In this document: piece after piece, positions 1-64,000 of the stretch
How the letters are laid out: every line of letters begins with the position of its first letter
Position numbering within the stretch: position 1 is the first letter of the stretch
The notes under the pieces: generated by a model
The model's input: the letters and a program-made list of their open reading frames with translations, nothing else
The model's database searches: none
What the model was told of the DNA's origin: nothing
NCBI RefSeq assembly: GCF_964204645.1
Contig: NC_134036.1
Location: 1,922,001 to 1,986,000 of the forward strand
Origin: Tubulanus polymorphus
Lineage: Eukaryota; Nemertea; Palaeonemertea; Tubulaniformes; Tubulanidae
DNA: 64,000 bases
Direction of reading: 5' to 3'
Translations under genes and position numbers: made by a program

Positions 1-120
1 TACATATTGCATAGGGATGTTTCATAAAAACATCTGTTAGAGGTTCTGTCATCGACCATGAGCCGGCTGAGCAAAATACGGTTAAACTATATATTTCAAG
101 TATGGGGGTACGTGTACAGA

Positions 121-350
121 GGCCTCAAGTCGGATCTTTTGATTCAAGAGTGATATATGTGAGTTGGATGGTACAGTAGACTCCGCTCAAGTCGGGTCTT
201 TTGACTTGACAGTGACATCTGAGTAGGATGATACAGTAGACTCCGCTCAAGTCGGATCTTTTGACTTGAGAGTGATATCTGAGTTGGATGATACAGTTGA
301 CTCCGCTTAAGTCGGATCTTTTGACTCGAGTGTGATATCTGAGTTGAGTT
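121..350. repeat. 60-bp tandem repeat, about 4 copies
   Basis: Four head-to-tail copies of a 60-bp unit, each carrying a block like CAAGTCGGATCTTTTGACTT followed by GAGTTGGATGATACAG. Copies differ by a few bases. The 83-residue minus-strand frame across it is only the repeat translated, because the same peptide block recurs every 20 residues. No similar unit was noticed elsewhere in the window. Confidence 0.9.
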
Positions 351-2030
351 CGACGAACCCTATCTACACTAGTCAATTAACTTATTCCAACTCAAAAAGT
401 ATTTCAACGACTTTCAAACATAAAATCTGCCGCATCGACTCGATCGCATCGTATCAAAATATTCGTTGAATAATATTTAAGCCCCTGCTTTATTATTTGA
501 CCCAACAAAACTGGTAAACCGTAAATATTTATGTGTTTGTCTAACTCTGCGGGTTGAAGAAACTCCACTTGAGAATTTTTTTCGATCAAGTGGCAGAAAG
601 TCTGCGCATATTGTAAACAAACAGTAACACGTAAACCGTATTCGTGGCGCTCGATAAAAATGGACCCAATAACACAAAGCATTGTACGATAGATTCTGTT
701 GACTTCTAAAGTTTAAACTATCTTCGAAAAACTAGATAACCGTTATTGTGAGTCTGAAAATATTCTTTTTCAGTAACCAATTATAGTTTAATTGATAACA
801 TCTAACCAGATATCAGAAGAAAATAAAAAGTAGAAAAAATAGTTATTTTATCCTTTTTCAATAATGATTGATGCTTGAATTTAGATACCAATTAACTTCG
901 ATTAGATTTTGATTTTTTTTTATGATAGTCGGCCATCAAAGAGAATAAAAAGTTAGTTTTTCCTGTTCTTCGATCAAAGCTTTTTCTTATAAAATCTAAT
1001 TCATTTTGAATATTGAAAAAAGAATTTTGTATCGATCTAGGCCGCTCACCTTTTGTCACTCGGCGAAATGAACTATTCACTAAAGTCCTAAGTTCCTGAT
1101 ACGCAACAAACGTAGCGGTTGTACTCAACAATACACATCACCGCGCAACACATCACCACGAGTGACCCTTTACTCAATGACGTGTTGGTATAAAGTCAGT
1201 CGCTTGATGTTCAGTGCGCGAGGCAAGGTGCGCGTCATAGCGCGACAGTAGCAGGTGCGCGCAGCGCGGTTTAATTCAAAACTCTAAACAAACACAGACG
1301 GCGCGCGCGATACGCGAAAGGTTGTGTGGGCTTTTCAAAACGTGATAATTCAAACATGACCTTGTCCCCAAAACCCACAACAATACCCACAAGATGTTTT
1401 TTTCGTTTCTATTTAGATACATCAAAGATATGAGGTTAGAAAAAGATTATTCAGGGTTGTATTTAGTACCAAACTTCCTCCTATTTTTCCCAAGGTAAAA
1501 TTTTCACAACCTGGCAATAGAAATATAGATTAACATTCGCGAATCGTTGGTGCCGCTTTAGAAGCCCAGAATTTATTAAATTATCGAACTTCTAATATAT
1601 ACACATGTTCAACATGCAAGTAGATATGGAAACCCCTCACCACCCCACCCCCGTTGAGAATTCCTGACACCTCCCTGTCGAGCTAAGCTGAGATTTAAAA
1701 CATTTTCCCACGCACCTAGTTATAGAACGCGCACTTCAGTATTTTCTAATCACCAGAAACAGCTTTTCTTTGTTCTGAATCCCAGATTAAATAAATATCA
1801 ACTTGTCTCCCGAGATGACGAAAGAAAGCCTTAAAAAAATTCGAATTAAGTGTCGCCAGGGGAACGGATTTGGTAGGCGATGACGGTGGGAGGTATTGTT
1901 GGTATCCCGACACCTGTCTCCTTTTCAGGACGAAGTTTTATTTCCAATAATAGGAGATTTATTTTAAAGCTTATGTTACACAGTAATCACGTCGTCATCC
2001 GACGCCATTTTGTTTCTGTGCGTGTCGTGT
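351..2030. other. Intergenic DNA with a CpG-rich stretch at 1195-1325
   Basis: No supported gene; open frames are under 95 codons and show no recognisable domain or splice-supported extension. Bases 1195-1325 stand out for dense CG dinucleotides, including GGTGCGCGCAGCGCGG, a GC-palindromic composition resembling NRF1-type promoter sites. No coding sequence follows it on either strand, so it is at most a candidate regulatory island. Confidence 0.5.
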
Positions 2031-2034
2031 TTTT

Positions 2035-2215
2035 TTTTGTCCAATTCCATTTGAAGTAGGTTCGAATCCCATTAAAAGCGACGAGCCAGTTTTTCTTTTG
2101 TTTTTTTTTTGCCTTTTAGACGTTTCGTGTCGCATTTCAATTTTAACTCCACTCCACAAGAAGGTTCGAATCCCATTATTACTTGAGATCGGAACAACAA
2201 GCCAATTTTTTTTCA
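2035..2215 (+). repeat. Two tRNA-type B boxes with T-rich tails (SINE-like)
   Basis: Two copies of AGGTTCGAATCCCATTA, starting near 2058 and 2163, each followed within 50 bp by a T-rich run. GGTTCGAATCC is the pol III B box (the T-loop of tRNA). No complete tRNA cloverleaf can be drawn and no convincing A box lies upstream. Decayed tRNA-derived SINE fragments are the simplest reading. Similar boxes lie at 10.9, 11.03 and 39.0 kb. Confidence 0.4.
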
Positions 2216-3325
2216 AAAGGATCATTCCTTTGTTTAATATACCTCTTAGATTCTTTTTTTCAATTTAAATGGATTGGATCATGTCCCGTGAAAAGCACAT
2301 CCACCACTCCACGTGACTCATGACACGACCATCACAGAGATCATTAAAATGTCAAAAAGGCTTTTGTCCGGAATTTGAAATTCGAGTGGCAACTTTTTTC
2401 AAGCCATCTGTCGTGATTCAGTTGAATCGTGCATGGTTTCATCAGAGCCGTTTGATATTTCAAGGATATTCATTCTAAGCCTGGAAATGTACAGGAGTTT
2501 GTTAGCCAGTTTAGTGACCGAACAATAATGCCGTACCTTATCATTTTGAGATTTTAGTCGACAGTTCAACGTTAACATTTTTTATGAACCCCCTCCTGTA
2601 AAAATCCTGGATCCACGCCTGAAGTGTACAGGAGTTTGATATAGCCAGTTTTGGTGACCCACTCATCACCTCTCAACGACTTTGGACTCGCAAAACTTTG
2701 TCCGATTCCACGGTTCGTAAGGTTTGATTCTAGTTTTGAGTTAACTCATTGAAAATGAACTGATTTCAACTGGATTTAGATTTCTCATCCATCTTCGCCA
2801 CCAATGCGGCTTTGGCAAAACTGTGAGACGAATAAATAGGTCCGGCCTTATACAACCCAGTTTTTTAACGAAATTGTAAGATTTTCTATTCAGCTACATG
2901 GAGGTATATATGATACTGTGTTGTCACGAAGCTTTGGAATCCGTCTTCATAAAGAGTGAGCATGAAGCCATTCTTCACTTGATCGCGGAGGTGTTAATTT
3001 GGCGTCGAGAGAGAAAACTGCCCCAATCCGTGCTAAAACCAATCTTTTTTCTATTTCAACTACCACGACGGCCCCACGCGAAGCTTTCTAATGAGTAACA
3101 TCGGAATTTCGCAGCCACTACCATCACCAGCCATCGCCTATACAACATCTGACAATAACTCCATTTCTTTTTCTATTCAAAATCGTCCTACGTATCCGAC
3201 ACAAAAACCCGCGGTTTCTTTCCCAGCTTGTATTGTTCGTTTCGTCGCGTTGGCTTCAATACGAATCATGAGTCACGGTTCGTAATGATGACTAAACGCG
3301 ATTAGGTTTAAAAAAACAAATGACA
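2216..3325. other. Intergenic, no gene seen
   Basis: Short frames only. Bases 2690-2790 contain a degraded copy of the GTTCCACAGTT inverted-repeat family (compare 50949-51056): TCCACGGTTCGTAAGG followed by GAGTTAACTCATTGAAAATG. Confidence 0.5.
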
Positions 3326-3329
3326 GTCC

Positions 3330-3592
3330 ACGACCTTCCCTCTCCCCTCTCTCTCTCTCTTTCACTTTCCCCTCTCCTCTCTCTCTCCCTCCCTCCCTCC
3401 CTCTCTCTCCCCGCCCCCTCTCTCCCTCCCTCTCCTCTCACACTCACCCTCTCCCTCCCTCTCCTCTTTCTCTACTCTCTCCTCTCTCTCCTCTTCTCTC
3501 CCCTATCTCTCTCTCTCCCCTCTCTCTCCCTTCCTCTCTCATCCTTCTCCCCCTCTCCCTCTCTCTCCTCTCTCGGACTCCCACACGTTGAC
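3330..3592. repeat. CT-rich low-complexity tract
   Basis: About 260 bp of almost pure pyrimidine on the + strand (CTCTCTCC and CCCTCTC). The 114-residue Ser/Leu/Pro frame through it is a composition artefact. Similar tracts lie at 37.0 and 37.45 kb; purine-rich counterparts lie at 19.4, 38.5, 40.6, 58.6 and 62.06 kb. Confidence 0.9.
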
Positions 3593-3814
3593 AACAAACT
3601 ATCATTCAGTTATGTGGTGTTAATTTACGTTCCCCTCCTCGGAATCGAATCAACCCGGAGATGAATCATCACCATCGACATTAAAACATCTTTATCGGAT
3701 GATAATGAAATTTTTGTCGTTTATTTGCAGATAAGCGGTTTTTACCAACTTTCGCAATACAATGACTTGGTTTCCAATACCATGCAGAGAGAATGCCACA
3801 ATAATAACGAAAAT

Positions 3815-3896
3815 TACTAGGGTACCCAATACTAGGGTACCCAGTACTAGGTACCCAATACTAGGGTACCCAATACTAGGGTACCCAGTACTAGCT
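3815..3896. repeat. 15-bp minisatellite, about 5-6 copies
   Basis: Tandem copies of CTAGGGTACCCAATA or CTAGGGTACCCAGTA, one shortened. Each unit contains the palindrome GGGTACCC. The minus-strand peptide repeat (SIGY/VLGTL) is just this array translated. Confidence 0.9.
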
Positions 3897-3899
3897 TCC

Positions 3900-5360
3900 T
3901 CAAACTTTACTTGGACGAAATTAATCTTTGTCATCTAATTTCTAATGTAATTTCTCATTCGTCAAGATGATTTGCATATTCAGAAATCGATAGTTAGAGT
4001 CTGAATTTATTTTTAAAATAATATTTTCTTTCTGACTTTACCCTTTTGTCACATTTAGTTTAAACTACGTTACAACAGCCGGCCTCTGATTTTTCAAAGA
4101 CAAATAAATCTTAATTCTTAAAGAATTAGATTTAGCTGCACTAGCAGCTGATGTTGCTGTTATTGAAGCTGTTCGGATCTAATCCACAATTAACGGATAA
4201 TCTCCTTTTACGACAGGTGCGCGTCGACGCCATTGTCACCGGTCAAACAGATTAACAGCCGGACGCGTAAATAGGGGATTAACGAGGGATTATCGTAGGT
4301 AACGGATTATAGCCAGTGTTATTGATATCATTGATGAATTGAAGCGGATTTATCCGACCAATAAGGCCTAGTGGACACAAAAGAACAACATACTTGCGGT
4401 GTGTACCGGTGATTGCGCAATGACATTGTCTATTAGCTTATAAGGAGGAGAACGGTTTTCACCTGCGCGCAACCAATATAAACTCCATTAATAGATTCAA
4501 TTGGCTATTGATGTCACGAAAAAAAGAACAAATGAATAGGAAACTGGACAACTTAATAATATTGATTCCAATTTAGGATTATTACTATTGCTCATAGGCT
4601 AGATGAAAGCTATGTTTATGTAGCCCGCGTAAGACCTATAGAATGTATGGCTATTGATGTCATGAGAAACTCCCTGAGTTTTCCAGATTTTGGGGAAAAT
4701 TTATCAAATTCCTTGCAGTTTTCTTCCAGATTTATCGATTTTCCTAGATTCTTCCGCATTGGGTTTATTGCGATCGGTTTGTTGAAGTTCAATATAGGTA
4801 TATAGGCTGGTATTGATGCAGTTTCTCTAGTTTAGTAAGGCGACGCCGTGTCAGTGGGTTGAGTTAAGAGTTACACTCGAAACTTGCCAGCATCATCAAG
4901 TACTTCCGCGTCTTTGTGAAGTTGATGCTCGCGAAGAGGCTTTTACATAATAATTTACCAGCGCGAAGAGTTTACCGTGAACAATAACGGAGACCTGCCC
5001 AATATAGCGCGGGTTAAGTTTACTTTCTCTATAGAATAAAAACTAGAAAGTATCTTTTCATCTTGCTCTCCTTGATTGTAGAGAATTTGCATAATTAGAA
5101 CCAGAGTCACGCGATGAGGCCTATCATGTAATAATGTGTATGTACAGGACTTTATCGGATATCGTCGCGACTCCATGGCGACTGGGGTTCTCACAGGTGC
5201 TCGTCCGAATTAGTTTCGTCGTAGTTTTAAAGCATGTCGTATTATGGAGGCAATTGTTTAGAAAAAAAGTGACGGAACCATCCCCACAATAAGGTGGCAG
5301 AAGGATCGCTTCTACCATAATCTTACGACATCTTGAAATTGATATAGTGATATACGTAGA
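3900..5360. other. Intergenic, no gene seen
   Basis: No frame over 80 codons and no recognisable domain. Bases 4180-4480 are somewhat CpG-rich and contain GACAGGTGCGCGTCGACGCC; the core ACAGGTGCGCG recurs at 17.98 kb and a near copy at 1.25 kb. Confidence 0.5.
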
Positions 5361-5384
5361 CTCTTCGAGAGACGTCTGCTCCTA

Positions 5385-5520
5385 AGAGAATCCCCCTATG
5401 ACATCACCAAACTGATCTATAGATAAAGATGGCTACATCTACCATAATCCCCCTATGACATCAACAAATTGATATGGTAGATACTTTCAGAAAAGATGGC
5501 TACCTCTATAAAGATATGGT
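5385..5520 (+). repeat. Dispersed AAAGATGGCTAC / CCCCTATGACATCA repeat
   Basis: Two copies of a block pairing AAAGATGGCTAC with AATCCCCCTATGACATCA. The same block occurs twice at 24.89-25.03 kb. Related single pieces lie at 12.5 kb (inverted, TGACGTCATAGGGGG) and 24.75 kb. It directly abuts the candidate peptide exon that follows. Confidence 0.6.
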
Positions 5521-5578
5521 GGTAAGGACACTTCTAGAAAATATGCTGCTTTCAAATATTTGTCGGAAGATAAAAAAA

Positions 5579-5815
5579 ATGTCTAAAGAGGAAGCATCAT
5601 GTGTTTGTTTATATAGGGTTCTGATAATTTTTGCATTTTTCATTATTTGTTCGTTGTCTGTTTCTTATGGCGAAAGCCTGAAGCTGCTGGATCCTATATT
5701 ATCTAGAGATCACGATCGTAACAATGCTCTCAAAAATGTCTCTGATGAGGACACGACGCAAATAGTGCGTTTAATAAAGATCTCGGTGAAAGAAACCGGT
5801 TTTCAATACGGATGA
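5579..5815 (+). CDS. Candidate small secreted peptide exon (unrecognised)
   Basis: A 78-codon frame, read from an ATG that follows a run of A residues. Residues 10-29 are strongly hydrophobic (LYRVLIIFAFFIICSLSVSY) after a short polar start, as in a signal peptide or signal anchor. The rest is hydrophilic and ends GFQYG before the stop; a C-terminal glycine is the amide donor in many neuropeptide precursors, but there is no dibasic cleavage site before it. The frame is open further upstream into repeat DNA, so a longer start is possible. A donor-like TCG-GTGAAAG near the end would allow splicing to an unseen exon. No homology is recognised; chance cannot be excluded. Confidence 0.3.
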   Translation: MSKEEASCVCLYRVLIIFAFFIICSLSVSYGESLKLLDPILSRDHDRNNALKNVSDEDTTQIVRLIKISVKETGFQYG

Positions 5816-5819
5816 ACAG

Positions 5820-7385
5820 GATGTCTATTGTACGACCTGGAGACCCACCTGCGCCTATAGAGAGATTGAGGGAGAGGTAGCCGAAATTTTAAACGGGGGG
5901 GATATTCTATTATGATATAAAGAATAATGATACAACCTATTATAATTATTTTCGATTGAGCGCTCGAAATAGTGAATCATCGTCCATAGGGCTTTTATAC
6001 AGTCTGGTGATTTGGGAATTATGATTGATTGATAGCGCCCGGGCGTCAGCCCACGCCCCATCCCCCCTTCCTCCCGGTATTTATAATACTCAGTATTTGC
6101 TCGCGGTCACAAAGTTCACAAACTTTCTGATCGAATCCGTTCATGTATAAACCGCACTATCCCAAGGTCATTCGTCAATCGTTCGGACGTTGCCGTTATT
6201 AACATAACGAACGAGATTGTTGTAGTATTCAAATATTACTCTTAGACCAAGGCTCGACGCCTTCCATTACAAAAAACCGGATGTTTAAGGGACAATGTAA
6301 AAACAAAGTCTCGCGAGGGATTTCTCCTCTTCCCGGCTAAACGGACCAATAGCTATAGGCAATAAGAGGTTTATGGTTCTCCCGGCTGTGGTGAACTTTT
6401 ACGAGTAGGTGGTTATATTGATTTTGCACTTTACAAACTTTTGTATCGCGACAACAATGGGAGTCGTTAAGTTTCAGTTGAATAGACAGATTTCAAATAC
6501 TGATAATAAAAGATGACGAGGTCAAACATTTTAGAGACACACATCTCAAAATTAAAGTACACATTCTCATCGATACGTTTGATATTTGAGATTGATTTTG
6601 AGATGATATTTGAGATTTTATGGAGGTCAATAGATTACTGATAATGCGTTGTTTACTGATTTGAATTATATGACATTTTCGACGAGGATGTAGCCCACCT
6701 GTGACGATATTGGTTAAGTCAGCTATTGTCTAAAATCAACAGTGTAGCCTAAGCAGTCCTATTATTGAAATCTCGAAAACTAGGTTACCTTTGGATATCA
6801 CTAGAATATCATCCGTCGGTAAAATAAATTGAGACAGAAATTTGAGATATTACGACGGCTATCATAAAAAGACATTTAGAAAGATTATCTAATTGAATCT
6901 TAATGACTTCAAACTGTTTAATTTCCAATCCAACATAACTAACCGTTATTCGATTACTGATTACGCAACAATTGATATATAAGAATCTGTGGTTTTCATA
7001 GCAACGTCCTATACTAAAATCGCCTCTGTTCATCACAAGTCTCATTTTCATTGTATCATCAAAATTGCTTCGAGCTTCGTGAATTTTACGTCCAATTAAA
7101 CTCGACACTTACTATAGCTATCATTAAATGATGATCTTCACTTAATAACGAAATGTCCAATAATTCCCTAGTGACAACGATAACATTTATTTTATAAATA
7201 GTGTGGATAATAATGGTGATAATTTAAACTTCTAACGGTTTCTAAAACTGTTGCATTTAAAGCGATGAATGTTTTGAATAGAATTATGTAATTCGTTTTT
7301 AGTATCAAAGACTGAAGGCCCCCAAGGAGAAGGAATTTGAAAGTCTTGTGGTCCGTTAGTATTCAACCCTATCTATCTATACGGT
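5820..7385. other. Intergenic, no gene seen
   Basis: AT-rich DNA with only short frames; the longest, at 6809-7108 (-), is 99 codons with no recognisable domain or splice support. Bases 6530-6620 contain short imperfect repeats of GATATTTGAGATT. Confidence 0.5.
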
Positions 7386-7389
7386 CGGC

Positions 7390-7630
7390 CTTGGTTTGGT
7401 TGACAAGGCCTTTGACTCTATTGCAATCCGACTAAAAGTTAACTTAAATCGTCGGTTTTTAACACACAAAAGGTCTTCGACTCAATTACACACTTCAAAC
7501 TCTAGAACAAAACACACCCGTTGATTTTCGAAAAGCGTTTGATCGGATGATAATCAACAGTTTCCAAGGCATTTTTTTTCCGCTGTTTTCTTCTTTGATT
7601 TCACTAAAGCGTTTGATTTTTACCCATCTT
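7390..7630 (+). pseudogene. Four degenerate repeats of a LINE reverse-transcriptase motif-A segment
   Basis: Short segments encode, in order, LVDKAFDSIA (about 7397), KVFDSIT (about 7468), VDFRKAFDRMI (about 7519) and FDFTKAFDFY (about 7589). DFxKAFDxV is the motif-A signature around the first catalytic Asp of LINE-type reverse transcriptases. The copies sit 50-75 bp apart in different frames, and no other RT motif (such as YADD) is found nearby. They therefore look like tandem or nested copies of one fragment, not a decayed full element. Copies 3 and 4 are also alike as DNA (GATTTT/C...AAAGCGTTTGAT). A fifth short match, FQKAFDKE, is near 8613. Confidence 0.45.
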
Positions 7631-8865
7631 ATCTTAAACTGCCTTCACTGAAGCTCTTGAAAGCTTTCTTCAGATTAGCAAACAGTCCTCTTTATAGACT
7701 TCATCAACACATTCGAGACCGTGTCAACTCTGAAACAATTTCGCCAAGGCGCCATTTGATCCCATCAATTAGAATCATTATCAAACCTCAGCTCACACGA
7801 GATCTTGCACCTCCCTGACGAGATCAAACCACTTCATAGCCTAGGATCCCAACAAAACCACTAAACAACGCTCTTCATCACATCATCACTACAAACACAC
7901 TCATCTGCCTGACAACTTTTGTTACTAACATCTCTTTCTCACGTGCATTCACCGGACGTGTTACCTATAGCGGCGGTGGTCATACGATCGCGAATAAAGT
8001 CTTTCAAACGGCCGCCGAACTTACAACAATTCCCGGGCAATCTATAAACTAGATTGTATACTATTATAACCATGGGTGCAAATTCTAACGGCGTAAATTA
8101 GTCAACGTCGCGATAATGATTTGGGAAATGCGACGCTTCTGATCTTCTGATCGTATTGCACCGAACCGGGCGGATAGCAACGACTATAAGCACGTCTTCA
8201 GATGCCTCAAAATTCTCTAAACTTGAATCCCTTCTTAGGAATTATCAATCTAAACACTAAGCACGAATATTAGAACCTTTTTTTTATAGAATATTTAAAG
8301 TTCATTTCCATGGTCTGACTTCTGACTTTCTAACAAATTTTTCTTAATTCAGGCTATCGGTTAGCTCCGACCAAATCTACCACGGTCTCAGCAAGTCTGA
8401 GTTAGGTAAGGTCTATGTGCATATTCATCTTTATGTCGTCGGCCATTTTAACTTTTCACATTTCAAAACAGACTTTACCACCGTGGAGAAAAATCTCTTC
8501 AATATATATATGCAAATTCGGCATCTATTGAATTCTATTTTCTATCTCGGGTAGTGAATGCATTTTTATAGTCGCTTTCAATGCGAGTAAGTTAATGCAT
8601 TAAAGCACTCGAGTTTCAAAAGGCATTTGACAAGGAACAGGATGCGGGTGCGCATACTTTACTTGATTCGAAAGATAGTTGTTCAAGCGTTATGTCTTCC
8701 TCATTCTAAACGACAGATATCTAGATTTTGTTAGTAGAGATATTGTATGACATTGAATATAGTGGCTTCCTATCTATCTAATGTAGGTATGAATCCGAAG
8801 GTTGGAACCACACCCTTTTAGATATTCGTAGTGTGAGGATGATTTAGCTAATTAAGCATCTATAA
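7631..8865. other. Intergenic, no gene seen
   Basis: No frame of note. Apart from the isolated KAFD-like match near 8613, the stretch shows no repeat or regulatory cluster that I can support. Confidence 0.5.
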
Positions 8866-10146
8866 TATCTGGTAGTTTGTAGTTCATTTCCAATTAGAAA
8901 TGTCTCAGGTGAAGCACTGAACACATGTGAAGTTTGGACGATCAGTTTTTGAAAGTGTGCTGATAAAATGTCTAATATCTGGTAGTTTGTAGTTCATTTC
9001 CAATTAGAAATGTCTCAGGTGAAGCACTGAACACATGTGAAGTTTGGACGATCAGTTTTTGAAAGTGTGCTGATAAAATGTCTAATGTCTGGTGTTTGTA
9101 GTTCATTTTCAATTAGAAATGTCTCAGGTGAAGCACTGAACACATGTGAAGTTTGGACGATCAGTTTTTGAAAGTGTGCTGATAAAATGTCTAATGTCTG
9201 GTGTTTGTAGTTCATTTTCAATTAGAAATGTCTCAGGTGAAGCACTGAACACATGTGAAGTGTGGACGATCAGTTTTTGAAAATGTGCTGATGAAATGTC
9301 TAATGTCTGATGTTTGTAGTTCATTTTCAATTAGAAATGTCTCAGGTGAAGCACTGAACACATGTGAAGTGCGGACGATCAGATTTTGAAAGTTGCGCTG
9401 ATGAAATGTCCAATGTCTCATGTTTGTAGTTCATTTTCAATTAGAAATGTCTCAGATGAAGCACTGAACACATGTGAAGTGTGGACGATCAGTTTTTGAA
9501 ATGGTGCTGATAAAATATCTAATATCTGGTGTTTGTAGTTCATTTTCAATTAGAAATGTCTCAGATGAAGCACTGAACACATGTGAAGTGTGGACGGTCA
9601 GTTTTTGAAAGTGAGCTGATAAAATGTCTAATATCTGGTGTTTGTAGTTCATTTTCAATTAGAAATGTCTCAAATGAAGCACTGAACACATGTGAAGTGT
9701 GGACGATCAGTGTTTGAAAGTGCGCTGATAAAATATCTAATATCTGGTGTTTGTAGTTCATTTTCAATTAGAAATGTCTCAGATGAAGCACTGAACACAT
9801 GTGAAGTGTGGAAGATCAGTTTTTGAAATTGTGCTGATAAAATGTCTAATATCTGGTGTTTTTAGTTCATTTTCAATTAGAAATGTCTCAGGTGAAGCAC
9901 TGAACACATGTGAAGTGTGGACGATCAGTTTTTGAAAGTGTGCTGATAAAATTTCTAATATCTAGTGTTTGTAGTTCATTTTCAATTAGAAATGTCTCAA
10001 ATGAAGCACTGAACACATGTGAAGTGTGGACGATCAGTTTTTGAAAGTGCGCTGATAAAATGTCTAATATCTGGTGTTTGTAGTTCATTTCCAATTTATA
10101 ACATCCTAAATTTTTCTGAAAGTGTGCTGATAAAATGTCTAATGCA
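8866..10146. repeat. 109-bp satellite, 11 full copies plus a truncated one
   Basis: The anchor GTAGTTCATTT recurs every 109 bp from about 8879 to 10078. Each unit also carries TCAGGTGAAGCACTGAACAC and GTGCTGATAAAATGTCTAAT. The last copy is internally deleted. Copies are about 90-97 percent alike by eye. The overlapping 62-87 residue minus-strand frames are repeat translations and change frame every unit, since 109 is not a multiple of three. One isolated, diverged copy lies inverted at 45.69-45.77 kb. Confidence 0.95.
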
Positions 10147-10425
10147 AGCATTTTCAGATATATTGTAGTTTCGTGTATATCTATAATGTAATGAATAATG
10201 CATGTAGGTTTTATCTGTGATGGGATAATTTTTCCCTAGACACAAAATTACCGGGTATTTATCGAACAAAGTGCTTTCACATACATGTGAATGACGTTAA
10301 TTATACCCTGTTCAAAAATTACTCGTTTCATCAAATACATATAATAACAATAATAATATAATCATAATAATAGCCTAATTATACATAATTGTCGTAATTA
10401 CGACTATTAGTAGGAATTGTTATTA

Positions 10426-10648
<223 letters not shown>

Positions 10649-10867
10649 ATATATATACTCTCTGCTTCGCCTATGTGGGTTTCACTCGGTGCTAACAGCA
10701 GCCGAATGAACCAATTATCTCCTAAAGCAGGAAGTAATGTGCAGTAAAATCTATAATGGCGGCTTTTTCGCAGCCATTTAGATGATTGGATGGACTAGAT
10801 CGAGGCCATGTCGTCGCTTGAGGGTCGCGCCTGCGACTAACACCCTGAGAATTATTTGTAAAAGTAA

Positions 10868-11062
10868 CACGACTGTTGCGCCGTGGCTGTAACGTAATTT
10901 CAATCAAAACAGGTTCGAATCCCGCTTTTATTTAGGAATTTCGACGTTATGCAAAGTAACTACGTTTTCCAACTAGCTGGTTCATTCTGGATTTTTTTTC
11001 TTGGTGGTACAGTGACAGTGCAATCAGGTTCGAATCCCGATATGATTGAGAATCTCGGCGTA
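10868..11062 (+). repeat. Two tRNA-like B boxes with possible A boxes (SINE-like)
   Basis: CAGGTTCGAATCCCG occurs at about 10911 and 11026. Upstream of the first is GCGCCGTGGCTGTAACG, resembling the start of the tRNA-Thr gene at 19.8 kb. Upstream of the second is TGGTACAGTGAC, close to the A-box consensus. A-to-B spacing is about 28-35 bp, right for a type 2 pol III promoter, but no acceptor stem pairs. Likely tRNA-derived repeat fragments. Confidence 0.4.
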
Positions 11063-11307
11063 TTTATTTAGTGAAAAAATTGCCAACTCTGACAATTTGG
11101 AATGTCTCGACAGCGAAGAGTTTATCAATCACACGATCAGGGCCTGGGACAAATTTGGAAAGAAATTGATTCTTGAAATCAAAGAATTATCTGAATTTTC
11201 GAGCTTCAATATAAATAAGATTTCACATGTATCATTCAAATAAATTCTTAAAAGAATTTTCAAAGAATTTGAGATTATGTTCCACTCATACCAATTATAC
11301 TCCATTT

Positions 11308-11412
11308 ATCACCCACTCACCCACACACTCACACACTCACGCACTCACACACTCACATAACCCCCACTCACCCCATTCAAACCCTCACATTCCTCCTCAC
11401 ACTCACACAAAT
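11308..11412. repeat. CACTCACA-rich simple repeat
   Basis: Imperfect repeats of CACTCACA and CCCACTCA. No gene lies between here and the region around 13.5 kb. Confidence 0.85.
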
Positions 11413-13500
11413 CATTCATTCAACCTGTAAAAAATGGTTCTCTGATTGGACGGGAGAACTGATAAAGTTGTACATCGAATATCGAAAAACGAAAACACAC
11501 ACACAAACTAACCGACAAACGACACGACAACATCCGACATACGACAAACTGACTGATCGGCGTGACTATACACTGGCGCCATCGTGCGGGAATCTCGCGA
11601 ATTAATCAAATCATATTATTATATTATTATAAATCAATATTCTCTGCTTTGTCTGCGCAATGTCGATCTATGAATCTATGACGTCAGCGTCTTTGACCTT
11701 TAAGCCCACCCAAAGGTCACAGAATTGGATTATTGTGTTAACAGTAAATTACCAAACCTACACCGCCCCAGACTTGACTCGAGTCAAATGCTTTATCTAA
11801 ATCTGTTCTATTTTCGACGTGGCCATATTTCTTCGGAAAGTCTTTCTATTTTTGTCTCATCAATTTTTTCAGCCGTTTTTTTATCTTTGGCTATATTTCA
11901 ATATCATATTTTATTAGACAACGTTAGATGTTGGTTTCGATAGATAATTTGTTTTATTTTATTTTTACTTTTATTACTTTTCTCAAATTTTTGATCATCC
12001 CACAATTTTAATTTTCATCGAATTAGTCTTACGACACTGTAAAACTGGTTTCGGGCATTTTTTGCCATTTTTAAAATCAAATTCCATTCGATCTATAACT
12101 CTAGAACTGACCGATCAATTCTTACAGGGACCTTAATTTCGTCCTCGATAAATTCGTCGCCTGAATGTATATGATTTAGTTCACGAAATTCGAAACTGAT
12201 CATACTTTCCGGTTTAGCGAAGCTTCCACGGAATTCGAAACTGCTCATAATGAGTTCCGGCGTTTATCGATTCTCTAATTAAACCCGGTCTTTGTTTGTT
12301 TATTAATAACGATCGAATTAATCCGGAAATACCGCCCGATTGTTGATACATCCGGGACACGTTATCGCGCACTGAGCAGACGGATTTCATACACTTCCGG
12401 TTACTAATTAACGACACGTGATCTCTATCACGATGAACACTTAAGCGCTCCACCTTTCAAAATCGATATATTGCGAAAAGATCAAATAGCTAATAGGGAA
12501 TCAGATGACGTCATAGGGGGATTTCTGTAAGGTTCTAGTTCCAATTCTTTTATCTAAGAACAGTCTATAATCATTTTAGATATTTTAAGCCAATCTAACA
12601 TTACAACTTGATACCGTTTTTAAGATTTAAGACCACTTTTATTTTATTTTTTACTCAAAATTTCAAAGATTAAAAGCGAATTTTATTTTTTTATAAATTA
12701 AACGACGTTTTCGGATTCTCCTCCCCCCTCTCTCTCTCTCTCTCTAGTGATTGTCGTGAAGATGTTGTTTAACCTTTTATTCATAGCCACTTTGTACTGT
12801 AGACGTGTGAAACGTGACTGTTCCATTGTTAGAGACCCCCCGTACCACCGCCGCCGCTGCAGACGATGATGATTTGATTTATTTGTTCACCGCAAATATC
12901 CACATTCTATGAATAATTCATTATCGGTTTAATTCATCCGATATTATTTGCTTCTTTTTAAATATTAAACCGTTTCGATCGCCGTTTCCCGCTCGAGACT
13001 GAATCGAAAGCTTTCATGAAATCGGGGAAAATTTGCTGACGTGAATTTGAAGGAACTTTTCAAACAATAACGACTGAATTCCTCGTTTTTTTCTGAAATA
13101 AGTTTCTAATGAATATTCCAAACCTTTTTTCCCCCAAAATTACATTATTCGACTACCTTGAAAGGAATGCGGATTTAAAAGAAAAAATATCTAAAATAAA
13201 TTTGCATTCTATCGCTAAGATTTCACTTAAATTCCCGAGCTATAGTTCCTTGCGTAATTAAATTACCGATTCGTTTTGCTTTTAATTACAGAATCTACAA
13301 GGGGTCTTTATATTTCAACACACTACCAGGGGGAAAATTTATTATTCCATTAAATCTTTTTTCTCTCAAGCCCCGAGGGTACGGGTGCGAGCGCGCACTC
13401 CCATCTGATCAAAGAATTAGTTTCATTTACTTTTAAGATTTTACAACATCAAAAAAAAATTTAACGTGCACGTGAGATAAAGCAAATTTGACATTTTTCC
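11413..13500. other. Intergenic, no gene seen
   Basis: Short frames only, none with a recognisable domain. A pure CT microsatellite sits at about 12725-12746. Bases 12500-12525 carry TGACGTCATAGGGGG, an inverted fragment of the CCCCTATGACATCA dispersed repeat. Confidence 0.5.
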
Positions 13501-14640
13501 CGCTGGTGACGATCAAAGCTTTAAGAAAATTAAAAAATGCAATAAAAGAAAAAAAATGTTGCTCACCTCTTTCACCTCTGAAGATTTTTCTAACGTATTT
13601 CGGGCACTTCTCCGGTTTCTAGACGGCGCAACGTTCGCTCGCCATTTGTTCACCGTCGTGATTCGTAATTCAGCCGCTATTGTTTTCAACAATGCACCGA
13701 CTGACGAGCGTATTGTCTTCAACAATGGAGCGTCGTCTTGTCAACAATACCGGCCGCAGTTCAATCAAATCACACACGAGTAAATGTTAATGATGGCTTT
13801 TTTCACGCGCGCAGCGTCTTTTCGTCGGCGAATCGAAAAGCCAGACCCCGGAGCAATTGAGGCTCTTCGCTTTTTTCTTTTCGCAAACCCCTCAAAGAAA
13901 CGCAGTCTTTTCATTCGTCAAACTCGGCATTTTTCTTCACGCTGGATGAAACCTTTTGTAGTAACGTATCGTGCTTAATCTTTTCTAACGGCGGCGAAAA
14001 GAAAGAGCAGAAAAAATGTCGCTCACTGGAAACTTTGAATGGTATCAAAAAGGAGATCAGCCCATCTGCTCGCGTTCTGATTGTCGGCCATCTGTCCACA
14101 GTTTTACAGTTATAACTCGCTCTCTTTCACTGAGAGATAAGAAAGCGATATTTCAATCTCAGATTTTATCGTCTGCTCTCCCTCGACCTCTCTCTCTCTC
14201 TCGGCATCTGCTGTAACGGTCAGCCGGTAACAAACCGTGCTGTAAACGAAATTGTTCGATTTCACAGCGGTCAAAAATGCGCTCGGTCTTTTCTGCGACT
14301 AACTTTCTTCAAAGCCGAAAATCCGATGGTCTATTCACGCGGGTGGGACACGTCATTTCTAACCGGAAAAATAATTACCAGACACCGAGTGACCGGTAAC
14401 GTTCTCGAACATTGAGCAGCAGCTGGAGCAGTTTGACGAGAACGAAGTTTGACAAACACGTAAACCGACACCAGCACATCACCGAATTGCCGTCTGCCGA
14501 CATTTCGAAATCTCGCGATTTTTCTTTCAATCACACGCCGTTCTAATCGAGTCAGTTTTTGAACGGTTGAAAAAAGTTCTCCAAAAATTTCACAATACCA
14601 CCTTAAACGCTTCGACGAATATTGTCCGTGTTTAGTTTAA
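13501..14640. other. CpG-containing region with overlapping frames on both strands, no gene assigned
   Basis: Several 62-75 codon frames overlap on opposite strands, which is typical of non-coding DNA depleted of stop codons. Three AACAAT cores (two of them AACAATG, a Sox HMG-box site) occur within about 65 bp at 13685-13750; this is weak evidence of regulation. No splice-supported gene model could be built. Confidence 0.35.
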
Positions 14641-14754
14641 ACGCGAGTGTCAATCCGGCGTCTCCGCGAATCCGGCCCGGCATCCTGCAGCCGCGTCCCG
14701 TGTGCGTCCTGCGTCCTGCGTGCGCCTCCACCCGTCTGTGTGCCGCATGTCGAG

Positions 14755-14880
14755 GCTCGCACCCGCTTTATATACCCTCATAGTAATAATCAACCTCCTA
14801 TTCGTGACGTCACGAATATGGGCGGAGTTTTACGCGTATCACGTGATCATCCGCAGCAGCAGCAGCAGCTGTTTCCACGC
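14755..14880. promoter_or_regulatory. Promoter-like cluster: TATA, palindromic CRE, GC box, E-box
   Basis: Within about 80 bp lie TTTATATA (14767-14774), a 20-bp perfect palindrome at 14799-14818 centred on the full cAMP-response element TGACGTCA, GGGCGG (14820-14825), and ATCACGTGAT (14838-14847), a palindromic USF/Myc-type E-box. The neighbourhood is GC- and CpG-rich compared with its AT-rich flanks and ends in a short CAG run. These are canonical CREB/ATF, Sp1 and bHLH-ZIP sites. No downstream coding exon is recognised, so its target is unknown. Confidence 0.4.
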
Positions 14881-14889
14881 GCCGTCAGC

Positions 14890-15595
14890 ATCCTCTTAAT
14901 ATGGATGCAACGGGACCGCATCATCCGAAGATGGATTTTAGAGTAATGTCTGACTCGTGCGCACACTTTCTCTGTAAGGGAAACTCTTGCATCAAATTCA
15001 GAAGCAGACCTGCTCTCTTTTTAAGGCTTTACATTATTTCTTATAAGTCCAAATTTATTTCAAGAAAAGGAAAATCCTGTTATCTTATATGTTTATCAAG
15101 AAAACGAAAACAATTTTCTTCTTTTTTGAGCATTTCGATGTGAAGGTACAGATGGTCAGAAATCCGTTTCGACTGTATTGGATTCTATACGTACTAACGA
15201 CCTCCTTCTAAATTAGCGCTCTACGATTCTCTTCAAAATTTATTTCGGGGAAAAGGAAAATCGGAAATGTTATTTACGCTGAATAAGGATTCCGTATTCA
15301 CAACGACCACCGATGGACTCGTGTCCGTCCATGGACCTGCGTCACTCTCTCACTTCATGGGATCTAACCGTTTTAAATAAAGATGTAATATCTATTTTTC
15401 AAGTGTGCTCTGTTCAAACTGTCTGTGATTCTATTGTGACGTGAGAGGGAGAGAGTGGGGTATGGAGAGAGGAGAGAGGAAATAAGAAGAAAGAAAAATA
15501 AGAGTGGTTATGAAGCGTGAGCACGTGTCAAGTAGCTCTTTGATAGATAATAATTATGTCTAAAAATAAATTGTGTGGTCCCTTTTATCATGGAA
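14890..15595. other. Intergenic, no gene seen
   Basis: Short frames without a recognisable domain. A GA-rich patch lies at about 15444-15505. Confidence 0.5.
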
Positions 15596-15597
15596 AT

Positions 15598-15668
15598 GTC
15601 GCTGCTGGTGCTGGAGCTGGAGCTGATGCTGGTGATGGTGTTGCTGGTACTGCTGCTGGTGCTCCATG
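15598..15668. repeat. CTG/GGT trinucleotide repeat
   Basis: Imperfect GCTGGTGCTGGAGCTGG trinucleotides over about 70 bp. Followed at 15670-16295 by AT-rich DNA with a C-rich patch (15745-15815) and no gene. Confidence 0.85.
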
Positions 15669-16300
15669 AAAAAATTATAAACAGTTTGGAAATAGAATGA
15701 ATTCATAAATTTTAACATGAAGTGAGGGGGTGCCAATATTCACACAAGCGCCCCCTTACCTTTCCTCACTATAAACACCCCCTCACCTCAAGTTACCCCC
15801 CCCTCCCCTCCTTGGGTATCTCATTATCATCAATGAGTTTTCTTTCTTGTTTTATTTGCGATGAGACGGATGCGACGATAGTTCTGTTAATTTCCCCAGA
15901 ATCAGGAAATTAAATATCGGAACAGAGTGTAAATGTATATCAGCGCGTACTGCGTTGGGTTTTCATTAATTAGGCGGAAAATTTTTCTTCGTCGTGTATT
16001 TCATCCGCCGGATTATTTTTTTAGAAAGAAGTATTAGTTTCTATTTTGAAATACTTTGCAAAACGGCTTTAAATCAAACCACGCGATTTTTTTTCACGAA
16101 AATTTATTCTTTTTTTTACAGTCATCGAATTTGCAAAACAAAACAAAAATTGTTCGATATAAAAGAGCTATATTTTCTCGAAATATTATTCTTCTTCGAT
16201 TTTGCAAAAAAGAAATTGTTAAGTGTGTTGAATGAAATAAACCTAAATTCTAAAATATTTTCTAAAAATATTTTCTAAAAATATTACGAATTTACCGACG

Positions 16301-16880
16301 TTTACAAAAGTGACCCGGCCGATTAGGAGAAATAAGGTATCATTGCAAATGATACCTTGACTAAAATAAAAGCCTCATCATCACCTTTCTTTGATAACAG
16401 ACCCGGCAGTTTTAGAGATGAACTAATTATAGATTTTATTGCAGTTTACAAAAGTGACCCGGCCGATTAAAAGAAACAAGGTATCATTTTATTTTAGCCT
16501 TATCACCACCTTTCTTTAATAACAGACCCGGCAGTTTTAGAGATGAACTAATTATAGATTTTATTGCAGTTTACAAAAGTGACCCGGCCGATTAGAAGAA
16601 ACAAGGTATCATTTTATTTTAGCCTTATCACCACCTTTCTTTAATAACAAACCCGACAGTTTTAGAAATTAACTGATTATAGATTTAATTGCGGTTTACA
16701 AAAGTGACCCGGCCGATTAGAAGAAACAAGGTATCATTTTATTTTAGCCTTATCACCACCTTTCTTAAATAACAGACCCGGCAGTTTTAGAGATGAACTA
16801 ATTATAGATTTAATTGCCGTTTACAAAAGTGACCCAGTCGATTAGAAGAAACAAGGTATCATTTTGTTGTGTTAATGTGT
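16301..16880 (+). repeat. 126-bp tandem repeat, 5 copies (family also dispersed)
   Basis: Units begin TTTACAAAAGTGACCCGGCC at 16301, 16444, 16570, 16695 and 16820. They share GGTATCATTTTATTTTAGCC and AACAGACCCGGCAGTTTTAG. The first unit is longer, with an insertion that creates an 11-bp inverted repeat with a 3-base loop (AAGGTATCATT/AATGATACCTT). Single, more complete copies occur at 23.55 kb (+) and 33.64, 53.30 and 62.60 kb (-). The array thus looks like amplification of part of a mobile element. Confidence 0.9.
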
Positions 16881-17214
16881 AGGATTTCAAAGACTTCCTC
16901 GAATCCCAATAAAATTGAAGAAACCACCCAGGTAAAAAACACACAAAGTATCATTTTATTCCAGCCTTATTTCTCGTCACATTTCGAAACGTTGTTTATG
17001 TCGAAACACGCGGATCTGAATTGTTGGCAGATGGTCGTAGTCGATCAGAGGCACTCATTCTATGAATAGTCACTCGAATAATTGGTTAATAATCCCCCTC
17101 AATATCCAATGTAACATTAATAATAGGCCCGTATCATAACCGCTGCTCGACGGGTATCTAGATGAGTAGTTGGTTTTATTGGAGAAAAGGACATACCCGA
17201 ACTCTTACCTGTTG

Positions 17215-17815
17215 GAGGTATATATATATATATATAACCTATAAGTATGATATCGATGATAATTATAATAGAATTATACTGAATAAATTATCATAATAAT
17301 TAACAATGTACACTGATCAGTTTTACTATCATTTTTATATTATTTTAATACTAATAGATATATTAGATCATATTATTGAATATTACAATAAACAAACTGA
17401 TGAAAATAAATTAATGTATATATGATAATTTATAATGTACACTGATTACTAGTTTTACTAGCATAATGTACACTGATTACTAGTTTTACTAGCATAATGT
17501 ACACTGATTACTAGTTTTACTAGCATAATGTACACTGATTACTAGTTTTACTAGCATAATGTACACTGATTACTAGTTTTACTAGCAGTTTTATATCATT
17601 TTGATACTAATAGTTATATTATTGAATATTGAAATAATCATACTGATGAAAATGAATTAATGTATATAAAATAATTAATGATATGGCACTTATTATTATA
17701 GTTATATAAGATCATATTATTGAATATTAAAATAATCATACTGATGAAAATGAATTAATGTATATAAAATAGTTAATGATATGGCACTGATAATATTGAT
17801 ACAGGTAAATATGCT
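17215..17815. repeat. AT-rich repeat block with a 31-bp x 5 array at 17432-17586
   Basis: A short TA tract at 17219-17236 is followed by five near-identical 31-bp units (ATAATGTACACTGATTACTA plus GTTTTACTAGC). They are flanked by about 120-bp degenerate repeats containing GAATATT...ACTGATGAAAATGAATTAATG (17380-17425, 17610-17690, 17700-17790). A single unit-like sequence at 17305 may be the progenitor. No gene. Confidence 0.85.
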
Positions 17816-18159
17816 AATATCATCAGTTCGATATCATTTTATTACGAAGAGTAGATCATTTCATCGAAAACAAATTCATCATTATATCATTGATATCATA
17901 ATTTCTCGATTCAAATATTCCCTCTATTCGCAATATATAAAACCCACCACATTATGAGCTATCTGGAGACCCCTCGGAGACAGGTGCGCGTTAGAAAATT
18001 AGACAATGGGTCAATCGACTATTGATACAACGAGAAAGTGAGAGAGAGTTTCTATACAATAGTTCCAAATGGTCACTCGTAACAACTATTATTTTTAAGT
18101 GGGGTGTAATTTTCTAATGACGCCCGCTCTCGACAATCGACCAAACGACAGACGTGTTG

Positions 18160-18625
18160 TTAACGCAACGCATTTAAAACGCAATTGATCGTATCTTCCT
18201 CAAACGGCGCAGACGATCTGAATTCAAAATTTTAAATTTTACGTTAACAATATCTAACGATTTTCATTGTTGTCCGCGGGTGAAAGTGGACGTACACGCG
18301 TCGGGGCCATGGATACACAGCGTTTTACGTTCGTGTGTCGCCTTGTGTGTATTGTTTAACGCGCGATATCGTGACGTCACGCGTGTACGGTGGTCAACTT
18401 CGTTAAAATGACGACGGATTGGTTGGTGATCTGTGACTGGATCAAAGCTATAATTATCAGGCTTGGGTTAGCGCGCCTGTCTTATTATTGTCGGCGAAAG
18501 TTGAAACTCGTACGACTTGTATCGAAACAAACATAATTCAAATTCGTGTCGGTGACAATTTCGTGTGAATTTTAACTCCTCCGTTGCCAAGACGCGACGG
18601 GGGAACACGCCAACAATCATTTTTA
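18160..18625. promoter_or_regulatory. CpG-rich stretch with palindromic CRE, no gene attached
   Basis: Elevated CG content over about 450 bp with GTGACGTCACG at 18370-18381 inside the palindrome CGTGACGTCACG, a full CREB/ATF site. No exon with coding character follows on either strand in the next kilobase (18625-19300 is AT-rich and featureless). Candidate distal element or promoter of a non-coding RNA only. Confidence 0.3.
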
Positions 18626-19320
18626 CGTTCATGTCCTACTGGTATGACGTCTTAACATATACTGACTGTTCCGTGGCTACAACGGAAACGGAATTATTTT
18701 TTTCATCTTATAATTATAAGGATTGTCCCTAAAAGTCGAATTCGAATTTCACCGAAAAAATACAAATAATTTTTATATTTTAACCCATAAACGATAAAAC
18801 GGTAGCTAAACCGAAAACAACGTTGTTATTAATGGTACTGATTAATCTATTCATCGTAAATCATAAGATTTTAATTGAAAAGCGAGCGTCAACAATTAAT
18901 TCAGAGCCTTCACAATTTTGTCTTTTTATTTTTTTTGTTGTAAATAACATTTTTTGAACCATGCTATCTTTCGAGATTAATTGAAATCGAATTGAATGAA
19001 ATCTCTTTTGCGAATTTATTCGCATTTTAAACTAGAGATTTCGATCTCGTGATTTTTCGAAACGAATTTCAAACGCAGGTCGTTGATCGCACACTGTGGG
19101 GGTGCACACGTGTGTGCCAGGATGCACACGAGTGTGCGTCTATGTTTGATTAGTTTCTAAATTGATGTAATTATGATAGATACTGTTCACGTGTATTTAC
19201 GTATGCCTGGTTTCCCCTTGAGATACTCCTAGCTGAGTTTTGAGATGAACTCGGGAGTATATGACAGGAGTACACACACTTCAGTCAATGGATGTTAATT
19301 ACGTTCAGCAGACGAGTTTA

Positions 19321-19345
19321 CTCTCGCGGGATCTCGCGAGATTCT
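19321..19345. promoter_or_regulatory. TCTCGCGAGA palindrome (Kaiso-type motif)
   Basis: TCTCGCGAGA at 19332-19341, preceded by a near copy CTCTCGCGGG. The same decamer recurs at 20526-20535. It is a known CpG-island promoter motif linked to ZBTB33 in vertebrates; its function here is unproven. Confidence 0.35.
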
Positions 19346-19424
19346 CCATCGCGTAATTTGATTTCTGAAACGAAATTCGCTGTAAAACGAAATGAGTCCA
19401 CTGAAAATAATCTAATTTATATGA

Positions 19425-19617
19425 GCAGGAAAGAGGGGAGAGAGAAGAGAGAGGAGATGAGAGAGTGAGAAAGGAGAGGGAGGAGAAGAGAGCAGAGAGA
19501 AAACAATAGGGAGAGAGAGAGGAGAGAAGGGAAATGATGAGAGGAGAGAGAGAAAGGAGAGGTGAAAGGATGAGAGGGAGAGGAGAGAGAGGAGAGTGAG
19601 GGAAGGGGGAGGGCGAG
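19425..19617. repeat. GA-rich low-complexity tract
   Basis: About 190 bp of GAGAGAGG-type polypurine on the + strand. The 85 and 107 residue minus-strand Ser/Leu frames are artefacts of it. Confidence 0.9.
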
Positions 19618-19781
19618 GTAGATATCATTTAGAAAGATACTGCGGTGCAAACAAACAAATATGTAATAAACCAAAAACGAAAATGTTAAATCAAATGTTT
19701 CATAGATTTTCTGCAGATGAGACGTATATTCCAGTGATCAGTGATGCTACTAAACCAAACAAGGATGAAAAATGCAAAAAA

Positions 19782-19853
19782 GGCACCGCCCGGATTTGAA
19801 CCGGGGATCTCCTGTTTACTAGACAGGCGCTTTAACCGCTAAGCCACGGCGCC
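19782..19853 (-). tRNA. tRNA-Thr (AGT)
   Basis: A complete 72-nt cloverleaf on the minus strand. The acceptor stem GGCGCCG pairs with CGGTGCC (one G-U). The D arm is GCTT...AAGC, and the anticodon stem CCTGT/ACAGG encloses a loop with anticodon AGT (reads ACU, Thr). The T arm is CCCGG-TTCAAAT-CCGGG. A T-run terminator lies just 3' of the gene (seen as an A run before 19782 on the + strand). CCA is not encoded, as usual for animal nuclear tRNAs. No intron. Confidence 0.95.
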
Positions 19854-19989
19854 GCTTGTAGCCATTTGAGCTCGGACAGAGTCCAGGTCAGTTCTTCTGG
19901 TGGTGACATGTTCGGGTCAGTTAGCAGTGAGTGTATGCGTGATAAGGACAATATAACAGTGACAGTGACAGCCAGAAGGCAACTAGAAT

Positions 19990-20112
19990 AGCCTAATATT
20001 CCTTCCAATAGGTTCTTGGCGAACCTCTTCCGCTCACAGCTATGTGCCTGGAGAACAGCGAGTAGAACAGACGCAATAAGTTCTCGGTGAACCCCCTCCC
20101 GTCACAGCTATG
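19990..20112 (+). repeat. Two diverged copies of the TCACAGCTATG repeat
   Basis: Two blocks of about 70 bp, each with GTTCTCGGTGAACC-like sequence and ending in TCACAGCTATG. They are related to the 57-bp monomer of the 26.88 kb array (CCCCTCACAGCTATGG). Confidence 0.45.
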
Positions 20113-20114
20113 CC

Positions 20115-21195
20115 CATTAAACCTTTGTTCTATAACACAACTGATGTCGAGGCGGAGATAACGAATATAAATTGCTCACTTTCTCCTTCGTCATTAATTG
20201 TCATTTTTTCCCAGTGCATTTCGTGCATCACAAAACATCCCCCGTTGCCCCAGCATCAGCGTCATCAGTTTCATCAGCTACACAGGCAACGTCTCAACGT
20301 CACCTTCTTTTGCAATTTAATGATGACAATGAGACACTGAAATAATCCGTCGTAACGATGGCAACCGCGTAAGAGTGAAATTCCTTTCTTTCCCTCATTT
20401 TGTCGTCTTTTTTTGCGCGCGAGTCAAATCGAGTTCGTTCTTGAATTTCAAGGTCGTGTCTTCAAAGCTTTCATCTGTATCCGGTGTATGCCGGTGCTGA
20501 AACGAGATGGAGAGATTCGCATGTGTCTCGCGAGAACAAACCATATTCAACGAGAACTTGCGAGAGCAACTATTTATTAATCGTTTCTAAACATAATTTC
20601 TACACTTTTGATTATAGAACTCAGACGGCCTTAGACCGGTCTTAAGTTGTTAGATTTGTTATAGAACCAAACTTAAACTGGTCCGAGCCATAACTATGCA
20701 GACAGCCCCAAGGTCTATGGGCACTGATATGTTTGAAAATTCCTGGACCGTCGAATCTCTCTCAAAATCTAATTTCTGGTGCCCTTACTCGACCGAATAG
20801 ATCTAATGAACTTGGGCTCCATTTTATTGAACGCTGTGAAGTCGCGATAACATCCCCGCATTTAAATTTCTGATGAATTATTCAATGATCTCTCGGTCGC
20901 GGCTGCCAAACTCAAACTTCACGGAATCTCCCGAGAGAGATATTTCCGCTTAACAATCGAAGCCGAGCGAACCGGGTTACCATCGTAACCGAATCATGAG
21001 ATTACTCGCCAATAGTTTCGGGATTATGATATTAAGTCGAGGATGTTTGACTGCATTGAAGTTTGATGGTTCGACAAATTCTTCGGGAAAACTATTTTCA
21101 AAATCCAACGAGTAACGTCACTTCGATGACTTAAACAGGGAACGGTTCCACAGTCAGGGCTTAGACTTACGTATGACTTGTTCTAATACAAACTT
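20115..21195. other. Intergenic, no gene seen
   Basis: No supported coding sequence. A single copy of the GACCGGTCTTAAGTTGTTAG unit, the family arrayed at 30.26 kb, is at about 20625-20690. A Kaiso-type palindrome is at 20526-20535. Confidence 0.5.
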
Positions 21196-21199
21196 ATGA

Positions 21200-21720
21200 C
21201 CAACCATGGAAGTGGCCCCAGAATTTACGAACTCGCGGATCAAAGGGAAATTCACCAGCACGGGGTATCAGTTGACCACATTCTGCTTCCCCTCTAGCCT
21301 CCTCCCGGGCATGGATCAATGGTTACCAGAAACTGGGGTTATCGATCGATCGATCAGTTTACCAATCTCATCAATACACGATACGGCGTGCACGTCATTT
21401 CCGGTACGTTACGCGACCTGCGACCGACCGTCACTTCCGGTTTGTACCGATCCCTTGATATATATCCACTCGCATGCCAGAGGAGGCCAGAGGCGAAAAT
21501 ATTTACGCACGACGCGAGAGGAATTCCCGCTATCACTGATCTTCTTATCGTCTGCCCATCTTCGTGACTCGTCACGTGACTCGGCACGTGTTTGTGTAAA
21601 CTGCTTACAATTGAGATCATCACGCGATGATGTAATATTTATGGCCACCAGAAACACGCACGCACGCACGCATAATGCGTGTTTTCGCGCGTGAGTTCTT
21701 CGCCGTTTTGTAGCTATCTT
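21200..21720. other. CpG-rich region with a 162-codon frame of doubtful status
   Basis: A 162-codon + frame (21206-21694) overlaps 82, 86 and 89 codon frames on both strands. The amino-acid sequence matches no family I know, lacks low-hydropathy or domain structure, and the DNA contains palindromes such as ATCGATCGATCGATC, TCACGTGACTCGGCACGTG and a CACGCACGCACGC run. A stop-poor CpG-rich non-coding region is more likely than a gene. Confidence 0.35.
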
Positions 21721-21921
21721 TAATTATTCATTACAAGACCTTTTGTCTGTCCTGATTTTAGTGTGTGCAGTTCTCGGTTTTGTCCTGATTTTAGCGACGG
21801 CTTTGATTCCGATGAATTATTTATGAATTCGATTATTTCATCTTCGTGCGCGGTGTTTAATCCCTCCCCGTCCGCTCAGATCAGGTCATCTTTCATAGCT
21901 TCATATATGATTAATATCAGT

Positions 21922-23535
21922 AGGTGTCAGGACTGAACCTTGTGAAACACCAACTGGACGGGGTCTTCTTTCAAAACGCTGACATTGTCAGTTTTTTTTT
22001 CCAGTAATATCAGTTGGTCTCAGTTCGTTGCCTTGTCAAATACCTACTCGACACAGCTTCTTTTTTCAAAGCATTTTATGGTTTTTATCAGCAATAGCTG
22101 TTGGTGTCAGGACTGAACCTTGTGAAATACCGACTGGACAGGGTCTTCTTTCAGAGCACTGACATTATCAGTTTTTTTTTCAGTAATATCAGTTGGTCTC
22201 AGTTCGTTGCCTTGTCAAATACCTACCCGACATAGCTTCTTTTTTCAAAGCATTTTATGGTTTTTATCAGCAATAGCTGTTGGTGTCAGGACTGAACCTT
22301 GTGAAACACCAACTGGACGGGGTCTTCTTTCAAAACGCTGACATTGTCAGTTTTTTTTTTCCAGTAATATCAGTTGGTCTCAGTTCGTTGCCTTGTCAAA
22401 TACCTACTCGACACAGCTTCTTTTTTCAAAGCATTTTATGGTTTTTATCAGCAATAGCTGTTGGTGTCAGGACTGAACCTTGTGAAATACCGACTGGACA
22501 GGGTCTTCTTTCAGAGCACTGACATTATCAGTTTTTTTTTCAGTAATATCAGTTGGTCTCAGTTCGTTGCCTTGTCAAATACCTACCCGACATAGCTTCT
22601 TTTTTCAAAGCATTTTATGGTTTTTATCAGCAATAGCTGTTGGTGTCAGGACTGAACCTTGTGAAATACCAAGTGGACGGGGTCTTCTTTCAAAACGCTG
22701 ACATTATCAGTTTTTTTTTCTCAGTAATATAAGCGATATTGGAATATCAGCTTTCTTTCAACTTGATACTTATCAACAGTTTTTATCAGTTGACCTAATA
22801 TCAGTAGGTGTCAGTTCTCAATAATGACCACTGGAAATATCGCCTTCTTTCAGCTTACTGATATTAACAGCTTCGTGTATCAGTGGATGTCAATATTGAA
22901 CCTTGTGAAACACCACTTGGACGGGGATCTTCTTTCAAAACTTGACATTATCATTTTTTGAAAAAATACCAGAAGTTGATACCAGAACGTTGCCTTGTCA
23001 AATATCAACTGGACAGGGTCTTCTTTCACAGCACTGGTTTTTATCAGCGAGATTGTTGGTGTCCAGGTCGCTTGCTTGTAGAATATCAGCTTTCTTTCAG
23101 CTTACTGATATTAACAGCTTCATGTATCAGTGGATGTCAAGATTAAACCTTGTGAAACACCACTTGGACGGGGATCTTCTTTCACAGCACTGGTTTTTTT
23201 ATCTGCGATATCTGTTGGTGTCCAGGTCGCTTGCTTGTAGAATATCAGCTTTCTTTCAGCTTACTGATATCAACGGCTTCGTGTAACAGTAATATCAGTA
23301 GGTGTCGGGATTGAACCTTGTGAAATGCCAAATGTACTTTTCAAACGCACACTGATGACATTACCGGTTTTATCACTGATAACAGTTGGTGCCAGGATGT
23401 AGCCTCTGTCAAATGCCAAATGGATGGACAGGCGCTTCTTTCAAAACACTGACATTATCAAATTTTTTTTCAGTTATGTCAGGGTTGGTGTCAGGACTTA
23501 GCTTTGTAAAATACCAACTCGGAACAGTACCGACT
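21922..23535 (+). repeat. 180-bp satellite with 360-bp higher-order repeat, decaying 3'
   Basis: GTGTCAGGACTGAACCTTGTG begins units at 21924, 22104, 22283, 22464 and 22643. Odd units have CTTTCAAAACGCTGACATTG and even units have CTTTCAGAGCACTGACATTA, so the true period is a dimer of about 360 bp. The first and second dimers are almost identical except for T-run length. From 22700 to 23535 the same elements (CCTTGTGAAACACCA, CAGCTTTCTTTCAGCTTACTG) continue as diverged, rearranged fragments. Confidence 0.9.
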
Positions 23536-23544
23536 GTTATAGAA

Positions 23545-23645
23545 ACGAACTGATTACAGATTTAATAACAGTTGACGAAAGTGACCCCCGACCGATTAGG
23601 AGAAACAAGGTATCATTTTATTCTAGCTTTGAATCATCTATTTCT
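23545..23645 (+). mobile_element. Single copy of the 126-bp dispersed family
   Basis: Contains GAACTGATTACAGATTTAAT, then GTGACCCCCGACCGATTAGG and AACAAGGTATCATTTTATTC, the same order as in the 16.3 kb array units. It abuts the end of the 180-bp satellite. Confidence 0.6.
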
Positions 23646-24880
23646 ATCTCTTGAGTTGAAAACCTAACCTAGAACAGTTGAACCGGGATCCTGAATTATT
23701 TGATATTTTCGCTTGCTATATCGCTATCACGATCGCTTCGATATCGCGTGCGGCGTTTAATTCATTTTTCTTCGGAGCAGCACAAATTTCAATCGAACAA
23801 ATTTCACATCATCATCGACCGCTAGAATAGATTGCTGATAATTCAGAGAGCGGTGAATTCGAGGATGCCGTGATTGATATTACGAAGGTCGTTTCATCAG
23901 TCTCCTAAAGTGCTGCTGCTGCTGCTACTGCTGCTGTTACTTCAGATGTCTGATGATGAAACTGCGTCATCTTTGAGTCAATAATATTCAATGTCAGCAA
24001 CATCAATTTGAATTGCAGATAAGATCGAAGGGGAACGAATCTTCTTCGCTCCGTTCCCAGCGCCGAGGAGTTATGTTGTGTCGATAGATATTTTCGTCGG
24101 ACTCGAATTTTCGCTATTTTCGCTATAATCTTTGCTGCGGATATATTTCTCGAAATTTAAACGTTTCGAAGAACTCGAAATTTAGAACGTTGTTGAATAT
24201 CTCGATTAGACCTACCTGAAGATCGCGACAGGGGTCTGTCTTAATATTAAAAAAATAACAGACTTTTGAAATGCTTATTTCAAACGGCAGATGGAAAATA
24301 ATTTCGTCTCCAATTTCGATGAACTATTGCTGTTATTGCCTGAACGATAACAGGACCTTCAAAGCGACGAGATTCAGCGTGGCTTCGAACCAGTTCGTAG
24401 ACAATATCACGACTTTTTTAAGCTCGCTTCACTTTGGTATCATCGTCACCATCATCATCATCATCATCATCATCATCATTGTTATCGTCATCCTTTAGAT
24501 CCACAAACACACACGTGATTCATCTGAATCACGCTCGCCTGCCAGGGTAAGGTTTCAAAAAGAGCGTAGATACGTTTCATCTCGTTAACATATATCACAC
24601 ATTCAAGGATACCTCGATAGCAAAGATGATATCTCATGAGATATCGTATGAAATTGGTAACGCGATATATTGATAATTGATATGGGCAAAAAGGAAAGTC
24701 GCTTTACTTGAAATCTCACGTATAGACGTCATAAAAAACAAACATAGCTGAATCCCCATATGACGTCACAATGAAGTGATGAATAACTCTCTGCCAGAAA
24801 GAAGATGTCTGATTTACTTAATCCTCCACAATGACATCAGTTTCTCACGGTTGAGCTGGTAATATAGACACTCCACAAAA
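23646..24880. other. Intergenic with CTG and ATC microsatellites
   Basis: No gene. A CTG run lies at about 23912-23938 and a CAT/ATC run at about 24449-24480. Between them the DNA shows only short frames. The CAT run lies inside a 75-codon frame, but the isoleucine-rich tail is an artefact of the repeat. Confidence 0.6.
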
Positions 24881-24884
24881 AAAC

Positions 24885-25035
24885 GGCTACCTCAGTAGAT
24901 CCCCCTATGACATCATCAAATAAGGTAGCAATAACATATGCACTTCAAGAAAAGATGGCTACGTCTATAAATCCCCTTATGACATCATCAAGATGTAGTA
25001 ACATAGCTATTTCTGGAAAAGATGGCTCCATCCAT
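24885..25035 (+). repeat. Dispersed AAAGATGGCTAC / CCCCTATGACATCA repeat, 2 copies
   Basis: Two copies of ATCCCCCTATGACATCATCAA (second with one change), each followed by a spacer and AAAGATGGCTAC/AAAGATGGCTCC. It matches the block at 5.39-5.52 kb, showing a dispersed family of about 75-bp units. Confidence 0.6.
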
Positions 25036-26145
25036 GGTGGTGTTGAATGAGAATTTATTGGGGCAGCCATAATTTTTTTGTCTCTGAAACTCTTTATGGT
25101 CGTCTGAGATGTATAATGATTAGACATTGTTTCTATTCATAAGAGATCGTAATCTTCCGCGTGAGACTGATGCCCGACACGTGTCTCCGATAGACTGGTG
25201 TTCACACGCCAAAAACGTCTCAAATCGCGTAAATTCTCGCACCTGTCACGTGCGCACGCGAGATGTTCGTCTTCAGGCGTCGATTTTAATTACAGCCTTT
25301 TCTCGAATGGTAATTACAGTATGACCGAAGGACAAATCCGAGCCGCGCTGACAAAAGGCTTTCTCTCCCCCGAGAGAGATGCCGCGCAGCAGCAGCAGCA
25401 GAAGCTGGTGCTCGTTACAATGACGTCATAAGGAAGCGCTGGCAGGAGGCCAACAAACGTATTCCCAATTTGTATCGATCGATCGGGCAGATGGCCGACG
25501 AGTCGAGAGGGAGAGCAGCCGAATTCACTGGTGTAGATTGGACGAGATAATGGTCTGTAATGTGTGTGTAGTATGGCTGGTCCTCCCCTCATCCCCTCCC
25601 CCTCACCCCTCACCCCCTCTTTCTCTCTGTATACACCAGTGAACCGTTCATGACGTTTACTACTCGACGTTTAGATTAATCCCGCACTAATCTGATTAGG
25701 GAGTAAATATAAAATCCCCCGTTAGCCGTCTGTCGTCTGTTGAGGCACTGTTTCATCCACACGTACCAAGCCATGTGCGCGCATTTTAGAATTTAGGATA
25801 TGAAATGGTCGTCTGGCATCTGGCGCGCTGGGACAGGGGAAGGGACTCTGATACAGCATTCAAACCTGTCGTCACGAAAATTCTGCATTAATCTATAATT
25901 CCCTGGACCATGGACTCTAGAAACGCCGATGATTTGTCAGGTAAATAACTGACATGACAGTAGACTATCTCACAGTATCAATCGAAATAAGGTTTATCAG
26001 GATATTGGCACGATTTGGTAAATAAAAAGATGAACCGACCCGCGCCGGCATGCGAGTTCGAGAAGGGACCTGCGGCCAGTGAGTTCATGCCCTGAGATAG
26101 TATAGTAGATCAGTTTGAAAGTGTAATTGTACCGAAATGAGTGCT
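25036..26145. other. Intergenic, no gene seen
   Basis: Overlapping frames of 60-99 codons on both strands without a recognisable domain. A short CAG run lies at 25388-25402 and a CCCCTCA-type simple repeat at about 25575-25612. Confidence 0.5.
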
Positions 26146-26149
26146 TTTG

Positions 26150-26530
26150 GCGGCGAGGAGCCCCTGGAAAGCGAGTACTCTGAAATCGTGTAAAGATCTC
26201 GCGATGAAGGCAACCCTGGCAAGTTGCCTGAGATACTGGCAGATGATGCTAGAGGGACCCCTGGTAATCGAGGTTTCCGAGGTCCTGTCACGCATGATGA
26301 GAATATTGAGATGGTTGATCTATGGCAATCGAGTTTCCTGAGATCGCGACACATGACGATACTTCACGCGAAGGCACCTCTGGCGCGTGAGGTCTCTCCG
26401 AGAGTAATACGGCACTCGAAATGATACTTCGACGACGTTGTGACGAGCCCCTGGCGAGCGAGTTTGCGGGATCGTTGTGGCATGCTACGGAAAGCACCCC
26501 TGGCGAGCGAGAGTCGCCGAGAGACCAGTC
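26150..26530 (+). repeat. Degenerate repeat around CACCCCTGGCGAGCGAG
   Basis: About six diverged units of 55-75 bp. Each has a core like GCACCCCTGGCGAGCGAG (variants GAGCCCCTGGAAAGCGAG, GGACCCCTGGTAATCGAG, GCACCTCTGGCGCGTGAG), then CCGAGA and a GATGATAC-like segment. Frames on both strands through it are artefacts. Confidence 0.7.
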
Positions 26531-26875
26531 ACGAACAGCTGACGAGATTTAAGATGAAAGCCGCGTATGGACGCCAAGGGGCAGCGCAAACATCCATTTG
26601 TTTCCAGACACCGTAATCCACTTATGTAAAATCCCACGTCAAATTCAGATTCTCGGTTTAGGATGAAGTGATTTTTGTTTTCGTAAAAGATTTCCTACGA
26701 GTTCGTCACCGTCCGAGTGTGTGCGCGCGGCTGGTGTGCGCGCACGGATGTGTGCCTCTTTAATGACTCAAAATGATCTATTATGAATGTCACAAAGAAC
26801 ACGCATCAACATTAATTTCTCAACATAGATAATGAATCATCATTCTATTTTCCAGACAATCCGAATGAAAGCATT

Positions 26876-27452
26876 ACCTTCAAATAACTTCCCCTCCCCT
26901 CACAGCTATGGTATCGGCACCTTAGTGGGGTTTCCTTCAAATAACTTCCCTCCCCTCACAGCTATGGTCGCAGCCCCCTAGTGGTGTCACCTTCAAATAA
27001 CTTCCCCTCCCCTCACAGCTATGGTATCGGCACCTTAGTGGGGTTTCCTTCAAATAACTTCCCTCCCCTCACAGCTATGGTCGCAGCCCCCTAGTGGTGT
27101 CACCTTCAAATAACTTCCCCTCCCCTCACAGCTATGGTATCGGCACCTTAGTGGGGTTTCCTTCAAATAACTTCCCTCCCCTCACAGCTATGGTCGCAGC
27201 CCCCTAGTGGTGTCACCTTCAAATAACTTCCCCTCCCCTCACAGCTATGGTATCGGCACCCTAGTGGGGTTACCTTCAAATAACTTCCCCTCCCCTCACA
27301 GCTATGGTCGCAGCCCCCTAGTGGTGTCACCTTCATCAACTTCCCCTCCCCTCACAGCTATGGTATCACCACCCTAGTGTTACCTTCAAATAACTTCCCC
27401 TCCCCTAACAGTTGTGGTAGCAGCATCTTAGTGGTGTTACCTTCAAATAACT
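26876..27452 (+). repeat. 57-bp repeat, 10 copies, with a 113-bp dimer carrying CTCF-like motifs
   Basis: Ten units of CCTTCAAATAACTTCCCCTC plus CCTCACAGCTATGG. In units 1-8 two monomer types alternate, giving a dimer of 113-114 bp; the last two monomers are diverged. One type contains GCAGCCCCCTAGTGG (cores from 26971, 27084, 27197 and 27311), which fits the reverse of the conserved CTCF core CCASYAGRKGGCRSY at 14 of 15 positions. The other has GGCACCTTAGTGG, a poorer fit. Related single copies lie at 39.23 kb and about 20.0 kb. Confidence 0.85.
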
Positions 27453-27454
27453 TT

Positions 27455-28050
27455 CCATGGACCTCGAAGTCGGAATGGGGATTATGGTGGTCAGTACTGT
27501 GGTTCATCAAGACAAAGAGCATGTCCCAATTTAGGACATAATCTTGCATTTTCCACTTATACAAACATTTACAACACAATCAAAGCCTATTTCACTCATC
27601 AATTAGTGCATAGCTTCGGGCTGGGCATTTGCTCGTCAAGATTACAAGATTTCAGATTTTCACAAAGACACATCGTTAGCTTGTGCTCATCTACTCGCCC
27701 TACACAGGCGAGCCGGAATCCATCAGATCCACTCAGAACAAATTCAATATTCATGAGTTGTTTAAATCGGGCAACAATGGAGACCGATGTGATTTGATTT
27801 ACGCCGCGGGAAAGTGGTAGAATTTTCCGAGCGATTTGAATGCGTGGAATAGTTCCTAATCCACGAACAATGCCGAACAATACCGAAGTACGCTGGGCAA
27901 GATGATCTTGTCGCTTCGTAACGACATCCGGTATGCTCCGGGAGCACTTTTGAGATTCTCTCCTTTGGTATAATGATTACCCATGTCTGTTCTATCTATT
28001 TTCGTCCGCCTGCTCTGTGTTCGATCATATGTGTGGAAATGTTATTGCAT
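27455..28050. other. Intergenic, unassigned 93-codon minus-strand frame
   Basis: A minus-strand frame at 27599-27880 (93 codons) has ordinary, non-repetitive amino-acid composition but matches no family I recognise and has no clear splice sites. Left unassigned. Confidence 0.3.
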
Positions 28051-28054
28051 TGAT

Positions 28055-28428
28055 CAATTTGACCACCACAACACAGCACCACAGCACCACAGCACCACAA
28101 CTCTGTGCACTAGGCTACTGTCGTTAAGTTGGTTTGCTTAAATGTAGTCCTGGGCCCGGTTAGGTTGAGACCTTCAGTCCAATTTGGCCAACACAACACA
28201 GCACCACAGCACCACCACTCTGTGCACTAGGCTACTGTCGTGAAGTTGGTTTGCTTAAATGTAGGCCTGGTCCCGGTTTGGTTGAGACCTTCAGTCCAAT
28301 TTGGCCACCACAACACAGCACCACAGCACCACAGCACCACCACTCTGTGCACTAGGCTACTGTCGTGAAGTTGGTTTGCTTAAATGTAGGCCTGGTCCCG
28401 GTTTGGTTGAGACCTTTAGTCCAAAATT
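28055..28428 (+). repeat. About 120-128-bp tandem repeat, 3 copies
   Basis: Three units with AACACAGCACCACAGCACCAC, TCTGTGCACTAGGCTACTGT and AGTTGGTTTGCTTAAATGTA, then GGTTGAGACCTTCAGTCC. The length difference comes from the number of CAGCACCA sub-repeats. Confidence 0.9.
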
Positions 28429-28690
28429 GGTCTTGAATCTTACGACTAGTCTAAAGCTGTAAGATTGGCTATATAACTACGGGGTCGGTCCCATAGTCAT
28501 GGGTTAGACTCAAGACCAGCCTAAAACCTTGGGTCTGTAAACAATCTTACAACTTAAGACCAGTCTTAAGATCAAAGATCAATTTTGAACTTAAATCTCA
28601 ACTAGATGGAACCGGCCCAAGAAGTCTAAGGCGGCTCTTAAGTCTAAGACATGACTAACCGGCCTTAGGTACTATAACCGCCACCTCATA
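28429..28690. repeat. Degenerate CTTAAGAC/GTCTTAAG repeat region
   Basis: Many fragments of the family arrayed at 30.26 kb in both orientations, for example CAACTTAAGACCAGTCTTAAG, itself palindromic. It runs directly on from the preceding array. Confidence 0.55.
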
Positions 28691-30255
28691 AAACAACGTT
28701 TATCGTCGATGTTGGCCCCGAAGTCATTTAATAACAATAGTCATTTACATATTGCTTCGTCGTGATGGAGATACAGAGAAGACGCCGCGAACCGTTCAGG
28801 CGTGAGCTCATCTGCCTTTGACAGATGGGAATTAATCCCACCATCAAAGCGATGCCTGTCAAAACAGCCCCTGGCACTCGACTAATATCGCCGAATTCTT
28901 CCACGAGACTTGCGATTTTGTGAGGCTTCCACGAGATTCGTAATGACCGGGACATCTTTATTGGTTCCATATTTTTTTCCGTACGTTGATGCTGACTCGT
29001 CTCAGCTTTACGCGTCTCTGGAAACGTCTTCTTTGTTCGCTGCTGTAAGTGCAACGTAAAGCCGCCTTCTCCGGGCGCAGTTTCGCGAAGAAGTTTTAAG
29101 TTGAAAATGGTAAAGTTTTTTTGAAGTAACTTCTAGAACTTGATAAATAATGACGAAGGCATGAATTAATGTGATACTCTATAATATTGGTAATTTTACG
29201 GCAGACATCTTTACTTGGGACAATCTAGCAATGCAGATGGATACATAATAAGCATACTTTATTTCCAAGCCCGAGGGCTGTACCAGAAGAGGGAAGATGC
29301 CCTATAAATGTGTAATAATGATATTGATTATGATAACAATAATACCGATAACGATAAATGATAATTATAATAAGGCAGTGACCCCTAGTGAGAGGTCGCT
29401 TTATCGATTTGACATTGAAGAAGAAGGTGGTGGCAATCATTTTTTTCCTGGAAAGGTGGTAAGAATACTAGAAATAATACCAAGAATATTATCATTAATA
29501 TCATCATCAGTATTATTAGGATTGTAGTGATATATTGTTGATAATGTTGATGATACCACGAGGCGGTCACCAGTTCTGGAAGGTCGCCGGCTATATCGAC
29601 GAAGGGAATCATCATTTTTCGATACGTCGAAAAAATGGCCGCCAGTATATCTCTGGATATAGAAGATTGTATTCTGTTCGCAAGACTTTAGTCTATAAAC
29701 ATGTGTGATATATCAGCAATTAAGTCGCCAAGGCGTCTAATATTCTACTATTTACCCAACTCTTGACGCGGCGTAAAATACAGATTGGTTCTTTGCGACG
29801 GACACGTGTCGAGCACGGCGTGACTAACCCCCGTCCACTACTTGACGTCTCCCATCTCTCGAGAATACTACAATCTATTCTCCGCTTTTTCTCGAGTAAA
29901 CACGGTTATATCTATATACCACTCGAGGACCAATGCGCACGTGTCGCAACACGAGTGTCGAAGTGGGTTAGTCCGAATCGAATTCTTGTGATTTTTGACC
30001 CGGAGACAATGAACACGAATTGTTGTTCTTTCTGTTATGTGGATAGCAACGGCATAAATTTCGTTTAGGGCACGAGCGAGCTTTCTAAGGGAAAATCTTT
30101 CTTTCAAGTCGGTTTTGCAGTTTAATGATGAGAAGAAACTTTTTATGAATAAGTGCCGAAGGGGAAAAATGGATCACATCAGCGACTTAATCTTGTAACT
30201 GTACTTTTACATCGATGTCCACGTGTTATTCGGTTTCTTTACTTATAAGGTCTTG
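28691..30255. other. Intergenic, no gene seen
   Basis: Frames of 76-108 codons overlap on opposite strands and have no recognisable domain. Bases 29370-29625 contain two diverged copies of a block with GAGGTCGCTTTATCGA or AAGGTCGCCGGCTATATCGA, separated by an ATA/ATT-rich spacer. Confidence 0.5.
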
Positions 30256-30257
30256 TC

Positions 30258-30662
30258 AGTCCATAAGGTCTTAGGTTGTTAGATTGGCTATCAAACCAAG
30301 ATGTGCTTAGACTGGTCTTAAGTTATAAGATTGGCTATTCAACTAAGATAGATCTAGACTGGTCTCAATTTGTTAGTTTGGTTATAGAATCAAAATGAGC
30401 TTAGAACAGCCTTAAGTCGTTAGATTGGTTATATAACCAAATGAGCTTAGACTGGTCTTAAGTTATTAGATTGGTTATAGAACCAAAATGAGCTTAGAAT
30501 AGCCTTAAGTTGTAAGATTGGCTATAGAACCATAATGAGCTTGGATCGGTCTTAAGTTGTAAGATTGGCTATAGAACCAGAATGAGCTTAGACTGGTCTT
30601 AACTTGTAAGATTGGCTTTAGAACTAAGATGAGCTTAGACTAGTCTTAAGTTATCGGAATGT
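30258..30662 (+). repeat. 47-bp tandem repeat, about 8 copies
   Basis: Units of GGTCTTAAGTTGTAAGATTG plus GCTATAGAACCAAGATGAGCTTAGACT with 10-20 percent divergence. The same unit appears singly at 20.63 kb and in fragments at 28.43-28.69 kb and 37.98-38.4 kb. Confidence 0.9.
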
Positions 30663-32055
30663 CTGTACAACTGACCCTCAGGCCATCGACGTTCGTTACT
30701 GTGCAAACAAAAGTAAATTAACGATTTGGTATTCTCGATTGGGATTCTGATACGGACGGGAAATTGATGCGGCCAATGCGAATAGCACGTAATCCTGGAC
30801 ACCTGTCATTGGCATCTAAATTACCCAACTGACCACTCAGTGCACATCGTGATTTGACAGATGCGCTGCTTGTTAACTCACAAACACATCGCCGTAATCG
30901 AAACGCTGGAAGCCACTCGATAAAATCCCGGAGGTGATTGCGCCAATTGTATCTGAATTATGACAGATAATGGACGTAGCCATCTGGCCAAATTCCGGAC
31001 CAATCGACCAATAATAAACATTAACCCACAACGCACTGCTTCTCGAGTATTGCAGACGACACTTGAAAATCAGATTGAGAAGACGGCAGGGGTACTGCGT
31101 TTGGAGGATCATCTTAGCAAGACAATGTGTCTAATAAGGGTTTGGACTGACATGGTTGGGCAGACAGCAGGGATATTGCGTTGGGGTCTCTACTTGCACA
31201 GTGTGTCTGTCTCCTTCGATTGAGAAGACTGCATTGGACATTCGTGTAATCATTTGTCAGATACTTCAAGCTTGGAGAGACAGCAGGAATATTGCGTTAG
31301 TTATCTCTCCTCTGACAAAATGTGTCTAATTTCGTCAGAAACTCAACTAATCGATTCACACACGTCTCTTCAAATCGAGACGACATTAGACTCTTCTTGT
31401 CGTGAACGTCCTTGCAGTAATAATAACACTGAATGATTACTTCAAGCTTGGGCTGACAGCATTCGGGAATCGCTTTTTACGCCAAGTGTTTTATCTCTTC
31501 TAAAACTTTTGTTTGTCCCTGCGTTGTAACAGAAGGCCTCTTCTGTCGTTGCGCAGACAATGTATTGCTTCTTATTTTTTGGCGCTTCTCATTTTTTTTT
31601 AAATTCAGATTCTCGTACATTTACTGAACAAAACTAATTTGTATTTGACTAGTAGGCTGATGTGAACTCGGTTTTCGAAGTTCAAATATTCCCAAAAAAG
31701 ATTTAGTCAAACAAAATGCATTTATCAATCGATTTGTGGTTTGTTTATCAGAAAGCTTACTGTATTTCGATTAATACTTTGTGTTGAAATTAATTTATCA
31801 AGAAGATGAATGAATGATACATCTCCCCTCTTAAAGAACTTCATATCAGCCTCAATTTTATGATGCTATATGGAGACTTTTGAAGCGGACATTTTTTCAA
31901 GTCCACATCAATTTGATGATGTTTGTGTTGATGCCAGTAGGGTCTAAAAAGTCTCTCTTCTCTGCGGGTAGTTTAGCAGGCTTCCTTTGATGAAACACTC
32001 CGAGTTCGTGCTGTACAGATTACCTCCCACACAATAAGAACAAACAGAGCCCGAA
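30663..32055. other. Intergenic with degenerate repeats around GACAGCAGGGATATTGCGTT
   Basis: Three to four diverged copies of a block containing GACAGCAGGNATATTGCGTT and ACAATGTGTCT lie between 31080 and 31460. No gene is supported elsewhere in the stretch. Confidence 0.5.
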
Positions 32056-32061
32056 AACTTT

Positions 32062-32805
32062 TTGAGAACTTTTTTATTCAACGTTTCGACTATATCCTAA
32101 TAGTCATCTTCAGGAATACTGTATTCCTTGAGCTAGTGTAGTCTATTCAACGATTAGACCATATCCTAATAGTAATCTTCAGGAATACTGTATTCCTTGA
32201 GCTAGTGTAGTTTATTCGACGTTTCGACTATATCCTAATAGTCATCTTCAGGAATACTGTATTCCTTGAGTTAGTGTAGTTTATTCAACGTTTCGACTTT
32301 ATCCTAATAGTCATCTTCAGGAATACTGTATTCCTTGAGCTAGTGTAGTTTATTCAACGTTTCGACTTTATCCTAATAGTCATCTTCAGGAATACTGTAT
32401 TCCTTGAGCTAGTGTAGTTTATTCAACGTTACGACTTTATCCTAATAGTCATCTTCAGGAATACTGTATTCCTTGAGCTAGTGTAGTTTATTCAACGTTT
32501 CGACTTTATCCTAATATCATCTTCAGGAATACTGTATACCTTGAGCTAGTGTAGTTTATTCAACGTTTCGACTATATCCTAATAGTCATCTTCAGGAATA
32601 CTGTATTCCTTGAGCTAGTGTAGTTTATTCAACGTTTCGACTTTATCCTAATAGTCATCTTCAGGAATACTGTATTCCTTGAGCTAGTGTAGCTTATTCA
32701 ACGTTTCGACTTTATCCTAATAGTCATCTTCAGGAATACTGTATTCATTGAGCTAGTGTAGTTTATTCAACGTTTTGACTTTGTCCTTATACAGGTAATC
32801 ATATT
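32062..32805 (-). repeat. 69-bp satellite, about 10 copies, minus orientation
   Basis: Units read on the minus strand as CCTGAAGATGACTATTAGGA, TAAAGTCGAAACGTTGAATA, AACTACACTAGCTCAAGG and the near-palindrome AGGAATACAGTATTCCT. The copies are about 95 percent alike by eye and decay at the right end. The same unit forms a larger array in the opposite orientation at 41.1-42.27 kb. Each unit carries CTGAAGA, a pairable TGACT...AGTCG stem and GAAAC, resembling part of a hammerhead ribozyme core. Confidence 0.95.
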
Positions 32806-33630
32806 CAGGAATGTGTTCACAAAAGTAGCGAAAAAAAAAAACAATTCTGCTCATAGACGAATATCAAAGTTACAGCGAAAAAATGATGTTCTGCTTCAAT
32901 TGCAGGTTTGCACTATTACGGTGCGCATATGCACTACCAGATTACCCAATTTTCATCTTTCAATCTTAAATTTGACATCCCTGCACACTCCTTGAGCAAG
33001 TTTATTCAAAGTTTCCGGAATTCGACTATCCTGATAACCATCTACAGGAATACTGGATCTGTCTCCCCGTCCCCCAGGAAACACATGTACACGTATCTGT
33101 AGCCACTTATATAGACATCTTCGCAATGTGCGAATAATCAGCGGAATGGACATAAAAAAATATACCCGTTAGTGATACCATCACGTTTTTTACCAACAGC
33201 ACGAGTCTTACACAGACAGAGAGAGAGAAAGACAAGGAAAGAGGGAGATAGAGAGAGAGTGGAGAGAGTGGAGAGAGTTTGTATCGTTCTCGTGTTTGAG
33301 TGGTCGCGGCTACACGAGTACGTGACCAGAATAGAATCATTTATTGGCTTAATCTAGAACCCGGTAATTGTAGTGTGAAGGCATCATTTTTCTGTAGCCC
33401 TTCCATACACGGTTAACACTTTTTTATTCTTTATCTGTAGCTGGTTAGTCATACCACGTTTAGGTAAATAGCTCGGACGTTTTGTCCAGATAGAAATTCA
33501 GTATATTTCCTTTGTTCGCCTGTTCATTAAGGACAGATACAAAGCCGAAAAGTTCAATTATTGTTTTTCAAGCTTCTTAACCATTTAGTGAATGAGACAA
33601 GAGACTCAACAAATTAATTAATACATGAAA
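32806..33630. other. Intergenic, no gene seen
   Basis: Short frames only; a GA-rich patch lies at about 33214-33280. Confidence 0.5.
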
Positions 33631-33634
33631 TTTG

Positions 33635-33835
33635 GTACTATGGCTAAAATGATATCTTGTTTATCCGAATCATTTTCTTAAACTGCAATAAAATTTGTAA
33701 TCAGTTCATTTCTATAATTGTCGGGTCTGTTATTGTTAGATTGATCATGATTTCTTAACAAGAAAGGTAATATACATGGTAGATAAGCGGCCGGTCGGGT
33801 CAACTTTTAAGCTCAGCAGAAATTTCATTAATTTC
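33635..33835 (-). mobile_element. Dispersed element of the 126-bp family, long form
   Basis: Read on the minus strand, it has the same order as copies at 53.30 and 62.60 kb: a GTTGACCCGACCGGCCGC-like end, ACAGACCCGACA, ATGAACTGATTACA and a TTGCAGTTT block. The ends both contain a GACCCGGCCG-type word, so the element may be flanked by related direct repeats. It encodes no protein; class unknown (SINE-like or non-autonomous DNA element). Confidence 0.55.
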
Positions 33836-35200
33836 AAAGCCGCTCATTCAGTAGGATCAGCACAGATTTAGTTTGTATGACGAGGCTTTTGATGAATGCA
33901 GTTTGATAGAATATGAGGTATTCTGAAACCTGTCCTGGAACAAAGTCCTACTTCGTCTGGTATGAGCAGCCGTTCAAGTTCTCAGTAATTCTGTCAAGTT
34001 TTTCTGTGTCGGGTTGCATTTTCATGAGGGGGCTCTAGTAAGAGCGAGTTAGGATCAGCTTCGATAAGATCCCGAATTAGGACGGAGAAGATCCATGTTT
34101 TGAAAATCCGTTTTATAGAATATAGATCTGATTATTTCAGAGTAGTTTCTACTCCTTTTAAGAACTTCTACCAAAATATCAAAATACTCAATAATATAGA
34201 ATAATTTCTAGTTCATTTTCAACGAAACTACTATGTTTTGAAACTCAGGCATCAGGTATCAGGTAGTCTAGACTGGATGTCTTTATTCCCAAGGTTGGAG
34301 TGACCCCCTGCCTACGGAATTTAACCAGCTGCGCCGTTAGTGAACACGCACCGTTTGAGATGCGAGCTTTATTAACTGCGCTTTAGGCTTGAATCGATTA
34401 AAAAACCCATCTCTCGAGTGGTGCTTCTCTTCTAGTTAAAGTGTCGTCTGTGTTTGTTCGAGACAGAGGTCAAAAAGGTCACATTGGATTTCGTTTATTT
34501 GCATAAAAGCGAGCTAAGAAAAATCGGCAATGTGGCTAAAGCAGCGGTAATAATTTACAGATTGAATTTATTTTGTTTGGATACCATGTTTTTGACGAAA
34601 TTGAAGTAAATTCGTAATCAATAAGCCACCCCGAGAAAGGACCAATCGTGAAATATGGATTGATTTCCAAGGCTACTTTGGACGCTTATCTTAAAATATT
34701 TTCACATTTACCCCCCTTGTGGGGAGCCCAAAAATAATAAAATAATAATAATAATCAAGCTAGCCGATCGTTGTTGTCGTGAAGATTTAAACCACAAACA
34801 ATCAGATTATTTTTACGGTGTTTCTTGCAAATGCTCGCAAATATTTGATTTAAACCATCTCACAGATAAAATCGATACGATGACGTCACCGATACTGGGG
34901 TGTTTCTATTTTTTAATGTAATTTCCCGATATTTAGATCATGCGCATTCCTATTGCAGTATGATACGTTCCTGGAATCGGGTTAGTTCCTTCGTCCACCG
35001 ATAGACGGCTCTGTCTGTATGAATTGTCGCCTTGTCGAGCTCCTGCTGGATTTTGCTCCCTAAAATGTCATTTTCTTTCTCACATATTATTTCTTTAGTA
35101 GAACGATTAACAATTCCTAAACTTGTTATATTATATCATTATATCATTTATGATAATTCTTGATATAAATTATATATATTATTATATCATAATATATTGT
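33836..35200. other. Intergenic, no gene seen
   Basis: AT-rich, short frames, no clear repeat array. Confidence 0.5.
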
Positions 35201-35207
35201 ATATGAT

Positions 35208-35335
35208 ACCGGATCCAGTTCCACAGTTATGAGTTAGAGTTAACTCTGAGTTAGATTTAGTTCATTTTCAATGAGTTAACTCAGAGTCAATTCTTTACTC
35301 GCAATTGCGAAACTGAACCCTGAATTGCTAGTCAA
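35208..35335. mobile_element. Diverged MITE-like element with CCAGTTCCACAGTT end
   Basis: Starts ATCCAGTTCCACAGTTATGAG and ends with a decayed complement (TTGCGAAACTGAACCC). Its interior GTTCATTTTCAATGAGTTAA matches, in inverse, the interior of the better-preserved copy at 50949-51056. Confidence 0.5.
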
Positions 35336-35579
35336 AGTAACTAGAAATATACTATTAAACAATTATGTTTAATATATAATGGCTTTCTGTTTGTCCCCAA
35401 TAATAGATTTTATTTTTGTTTTGATTGTAGATATTTTTAAAGTTATAATTATCATGCATACCGTAGTAATACTAGCTAAATGAGATTAAATAAAATAAAC
35501 TTTGAAATTTCAAAATGGCGGCAGTAAATTTCAAATAAATTTCGATTAATCTCATAAGAACGCATGCTTTAAGAATGAA

Positions 35580-35610
35580 CAAACGAAACGAAACGAAACG
35601 AAACGAAACA
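35580..35610. repeat. (AAACG)n pentanucleotide
   Basis: Five to six copies of AAACG/ACGAA. Region 35336-35720 otherwise shows no gene. Confidence 0.85.
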
Positions 35611-35723
35611 AAAATAAAATTGAGAAGGCTTTCTTATGAGGGCCAAGCAAAAGCCAGAAATAGAAGAGAGACAACAAGAGAAGAGTCTCCGTATCTTTGC
35701 GCGTCTATCAACCACGGTGAATT

Positions 35724-36652
35724 GCTTTTAGAGAGAGGGAGAGATTGATAGATAGAGGGGGGTTCAGCCTCAGTCGCTACAGGGCTCATTGTAAATTAGA
35801 GAGAGGGAGAGATAGATAGGGGGGGGGTTCAGCCTCAGTCGCTACCGGGCTCATTGTAAATTGGAGAGAGGGAGAGATAGATAGAGGGGGGGGGGGGTTC
35901 AGCCTCAGTCGCTACAGGGCTCATTGTAAATTAGAGAGAGGGAGAGATAGATAGGGGGGGGGGTTGAGCCTCAGTCGCTACAGGGCTCATTGTAAATTAG
36001 AGAGAGGGAGAGATAGATAGGGGGGGGTTGAGCCTCAGTCGCTACCGGGCTCATTGTAAATTGGAGAGAGGGAGAGATAGATAGAGGGGGGGGTTCAGCC
36101 TCAGTCGCTACAGGGCTCATTGTAAATTAGAGAGAGGGAGAGATAGATAGGGGGGGGGGGGGTTGAGCCTCAGTCGCTACAGGGCTCATTGTAAATTAGA
36201 GAGAGGGAGAGATAGATAGGGGGGGGGGGGTTGAGCCTCAGTCGCTACAGGGCTCATTGTAAATTAGAGAGAGGGAGAGAGATAGATAGAGGGGGGGGGG
36301 TTCAGCCTCAGTCGCTACAGGGCTCATTGTAAATTAGAGAGAGGGAGAGAGATAGATAGAGGGGGGGGGGGGTTCAGCCTCAGTCGCTACAGGGCTCATT
36401 GTAAATTAGAGAGAGGGAGAGAGATAGATAGAGGGGGGGGGTTCAGCCTCAGTCGCTACAGGGCTCATTGTAAATTAGAGAGAGGGAGAGAGATAGATAG
36501 AGGGGGGGGGGTTCAGCCTCAGTCGCTACAGGGCTCATTGTAAATTAGAGAGAGGGAGAGAGATAGATAGAGGGGGGGGGTTCAGCCTCAGTCGCTACAG
36601 GGTTCATTGTAAATTAGAGAGAGGGAGAGATAGATAGATAGAGGGGGAGCAG
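35724..36652 (+). repeat. About 66-72-bp array, 13 copies, each with a polypurine and G8-G13 run
   Basis: Units contain TTCAGCCTCAGTCGCTACAG, GGCTCATTGTAAATTAGAGA, a GAGAGATAGATAG stretch, then a run of 6-13 G. Each unit carries roughly 40 uninterrupted purines on the + strand. Unit length varies mainly with the G run. Two variants alternate locally (TTCAGCC/TTGAGCC, CTACAGG/CTACCGG). Confidence 0.95.
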
Positions 36653-36990
36653 ACAAGACAATTATTATCACATAGTCTGCTGGTTTCCTGTAAGTGTATT
36701 TCCTTGTTCTGAAGCTCTTTAAGTATCTTGTTCTCGTCTGGTGTGTCTTGTCATCTCGTCTGCGCCGTTGCCCACTCCTTGTCTGACACACAAATTCGCT
36801 ATCTCGCTGTATATATAGATATTAGATACTATTGATCGATTGTTACATATTCAAGTCACGCAATACCAGCTATATTTACCAGTAGTCATACACTTCTTAC
36901 TTTTACCACTCCTCCTGTTTTGCCCCTGACTTAAATTTTTGCTACACATATTTTCCTTTTCTTTCATCAATACACTCCCTGCTCTATTTT
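36653..36990. other. Intergenic, no gene seen
   Basis: The 67-codon minus frame here runs out of the preceding array and has no domain. Confidence 0.5.
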
Positions 36991-36994
36991 CTCA

Positions 36995-37500
36995 TCACCT
37001 CTTTCCCTCTCCCTCTCCAGCTCTCCCTCTCCGGCTCTCCCTCTCCCTCTCCGGCTCCTCTCCCTCTCCCTCCCTCTTCGGCTCTCCCTCTCCCTCTCCT
37101 GGCTCTCTCTCACCCTCTCCTGGCTGTCCCTCTCCGGCTCTCCCTCTCCCTCTCCTGACTCTCTCTCTCCCTCTCCTGGCTGTCCCTCTCCGGCTGTCCC
37201 TCTCCCTCTCCTGGCTCTCCCTCTCCGGCTCTCCCTCTCCCTCTCCCTCTCTCATCTCCCTCTCCCTCTCCCTCCTGGCTCTCCCTCCTCGGTATCCTTC
37301 ACTCACTCTGCCCAATTATTCTTCTTGTTATCTGCTGTTTGCATTCCATCTCCCCTCTCCTTCAATCTCTCTAATCTCTGTCCCTCTTACTCCCATCTCC
37401 TTTCTTTATCCCTCTTTCTCTGATATCTCTCACTTTCTCTTCTCCCCTCTCTCCCCTCTCCCCTCTCCCCTCTCTCCTCTCCCATCTCTTCTCTTGTTTA
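36995..37500. repeat. CT-rich minisatellite with CTCTCCTGGCTCTCCCTC units
   Basis: 36995-37300 is made of CTCCCTCTCC units with interspersed CTGGCT and CCGGCT; 37430-37490 is plain CTCTCCC. The 216-codon + frame across it (36939-37589), the longest in the window, is Ser/Pro/Leu low complexity and not a gene. The complementary unit GAGAGCCAGGAGAGGGAGAG fills 38545-38705, so the two tracts are an inverted pair. Confidence 0.9.
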
Positions 37501-38540
37501 TCATCTCCAGCTACAATCCAAAACTCTGGGGACAAACTTTCGCTCCTCGATTCACGATAAACAAATCGAATGACGAATTATGCAAATGAGTCGTGACGCA
37601 CGCCGTTGACGATGACGACGGATTATGCAAATGAGGCGGCCGGTCAGGCGATTACAGGGTTTTATGGGATAAAAGCCGTTTATCATACGAAAGTTACTCG
37701 GGTTTTAAAACCAAGTCATGTTTAAACTGTAGGTATATACCGCTTCGCATAGGGATCTATTTAGCAGGAGCATAATCCGATTTATAAGTTCATGGTTTGA
37801 TCTATTATTATTGGTGGGAGATTAAGAACTTTGAGATCCTCCGTAATGGATCGGTGAGAGATGACAATTTTTCATCGCCAACCGTCGATTGAGTATGCAT
37901 TTCAGGGATCATATCTCAGCCTATTCAAGTTTGGACCCGGTTAAACAGGAACAAACGACACAATTGGTTATGCGGACCATAAAAGAAGCCAAAGCCTGGT
38001 CTTAATTTAGTTGATCGGCAGATTGAACCAAGCTGCTTTTGGGCTTGTCCATGATAATGCTCTTAACTTTTGATAATGCGTGCAATCTTGTTCGTGGATA
38101 CCATACTTAAATCTATGCTTTCACCGTGCATCTTTTAATCATGGTCTTAACTTTGATACCTTAGCAATGTTTGACTTATAGTCTTAACTTTAAAACGGTT
38201 TGCAATTTTGTTCTTGGACCGGTCTTAAATTAAAACTCATGGTCTTAACTTAAATACTGCACGCAATCTTGATCTTTGACCGGACTGGAATCAAAATTTT
38301 GACCGCGCAATTTTGACTAATGGTTTCAACTAAAGTACCGAATGCTGTCTTGGACTTTAGCCATTTTCAAATCAAATCTTTGACTCATGGACTCTCTTAA
38401 CTTATATACTTCGTTCGGTCTTGGTTCCTTTTTGCTATAGCCTGCTTGGTTTGTGCATTCAACATATCTGCTGCACAAGTCAATATTGAGACTATGCGAA
38501 ATTGCCGCAGGCAGGCTTCTTCTTTTTCTGCGATACATTT
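37501..38540. repeat. Degenerate GGTCTTAACTT repeats, no gene
   Basis: From about 37980 to 38440, fragments such as CATGGTCTTAACTTTGATA and ACCGGTCTTAAATTAAAAC recur every 60-70 bp with heavy divergence. They are related to the 47-bp family at 30.26 kb. 37500-37980 has no repeat or gene that I can support. Confidence 0.5.
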
Positions 38541-38544
38541 AGAC

Positions 38545-38706
38545 AGGGAGAGAGAGAGGGAGAGGGAGAGGGAGAGGGAGAGCTAGGAGAGGGAGAGAGA
38601 GAGCCAGGAGAGGGAGAGCCAGGAGAGGGAGAGGGAGAGCCAGGAGAGGGAGAGCCAGGAGAGGGAGAGCCAGGAGAGGGAGAGCCAGGAGAGGGAGAGA
38701 GCAGTC
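38545..38706. repeat. GA-rich minisatellite with GAGAGCCAGGAGAGG units
   Basis: About 18-bp units of GAGAGCCAGGAGAGG, inverted relative to the CT tract at 37.0-37.3 kb. The Glu/Gly/Pro frame (38502-38747) is an artefact. Confidence 0.9.
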
Positions 38707-39220
38707 GAGATTGTGTCGCCTGCTCTCTTGATGAATCTTATGAATAACTTAATTTCGTCATTTCGTCGATAACTCTTGATCTCAATAACAAACGCGCCGT
38801 TACAGTATCAATCTTCCCCAGGATAAAGCACCACAGGCAAACATCCCGTGGGAAGCGAGTTTATAACAGGACACGTGACAATATATCGCGTCGCTCGCCT
38901 AATATTCACGGCGTATATACATATACCACGTGACTGGTGTAATTGAAAAAGTCGTCTGCGTAAATGTCCACGAGTAAAAATTCGATAATGAAAGTAAAAG
39001 TGTAAATATTTGAGGATCGGGTTCGAGTCCCTAATTTCCCGAGTGACGAACGCGCGCGCAAACTTTATACTGTTCTAATTTCCATATTTTCCTAAGAGTC
39101 CCCCGGATTGAATTTATTGAATATGAAATAATGAAATCTAGGATTCCAAAAGATGCTGGGAGTATTCCTAATCATACATATAGCCCCATATAGAAAATCT
39201 ATTGAAGCCCCATGTGACGT
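38707..39220. other. Intergenic with one orphan B-box-like site
   Basis: GGGTTCGAGTCCC near 39019 matches a pol III B box, without a tRNA fold. No gene. Confidence 0.4.
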
Positions 39221-39224
39221 TACT

Positions 39225-39310
39225 TTCAAATAATTTTCCCTCCCTCACAGCTATGGTAGCAGCACCCTAGTGGCGTTACCTTCTAATAACTTCCCACTTC
39301 TCTAACAGCA
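39225..39310 (+). repeat. Single copy of the 57-bp TCACAGCTATGG family
   Basis: One and a half units: TTTCAAATAATTTTCCCTCC, CTCACAGCTATGGTAGCAGC, ACCCTAGTGGCGTTACC. It matches the array at 26.88 kb, including a diverged CTCF-like segment (GCACCCTAGTGG). Confidence 0.7.
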
Positions 39311-40390
39311 AACCCGAGCTCGTTGTGACAAAAAAGGAAATACCTAACATAAACCACATTCTGGTTTGAACTAATCGCTAACTAAAGGACATTCTGGCTT
39401 AACATAGAAAACGGCTTCTTAAGCACAACAACCAATCATCTACAGCCCCTGAATTCATTAAACAATTTGTTTATCCGGTTTTGCTCCGACGCTTCTGTGA
39501 TTGATTTCGTCAGTTTTCTGAGAAGTCGTCTGCTCGATTCGTCTGCTGCTGCTGCTTCACGGCTCTCCGATTTTCTCTGGCACGATGCCAAGATCGAGAA
39601 TGTTAACCGTGCTCTCATCAATTCTCGCGGTGACATGTGAAATCTCGCGGGATGCTGGTGAATTATGCATGAGATACTGGAACGAGAGAGGCACGGACTA
39701 ACACTCTCGCAGATACGCGGCGGTTGCGACTGTAAAACTCAATTATGGCCGGGCAGAATATAAATGAGTATTTTATGCTGGACGGAGCCAAGAGGGGCTA
39801 CTCTTAAAGAGTAGATAGCTTTTTTAGAAATGGCTACTTCTGGAAAGTATCGAACACTATTAGATTAAGTGACCCAGGTGGTATTGAGATTGGCTTTTTG
39901 ATTTACGTTTATTTTCAAGAGTCCCTTGATCGTGTTTTAGGAAATTAACAGGAACATTAACCTCCCCTTGACAAACTCCCAGATTCGAGAGAAAATATAA
40001 GGAGCATTAACCGCCCCTTGACAAACCCCAGATTCGATTGCCTTTGTGAGATCGATGAAAATTCTCCTTTAAAAAAGCTATATTAGAAAGACTGAATTAC
40101 CATCAACCACTTTAGTCCAGAACGTTTTAGGACCACTTACCTTCCCTTGACATATCCCAGATGTAAAATTGCCTTTTTGAGATCGACGACAAAAGCACTT
40201 TGTTAAACGACTGAAATAGGACGAAATCACCACGAAACAAAAGCTATTTTCCACCGCGTTTCACTTGTAATTAAGCTTAATTAGGGTTTTAGATGCACCG
40301 ATGGAGCGGGAAGAGTGGTTTCGTTTCGCCGAGTTTTGTTTTATAGCGTCCGTTAAGCTGCCAGCGTCGGTTAACGTCAAATAATCGACC

Positions 40391-40439
<49 letters not shown>

Positions 40440-40600
40440 ATGCAGCATTAAACTGTTAAGTGGTCGTTCTCGTATTTTTTTACATCGACTCGTGGAGAGA
40501 TGATGGAAATTGCGTTCGGAGTAATTGATCCGAATTGAGTCTATCGCTGTAATTGAGGCTGAGCTGAGTCCGGTGCGGCATTAAAAAATGCCACACTCCG
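39311..40600. other. Intergenic with a CTG run at 40394-40440
   Basis: No gene. Bases 39955-40200 hold three diverged copies of a block with CCCCTTGACAAACYCCAGAT. A CTG run (about 12 triplets) continuing into ATG triplets lies at 40394-40441; a CTG/GCT run also lies at 39541-39556. Confidence 0.6.
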
Positions 40601-40604
40601 TTTT

Positions 40605-40905
40605 GAGACGTAGAGATATGGGGGAGGAGAGGAGAGAAGAGAGAAGGGAGTAGTGAGGGGATAGACGAAAGGAGAGTGGGGATTAAGTGGACAGGGATGC
40701 GAGGCAGATGGAGAGATGGGAGGAGATAGTTTGATCGAAGAGAGGAGGGAAGAAGAAAGAAGAGTTGGGATTGAGGGGTAGAGAGAGGAAAGGGAGATGG
40801 AGTTAGAGTGAGGGAGAGTCAGGAGAGAGAAAGGAGAGGGAGAGAGAGAAGCAGAGGAAGAGGATGTGATGGAGAGAAGGAGAAGAATGAGGAGGATTGA
40901 AGACA
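40605..40905. repeat. GA-rich low-complexity tract
   Basis: Imperfect GAGAGAAGGAGA polypurine over 300 bp. The 123-codon minus frame of Ser/Leu/Pro is an artefact. Confidence 0.85.
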
Positions 40906-41109
40906 GTTGCAATACAAAAAGATATGCTGAATTTTTGGCTTGACAAAGGTCGTAAAAGGGGGTGGCCGGGTTAGAGAGAGTTGGGCAGAGCGATAGCTTG
41001 TGGGATCGGGGACAGACAGCAAGATATTGAGAAATACTAAGATAAGGATCACGATTGATAGAACACTATATCCGTGTTGACGCGATGTAGAGAGAATCCC
41101 ACAATTTCT

Positions 41110-42272
41110 TTCTTATTCCTGATGATGACTATTAGGATAAAGACAAAACGTTGAATAAACTACACTAGCTCAAGGAATACAGTATTCCTGAAGATGACTA
41201 TTAGGATATAGTCGAAACGTCGAATAAACTACACTAGCTCAAGGAATACAGTATTCCTGAAGATGACTATTAGGATAAAGACAAAACGTTGAATAAACTA
41301 CACTAGCTCAAGGAATACAGTATTCCTGAAGATGACTATTAGGATATAGTCGAAACGTCGAATAAACTACACTAGCTCAAGGAATACAGTATTCCTGAAG
41401 ATGACTATTAGGATAAAGACAAAACGTTGAATAAACTACACTAGCTCAAGGAATACAGTATTCCTGAAGATGACTATTAGGATAAAGACAAAACGTTGAA
41501 TAAACTACACTAGCTCAAGGAATACAGTATTCCTAAAGATGACTATTAGGATAAAGACAATACGTTGAATAAACTACACTAGCTCAAGGAATACAGTATT
41601 CCTGAAGATGACTATTAGGATAAAGACAAAACGTTGAATAAACTACACTAGCTCAAGGAATACAGTATTCCTGAAGATGACTATTAGGATATAGTCGAAA
41701 CGTCGAATAAACTACACTAGCTCAAGGAATACAGTATTCCTGAAGATGACTATTAGGATAAAGACAAAACGTTGAATAAACTACACTAGCTCATGGAATA
41801 CAGTATTCCTGAAGATGACTATTAGGATAAAGACAAAACGTTGAATAAACTGCACTAGCTCAAGTAATACAGTATTCCTGAAGATGACTATTAGGATATA
41901 GTCGAAACGTCGAATAAACTACACTAGCTCAAGGAATACAGTATTCCTGAAGATGACTATTAGGATAAAGACAAAATGTTGAATAAACTACACTAGCTCA
42001 AGGAATACAGTATTCCTAAAGATGACTATTAGGATAAAGTCGAAACGTTGAATAAACTACACTAGCTCAAGGAATACAGTATTCCTGAAGATGACTATTA
42101 GGATAAAGACAAAATGTTGAATAAACTACACTAGCTCAAGGAATACAGTATTCCTAAAGATGACTATTAGGATAGAGTCGAAACGTTGAATAAACTACAC
42201 TAGCTCAAGGAATACAGTATTCCTGAAGATGACTTTTAGGATATAGTCAAAACGTTGAATAAACTACTATCT
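41110..42272 (+). repeat. 69-bp satellite, about 17 copies, plus orientation
   Basis: The same unit as at 32.06 kb but inverted relative to it. Two sub-types are interspersed. One reads GGATATAGTCGAAACGTCG, the other GGATAAAGACAAAACGTTG. In the first, TGACTAT and ATAGTCG can pair as a 7-bp stem between CTGAAGA and AAACG; in the second, this pairing is broken. Every unit has the near-palindrome AGGAATACAGTATTCCT. 40906-41109 has no gene. Confidence 0.95.
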
Positions 42273-43125
42273 CAAAGTTACATTTTCGGACTTTTTCCTT
42301 ATCAGTGTTGGATTCTCTCTACACTAAGATAAGGACATTGGGATGTAGGACAAACTTGAAATAGAGCACGGGAGAAAATGAGAGAGGGGGATACTGAGAG
42401 AATTTAAGAGAAGGCAGTCACGCAGTGGTTGAGGGGTAAAGATGTAGGCGAGAGAGATGGGCTGGAAGTAAGTTACGATGGTGGGACTTAAAAAAAAGAA
42501 AGAGGCTTGGGATAAGATGAGATAAGGCAGTATAATGGATATCGGAAAGTGAATTAGAGATGAGAAACTTTGCTGCTGGATGAGTCACACGACTAGTCAC
42601 TTGCCGCAGTAGGAAACACGATCCGAATTGCGCCCATTTTTCTTTCTTCGCTAGTTTTTAATTGCGTCTCTCTTTGACTGAATCAATAATAGAATGAAAA
42701 CCCCGACTCGAATTACACATACGCAACCCGCTACTGCTGCTGCTGCTGCTGCTTCAACACTACTTCTTAATTTTTTTCTTTGCTGATGTTTAAGTTTTTC
42801 ATGAGGCAGAGCTTTTATTCCAGAAGCTGCGCGCAATTGACTTTCCCTGCTTTGAGAGCATCTGATTTCATAGATCGGACTGCGAATATTATACTATAAT
42901 GAAAGTATAGCTTAAAATTTCTATTTGAGAGTAATTTTTACTCTTTCTAAAAGCTCAAATTCTCTCAAAAATATCAAAATACTCTTAAAATCTGAATAAT
43001 TCATAGTTCATTTTAATTTAAACGACTATTTCATGATGTGAAATAACTCTCTTTTTTAAGAAAACTACTGCAATTAGGTGTTTGGTTTCATCTGTAATTA
43101 TTTCCTACACAATTCAAAATTGTGC
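42273..43125. other. Intergenic with CTG run, no gene seen
   Basis: A GCT/CTG run lies at about 42733-42753. Otherwise short frames only. Confidence 0.55.
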
Positions 43126-43127
43126 TA

Positions 43128-43436
43128 AATAACCCAGTTGCACAGGGTTATGTGGGTTTGATTTAACTCCGAACCCAGTTCTACAGTTGTGTGGGTTTAA
43201 TCCGACTCTGAACCCAGTTCTACATTTGTGTGGGTTTAATTTAACTCTGGACCCAGTTCCACAGTTTCGTGGGTTTAATTTGGCCTAGGGTCCAGTTCCA
43301 CAGTTGTGTGGGTTTAATTTGACTCAGGGTCCAGTTCCACAGTTGTGTGGGTTAAATTTGACTCCGGCTCCAGTTATGTGGGCTTGATTTAACTCTGAAC
43401 CCAGATCCACAATTTGTTGTGTGGGTTTAATATTTT
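43128..43436. repeat. About 39-bp tandem repeat of CCAGTTCCACAGTTGTGTGG, 7-8 copies
   Basis: Units of AACCCAGTTCCACAGTTGTG, TGGGTTTAATTTGACTCTG. The first 18 bases equal the terminal inverted repeat of the MITE-like element at 50949-51056, so the array appears to be amplified element ends. Shorter arrays of the same unit lie at 56.75-56.91 kb (opposite orientation) and 60.19-60.27 kb. Confidence 0.85.
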
Positions 43437-43971
43437 CATCAGCTGCAGGCACTGTAGTGGTGAATATCGTCCACGGTTTTAGTAACGAATTCTCATCTTG
43501 CATCCGATGTATCACCATCCCGCCTCCAGCTTCCCTTTCATCCCGGTTATCACATATCGATAGTTACACGGCCCGTCGTCGTCGTAATTTCATTACTTCT
43601 CTAAATCCGTTTCCATAGTAACTGCATCCCGAAACATCTGCTGCAACGAGGACGACAGACAGAAAGAGCGAGATGACGATATATCGGATATATCGGAATT
43701 GTAGGATGGAAACTGATACGGTCGGATGGATCAGGATTCGCGGATGCTGCGGCTGCTGATGGCGATGGTTATTCACGGATGTTGAATGCTCAGAAAGCCA
43801 TTGAAGAAAGCTTTTTTTGTAAAAATTCTCGAGTTTCAAAATCGGGAAATACATTTTAGTTCCTCGATCCCTGAACTACACAACTGAACTCAGTTTTTTA
43901 GTGTGAACCTGGTTCCTTGTTCAAATGTTCGCTTGAATAAAAGGCTTTCTTGGTCAGTTTCATCTCGTCTG
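43437..43971. other. Intergenic, no gene seen
   Basis: Overlapping short frames on both strands. No repeat is supported. Confidence 0.5.
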
Positions 43972-44256
43972 GAGATTCTGTGCAGATGGTGCTGGGAAGG
44001 ATCAGGCGATCTTTGAAAATATTTCTGGCATTTCTGGACCTTGTTACACGTCGCTTTCTTCGAGGAAACGACGAGGGTATGGGATCAACTGGAGCTTTTC
44101 CATTTTCATTTTGATCCATCGCTAACAGTCTTGTAATAACCGATCCCATACCCTTGGCGTTTCCTCGAAGAAAGCGACGTGTAACAAGGTCCAGAAATGC
44201 CAGAAATATTTTCAAAGATCGCCTGATCCTTCCCAGCACCATCTGCACAGAATCTC
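43972..44256. repeat. 115-bp near-perfect inverted repeat with 55-bp loop
   Basis: The left arm 43972-44086 and the right arm 44142-44256 are reverse complements at 113 of 115 positions by direct comparison. The only mismatches are near the loop (GAAACGACGAGGG against GAAACGCCAAGGG). The loop is 44087-44141. An RNA copy from either strand would fold into a long hairpin, a possible source of small RNAs. The arm sequence matches nothing else in the window. No flanking target-site duplication is evident. The 116-codon minus frame through it is open but unrecognised. Confidence 0.93.
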
Positions 44257-44995
44257 ACGATTAGCAGATTTTCGTTGTTTCAGTAATTCCTTTACAAAAC
44301 CTTTATTGGCCGCAGTTGCCCAAAGGTTCACCCAGTCGTGTAGTGCGGCTGTCTCCACGGTGATCTACGTTGATCTACGGTCCTTTTGTACCCATCTGTG
44401 GTACAACAGACACTTAAGTTCTTGGTGAACCCAACAGAAATAAAGAGACAATTGATAACTGCACCAGCCCTAAATCAAACCTTCTAATTGTATAGTCAGG
44501 TTTGCTGAAATTGCGTGGATTTTGTGGCATTATGCAACGGCGGCTGCAATTGCTCACAACTTGGTTTTAGTAAACCAGTGGATAGTTGACATAGTGACGA
44601 TTAAAAGTTCATTGTTACTATGGTATTTATCCGCCGGTTATCTTTAACCAACTTTTGAACAACTTGTGCCCCTTGTCTAAGAATGGGACGTGAACATCCC
44701 TACCCCGATTGATGTCTTTGTAACCGCCCTCGCATTAATATGTACTAGACCGTCGTTTCGTCTGTTGTGAGTATCGTTTTTGAGATACCCCACCGGAACC
44801 AGTCTCATGGGGGATAATGCCACCGGAAGTTTGTACACGGTCGAACCGGAAGTCGACGACGGGAAACCATCAGTAACGGATTTGTTTGTTAAAGACTTGT
44901 TTCGGCTGCCTGGCAACAATTGATGAACGGAATGATCGTTCTTTATCAAATAACAATCTCTGAAGATTTTGAACGCCAGTAGTACTGTGGTTATC
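44257..44995. other. Intergenic, one dispersed repeat copy and an unassigned frame
   Basis: 44565-44680 contains an inverted copy of the unit arrayed at 51.70-51.98 kb (CCAGTGGATAGTTGACATAGTG, ATTAAAAGTTCATTGTTACT). A 118-codon minus frame (44677-45033) starts with a hydrophobic stretch (residues 5-23) but has no homology I recognise. It runs into the adjacent repeat, so I do not call it a gene. Confidence 0.4.
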
Positions 44996-44996
44996 G

Positions 44997-45195
44997 AGAA
45001 TCCGACAGGTGTCACTAGTGTACAGTAGGCCATAACTTATTGTGAGATTTCTCCTATTTAAATGACAACTCGGCAACGCTACTGTAAGGATCCGACAGGT
45101 GTCGCCGCTTGTGTGCAGTAAGGGTATAAACTACTGTTTCACGTGAGGATCCACCAGGTGTCGCTAGTGTGCAGTAAAGGTATAAACTACTGTGA
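44997..45195. repeat. About 61-bp repeat, 3 copies
   Basis: Three blocks with ATCCGACAGGTGTCGC (or a variant), TAGTGTGCAGTAAAGGTATA and AACTACTGTG; the first is diverged. Confidence 0.75.
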
Positions 45196-45689
45196 CCCGC
45201 CAGACAACAGCGGAAATGTTCAGTAATATTCGTATTCGTAGAAAACTTGTCGTCTGTCTGTGCTCCAATGTACTGATTGCACCTTGGACCAATTTACGAA
45301 TAATTTTCTACAATTTGTCTGACGAGGAGAGTGAGACAGAGAGACGTGTCAACGGAATAAAAGGTTCGTCTGTCTCTGGCTCCCAGGTCCCGCCTAAACG
45401 TGGTTGAATCTGATTGGTGCGTTTTCCTGTCGGCACGCCGGAGCCCGAGGGGCGCGTCTCACTTCACTGCGCCATCGCTCTCATCAGAGATCGCAAAAGA
45501 ATTCCATCTATTCGTTACCACGGCAACGACGTTCCGGGGCACTGGATAACAACGACGTAAATAACGCAATAAACGGCTTATATTCGATTGTCTATTCGTC
45601 TTCGGTATTTCTTCTTTTTTTGGATCTACCGCCATCCGTAAATACTTACTTCAGGGTTTATACCGAGTGAACCCCCTGCGACCGACATC

Positions 45690-45776
45690 AGTTATCAGAC
45701 ATTTCTAATTGAACATGAACCACAGTCATCAGACATTAGACATTTCATCAGCGCACTTTCAAACCCTGAGTGTTTA
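45690..45776 (-). repeat. Isolated, inverted copy of the 109-bp satellite
   Basis: CAGACATTTCTAATTGAACATG and TAGACATTTCATCAGCGCAC, then TTTCAAACCCTGAG are the reverse complement of successive parts of the 8.9-10.1 kb unit, with an internal deletion. 45196-45689 has no supported gene. Confidence 0.75.
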
Positions 45777-48585
45777 ACCTGTCCGAGTGCAGGGGAGCAG
45801 CTTCCAGGCTGTAGGGGGGGGGGGAGCAGGTTCCAGGCTTCAGACAAGGACCGACATTTTAACCGGCCATAAATATTCATCGGCTCCTATTCGTCGTTTC
45901 GTGTTCAGGAATTCAGTTCACGTTCCTTTGAACAATTTGCGCGCGCGCACACAAACCATTATTAGACATCTCATCGTCCCGTTTCTATGGTAACGGAATT
46001 TAGAGGATTAGTCGGCGCGAACGAACGTCATACACAAATCCACCCGTCGCCCCATCCCGTCTCTCCCCCTCACTCCCTCTACCCTCACCCCCTCCCTATA
46101 ATCTACACTCCCTCGCCCCTCCTGATCCTCCACATTCCCACTCCCCGTCACTGTCCCTCGGGCACGAATCAAACGAATGAAATCTTGCGATTTCTCCAAT
46201 TCTTTCTAATAACGCTCTTTATTTATGTTAACTCTGTAAGGTGGTATAATATATAATTTATTAATTTATTTATTATAATGATATATACACCATATATGAA
46301 AATAAACAGAAGATTTAGTACCCAGCCCTAATTAAGATTGATAAGTTACTTTTTCCTGTGTCTTTTCTGTTTTATATCTGTAGGAACGTGCTCAAAAACA
46401 AGCCATGCAGCACTTCGTCTGTCGTTTATATATTTCTGATATCTTTCTTATCTGAAAAAAAACTTATTCGAAATGAAAAAAAGAACCAAAAGTCAATCAT
46501 TCTTTTATCATTTTCATATTTTTTAAAATGTTTTTATTTCATCTGTATAATTTCTCAATTGTTCATTTTATTTTTGTATTATTTTTACTATTCTTATATT
46601 CATTATTTTCGTATCATTTATATTATTTTTTAAATCATTTATATAATTCTTATTTTATCTAGATCATTTCTATATTATTCATATTATTTCTACATTGTTT
46701 ATATTATTTTTTGTATACGCGCATTCAATCCCTTGACGCGAGACATTTGGGGCTTTCAGGAGAATTATTTCATAGAAAAAATTATAATTTTCAGGCCGGT
46801 TGAATTTTTCTGCCTCTGCCTTTTGGCAGTAATAATGATACGTTACAGGGCGTTGATAAGGTACAGGGCGTTGATAATAATATTGACAAATACAGAATTG
46901 GGACTCAAAATATGGACCAGTTCTATGTAGGCCTGATAAGGATTTTGAGGGACGTTGAAAAGAGTCCTTTTTGCGCCATTAAAGACAATTTTTGTTTTTA
47001 TATACATTCAGATTTCTTTAAGATGGTGATATTTTCTACCGAGAAGGCACCGGACCGTGTGATACAATGGCGATAACCCAAAAAAGAGATCGGGATGGTC
47101 GAAATGTATCCACGACCACCAAATGGGGAACATACAGAGGACATCTTTCCTCAGACCGCGGATTCGAAGCTACATGTATTCTCACGATTAGGTAGAACTT
47201 ATTTGTTTTTAGTTTTCTAGTGCCAGTATTCTGAAAACCAGGTAGGACCCTTTCTGTTTTTTTAGCCAGTTTCTCGTTTATGTACAAATTCCTATCGAAA
47301 AATATCTCGTAGTCTATGAAATGAAATTGATGAATTTTTAAGATTTTTATTACATTCATCACCTCCAAGAGATATTTGCAGAGCAAGCATTTACAAAATG
47401 ACAAATTTCAGCAATACTTCTATAAATACGTTGTACTGTATCGCCATCTATCGGGTGAATAATGAAACGTTCCCAGTGACAGCTCAACGCACTGGTCGTC
47501 TTTGATACCAATATCGATGCAATCGCCATCTATCGGTTTCTCGGTGTAATACAACCAAGACTTCATGTTCAACATTCGCTGCGCTAGTCCCATGCATTAT
47601 TTATAACCTGCTCATCCACCAGATGGCGAACGAGTGCTTGCACCCGAAAAGCACGTACCGTCATTTCCATCACTGCCGCTAGTAGTCGCTGGGAATTACT
47701 ATCTGTAAATGCCGCCAGACGTCGTTGCGCGCGATGTTAAAAAAAGTTGATCACAGTTTTATGCGCTGACGTGATACCGATCGATAATCACTAACGGTTT
47801 TTCTCTCGTTTGAACAAGTTGATCGATCAACAATCGGAACCGTTTTTTCATCGATGACATCACGGGAGCTTAGTAACGTAAGTTTTTTGTTTTCTTTCAT
47901 TTGTTTACTCTTCCACTTTATCATTCTCGAACTTCTGGTACCGGTCAGTATCACCTATAGCATGTCCCACGTCGGGGCGAAATGATTCGTGGTAAGATTT
48001 TAAATTTCGATTTACGTAAGAATTATTGCCATGGTTTTCATCCATATTGTCGTGACAGAACCAGTTAGGTTGAGGGGTTTATCGGCTGGTATCCGACGAC
48101 TACGGAACCAGTTCTAAGCCGTAGGTTAAAGTTTGACTCAAAGTTAAAACATAACTTGATTTAAAATAAGTTGATTTTTCTGATGAGTCACATCTTCACG
48201 GTCATACCTAGCAGAGGGACCCAGACATTTTGGGAAAGTGCCCTTTTTGTATATATTTTGTACATATTAATTGTTATGTCTTATAGAACTGCCCTTTTTC
48301 GGGTTTCCTGCCCTTTTTTGGTACGGCCCTTATCTTAACTCAATGAACTGGGTCCTGGTATATATTCGACATGTTTGTTTTAAAGTTTTGAATTTTCAGT
48401 AATAGGCCTATTCTGCTTAAAAGGCCATCGAAAGTGTAAGAGTTTCATCATAGAATTTCAAAAAGAAAAAAAAAACGAACAGATTTTCACAGAAGAAAGT
48501 TTATTATCGATTTTTCAAAAAATGAAATAAATTAATATTGTGCATAGATTATGCATATCCGATATTTACAAACAAAAGCAAACAT
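45777..48585. other. Intergenic; cluster of CGCCATCTATCGG-like words at 47440-47640
   Basis: No supported gene. 46010-46150 is C-rich; 46490-46710 is a T-rich, degenerate ATTATTTYTAT stretch. At 47440-47640 occur ATCGCCATCTATCGG twice and CCACCAGATGGCGAAC once. The last fits 13 of 15 positions of the CTCF core CCASYAGRKGGCRSY. Function is unproven. Confidence 0.35.
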
Positions 48586-48589
48586 TTAG

Positions 48590-49310
48590 ATTCGAAACCA
48601 TGACGTTTTTGCCATTGACAAAAATGCAAACCCCTTATTCTGTTTACTCTCCAAAATATCTAAGATATCGAAACCATGACGTGGTTTGCCCAAATTCTGT
48701 TTACTCTCCAAAATATCTAAGATATCGAAACCATGACGTGGTTTGCCCAAATTCAGTTTATTCTCCAAAATATTTTCCATGTCGAAACCATGACGTGCAT
48801 TAAGCCCAAAACGCAAATTCAAAGGGCTCAATATTTAGCCTTAAATTTTCCAAAATATGTTTGTATTTTGGATTTCGAAACCATGACGTTTGTTTGCCAT
48901 TTACCCAAATCCAAGGTGTTTTAATTCTGTTTTTTCCTCCAAAATATTTAAGATCTCGAAACCATGACGTGTTAACTAAAAATCGAAAGCCTCATTTTTC
49001 AGGCCGGGATCTTTAGATTTCGAAACCATGACGTTTTTTGCGACAAACTAAAATCCAAGGCCTCGTTTTTCTCCAAAATATCTAAGACGTCGAAACCATG
49101 ACGTGGTTTGCCATCAACTAAAGGCCTCATTTTCCAGACCTATGTCTTTAGAAGTCGAATCATTCTTTTCGCCATTGTCGCTATTTTGGCCTTTATTTTC
49201 CTAAATATCCAATGGTATCGGAACCCATGCGTCGCTATGCCAATCCTAGCCACTACTATGGCGTTCTCCTCCAAAATATTTCCACTGTCGAGACCACTGT
49301 TACATTATTT
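48590..49310 (+). repeat. Tandem array of DM-domain zinc-knuckle fragments
   Basis: Eight clear copies of TCGAAACCATGACGT (48592, 48668, 48725, 48782, 48875, 48956, 49020, 49090), then three degenerate ones. Where complete, each is preceded by CTCCAAAATATYT. Copies 2-4 have an exact 57-bp period. The unit matches the Dmrt exon at 50146-50181 in 30 of 36 bases, with identical 20-base spacing between TCTCCAAAAT and TCGAAACC. Translated, copies 2 and 3 read SPKYLRYRNHDV against [12 protein letters not shown] in the gene. The zinc ligands are mostly lost (Cys to Tyr), so no functional DM domain is encoded. Similarity may extend further 3' in copy 8 (AACTAAAGG against AACTGAAAGG). Confidence 0.85.
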
Positions 49311-50020
49311 TGCCACTATAGACTAATGAAGCCAAACACGATTTCGTCCGGTGGTGTAACGCGCTCTAAAGAATCTGTTTTAGTAACAACATTTCGCGTG
49401 CACATCAAAACATGACGTTGAACTTTTTCCAAACGGCACTCCCTCAAACAGCAAGCTACATCTCCTAAATCATTCTTTAAACATGTGTCGCTACTGGCAT
49501 CTGAATCGGGTTCGACCTGAAAATATAAATTGTAAATCGTGAGCGTGTTGGTAAGAGTCTAAAAATAGATGGACTCAACAAGAGACGTAGAAATGGAAAT
49601 GCTGCAATAATACTAAGCTCGAACTGTTCAAATGGATTTAGAGGTTTACTGTCAAACAGTAAATTCATGATCACACATTTTTTCCTAAACTAATATAAAA
49701 TGTACCTTTTACATTCAGTGTGCGATACCTTCACATTCCGTGTGCGACACCTAACGAGACGTGTGCCACACCCCGCTGGAAGTGTGCGCTACCCACTCAA
49801 ACAACCGATCTTTATATACATTGTAACCAACTGTTTAAAACATATCGTTTGCCTAACTGTTAACCAATCAGATTCTCCCCGATAGTGTCACGTGCTATGA
49901 TAAAAATCAGCCATTGGTTGATTGATTACTCAGTCGAGGGACTCTAACGTTCCAAAACTATGAACGTCATTTGATCTTACGGCATCGTTACGCTTGTTAC
50001 GTTACGTTACGTTTTTTACA
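49311..50020 (+). other. Upstream region of the Dmrt gene
   Basis: 49712-49795 has four GTGTGCGACACCT-like words (GTGTGCGATACCT, GTGTGCGACACCT, GTGTGCCACACC, GTGTGCGCTACC) about 22-28 bp apart, a possible factor-binding cluster. 49995-50014 has GTTACGTTAC repeats followed by TTTTTTACAG, a good splice acceptor ending at 50021. A 5'-UTR intron may therefore precede the coding exon. No promoter is pinpointed. Confidence 0.35.
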
Positions 50021-50079
50021 GGTGATTGTCGAGTCTTCAATCAGACAACACCACCGTTGCCATAACTACGGCGGTAACA

Positions 50080-53000
50080 ATGCCGAAAGATGTTACGTCA
50101 GTGATAACCAACGCTGCAGGTGGCGCTGCCAGTAAGCGTCTGCGTTCTCCAAAATGTTCTAGATGTCGAAACCATGGCGTGATAGCCGAACTGAAAGGAC
50201 ATAAGCGCTACTGTAGGTGGCGCGACTGTCGCTGCGTGAAATGTTTATTGATCAACGAGCGACAACGAGTAATGGCGGCCCAGGTGGCGCTGCGACGGCA
50301 ACAGGTAATTATAGATTCGATATTTGTCTGTCAGTGTTAACACTAGTAATGTAACAACATAGGATTCTTAGATGGGGAAAACCCAACTGATAGCGCCCCC
50401 TAGTTGTGTTTCGTTGCATTTCAATGAATTGTAATGAACACCAGGGGACAGGACTAGCTAACTCGTATAAATAATTTAATGTCACTTAAACGCCACCTAG
50501 TGGGTTTTATCATTTAACGTTCTGTGGCATAACATCGGTTTAGAATGATGCTTAGATTTTTTTTGCTGGATATATTTCCAGGAACAGGAAGTAGCGATGG
50601 GATTGTGTGTGCCCATACCCATATCGACTTTAGACGGTGGGACTGCTTCTTCGGAAAATACCACCTTCTCACCCTCGAAACTGAAAAGACTGGCCCTCTT
50701 ACACGGCAACTGTATCACCCAAGGTGAGTTCCCGAGGGGTAGCAGGTTGCTTTGATATTCGCAGTAGGATCAGAGCCAAATTTTTGGCCTCTTTAATATA
50801 TATCTTAAAAACTAAGATGGCCGCTATAGCAGCTATATGAATTCTTACACAAATTTGAGAAAATACAAAGATGGCTGCTATGCGACTTAATCGATGGAAA
50901 TCTTCCGAAATTTATAAAAACGTCGTGAACGCAACGCGGAACATAAGTGGCCCAGTTCCACAGTTCTGATTTAAATTTGATTCTAGAGTTAAAACATTGA
51001 AGATGAACAGACTTTAACTCTGAGTGAACTCTAACTCACAACTGTGGAACCGGGCCATGGAGTTTAGTGATAGTAAAAAATTGAAGATGGTTGTTCATTG
51101 AATAGCCGATGGTTTAGATTAACTATTTTAATCTCAACTGCTTGGTTGTGTATCGTCAATGGACCTTTGAGACGGTCAAATTCGTCATGATGATAAGGCG
51201 GCATCCCGTATCTGGTATCGGTTAGCCTATAGGCCAAAATAACAATGTAACTATATACGATAATAGTATTTACATCGTGAATGGTATTTCAGCTATGGCA
51301 TTAAATCAGCGAGTTTAGGAGGAACTTGTCTGGCAACAAAATTACTTACATGTCTCGATTGTTTGTTTTCTGCGCACGTCGCCTTAAAGAAAAATAACAA
51401 AGGGATCCGCGTTGTAATTGTTATTGCATCGAGAAGATTTATGAAGGTTTCTTGACAGCGGTCTTTCTTTCATACAGGCCCAGGAGAAATTAAACACGAA
51501 TTCTCTTGTAATTTCGGGAAATAAAAAAGAACATTTTGGAAACGGGTGATAAAATGCTTTAAAAACTGAATAACAAAAATAGTAAAACAGGTTAAAGCCA
51601 AGGTGACTAACTCTTGACTTTTGACCAAGTCAAAAAATTAGGAAAAGTCCCCTGAATCACCAAATGATGCAACACAGAAATTGTTTTGCCTTCCATTCAA
51701 CGGCTAGGGGCTGCGGTAACGATAGTAACAATGAAATTTGAATTGACTGTCAACTATCCACTGGTTAAGTCCAACCAACTTTTGAGATTTGACCCAGCTG
51801 GTTAACTCTTTTGAACAACTGCAGCCCCTGATATTAACAATGAACTTTCAATTGTCATTATGTCAACTATCCACTGGTTAAGTCTAACCAACTTTTGAGC
51901 AACTGCAGTCCCTGATAGTGACAATGAACTTTTAATTTTCACTATGTCAACTATCCACTGGTTAACCTTTAACCAAATATTTCGAATCAAAGTTTACTTA
52001 GCTCTAACGGCCAACAGATAATTCAGTTTGCTTCGACTACATTTTGATCCCACGCTTCAAAATCTGCAACAGATAATTCAGTTTGCGTCGCCTTCATCTC
52101 TTGACTCATGTCGTTTATTTTATTACATAATAAAACATTCTATGTACGGATATACTCTTTAAATGGCAACAGACTTTCAAAGTTCAATCCAACTTCGTAA
52201 AAAAGAAATCCTCGCATGGCTTACGGAAATAAACAAGGTCCGCCGTAGCGACCCCGGAACCGGAGAATGGTTATACTATAGCCTTCAAAACTAACAAATT
52301 TCACTTCGACTTCGACTCTCGCCTGTTCGCTACAAAAGTGGTAATAATTGCGAATGATGAATGCGCAAGGTTGACCGCTCTAAATTCTATAAACATAAGC
52401 CCAAAATGTACATACGTTTCCAACGTACCAACCAAATTCTGATGATCCATTTCTATGTAGCCAAGGTGCTAAATATGAAACCACCATCACCAACCCTATC
52501 AGGAGAGCCTTCTTCTATAACCCAACACATCTTTGAATCGTACATCAGTCTGATTGTGTGGATATTATGTACATTTAGCTTCACATTCATATGTAGCCCA
52601 TGGCCGTGACCGGTGTCCAACAAGCCCATGATATCCACGAGGCTATCCATTGTTAACGCCGCTAATGCTGGTAAATAAAGAAAACCAATATTAAGACTCA
52701 TTATATCGCAGTGCTAATGACCCATCTCAAGGCGAACTAAATTCTGATGATCCATTTCTGTAAACAAGATGCTTAATATGAAATCATCATCACCAACCCA
52801 AGCAGGTGAGCCTTCTAACCCAACCCATCTTGGCCTCTTGAGCACCAAATATCAAAGCACATCCTACACAGCATAGAACTTTAAAACTAACATCGTTCCA
52901 ATTTCATCATCAACCAAGACCCCTGTTCTGCATCAAGCTTAAGTACAAGAACGAAGGCTTGCTTCGAAAAAGTAAGACTCACAAGAAAGATCGTGGCTAT

Positions 53001-55409
53001 AATAGTCTCCAAATCTGATTGAATTACTCACATCCTGTTGAACTATAGACCGTTCTTTTTTTTCAAATCGGGAGATTTTCGCTCAAAAACGTTGTCCCGT
53101 ACAATAAATCAGCAGCGCTTGACAGAAAAAGCAACATGTTTCAAATGCGTTCAGAAAATTAGGTTGTGGCGCTTATCTCGCGGTTGAATGCTATATCTTA
53201 TTAGTGTTTGCTCTTTTCAAAGTCCTCGAATCTTTTGATCTATTGAGTTACACAGTATCTGTTTGAAAATGGTTCTCATAAAAAGTGGGGTATTTAGGCT
53301 GAGAAAAAATGATACCTTGTTTCTCCTAGGCCGTGTTCGCTCATTTTGTAAACTGCAAAGAAGGATATAATCAGTTCATTCCCATAGATGTCGGGTCTGT
53401 TATTTTTAGCTTGATCGTGTTTTTAAAACAAAGTCATGTACCGCGTACAGCAGAGTAGATAGGCGGTCTACCGGGTCAACTTTCAAACTCTGCAGAAATG
53501 AAAAGAAACAGGACATCCAATTTTTCTAGCCTTATCTATTTTCAACATGACGGCTCAGACGTGTGCGGTAGTTTATGGTGTCTACACATTAAGAGATGTG
53601 TCGCTATTCATTTTATCGTTTCGTTACAAAATAACGCTTTGGAATGTAAACGGGGCCTTTTTAACAATGTACCCGGCGTTATCGGGAAGATTTTAGAATA
53701 GAAAATGGAGAATGATTTTATTGTGAAACTTGGTACAAAGTAACGTTTTTGAAATAAACTCGAACAATCTTTCTTTTCACAAAGTCGTCAATAGAATCGG
53801 AAAGGCGGTTTTAACACAACTTGGGGCAAGAGAAAAAAATAATCTGAAATGTTTATTTTTTTTTGCTTGTAGTTAATTCCTATTCGACGTTTCGACTTAA
53901 TCCTGATAGTTTGCTTCGGAAAATATTATTTAAAAATCGAAAATGGGGATTTCTATCTGTGCATACCCGTGGGATTGGGTATTTTGACCTAAAGGGATTC
54001 TGACAGCCGACCGACGACCTTGGATTTTGTCAAGTCACAACAGACGCGGCTGTTAAGAGAATGCAGACGAGACCGAATTTATATATATATATGTTCACTC
54101 CGTCAGACGACGTGTCATTAGACACCTCTAATTAGACGATGTTTTGATACAAGGTTGCCAAGGTTATCGGTCCGTTAACGTGTGATATCAGTTACATTCA
54201 CGCTGACTGTCAATGAAGCGAAGAGATCGCGTTTATCATTTTGATCTTGAAATAAGAAGAAAGAAGATTTCTTCCTCTTTGGTTTGATTTCTAATAGTTG
54301 TTTCCTACAAGTCATCACCAGGAATGTCGATCAAAAATCATTAACCGTGATTATGACACATTGGGCCAATCGAAGAATAAGAAGGGTTTGAAATGCTTCC
54401 TTTTACTTAGAGTTTCCCAGCAGCGGGCGTCTTGAAATAGGGAAAGAATTGTTCCTTTGAGCGGTTTGATCATTGATATTTATTTGTTGTTTTTCCTAAA
54501 CAAACCCACCGATCACACCTACCGGTCAAACCAACACGGAATGAAACAGATTTCTATTTTCCTTTATTGATTGGTTTGATTTATAATCATTTGTTGCGTC
54601 CCTAACCCCTTACATCATCAGCAATGATTAGTTACATTTAAATGATTAATATGCATTTTAATGATTAGCATGCATTTTAATCACAGCTTCATTGAAGTTA
54701 ACGAGAATCACGTGATATAAATGGCCGGTTCTACAGAAATCTCTTTGATCTCCATAAAACGGTTACGGCAAACAAACTCTTCCAGAAGATATTGCACCTT
54801 CCATAATTCCACTGATAACATCATTAATTACCAATTTTGCTTCGTTTTTTTTCCAGAAGAGACCACGCGTACAACGAGTCGTTTAAAAATGCTGTCGAAA
54901 TTCTTCCCTGAACTGCCGACGTCTTTCCTCGTGCACGTGTTAAATAGTTGCCACGATGACGTCAGTTTGGCCATTCAGAAACTCAGAGAAGGTACGTATC
55001 ACATTAACAGCCGGAAGATGGCAGCACTTAATGTTGTTAAGGGTTCGTTGTGTTTATTTTTTTTTCAGTTTCACCCTCAGCTCCGTCGAGCAGCGCCTCC
55101 GACTCGTCCGGTCTCTACCAACCATTTCTTCCGTGGCCCCCGCCCTCGATCGGTCCGCGTCCGTCTCTCGGCGATCCCGGTCCGGTCACGCAGCCGCATC
55201 AGCTTTCCACTGTCTCCTGGCCACCGGCGTCGCATCACCAACTGGTGACTGCCGGTAACGCGTACCCGCCACCGCCACCTATATACACGTGTTACGAGTC
55301 ACGTGCTAATATAGGTGGCGCCACGGTTATCGAGCCGGCCACCGACCTATCGCGTATGAAGTACCCGTATGAAGAGGTGAAATCGCACGACAAAGAAAAA
55401 GACCATTAA
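50080..55409 (+). CDS. Dmrt-family transcription factor (DM + DMA domains), 4 exons
   Basis: Coding exons: 50080-50304, 50582-50723, 54857-54991 and 55069-55409, all with GT-AG borders and matching phases (0, 1, 1). The product is 280 residues. The start is the ATG at 50080, because TGA at 50023 closes the frame upstream. Residues about 23-75 form the DM domain, a DNA-binding double zinc knuckle. Zinc ligands Cys26, Cys29, His41, Cys45 and His32, Cys50, Cys52, Cys55 are all present, followed by the [16 protein letters not shown] recognition helix. Residues about 132-166 are a DMA (UBA/CUE-like) domain ([10 protein letters not shown]...[13 protein letters not shown]), well diverged from the usual form. 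The tail is Pro/Ser/His-rich. DM-plus-DMA architecture places it in the DMRT3/4/5/93B clade; the subfamily is not assigned. Dmrt proteins act in sex determination, gonad and neural development. Intron 2 (4.1 kb) holds repeats and a MITE. Confidence 0.93.
50389..50406 (-). promoter_or_regulatory. CTCF-like site in Dmrt intron 1
   Basis: TAGCGCCCCCTAGTTG on the + strand. The minus strand reads CAACTAGGGGGCGCTA, 14 of 15 positions of the conserved CTCF core. It lies 85 bp inside intron 1. Confidence 0.45.
50489..50505 (-). promoter_or_regulatory. Second CTCF-like site in Dmrt intron 1
   Basis: AACGCCACCTAGTGGG on the + strand. The minus strand reads CCCACTAGGTGGCGTT, again 14 of 15 positions of the CTCF core. 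It has the same orientation as the site 100 bp upstream. Confidence 0.45.
50949..51056. mobile_element. 108-bp MITE-like element in Dmrt intron 2
   Basis: Terminal inverted repeats GGCCCAGTTCCACAGTT...AACTGTGGAACCGGGCC (16 of 17 complementary). The interior has no coding capacity. Relatives lie at 2.7, 35.21 and 55.88 kb, and the terminal sequence is amplified at 43.13, 56.75 and 60.19 kb. No target-site duplication is obvious. The superfamily is not assigned. Confidence 0.75.
51057..51695. other. Dmrt intron 2, no further feature
   Basis: AT-rich intronic sequence; no exon-like frame with matching splice phases was found. Confidence 0.5.
51700..51975. repeat. About 90-95-bp repeat, 3 copies, in Dmrt intron 2
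   Basis: Three units with GTCAACTATCCACTGGTTAA, CCAACTTTTGA, AACTGCAGYCCCTGATA and ACAATGAACTTT. An inverted single copy lies at 44.57-44.68 kb. Confidence 0.8.
51976..53295. other. Dmrt intron 2 with a diverged duplication at 52435-52830
   Basis: The segment AATTCTGATGATCCATTTCT...CACCAACCC...GGAGAGCCTTCT occurs at about 52435-52520 and again at 52739-52820 with many changes. Overlapping 82-codon frames on both strands there look non-coding. Confidence 0.45.
53300..53505 (-). mobile_element. Dispersed element of the 126-bp family, long form
   Basis: On the minus strand: CAGAGTTTGAAAGTTGACCC, ACAGACCCGACATCTATGGG, AACTGATTATATCC, TGCAGTTTACAAAATGAGCG and GGAGAAACAAGGTATCATTT. This is the most complete copy and shows that the 16.3 kb array contains only part of the element. 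Confidence 0.65.
53506..54856. other. Dmrt intron 2, 3' part
   Basis: No gene. One diverged unit of the 69-bp satellite is near 53880 (TATTCGACGTTTCGACTTAATCC). The intron ends in TTTTTTTTCCAG before exon 3. Confidence 0.5.
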
Positions 55410-56045
55410 TCACCGAAAAAAAAGTATTATCTTTGAAAATGTCCCATTTTCAGTGCACCGATCCGATAGTCCTAGTTTTCGGGAAGGACTGTAGCTCACG
55501 AGGCCTCACGCGGTGCTGCGTAGAGATAAAGAGGGCGTTACTTGTCACATAAAACAGTATTCTGACTATTGTGTCGATATCGATTTATTTCGTGCCTTAG
55601 AAAACACATTAAATGTCAATGAACTGAGTATTAAATGTTTAAAGAAACTCTCAATTTGCAGTGGAATTTAGGAGCAATGCAACCTCCACGTGTGGGTGGT
55701 ACAGTCGGTTAGGTTGTGGGGCGGTTCCTCTGTCCAGTTGATCCTGCGGTTCACTGCGAATGGAGAGTAAATATGTAAATATGACTTTATTAAATAAATC
55801 AATAATCTGCCGATGTATTAATTTTACATATCATTCTACTTAATAAATGTAGCTATCATATCAATTAGATAGGTATGTATGGCCCGCGGATCCAGTTCCA
55901 CAGTTTTGTATATGGGAACCAAGTTCCACTGTGGAACTGGACACTGGGTGTAATATGGTTATTTGTTATATATTGTGTACTGTGTAATGGACTCCGCAGA
56001 AGCATTTCATCTGTTGATAAATGAAATAAAGTTGTTTAAAAATGT
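55410..56045 (+). other. Probable Dmrt 3'-UTR with MITE remnant and poly(A) signal
   Basis: AATAAA at 56025-56030 is the best-placed poly(A) signal, about 620 bases past the stop; weaker candidates lie at about 55793 and 55845. Bases 55887-55944 hold an internally deleted MITE: CCAGTTCCACAGT...ACTGTGGAACTGG, a hairpin in the mature transcript. Confidence 0.45.
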
Positions 56046-56745
56046 AAATCGCTTTTCAGAGTACATGGTATATAATTCTCCGATCAGAGGTTTGTTCGCT
56101 GTAGGTTTTAGAATTCCAACTTGAATATACTCATTTCCAGTGGTTTTGCAAAGGAAGTTTGTTTAAATGACCCTCGGTCTTAGACCCCTTTGATCACTGA
56201 TTTCTCACGATGCATACTTCTTTACTTCACTGAAATATTGCTGAACACTTTTTACTGGGTTGTCATAGTCTTTTGTCGTTTCAAGGAGTTCCACCTGTGA
56301 TGTTTTGAGTTTCCACTCTGTGTTCGTCTTTTAAACGGTTCCACCCCGTGTTCTGAGTTTCCACCCTGTGTTCTGTGGTTCCACGCAACGGAAATATTCA
56401 CCTTTTTAAATAAAAAAAAAAAACGGGTCGGCGCGTGATGTTTATGTTATCATTTTCTTCGGCTCCCAATAAAAGTCGCATTTATTGCTTTGATTCATAA
56501 TCTATTTATTAATTAAACAGCCAGACACGCGGACAGGGAATCGTCTGCGACCTCCGGCCGTTAATAACTACACCTGCTATGATGTATCACCCGCATGCGT
56601 TAATCGCAGACGACTCCCAATGCCCCAGACTTTACTAACTATCTTCTCTCCCCACTCATCTGCTGATGTCGTTATGGACGACAGCAAAAACGTCGCCACA
56701 CGTGATACGTATTTTTGAAGATCTTTCGGATCCAGAGACAAATTA
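56046..56745. other. Intergenic, no gene seen
   Basis: Bases 56290-56390 carry four short GTTCCACCCTGTGTTCTGA-like repeats. No gene. Confidence 0.5.
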
Positions 56746-56747
56746 AA

Positions 56748-56910
56748 TCTGTCACACAACTGTGGGACTGGATTCATAGAGACGAATTAAACCAACACAA
56801 CTGTGGAATTGGGTTCAGAGTCAAATACAACCCACACAACTGTGGAACTGGATTCATAGAGACAAATTAAACCCACACAACTGTGGAAATGGGTCCAGAG
56901 TTACACCGTT
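56748..56910. repeat. About 41-bp repeat of CACACAACTGTGGAACTGG, 4 copies
   Basis: Reverse-complement relatives of the 43.13 kb array: CACAACTGTGGAACTGGATT, CATAGAGACAAATTAAACC. Terminal-repeat sequence of the MITE-like family. Confidence 0.85.
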
Positions 56911-58165
56911 GATTTTTGAACCGTGGTCGTGTCGACAAATAAACAAAGATACCACAAACAAAAACTAACCAGCGAACACGCATGCGCATAACTTTTTTTC
57001 GTGTTATCGGATTCGCGTCACGAACAAATAAATCATGGGGAGAATAATTAAAAATCGTTTAGCGAACCCTCGAACTTTGCAACGCGGTATAATATTCGTA
57101 CTTGAATGCACTCGTCAGTGGTATGACTTGATTTCGGATTTTAAAAAAATATAGGCCAAACGATAAAGAAAATATAAAAATACCAGCAAACCTAGATTAT
57201 CTATTGTGGATTGGTTGCGGTTTTATTGGAATTTCAGTAAAAGTTTGCTTACAATGCCATCATTTTCCAGCGAACAAATTTGCTTAAATTCAATGAGAAT
57301 ACCTTTCTTTAAAACGCTGTCAATTTCGTTATAGCGCCATGATTGCCATTGCGATCCCAACAGTTGCAGCTTGGCAATATAACGGACTTTGACTGTAAGG
57401 CATAGAAAATATCAAAATATCTAATGTCGATTGGTTACGGTTCGGTTGGAATTGAAACTATCAAAATATCAAAAACATTGATCGATGATAGCCTGGAAAA
57501 TTTACAATACATCTAGTTGAATATCGGTAATCCTTAATGCGAAGTGTTCTCTTTGGTTTTATCCAGATTTTTCAACGAAGGCTTTAATTTTATCCGTGTT
57601 TTATCTCTTTAGAATATCCTGTCAAAAATCTTTGTGAAACCCTTTATCTGTGTATCTCAAAAGTGAATGGAATTGAATAACTGAATTTTCTTTGAACGCA
57701 AAAAAAAAGTTTTTTGGAGGCTTCCTCAATAAAATCCAATTAATCTTTTTAAATGCTTTGTTACTTTCGTTGTCCGCAATGCGTTAGGAGACACGCCCAT
57801 GCAAAGCAGCGGTGAAGCTTTACGTGAAGCCCAAGGCCTAAAAACGCTGTAAGAGATTTGTCTTGCGGAGATGTTAAAAGCCGATATGAAGTTGTCCATT
57901 TTTTGTTGAAAGGTGACATTCGATTGTGACTTTTATGTCTGCCAGTCTAGACAGAAACGAGAGGGGGAGAGTTAGATGGTGATTGAATGAATGAGAAGAG
58001 GGGATATCAGAAAGGGGAGAGTAGATTGAGGCCGATAAGATAGGGGGTCTTTCGTCTAGTTTGTATACCTTGCATGGCTGGCACCGAAGTTAAAATTGTA
58101 AAAAGCAATATGGAAAAACATGTGTTCCTAACAAACGAACAAGGATAAGGACTTAAGGATTAGGA
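56911..58165. other. Intergenic, no gene seen
   Basis: AT-rich; short frames; no clear repeat. Confidence 0.5.
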
Positions 58166-58170
58166 CCCGG

Positions 58171-58278
58171 GGCCCAGTTTCATAAAAATGATTAAAGCCC
58201 GAATCGATTTAAGATAATCTGAAGTAATGAAGAAATTAAATCGATTTGAGAGTTGAACGTTTTTGTGAAACTGGGCGC
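58171..58278. mobile_element. 108-bp MITE-like element, second family
   Basis: Terminal inverted repeats GCCCAGTTTCATAAAAATG and, reversed, GCCCAGTTTCACAAAAACG. An inner repeat ATCGATTTAA/TTAAATCGATTT gives a longer interrupted hairpin. It has no coding capacity. The ends resemble, but are distinct from, the GGCCCAGTTCCACAGTT family. Confidence 0.7.
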
Positions 58279-58281
58279 TGG

Positions 58282-58456
58282 GAATTAGTACTACGATTAG
58301 GACTGGGTTAAGGACTACAATTAGGACTACGGGATTAGTACTACGATTAGGACTGGGTTAAGGACTACAATTAGGACTACGGGATTAGTACTACGATTAG
58401 GACTGGGTTAAGGACTACAATTAGGACTACGGGATTAGGACTACGATTAGGACAAA
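58282..58456 (+). repeat. 50-bp repeat, about 3.5 copies
   Basis: GGATTAGTACTACGATTAGG, ACTGGGTTAAGGACTACAAT, TAGGACTACG. It contains internal sub-repeats of ATTAGGACTAC. Confidence 0.9.
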
Positions 58457-59094
58457 CTCTTGAAAACGAAGAAACCTACTATAACAAAATACACGGAGAC
58501 GACGTGTGAACATTGAGTGGGGACAGAAGCCTTATAAATCCCTTCTTTGTAAAACAAAGTTGCCGTTTGACATTTCCATCATCTTCCAGAGTAGAAAAAT
58601 ACTATGGAGGCGATGAAAGAGAGGGGGAGAGGACAGAGAGAAGAGGAGGGAGAGGAGGAGAGACAGAGGAGTGAGCGGCAAAAATACTAAGAAGTAAAGA
58701 TAACTGAAATTGAATTATTGGAAGGTAATTAATTTCTCAGACTACACGAGAAGTTGTTAATTGAATAGCGCATGCGCATTGATTAGTTTGTCTATTTTTG
58801 GTAAATCTAGAATTTATTAGAAATAGATAAAAAGTAAATTTCTTTGATATCAGATTCACCTGATACAAGTTATGAAGTATTCAACTTGGCTTTATTAGAA
58901 TATCATAGCAGAGTGTTTTTAGGTAGAATCGGGCTTTAGGATAGTGCCTTTCTTCCGGGTTGAAACAAAACATATCGAAGTTCAAAAAGGTGCCCCACGA
59001 TTTGTAGTTCCGCTGTCATAATAACCACTGGGTGTCTCGACTTGGTCTGTCCTCCTCACTGGGGTTGTTGGGGTTTGACAAAAAAGAATGCCTT
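58457..59094. other. Intergenic with GA-rich patch at 58605-58676
   Basis: No gene between the 50-bp array and tRNA-Ala. Confidence 0.55.
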
Positions 59095-59166
59095 GGAGAA
59101 CCCGGGCATCGATCCCGGTACCTCTCGCATGCTAAGCGAGCGCTCTACCATCTGAGCTAGTTCCCC
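59095..59166 (-). tRNA. tRNA-Ala (AGC)
   Basis: A complete 72-nt cloverleaf on the minus strand. The acceptor stem GGGGAAC pairs with GTTCTCC (one G-U). The D arm is GCTC...GAGC, and the anticodon stem CTCGC/GCGAG encloses anticodon AGC (reads GCU, Ala). The T arm is CCGGG-ATCGATG-CCCGG. A run of six T lies about 10 bases past the 3' end as a pol III terminator. CCA is not encoded. Confidence 0.95.
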
Positions 59167-60185
59167 AGTGACAAAAAATGTCGTGTTGGGCGTATTTTGT
59201 TGTGTTCCACATGTTTTGTTCACAAAAGGGAAAATGGTCAAATTTTATATAGAAGCAATTTGCGTAGGGAGCATTTGTGTTACGGAGTTCAATGTCTCCT
59301 AAAGGGTATCCAACAACTGCGAATTTCAGCCGAAATTATGTGGGTTCATTTTAATAAATTATTTCGTCATAAAATTTGAATTGTGGGACTTCTAATTCGA
59401 TTAACAATTCTGGAAGTTGTAAAAAGAAATCATCGTAATGAAAACGGTTGAATATCCAGAGATTGAAAGACAGCAGTAGCAAAAAACAGCAGGAACGAAG
59501 TCTCATTTTCACTAACGAGCAAACAATTTATCGATTATTCAAACGTTTTCGGGAGTTACGTTTTCCCTGTTCCGATGCACAAGTGTTTGATCAAAGAGTC
59601 CGAAATATTTCTTTTAGTTCTAATCCTAAATTTAGTCATCTTCAAGAATAATACCGAATCTATCTAAACACAATTCCTCAGTCAAAAGATTATTTACATA
59701 TATGATCGTCTTTATAGATGTGATATATTCTTAATTAACCACGCACTCTGTACTCATAACGCAAAAGCTAATCTGGTAGGCCTAAATAACAAATCAAGTA
59801 AAGATGACACAAATATCAATCTTTGGAACTATTTGACAGTAGCGCACTGACACTGCTGCGGTATTTAGGATATATTGTTGTTTTTGTTAAGGCGCAGAAT
59901 ATCAAAAAAGTACTGACATTATCAGCGCTTAATTCAAGTGGATAGCACTGTTACAAGTGGACAATATGCCAATCAAACTAAATATCGATTTTTCTGTACT
60001 AAGTAACACTAGTAATGACACTAACTAGAGATTTAGTTATCTGAATTATGTAACTAGTAAATGTGATAAGTGAAATGATAAATCATAAGCAATTCTCTTC
60101 AGTGAGATTTACTAGTGAGGGGTTTACCTGGTGCATACAAGGTCCACAACACTTGTGTAGCAATTGTCCTTTCCTCAGTTGCGTG
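59167..60185. other. Intergenic, no gene seen
   Basis: AT-rich; frames under 68 codons; no repeat array. Confidence 0.5.
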
Positions 60186-60189
60186 ACTT

Positions 60190-60268
60190 AATTTGATCTG
60201 AACCCAGTTCCACAGTTGTGTGGGTTTGATTTGACTCTGAACCCAGTTCCACAGTTTTGGGATATGAT
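60190..60268. repeat. Two copies of the CCCAGTTCCACAGTT unit
   Basis: GAACCCAGTTCCACAGTTGT then GTGGGTTTGATTTGACTCT, repeated; same unit as at 43.13 kb. Confidence 0.8.
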
Positions 60269-60769
60269 TTTAGGCTCCATCTCTATCTATCCTTGTTGTC
60301 CTCTAAATGTTATTTGTTCCAATTCAAGGTTTGAAGTTTCGTAAGAAAAAACTTTGAAAAGAATCTACAACACAAACCACTTTATTACAAGTATACTTCA
60401 ATATATTTTTTCTAAGTACAGAATTGCAAGTTAGATACTCTATACAGTGACACCCAAAGCAACATCGACGTAAATGTACATCACGAAGGCTGAGACTATA
60501 CTGCACATGCACATTTACAACGAACATTTAACACGACAGCTGTCTAACACAGTCATGTTCACAATTAACAGTTATTCGATGATTTTACAGTAGAATGTTT
60601 TGGGACCAACAAAGTTCATCCAGTCTACGAGAAATCCGGATTGAGTCATTTTCTTGTATATAATCAAACAAATAAACTGCAATTAATATAGTCCGGATTG
60701 GACAAAAATCCGGACTAAACGGGTTTGACTGTATTAACAAATATCAAGTTATTTCATAGTAGCAATTTA

Positions 60770-62328
60770 TTACGATCTATGTAAGAGTCCAGTATCGGGT
60801 GTGTCGCCTTTCACGAGGGCTTGAATCTGTTTGAAATGTGGATGATCCTTATCGCCGAGTAGTTGAAACAGGACCGATTCGCTGGTGGTAATAATAGCCC
60901 CGAACTGGCGTAATCTCTACAAATATACAACCGATAAAAGAGAGAGAGATAAGGTGAGATTTATTATATTCCCAGATATTAATGTTTAGTTTTCCGGTCA
61001 GACGGCACCACCGTACAGACATGGTCAAAATAATGATAATAATAATCAATAGATATATTAAATATATCGAGGACTCGAGGAAATGCAGCCAATTTTCTTA
61101 CGTCGAATGCGATGAGTCGATCTGATTGAAATCTTGACGACGTCGCATCAGCGACAATATGAACTTTAATGCCTTTCGACATCAAATCGATAGCAGTTTG
61201 TTGTATGCACACGTGCGTCTGAAATTTAATTTGAAACGAACTATAGGTTGACATGAGATTGTGAGACATCTTGCAGTTAGGTCTAAAAGTTTGCAGTCAA
61301 GAAGGAATCCTGGAAGATTTAAAGTTAAATGCATCTGATAGATTGGCAGCAGCAGCGGCAGCAGCAGCAGCACTAGCAGCAGCTGGCCTCAGTTCGCAGT
61401 CCAGGAATTTGTCTAGTTCCACTGAGTTAGGCCCATAATCCTTCAACCAAACCCGAACCTACAACCAACATGCTGTAACCTAACCCAGGTTCACTTCAGC
61501 CCAGCCTAGCCCTCAATACGGTATCAAGAAAGGCTCACAATACCTTGCATAACTTATTGAAAGTCTCAGAGACCGGTTTTTGGAAAAAATTAACAAATGG
61601 TTTCAACAAACCTCGACACCAAAAAGAACGACGTATTTCAAATTTCCATCGCAAATAGTTTTCATTATTTCCTCGACCTCAGGTACGATCATGCTGAATT
61701 TAGTTTTCTCGACGACACCGCCTGTGGCATGTGAGATGTCCAACTCGGCGACCGTGTGCAACAATCCTTTAGGATACTGTAGAAACGATAAACTATTGAT
61801 TATGTGTACTGACTACAGATCAGTCATTTCTGGATATAAGAAGTTTTCAAGGAATTTCAAAGAAAATCTCACACCACCACCAGAGGTAACGATGAAATGG
61901 TCTACTTACAGCGCTAAACTTTTGTGAATTTTCTTTCGCTTACCTGTTCAGTTACGATGAGTGGAATTTCTAAAATCTTCGTCATTTCAGTCTAAAAAAA
62001 AAACAGAGACAAAAATGATCAGAAGAGTCAAGCGAGAGGACTTAGACTCATCAGAGAGAGAGGGGGAGAGGGAGAGCCGGAGAGGGAGAGAAAGAGAGGG
62101 GGGAAAGGAGAGATTCAATAGTTGTGCACAGTTCGAACCCATATTCGACGTGTTATTTGATGTCCTCACCAATCTTTTAGAGATTTCCACAATTTCATTG
62201 AAATATTTGATAGACGGCCGGAACCTTTCCTGTATGTCACACATAAACACGGCCGTACGGGACGGTTCTAAATTTCCTAAATATTCTACCGACATGGGCG
62301 CCGCCATTTTGTCCACGGAACTGGTCAT
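60770..62328 (-). CDS. ISOC1: Isochorismatase domain-containing protein 1, 5 exons
   Basis: Coding exons on the minus strand: 62170-62328, 61944-61991, 61612-61776, 61102-61218 and 60770-60916. All introns are GT-AG in phase 0, short (77-392 bp), and give 211 residues, close to ISOC1/ISOC2 length. The family is a cysteine-hydrolase fold related to nicotinamidases; the substrate of animal ISOC1 is not settled. Visible landmarks are [11 protein letters not shown] with the candidate catalytic Asp31, [22 protein letters not shown] with the Lys (93 or 95), and [15 protein letters not shown] with Cys128. VADATSSR and [16 protein letters not shown] follow. All three triad positions are intact. The closer match is ISOC1, not ISOC2. 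The start is uncertain: Met1 or Met8 (62307, better Kozak context AAAATGG). Intron 1 holds a GA tract; intron 3 holds a GCAGCA run. A candidate poly(A) signal (AATAAA on the minus strand) is at 60374-60379. Confidence 0.95.
61345..61383. repeat. GCA trinucleotide repeat in ISOC1 intron 3
   Basis: GCAGCAGCGGCAGCAGCAGC with flanking AGCAGC, inside the 61219-61611 intron. Confidence 0.85.
62055..62112. repeat. GA-rich tract in ISOC1 intron 1
   Basis: GAGAGAGAGGGGGAGAGGGAG-type polypurine within 61992-62169. The two 113-123 codon frames spanning it are respectively an intron read-through and an antisense artefact. Confidence 0.85.
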
Positions 62329-62589
62329 GTGATCTGCGCTGTTGTGCCCGTAATGCGAATAGAAATCAAGAAGTTACCAGGAATAAAACGAATATTTATA
62401 AACGCAGGGACATAATAATTTCAGAAGTCAATTAGCGTGCTGTCAATAATAGAAAATATTTGCAAAATTGTTTTCGATCTTGCAAGGTGGCAGCACGGTA
62501 CAGTTGACAAATTCAATGCAAATGTACTATATTGAACACGACGGCGTGCATTTGCGGTTCGGTTCGGGTTGTTAGTGATTTAGTCTAAT

Positions 62590-62725
62590 AAATAACACCT
62601 TGTTTCTCCTAATCGTTCGGGTCGTAATCAGTTCATTTCTACAACTGTCCGCTTGATCACGAGTTTGAAATATGTTATGCAGTAGAAGCGGCCGGCCGGG
62701 TCAACTTTTAAACTCAGTGGGATTG
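62590..62725 (-). mobile_element. Dispersed element of the 126-bp family, truncated
   Basis: On the minus strand: GAGTTTAAAAGTTGACCCGG, CCGGCCGC, ATGAACTGATTACGACCCG, TTAGGAGAAACAAGGTG. It lies about 260 bp upstream of ISOC1, with part of the middle deleted. Confidence 0.6.
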
Positions 62726-63110
62726 GCATTAATGCTGGCCTTCGTTAGCAACGCCTTTTAGCCTACAAACAAGATGCAATAAAGAAAATTGAAAAATATA
62801 ATAAAAGTTATCTAGACTAGAATTGAATTCTCCATTAATTCATTTTAATTGTTATAATGCATATAAATTTAAGTCATAATCTCGTTAAAACCGTTACCAA
62901 TCTCCAAACTATGTAATATCACTCAATTCGTGTGATGAAAGTTGAGAAATATATCGAAAATTTATTCATAGCGTTTATTGTGTTTTTGATTAATTCATTT
63001 TATTTGTAATAATCAGATGCATAAATGAATTCTTTATTTCGCGAAGCCGTTACCCCCAATATCCAGATAATATAATACGAATTCTTTAGCAGCCTAAACG
63101 GTATCTTCAG
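62726..63110. other. Intergenic, AT-rich, no gene seen
   Basis: Two similar AT-rich segments (TTAATTCATTTTAATTG and TTAATTCATTTTATTTG, at about 62835 and 62990) suggest a diverged 155-bp duplication that includes CGTTACC-containing blocks. Confidence 0.45.
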
Positions 63111-63116
63111 TCAAAA

Positions 63117-63124
63117 TATATAAA
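63117..63124 (+). promoter_or_regulatory. TATA box of the secreted-protein gene
   Basis: TATATAAA lies 103 bases upstream of the apparent initiation codon, placing transcription start near 63145-63155. This is inferred from position only. Confidence 0.5.
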
Positions 63125-63226
63125 TCTCCAATCCGACTGATCAGTTTGTGGTTCAAACTCTTGTGGTAACAGTCGCTACAGAGATCATCTAAACGGTTTC
63201 GTCACTGGACTTAGGAAGACGAGGGG

Positions 63227-63996
63227 GTGGAACTGATACAGTTTATTACGGTTACAGCAGTTCTGTTGGTTCTCTTAGCTCAAAGTAAGTTAAAGTTTTT
63301 TTGTTAAGGACTTCAATATACATATTGTGTATATTTCAGTTCTTTACGAAAACATTTTATCGAAGCAATTGTTCGTAATTTGATTAACCCTAAGTGGTTT
63401 CGATCAGGAAAATCACATTCTCTAAATTCTGATACGTTTTAATCTAATTTTCAGGCACTGCAGGTCGTCCTGCTAATCTCACCTGTGCCGCTTGTATTTA
63501 CTATTATTGTGACAGCAAAGATAAGGCATTCTATGAAAATGTGAAAACATTTGCAAATGGCCGTAAGTTGTTTCTACTATATTTTGATTATTTATTCATT
63601 GTGTCGGTCAGCAGCGAGAAATTCAACATCTTCTTATTCCACATCGATAATGGGATTAGTTTTTATAGGAAATCCCGCACTAAGTTAGGATCGCACGTGA
63701 TAGCAAGGATCCTGTGTCAGCGAAGATCCCCTGCCCCACAGCCTTACGGGGATTAGAACCATCACGCGGGACACTGCCGCAGAACCGTGACCAGTAGTGA
63801 TACTCATAGCATGAGCTCCCTCCTACTCCCCAGCACGAGTCTAACCAATCTATTCGATTTTACTTCAGTTGGAATGCTTGATTGGAAAACCGCAGACAAA
63901 ACTGGTAGACTGCCATATTTACACGAGAAATGCATGGAAAGTATATGGGATGATACCACTCAACCGCTGAAAATCGCACCAGTTCTTCTTGGATAA
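63227..63996 (+). CDS. Small secreted cysteine-containing protein, 3 exons, GTG at the start position
   Basis: Exons 63227-63284, 63455-63562 and 63869-63996 join with GT-AG borders in phase 1 each time, giving 97 residues to a TAA stop. Residues 2-22 (ELIQFITVTAVLLVLLAQST) look like a signal peptide with cleavage near Ala-Gly at 22-23. The mature part has four Cys (30, 33, 38 and 77) in TCAACIYYYC and HEKC, enough for two disulfides, and a possible N-glycosylation site NLT at 27-29. No family is recognised. The frame has no ATG between the TATA box and the signal peptide: the first plausible codon is GTG (63227) in context GGGGGTGGA, one transition from a well-placed ATG; CTG (63233) is an alternative. 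It may be a non-AUG start, a sequence variant or error, or a decaying gene. The conserved open frame and splice phases argue for a real gene. Confidence 0.65.
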
Positions 63997-64000
63997 AATA

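Follow-up and report, generated by a model that had tools for sequence, protein, structure and literature searches.

Promoter minisatellites, or VNTRs, are short tandem arrays in the upstream regions of genes, and the array described here, which lies about 1 kb upstream of the DM-domain exon of a Dmrt gene in Tubulanus polymorphus and on the same strand, is like them in its position; unlike them, its unit resembles the coding exon of the gene itself and carries one invariant core. Dmrt genes form a family with sex-determination genes among its members. A satellite derived from a DM domain is not found among the literature matches listed, and the closest described systems each share one aspect with the present locus. 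A protein-coding gene has likewise been the source of repeated pieces in Eremias velox, whose W chromosome bears amplified fragments of ATF7IP2 (PMC8160951). The lizard repeats comprise three of ten exons along with SINEs and extend along the whole sex chromosome (PMC8160951), whereas at our locus the repeat involves ~37 bases of a single exon in ~11 units, adjacent to the gene that is its likely parent. A partial copy of the first DM exon at the same Dmrt locus is, in turn, shared with Solea senegalensis, in which dmrt1 exhibits a partial internal duplication containing a partial, non-functional copy of exon I (PMC7605655). That duplication is, however, a single event of ~10 kb which spans several exons and is linked to a SINE, and no short-unit array is described for it (PMC7605655).

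We analysed a window of 64,000 nucleotides, i.e., the whole stretch C12:1922001-1986000, and conducted genome searches that covered 267.8 Mb in 77 contigs. The array is real, local and very probably derived from a DM exon; it is most likely a local minisatellite that was seeded by a short copy of such an exon, and is an odd but probably ordinary representative of its kind. New here are (i) the limit of ~37 bases to which the homology with the exon extends, and (ii) the conservation in one sharply bounded 15-base core, the latter of which the earlier note on this DNA had missed. The features of the locus are collected in Table 1, and the DM-domain exon is referred to as exon 1 in what follows. 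An AG located 3' of a T-run (50020-50021) represents, as read from the sequence, a candidate splice acceptor, so that the Dmrt gene may possibly possess a further 5' exon ahead of 50080. The genome search yielded five DM exons, the local one included, while the DMA domain gave matches near two DM genes on contig C2 and no match on C12. The paralogue on contig C1 (C1:16791092-16791229) is a divergent DM gene; over 84 bases, its exon shares 76% identity with the local one.

Table 1. Coordinates, within the window, of the array and of the neighbouring Dmrt gene
Feature	Position	Strand	Remarks
Array block U1-U8	48592..49104	+	eight units, each with the exact 15-base core TCGAAACCATGACGT
Intact core starts, U1-U8	48592, 48668, 48725, 48782, 48875, 48956, 49020, 49090	+	
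Near-regular 57-bp part, 2.8 copies	48637..48797	+	Tandem Repeats Finder
End of U8 spacer and decayed units U9-U11	49105..49310	+	cores near 49154, 49218, 49288
DM-domain exon (exon 1), coding part	50080..50304	+	75 codons, full-length DM match PF00751 (E 3.2e-24), then GT
Parent-like segment in exon 1	50145..50181	+	BLAST and pairwise comparison with the array
Second coding exon of the Dmrt gene, probable	50582..50723	+	splice sites read from the sequence

The array comprises ~11 units, eight with an intact core and about three decayed towards the gene, and since the units are arranged head-to-tail at one locus and fall within 10-100 bases, it belongs to the minisatellites. Successive intact cores are spaced by 76, 57, 57, 93, 81, 64 and 70 bases. 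Hence, an exact 57-bp period is kept in three copies (starts at 48668, 48725 and 48782), just as the earlier note had stated, and elsewhere the spacing ranges between 63 and 93; the 57-bp part is all of the array that Tandem Repeats Finder calls. Decay is greatest in the units nearest the Dmrt gene, and the farther units are more regular. U9 and U10 were recognised by eye, each being weak on its own, and U11 keeps CTCCAAAATAT upstream of its broken core. The spacers are T- and A-rich, 42-78 bases long and align poorly among units, and most of them share blocks in one order, namely TTTGCC followed by TCTCCAAAATAT. Minisatellites are abundant in the surroundings: the window contains 24 merged arrays with a period of at least 25, this one included. 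Related sequence elsewhere in the window (E up to 1e-3) exists for 13 of these 24; furthermore, one and the same 69-base unit is found in opposite orientation, and about 94% alike, at 32073-32791 and 41114-42267.

Compared with exon 1, the array attains a score of 50 (its reverse complement 16), while the maximum is 30 for 1000 shuffled arrays and 35 for 1000 shuffled exons, and 122 other pieces of the window score at most 26 against exon 1. The array has thus withstood the shuffled-sequence control proposed in the earlier note, and the view expressed there that part of a DM exon was captured and then amplified as a small array beside the gene is strengthened by the same scores. Likewise, if no more than 3 mismatches are allowed, the pattern TCGAAACCATGRCGT matches the window 12 times (8 in the array, 1 in the exon, 3 elsewhere), compared with a mean of 3.0 and a largest count of 7 in 100 shuffles, none of which reaches 12. 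The likeness spans only ~37 bases of exon 1 (50145-50181). A longer homology, suggested by eye from a GCC...AAAGG likeness, was rejected, as the likeness beyond the ~37 bases is not above that of shuffled sequences (p 0.44 downstream and p 0.80 upstream). The likeness between array and DM exon is therefore beyond chance and of limited extent. As the longest exact match between array and exon 1 measures 14 bases and the likeness ends after ~37, gene conversion or unequal exchange with exon 1, both contemplated in the earlier note, are unlikely. No DM match (E up to 1) was obtained for the stop-to-stop array frames 48531-48803, 48804-49016 and 49052-49204, as opposed to E 3.2e-24 for exon 1, and a coding use of the array was rejected: the DM coding potential is lost.

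The individual units differ in how much of the exon they retain. Over an ungapped 36-base block, U4 is the unit closest to exon 1 (31/36), U2, U3, U6 and U8 each match at 30/36, and lower scores are registered for U11 (22), U5 and U7 (21 each), U1 (18), U10 (13) and U9 (10), where U5 has an insertion before the core and U9 and U10 were scored one base off register. The 'eight copies at 30 of 36 bases' reported previously thus hold for the core, which is present in eight units, but not for the full 36-base block, which is found in 5 of 11. The counterpart of the core in exon 1 is TCGAAACCATGGCGT at 50166. Two substitutions relative to the exon are common to the units: G11A, through which the first zinc-binding Cys is lost, is encountered in each of the six units whose block is in register (U2, U3, U4, U6, U8 and U11), in agreement with the proposal that the first Cys change is shared wherever the block is complete, and G32A, the anticipated change from Gly to Asp, is present in 8/8 intact cores. 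The second Cys-to-Tyr change that had been postulated, in contrast, is confined to U2 and U3, while U4 keeps TGT and the codon of U8 is CGT (G kept). A trend from G to A is accordingly visible at two shared sites and at one site in U2 and U3 only, too few to speak of a bias. Since G11A and G32A are shared by all in-register units, these changes probably predate the amplification, which supports the idea that the array grew from an already mutated copy.

The exact core TCGAAACCATGACGT occurs at 10 places in the genome, eight in the array and two on contig C4, and the backwards control at none. On C4, the exact 15-mer is extended to TGACGTCA in two near-identical stretches ~2.9 kb apart, each of which precedes what looks by eye like a duplicated gene copy; the two places are one event. 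By eye, the region concerned (L014, about 4600-8400) seems to contain a gene that encodes a small secreted protein and was duplicated in tandem, with TGACGTCA in both copies. An array-derived pattern, in which unit-variable columns had been masked after the exon was seen so that some exon differences are hidden, has 25 genomic matches when up to 3 mismatches are tolerated, and the backwards pattern has 3. Five array units rank first (0-1 mismatches), followed by the DM exons of C1 and C12 (2 each). Among the 18 places with 3 mismatches one is U11 and 17 are off-locus, 8 of the latter being copies of one multi-contig sequence. BLAST of the exon (E up to 1) yields 10 hits at the local locus, 8 of them in the array, compared with 2, 1, 0 and 1 hits of 11-16 bases in the 16-kb surroundings of the four remaining DM exons, where a comparable array is thus absent. 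When the whole array served as the query of a DNA search, the sole match was the array itself, the search being too insensitive to list even exon 1; with exon 1 as the query, the C1 paralogue was matched and the array missed. Because short copies that have diverged escape such searches, it is the pattern searches that carry the single-locus claim; at the sensitivity of the searches, there is one array locus in the genome.

Arrays carried by mobile elements are reported, for example for Helentrons (PMC7492417). Such carriage is unsupported here: genome searches with the array and with the 800 bases on its gene side returned only these sequences themselves, and in the 821 bases on its left a dispersed part is confined to about 48192-48314, outside the array. 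This dispersed repeat, located mostly at 48220-48314 and hence ~280 bases left of the array, has at least 39 further matches in the genome.

Taken as a whole, the locus is best explained, in our judgement with somewhat better than even confidence, by a local exon piece that was copied upstream, mutated early, became amplified and is probably without function. According to this scenario, a DM-domain exon, in all likelihood that of the local gene, would have given rise to a copy of ~37 bases that came to lie ~1 kb upstream in the same orientation. Two or more point changes (Cys to Tyr and Gly to Asp) would have been fixed early, and the exon piece, along with spacer rich in T and A, would then have been amplified to form a small minisatellite, as happened in many parts of this window. 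The core may have remained unchanged either as the part that was re-copied or as a part that binds something, and we put the functionless reading first. That the copying proceeded by short templated insertion and from gene to array, as well as the relative ages of the parts and the lack of function, is what we infer from the sequence.

Plain neutral decay is not what gives a core that is unchanged in eight units beside flanks in which 22-24% of the cells are off the column consensus; in that count, 0/88 core cells deviate (88 rather than 120, owing to gap columns within the first 15). In the core-anchored alignment, the 8 units are identical at 15/15 positions, whereas 5 of them deviate at position -1 and 3 at the first post-core position, and 1/35 of the other positions examined outside the core is invariant. 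Parsimony requires 1.1-1.45 changes per column for the eight spacers, and the five best-aligned flanks, with 9-10 changes in 21 columns, lead to P 0.0008-0.0016 for none in 15, a conservative count that precedes correction for the post hoc choice of the block. No other 15-column block ranks above the core under three alignment settings and two unit cuttings, whether 8 units or all 11 are entered (column permutation, p 0 to 0.0006 of 5000); U1-U8 were selected for an intact core, and once the decayed units are included, the core keeps its first rank but is no longer invariant. The same block test gave p 0.29-1.0, and a longest-invariant-run test p 0.09-0.95, for 11 other arrays of the window, chosen from the 23 other merged arrays with copies above 1.7 periods dropped, which are less diverged and thus provide less power (mean column identity 0.88-0.98 vs 0.71-0.75 for the eight units). 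The core is kept more than the spacers, as in a cis-regulatory array, although neutral re-copying of the core also fits. Either constraint acts on it, therefore, or it is the unit that is re-copied.

If constrained, the core may have been preserved because proteins bind to its repeated copies upstream of Dmrt, the array having been exapted for regulation after G32A had turned TGGCGT into TGACGT, which we take to be a CREB/ATF-type bZIP half-site and which is present in all eight intact cores. We regard this as a tentative alternative of clearly lower probability than a functionless array. The absence of changes at 15 positions in 8 units with sharp borders, the outcome of the block test and the recurrence of the exact 15-mer, extended to TGACGTCA, ahead of two apparent gene copies on C4 are in line with it. 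However, the P value from the five flanks awaits correction for choosing the block, the control arrays have less power, the two places on C4 count as one event, and the core is lost in 3/11 units. The genome-wide excess of the motif is, moreover, weak and could be explained by CpG make-up: the 12-mer AAACCATGACGT occurs at 34 places outside the array vs 18 for the backwards control, and for the 15-mer, one mismatch being tolerated, the count is 27 places vs 12 in the control, array and local exon excluded. The core was accordingly rejected as a genome-wide motif. In its most far-reaching form, which we deem less probable still, a fragment of a DM exon might have become a bZIP-type site by one point change and been amplified upstream of its own gene, an exon-to-enhancer exaptation in which the Dmrt gene would have drawn its regulatory array from its own coding sequence.

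Alternatively, the core may have been re-copied repeatedly, through templated insertions or conversion tracts, in which case the cores would be younger than the spacers and functionless. This is a version of our best explanation and compatible with it, and the sharp core borders and the poor alignment of the 42-78-base spacers would then be expected. Yet the ordered TTTGCC and TCTCCAAAATAT blocks in most spacers indicate that whole units were duplicated too, and we consider repeated re-copying rather doubtful.

A parent other than the local exon, that is, the DM exon of C1 or a DM copy since lost, is likewise compatible with the rest of our best explanation, and is in our view unlikely. The earlier note had named the local gene as the parent; it does have the best score, with 47 for the unit and 50 for the array, but the C1 exon is nearly equal with 44 and 44, the other three DM exons reaching 16-26, and both exons tie at 2 mismatches in the genome-wide pattern search. 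Because the C1 exon fits almost equally well, the assignment of the local exon rests partly on position: it is ~1 kb away in the same orientation, and its match, besides scoring higher, runs through CGTG.

It appears improbable that antisense or small RNAs arise from the array and target the mRNA of Dmrt in the manner of satellite piRNAs or hairpin RNAs. With the likeness on the same strand, an antisense transcript could conceivably pair in part with exon 1, but exact matches do not exceed 14 bases, which makes RNA slicing unlikely; furthermore, inverted repeats of at least 18 were absent from 48300-50400, and Rfam gave no match at gathering scores in 47000-52000. Finally, chance likeness of a minisatellite and an exon, for which one might invoke the AT-rich array and the frequency of words like CGAAAC in the window, is highly improbable, given that the shuffle and window controls (at most 35 and 26) fall well below the array score of 50 and that the genome-wide pattern search places two DM exons next after the array.

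If neutral, the array which we favour as an amplified piece of a local exon still offers an instance in which the seed of a minisatellite is identifiable. If the core turned out to be functional, this would be a clear example of coding DNA recycled for repeated regulatory use beside a member of a gene family linked to sex determination, and the locus would constitute a natural test of how minisatellites can rewire such genes.
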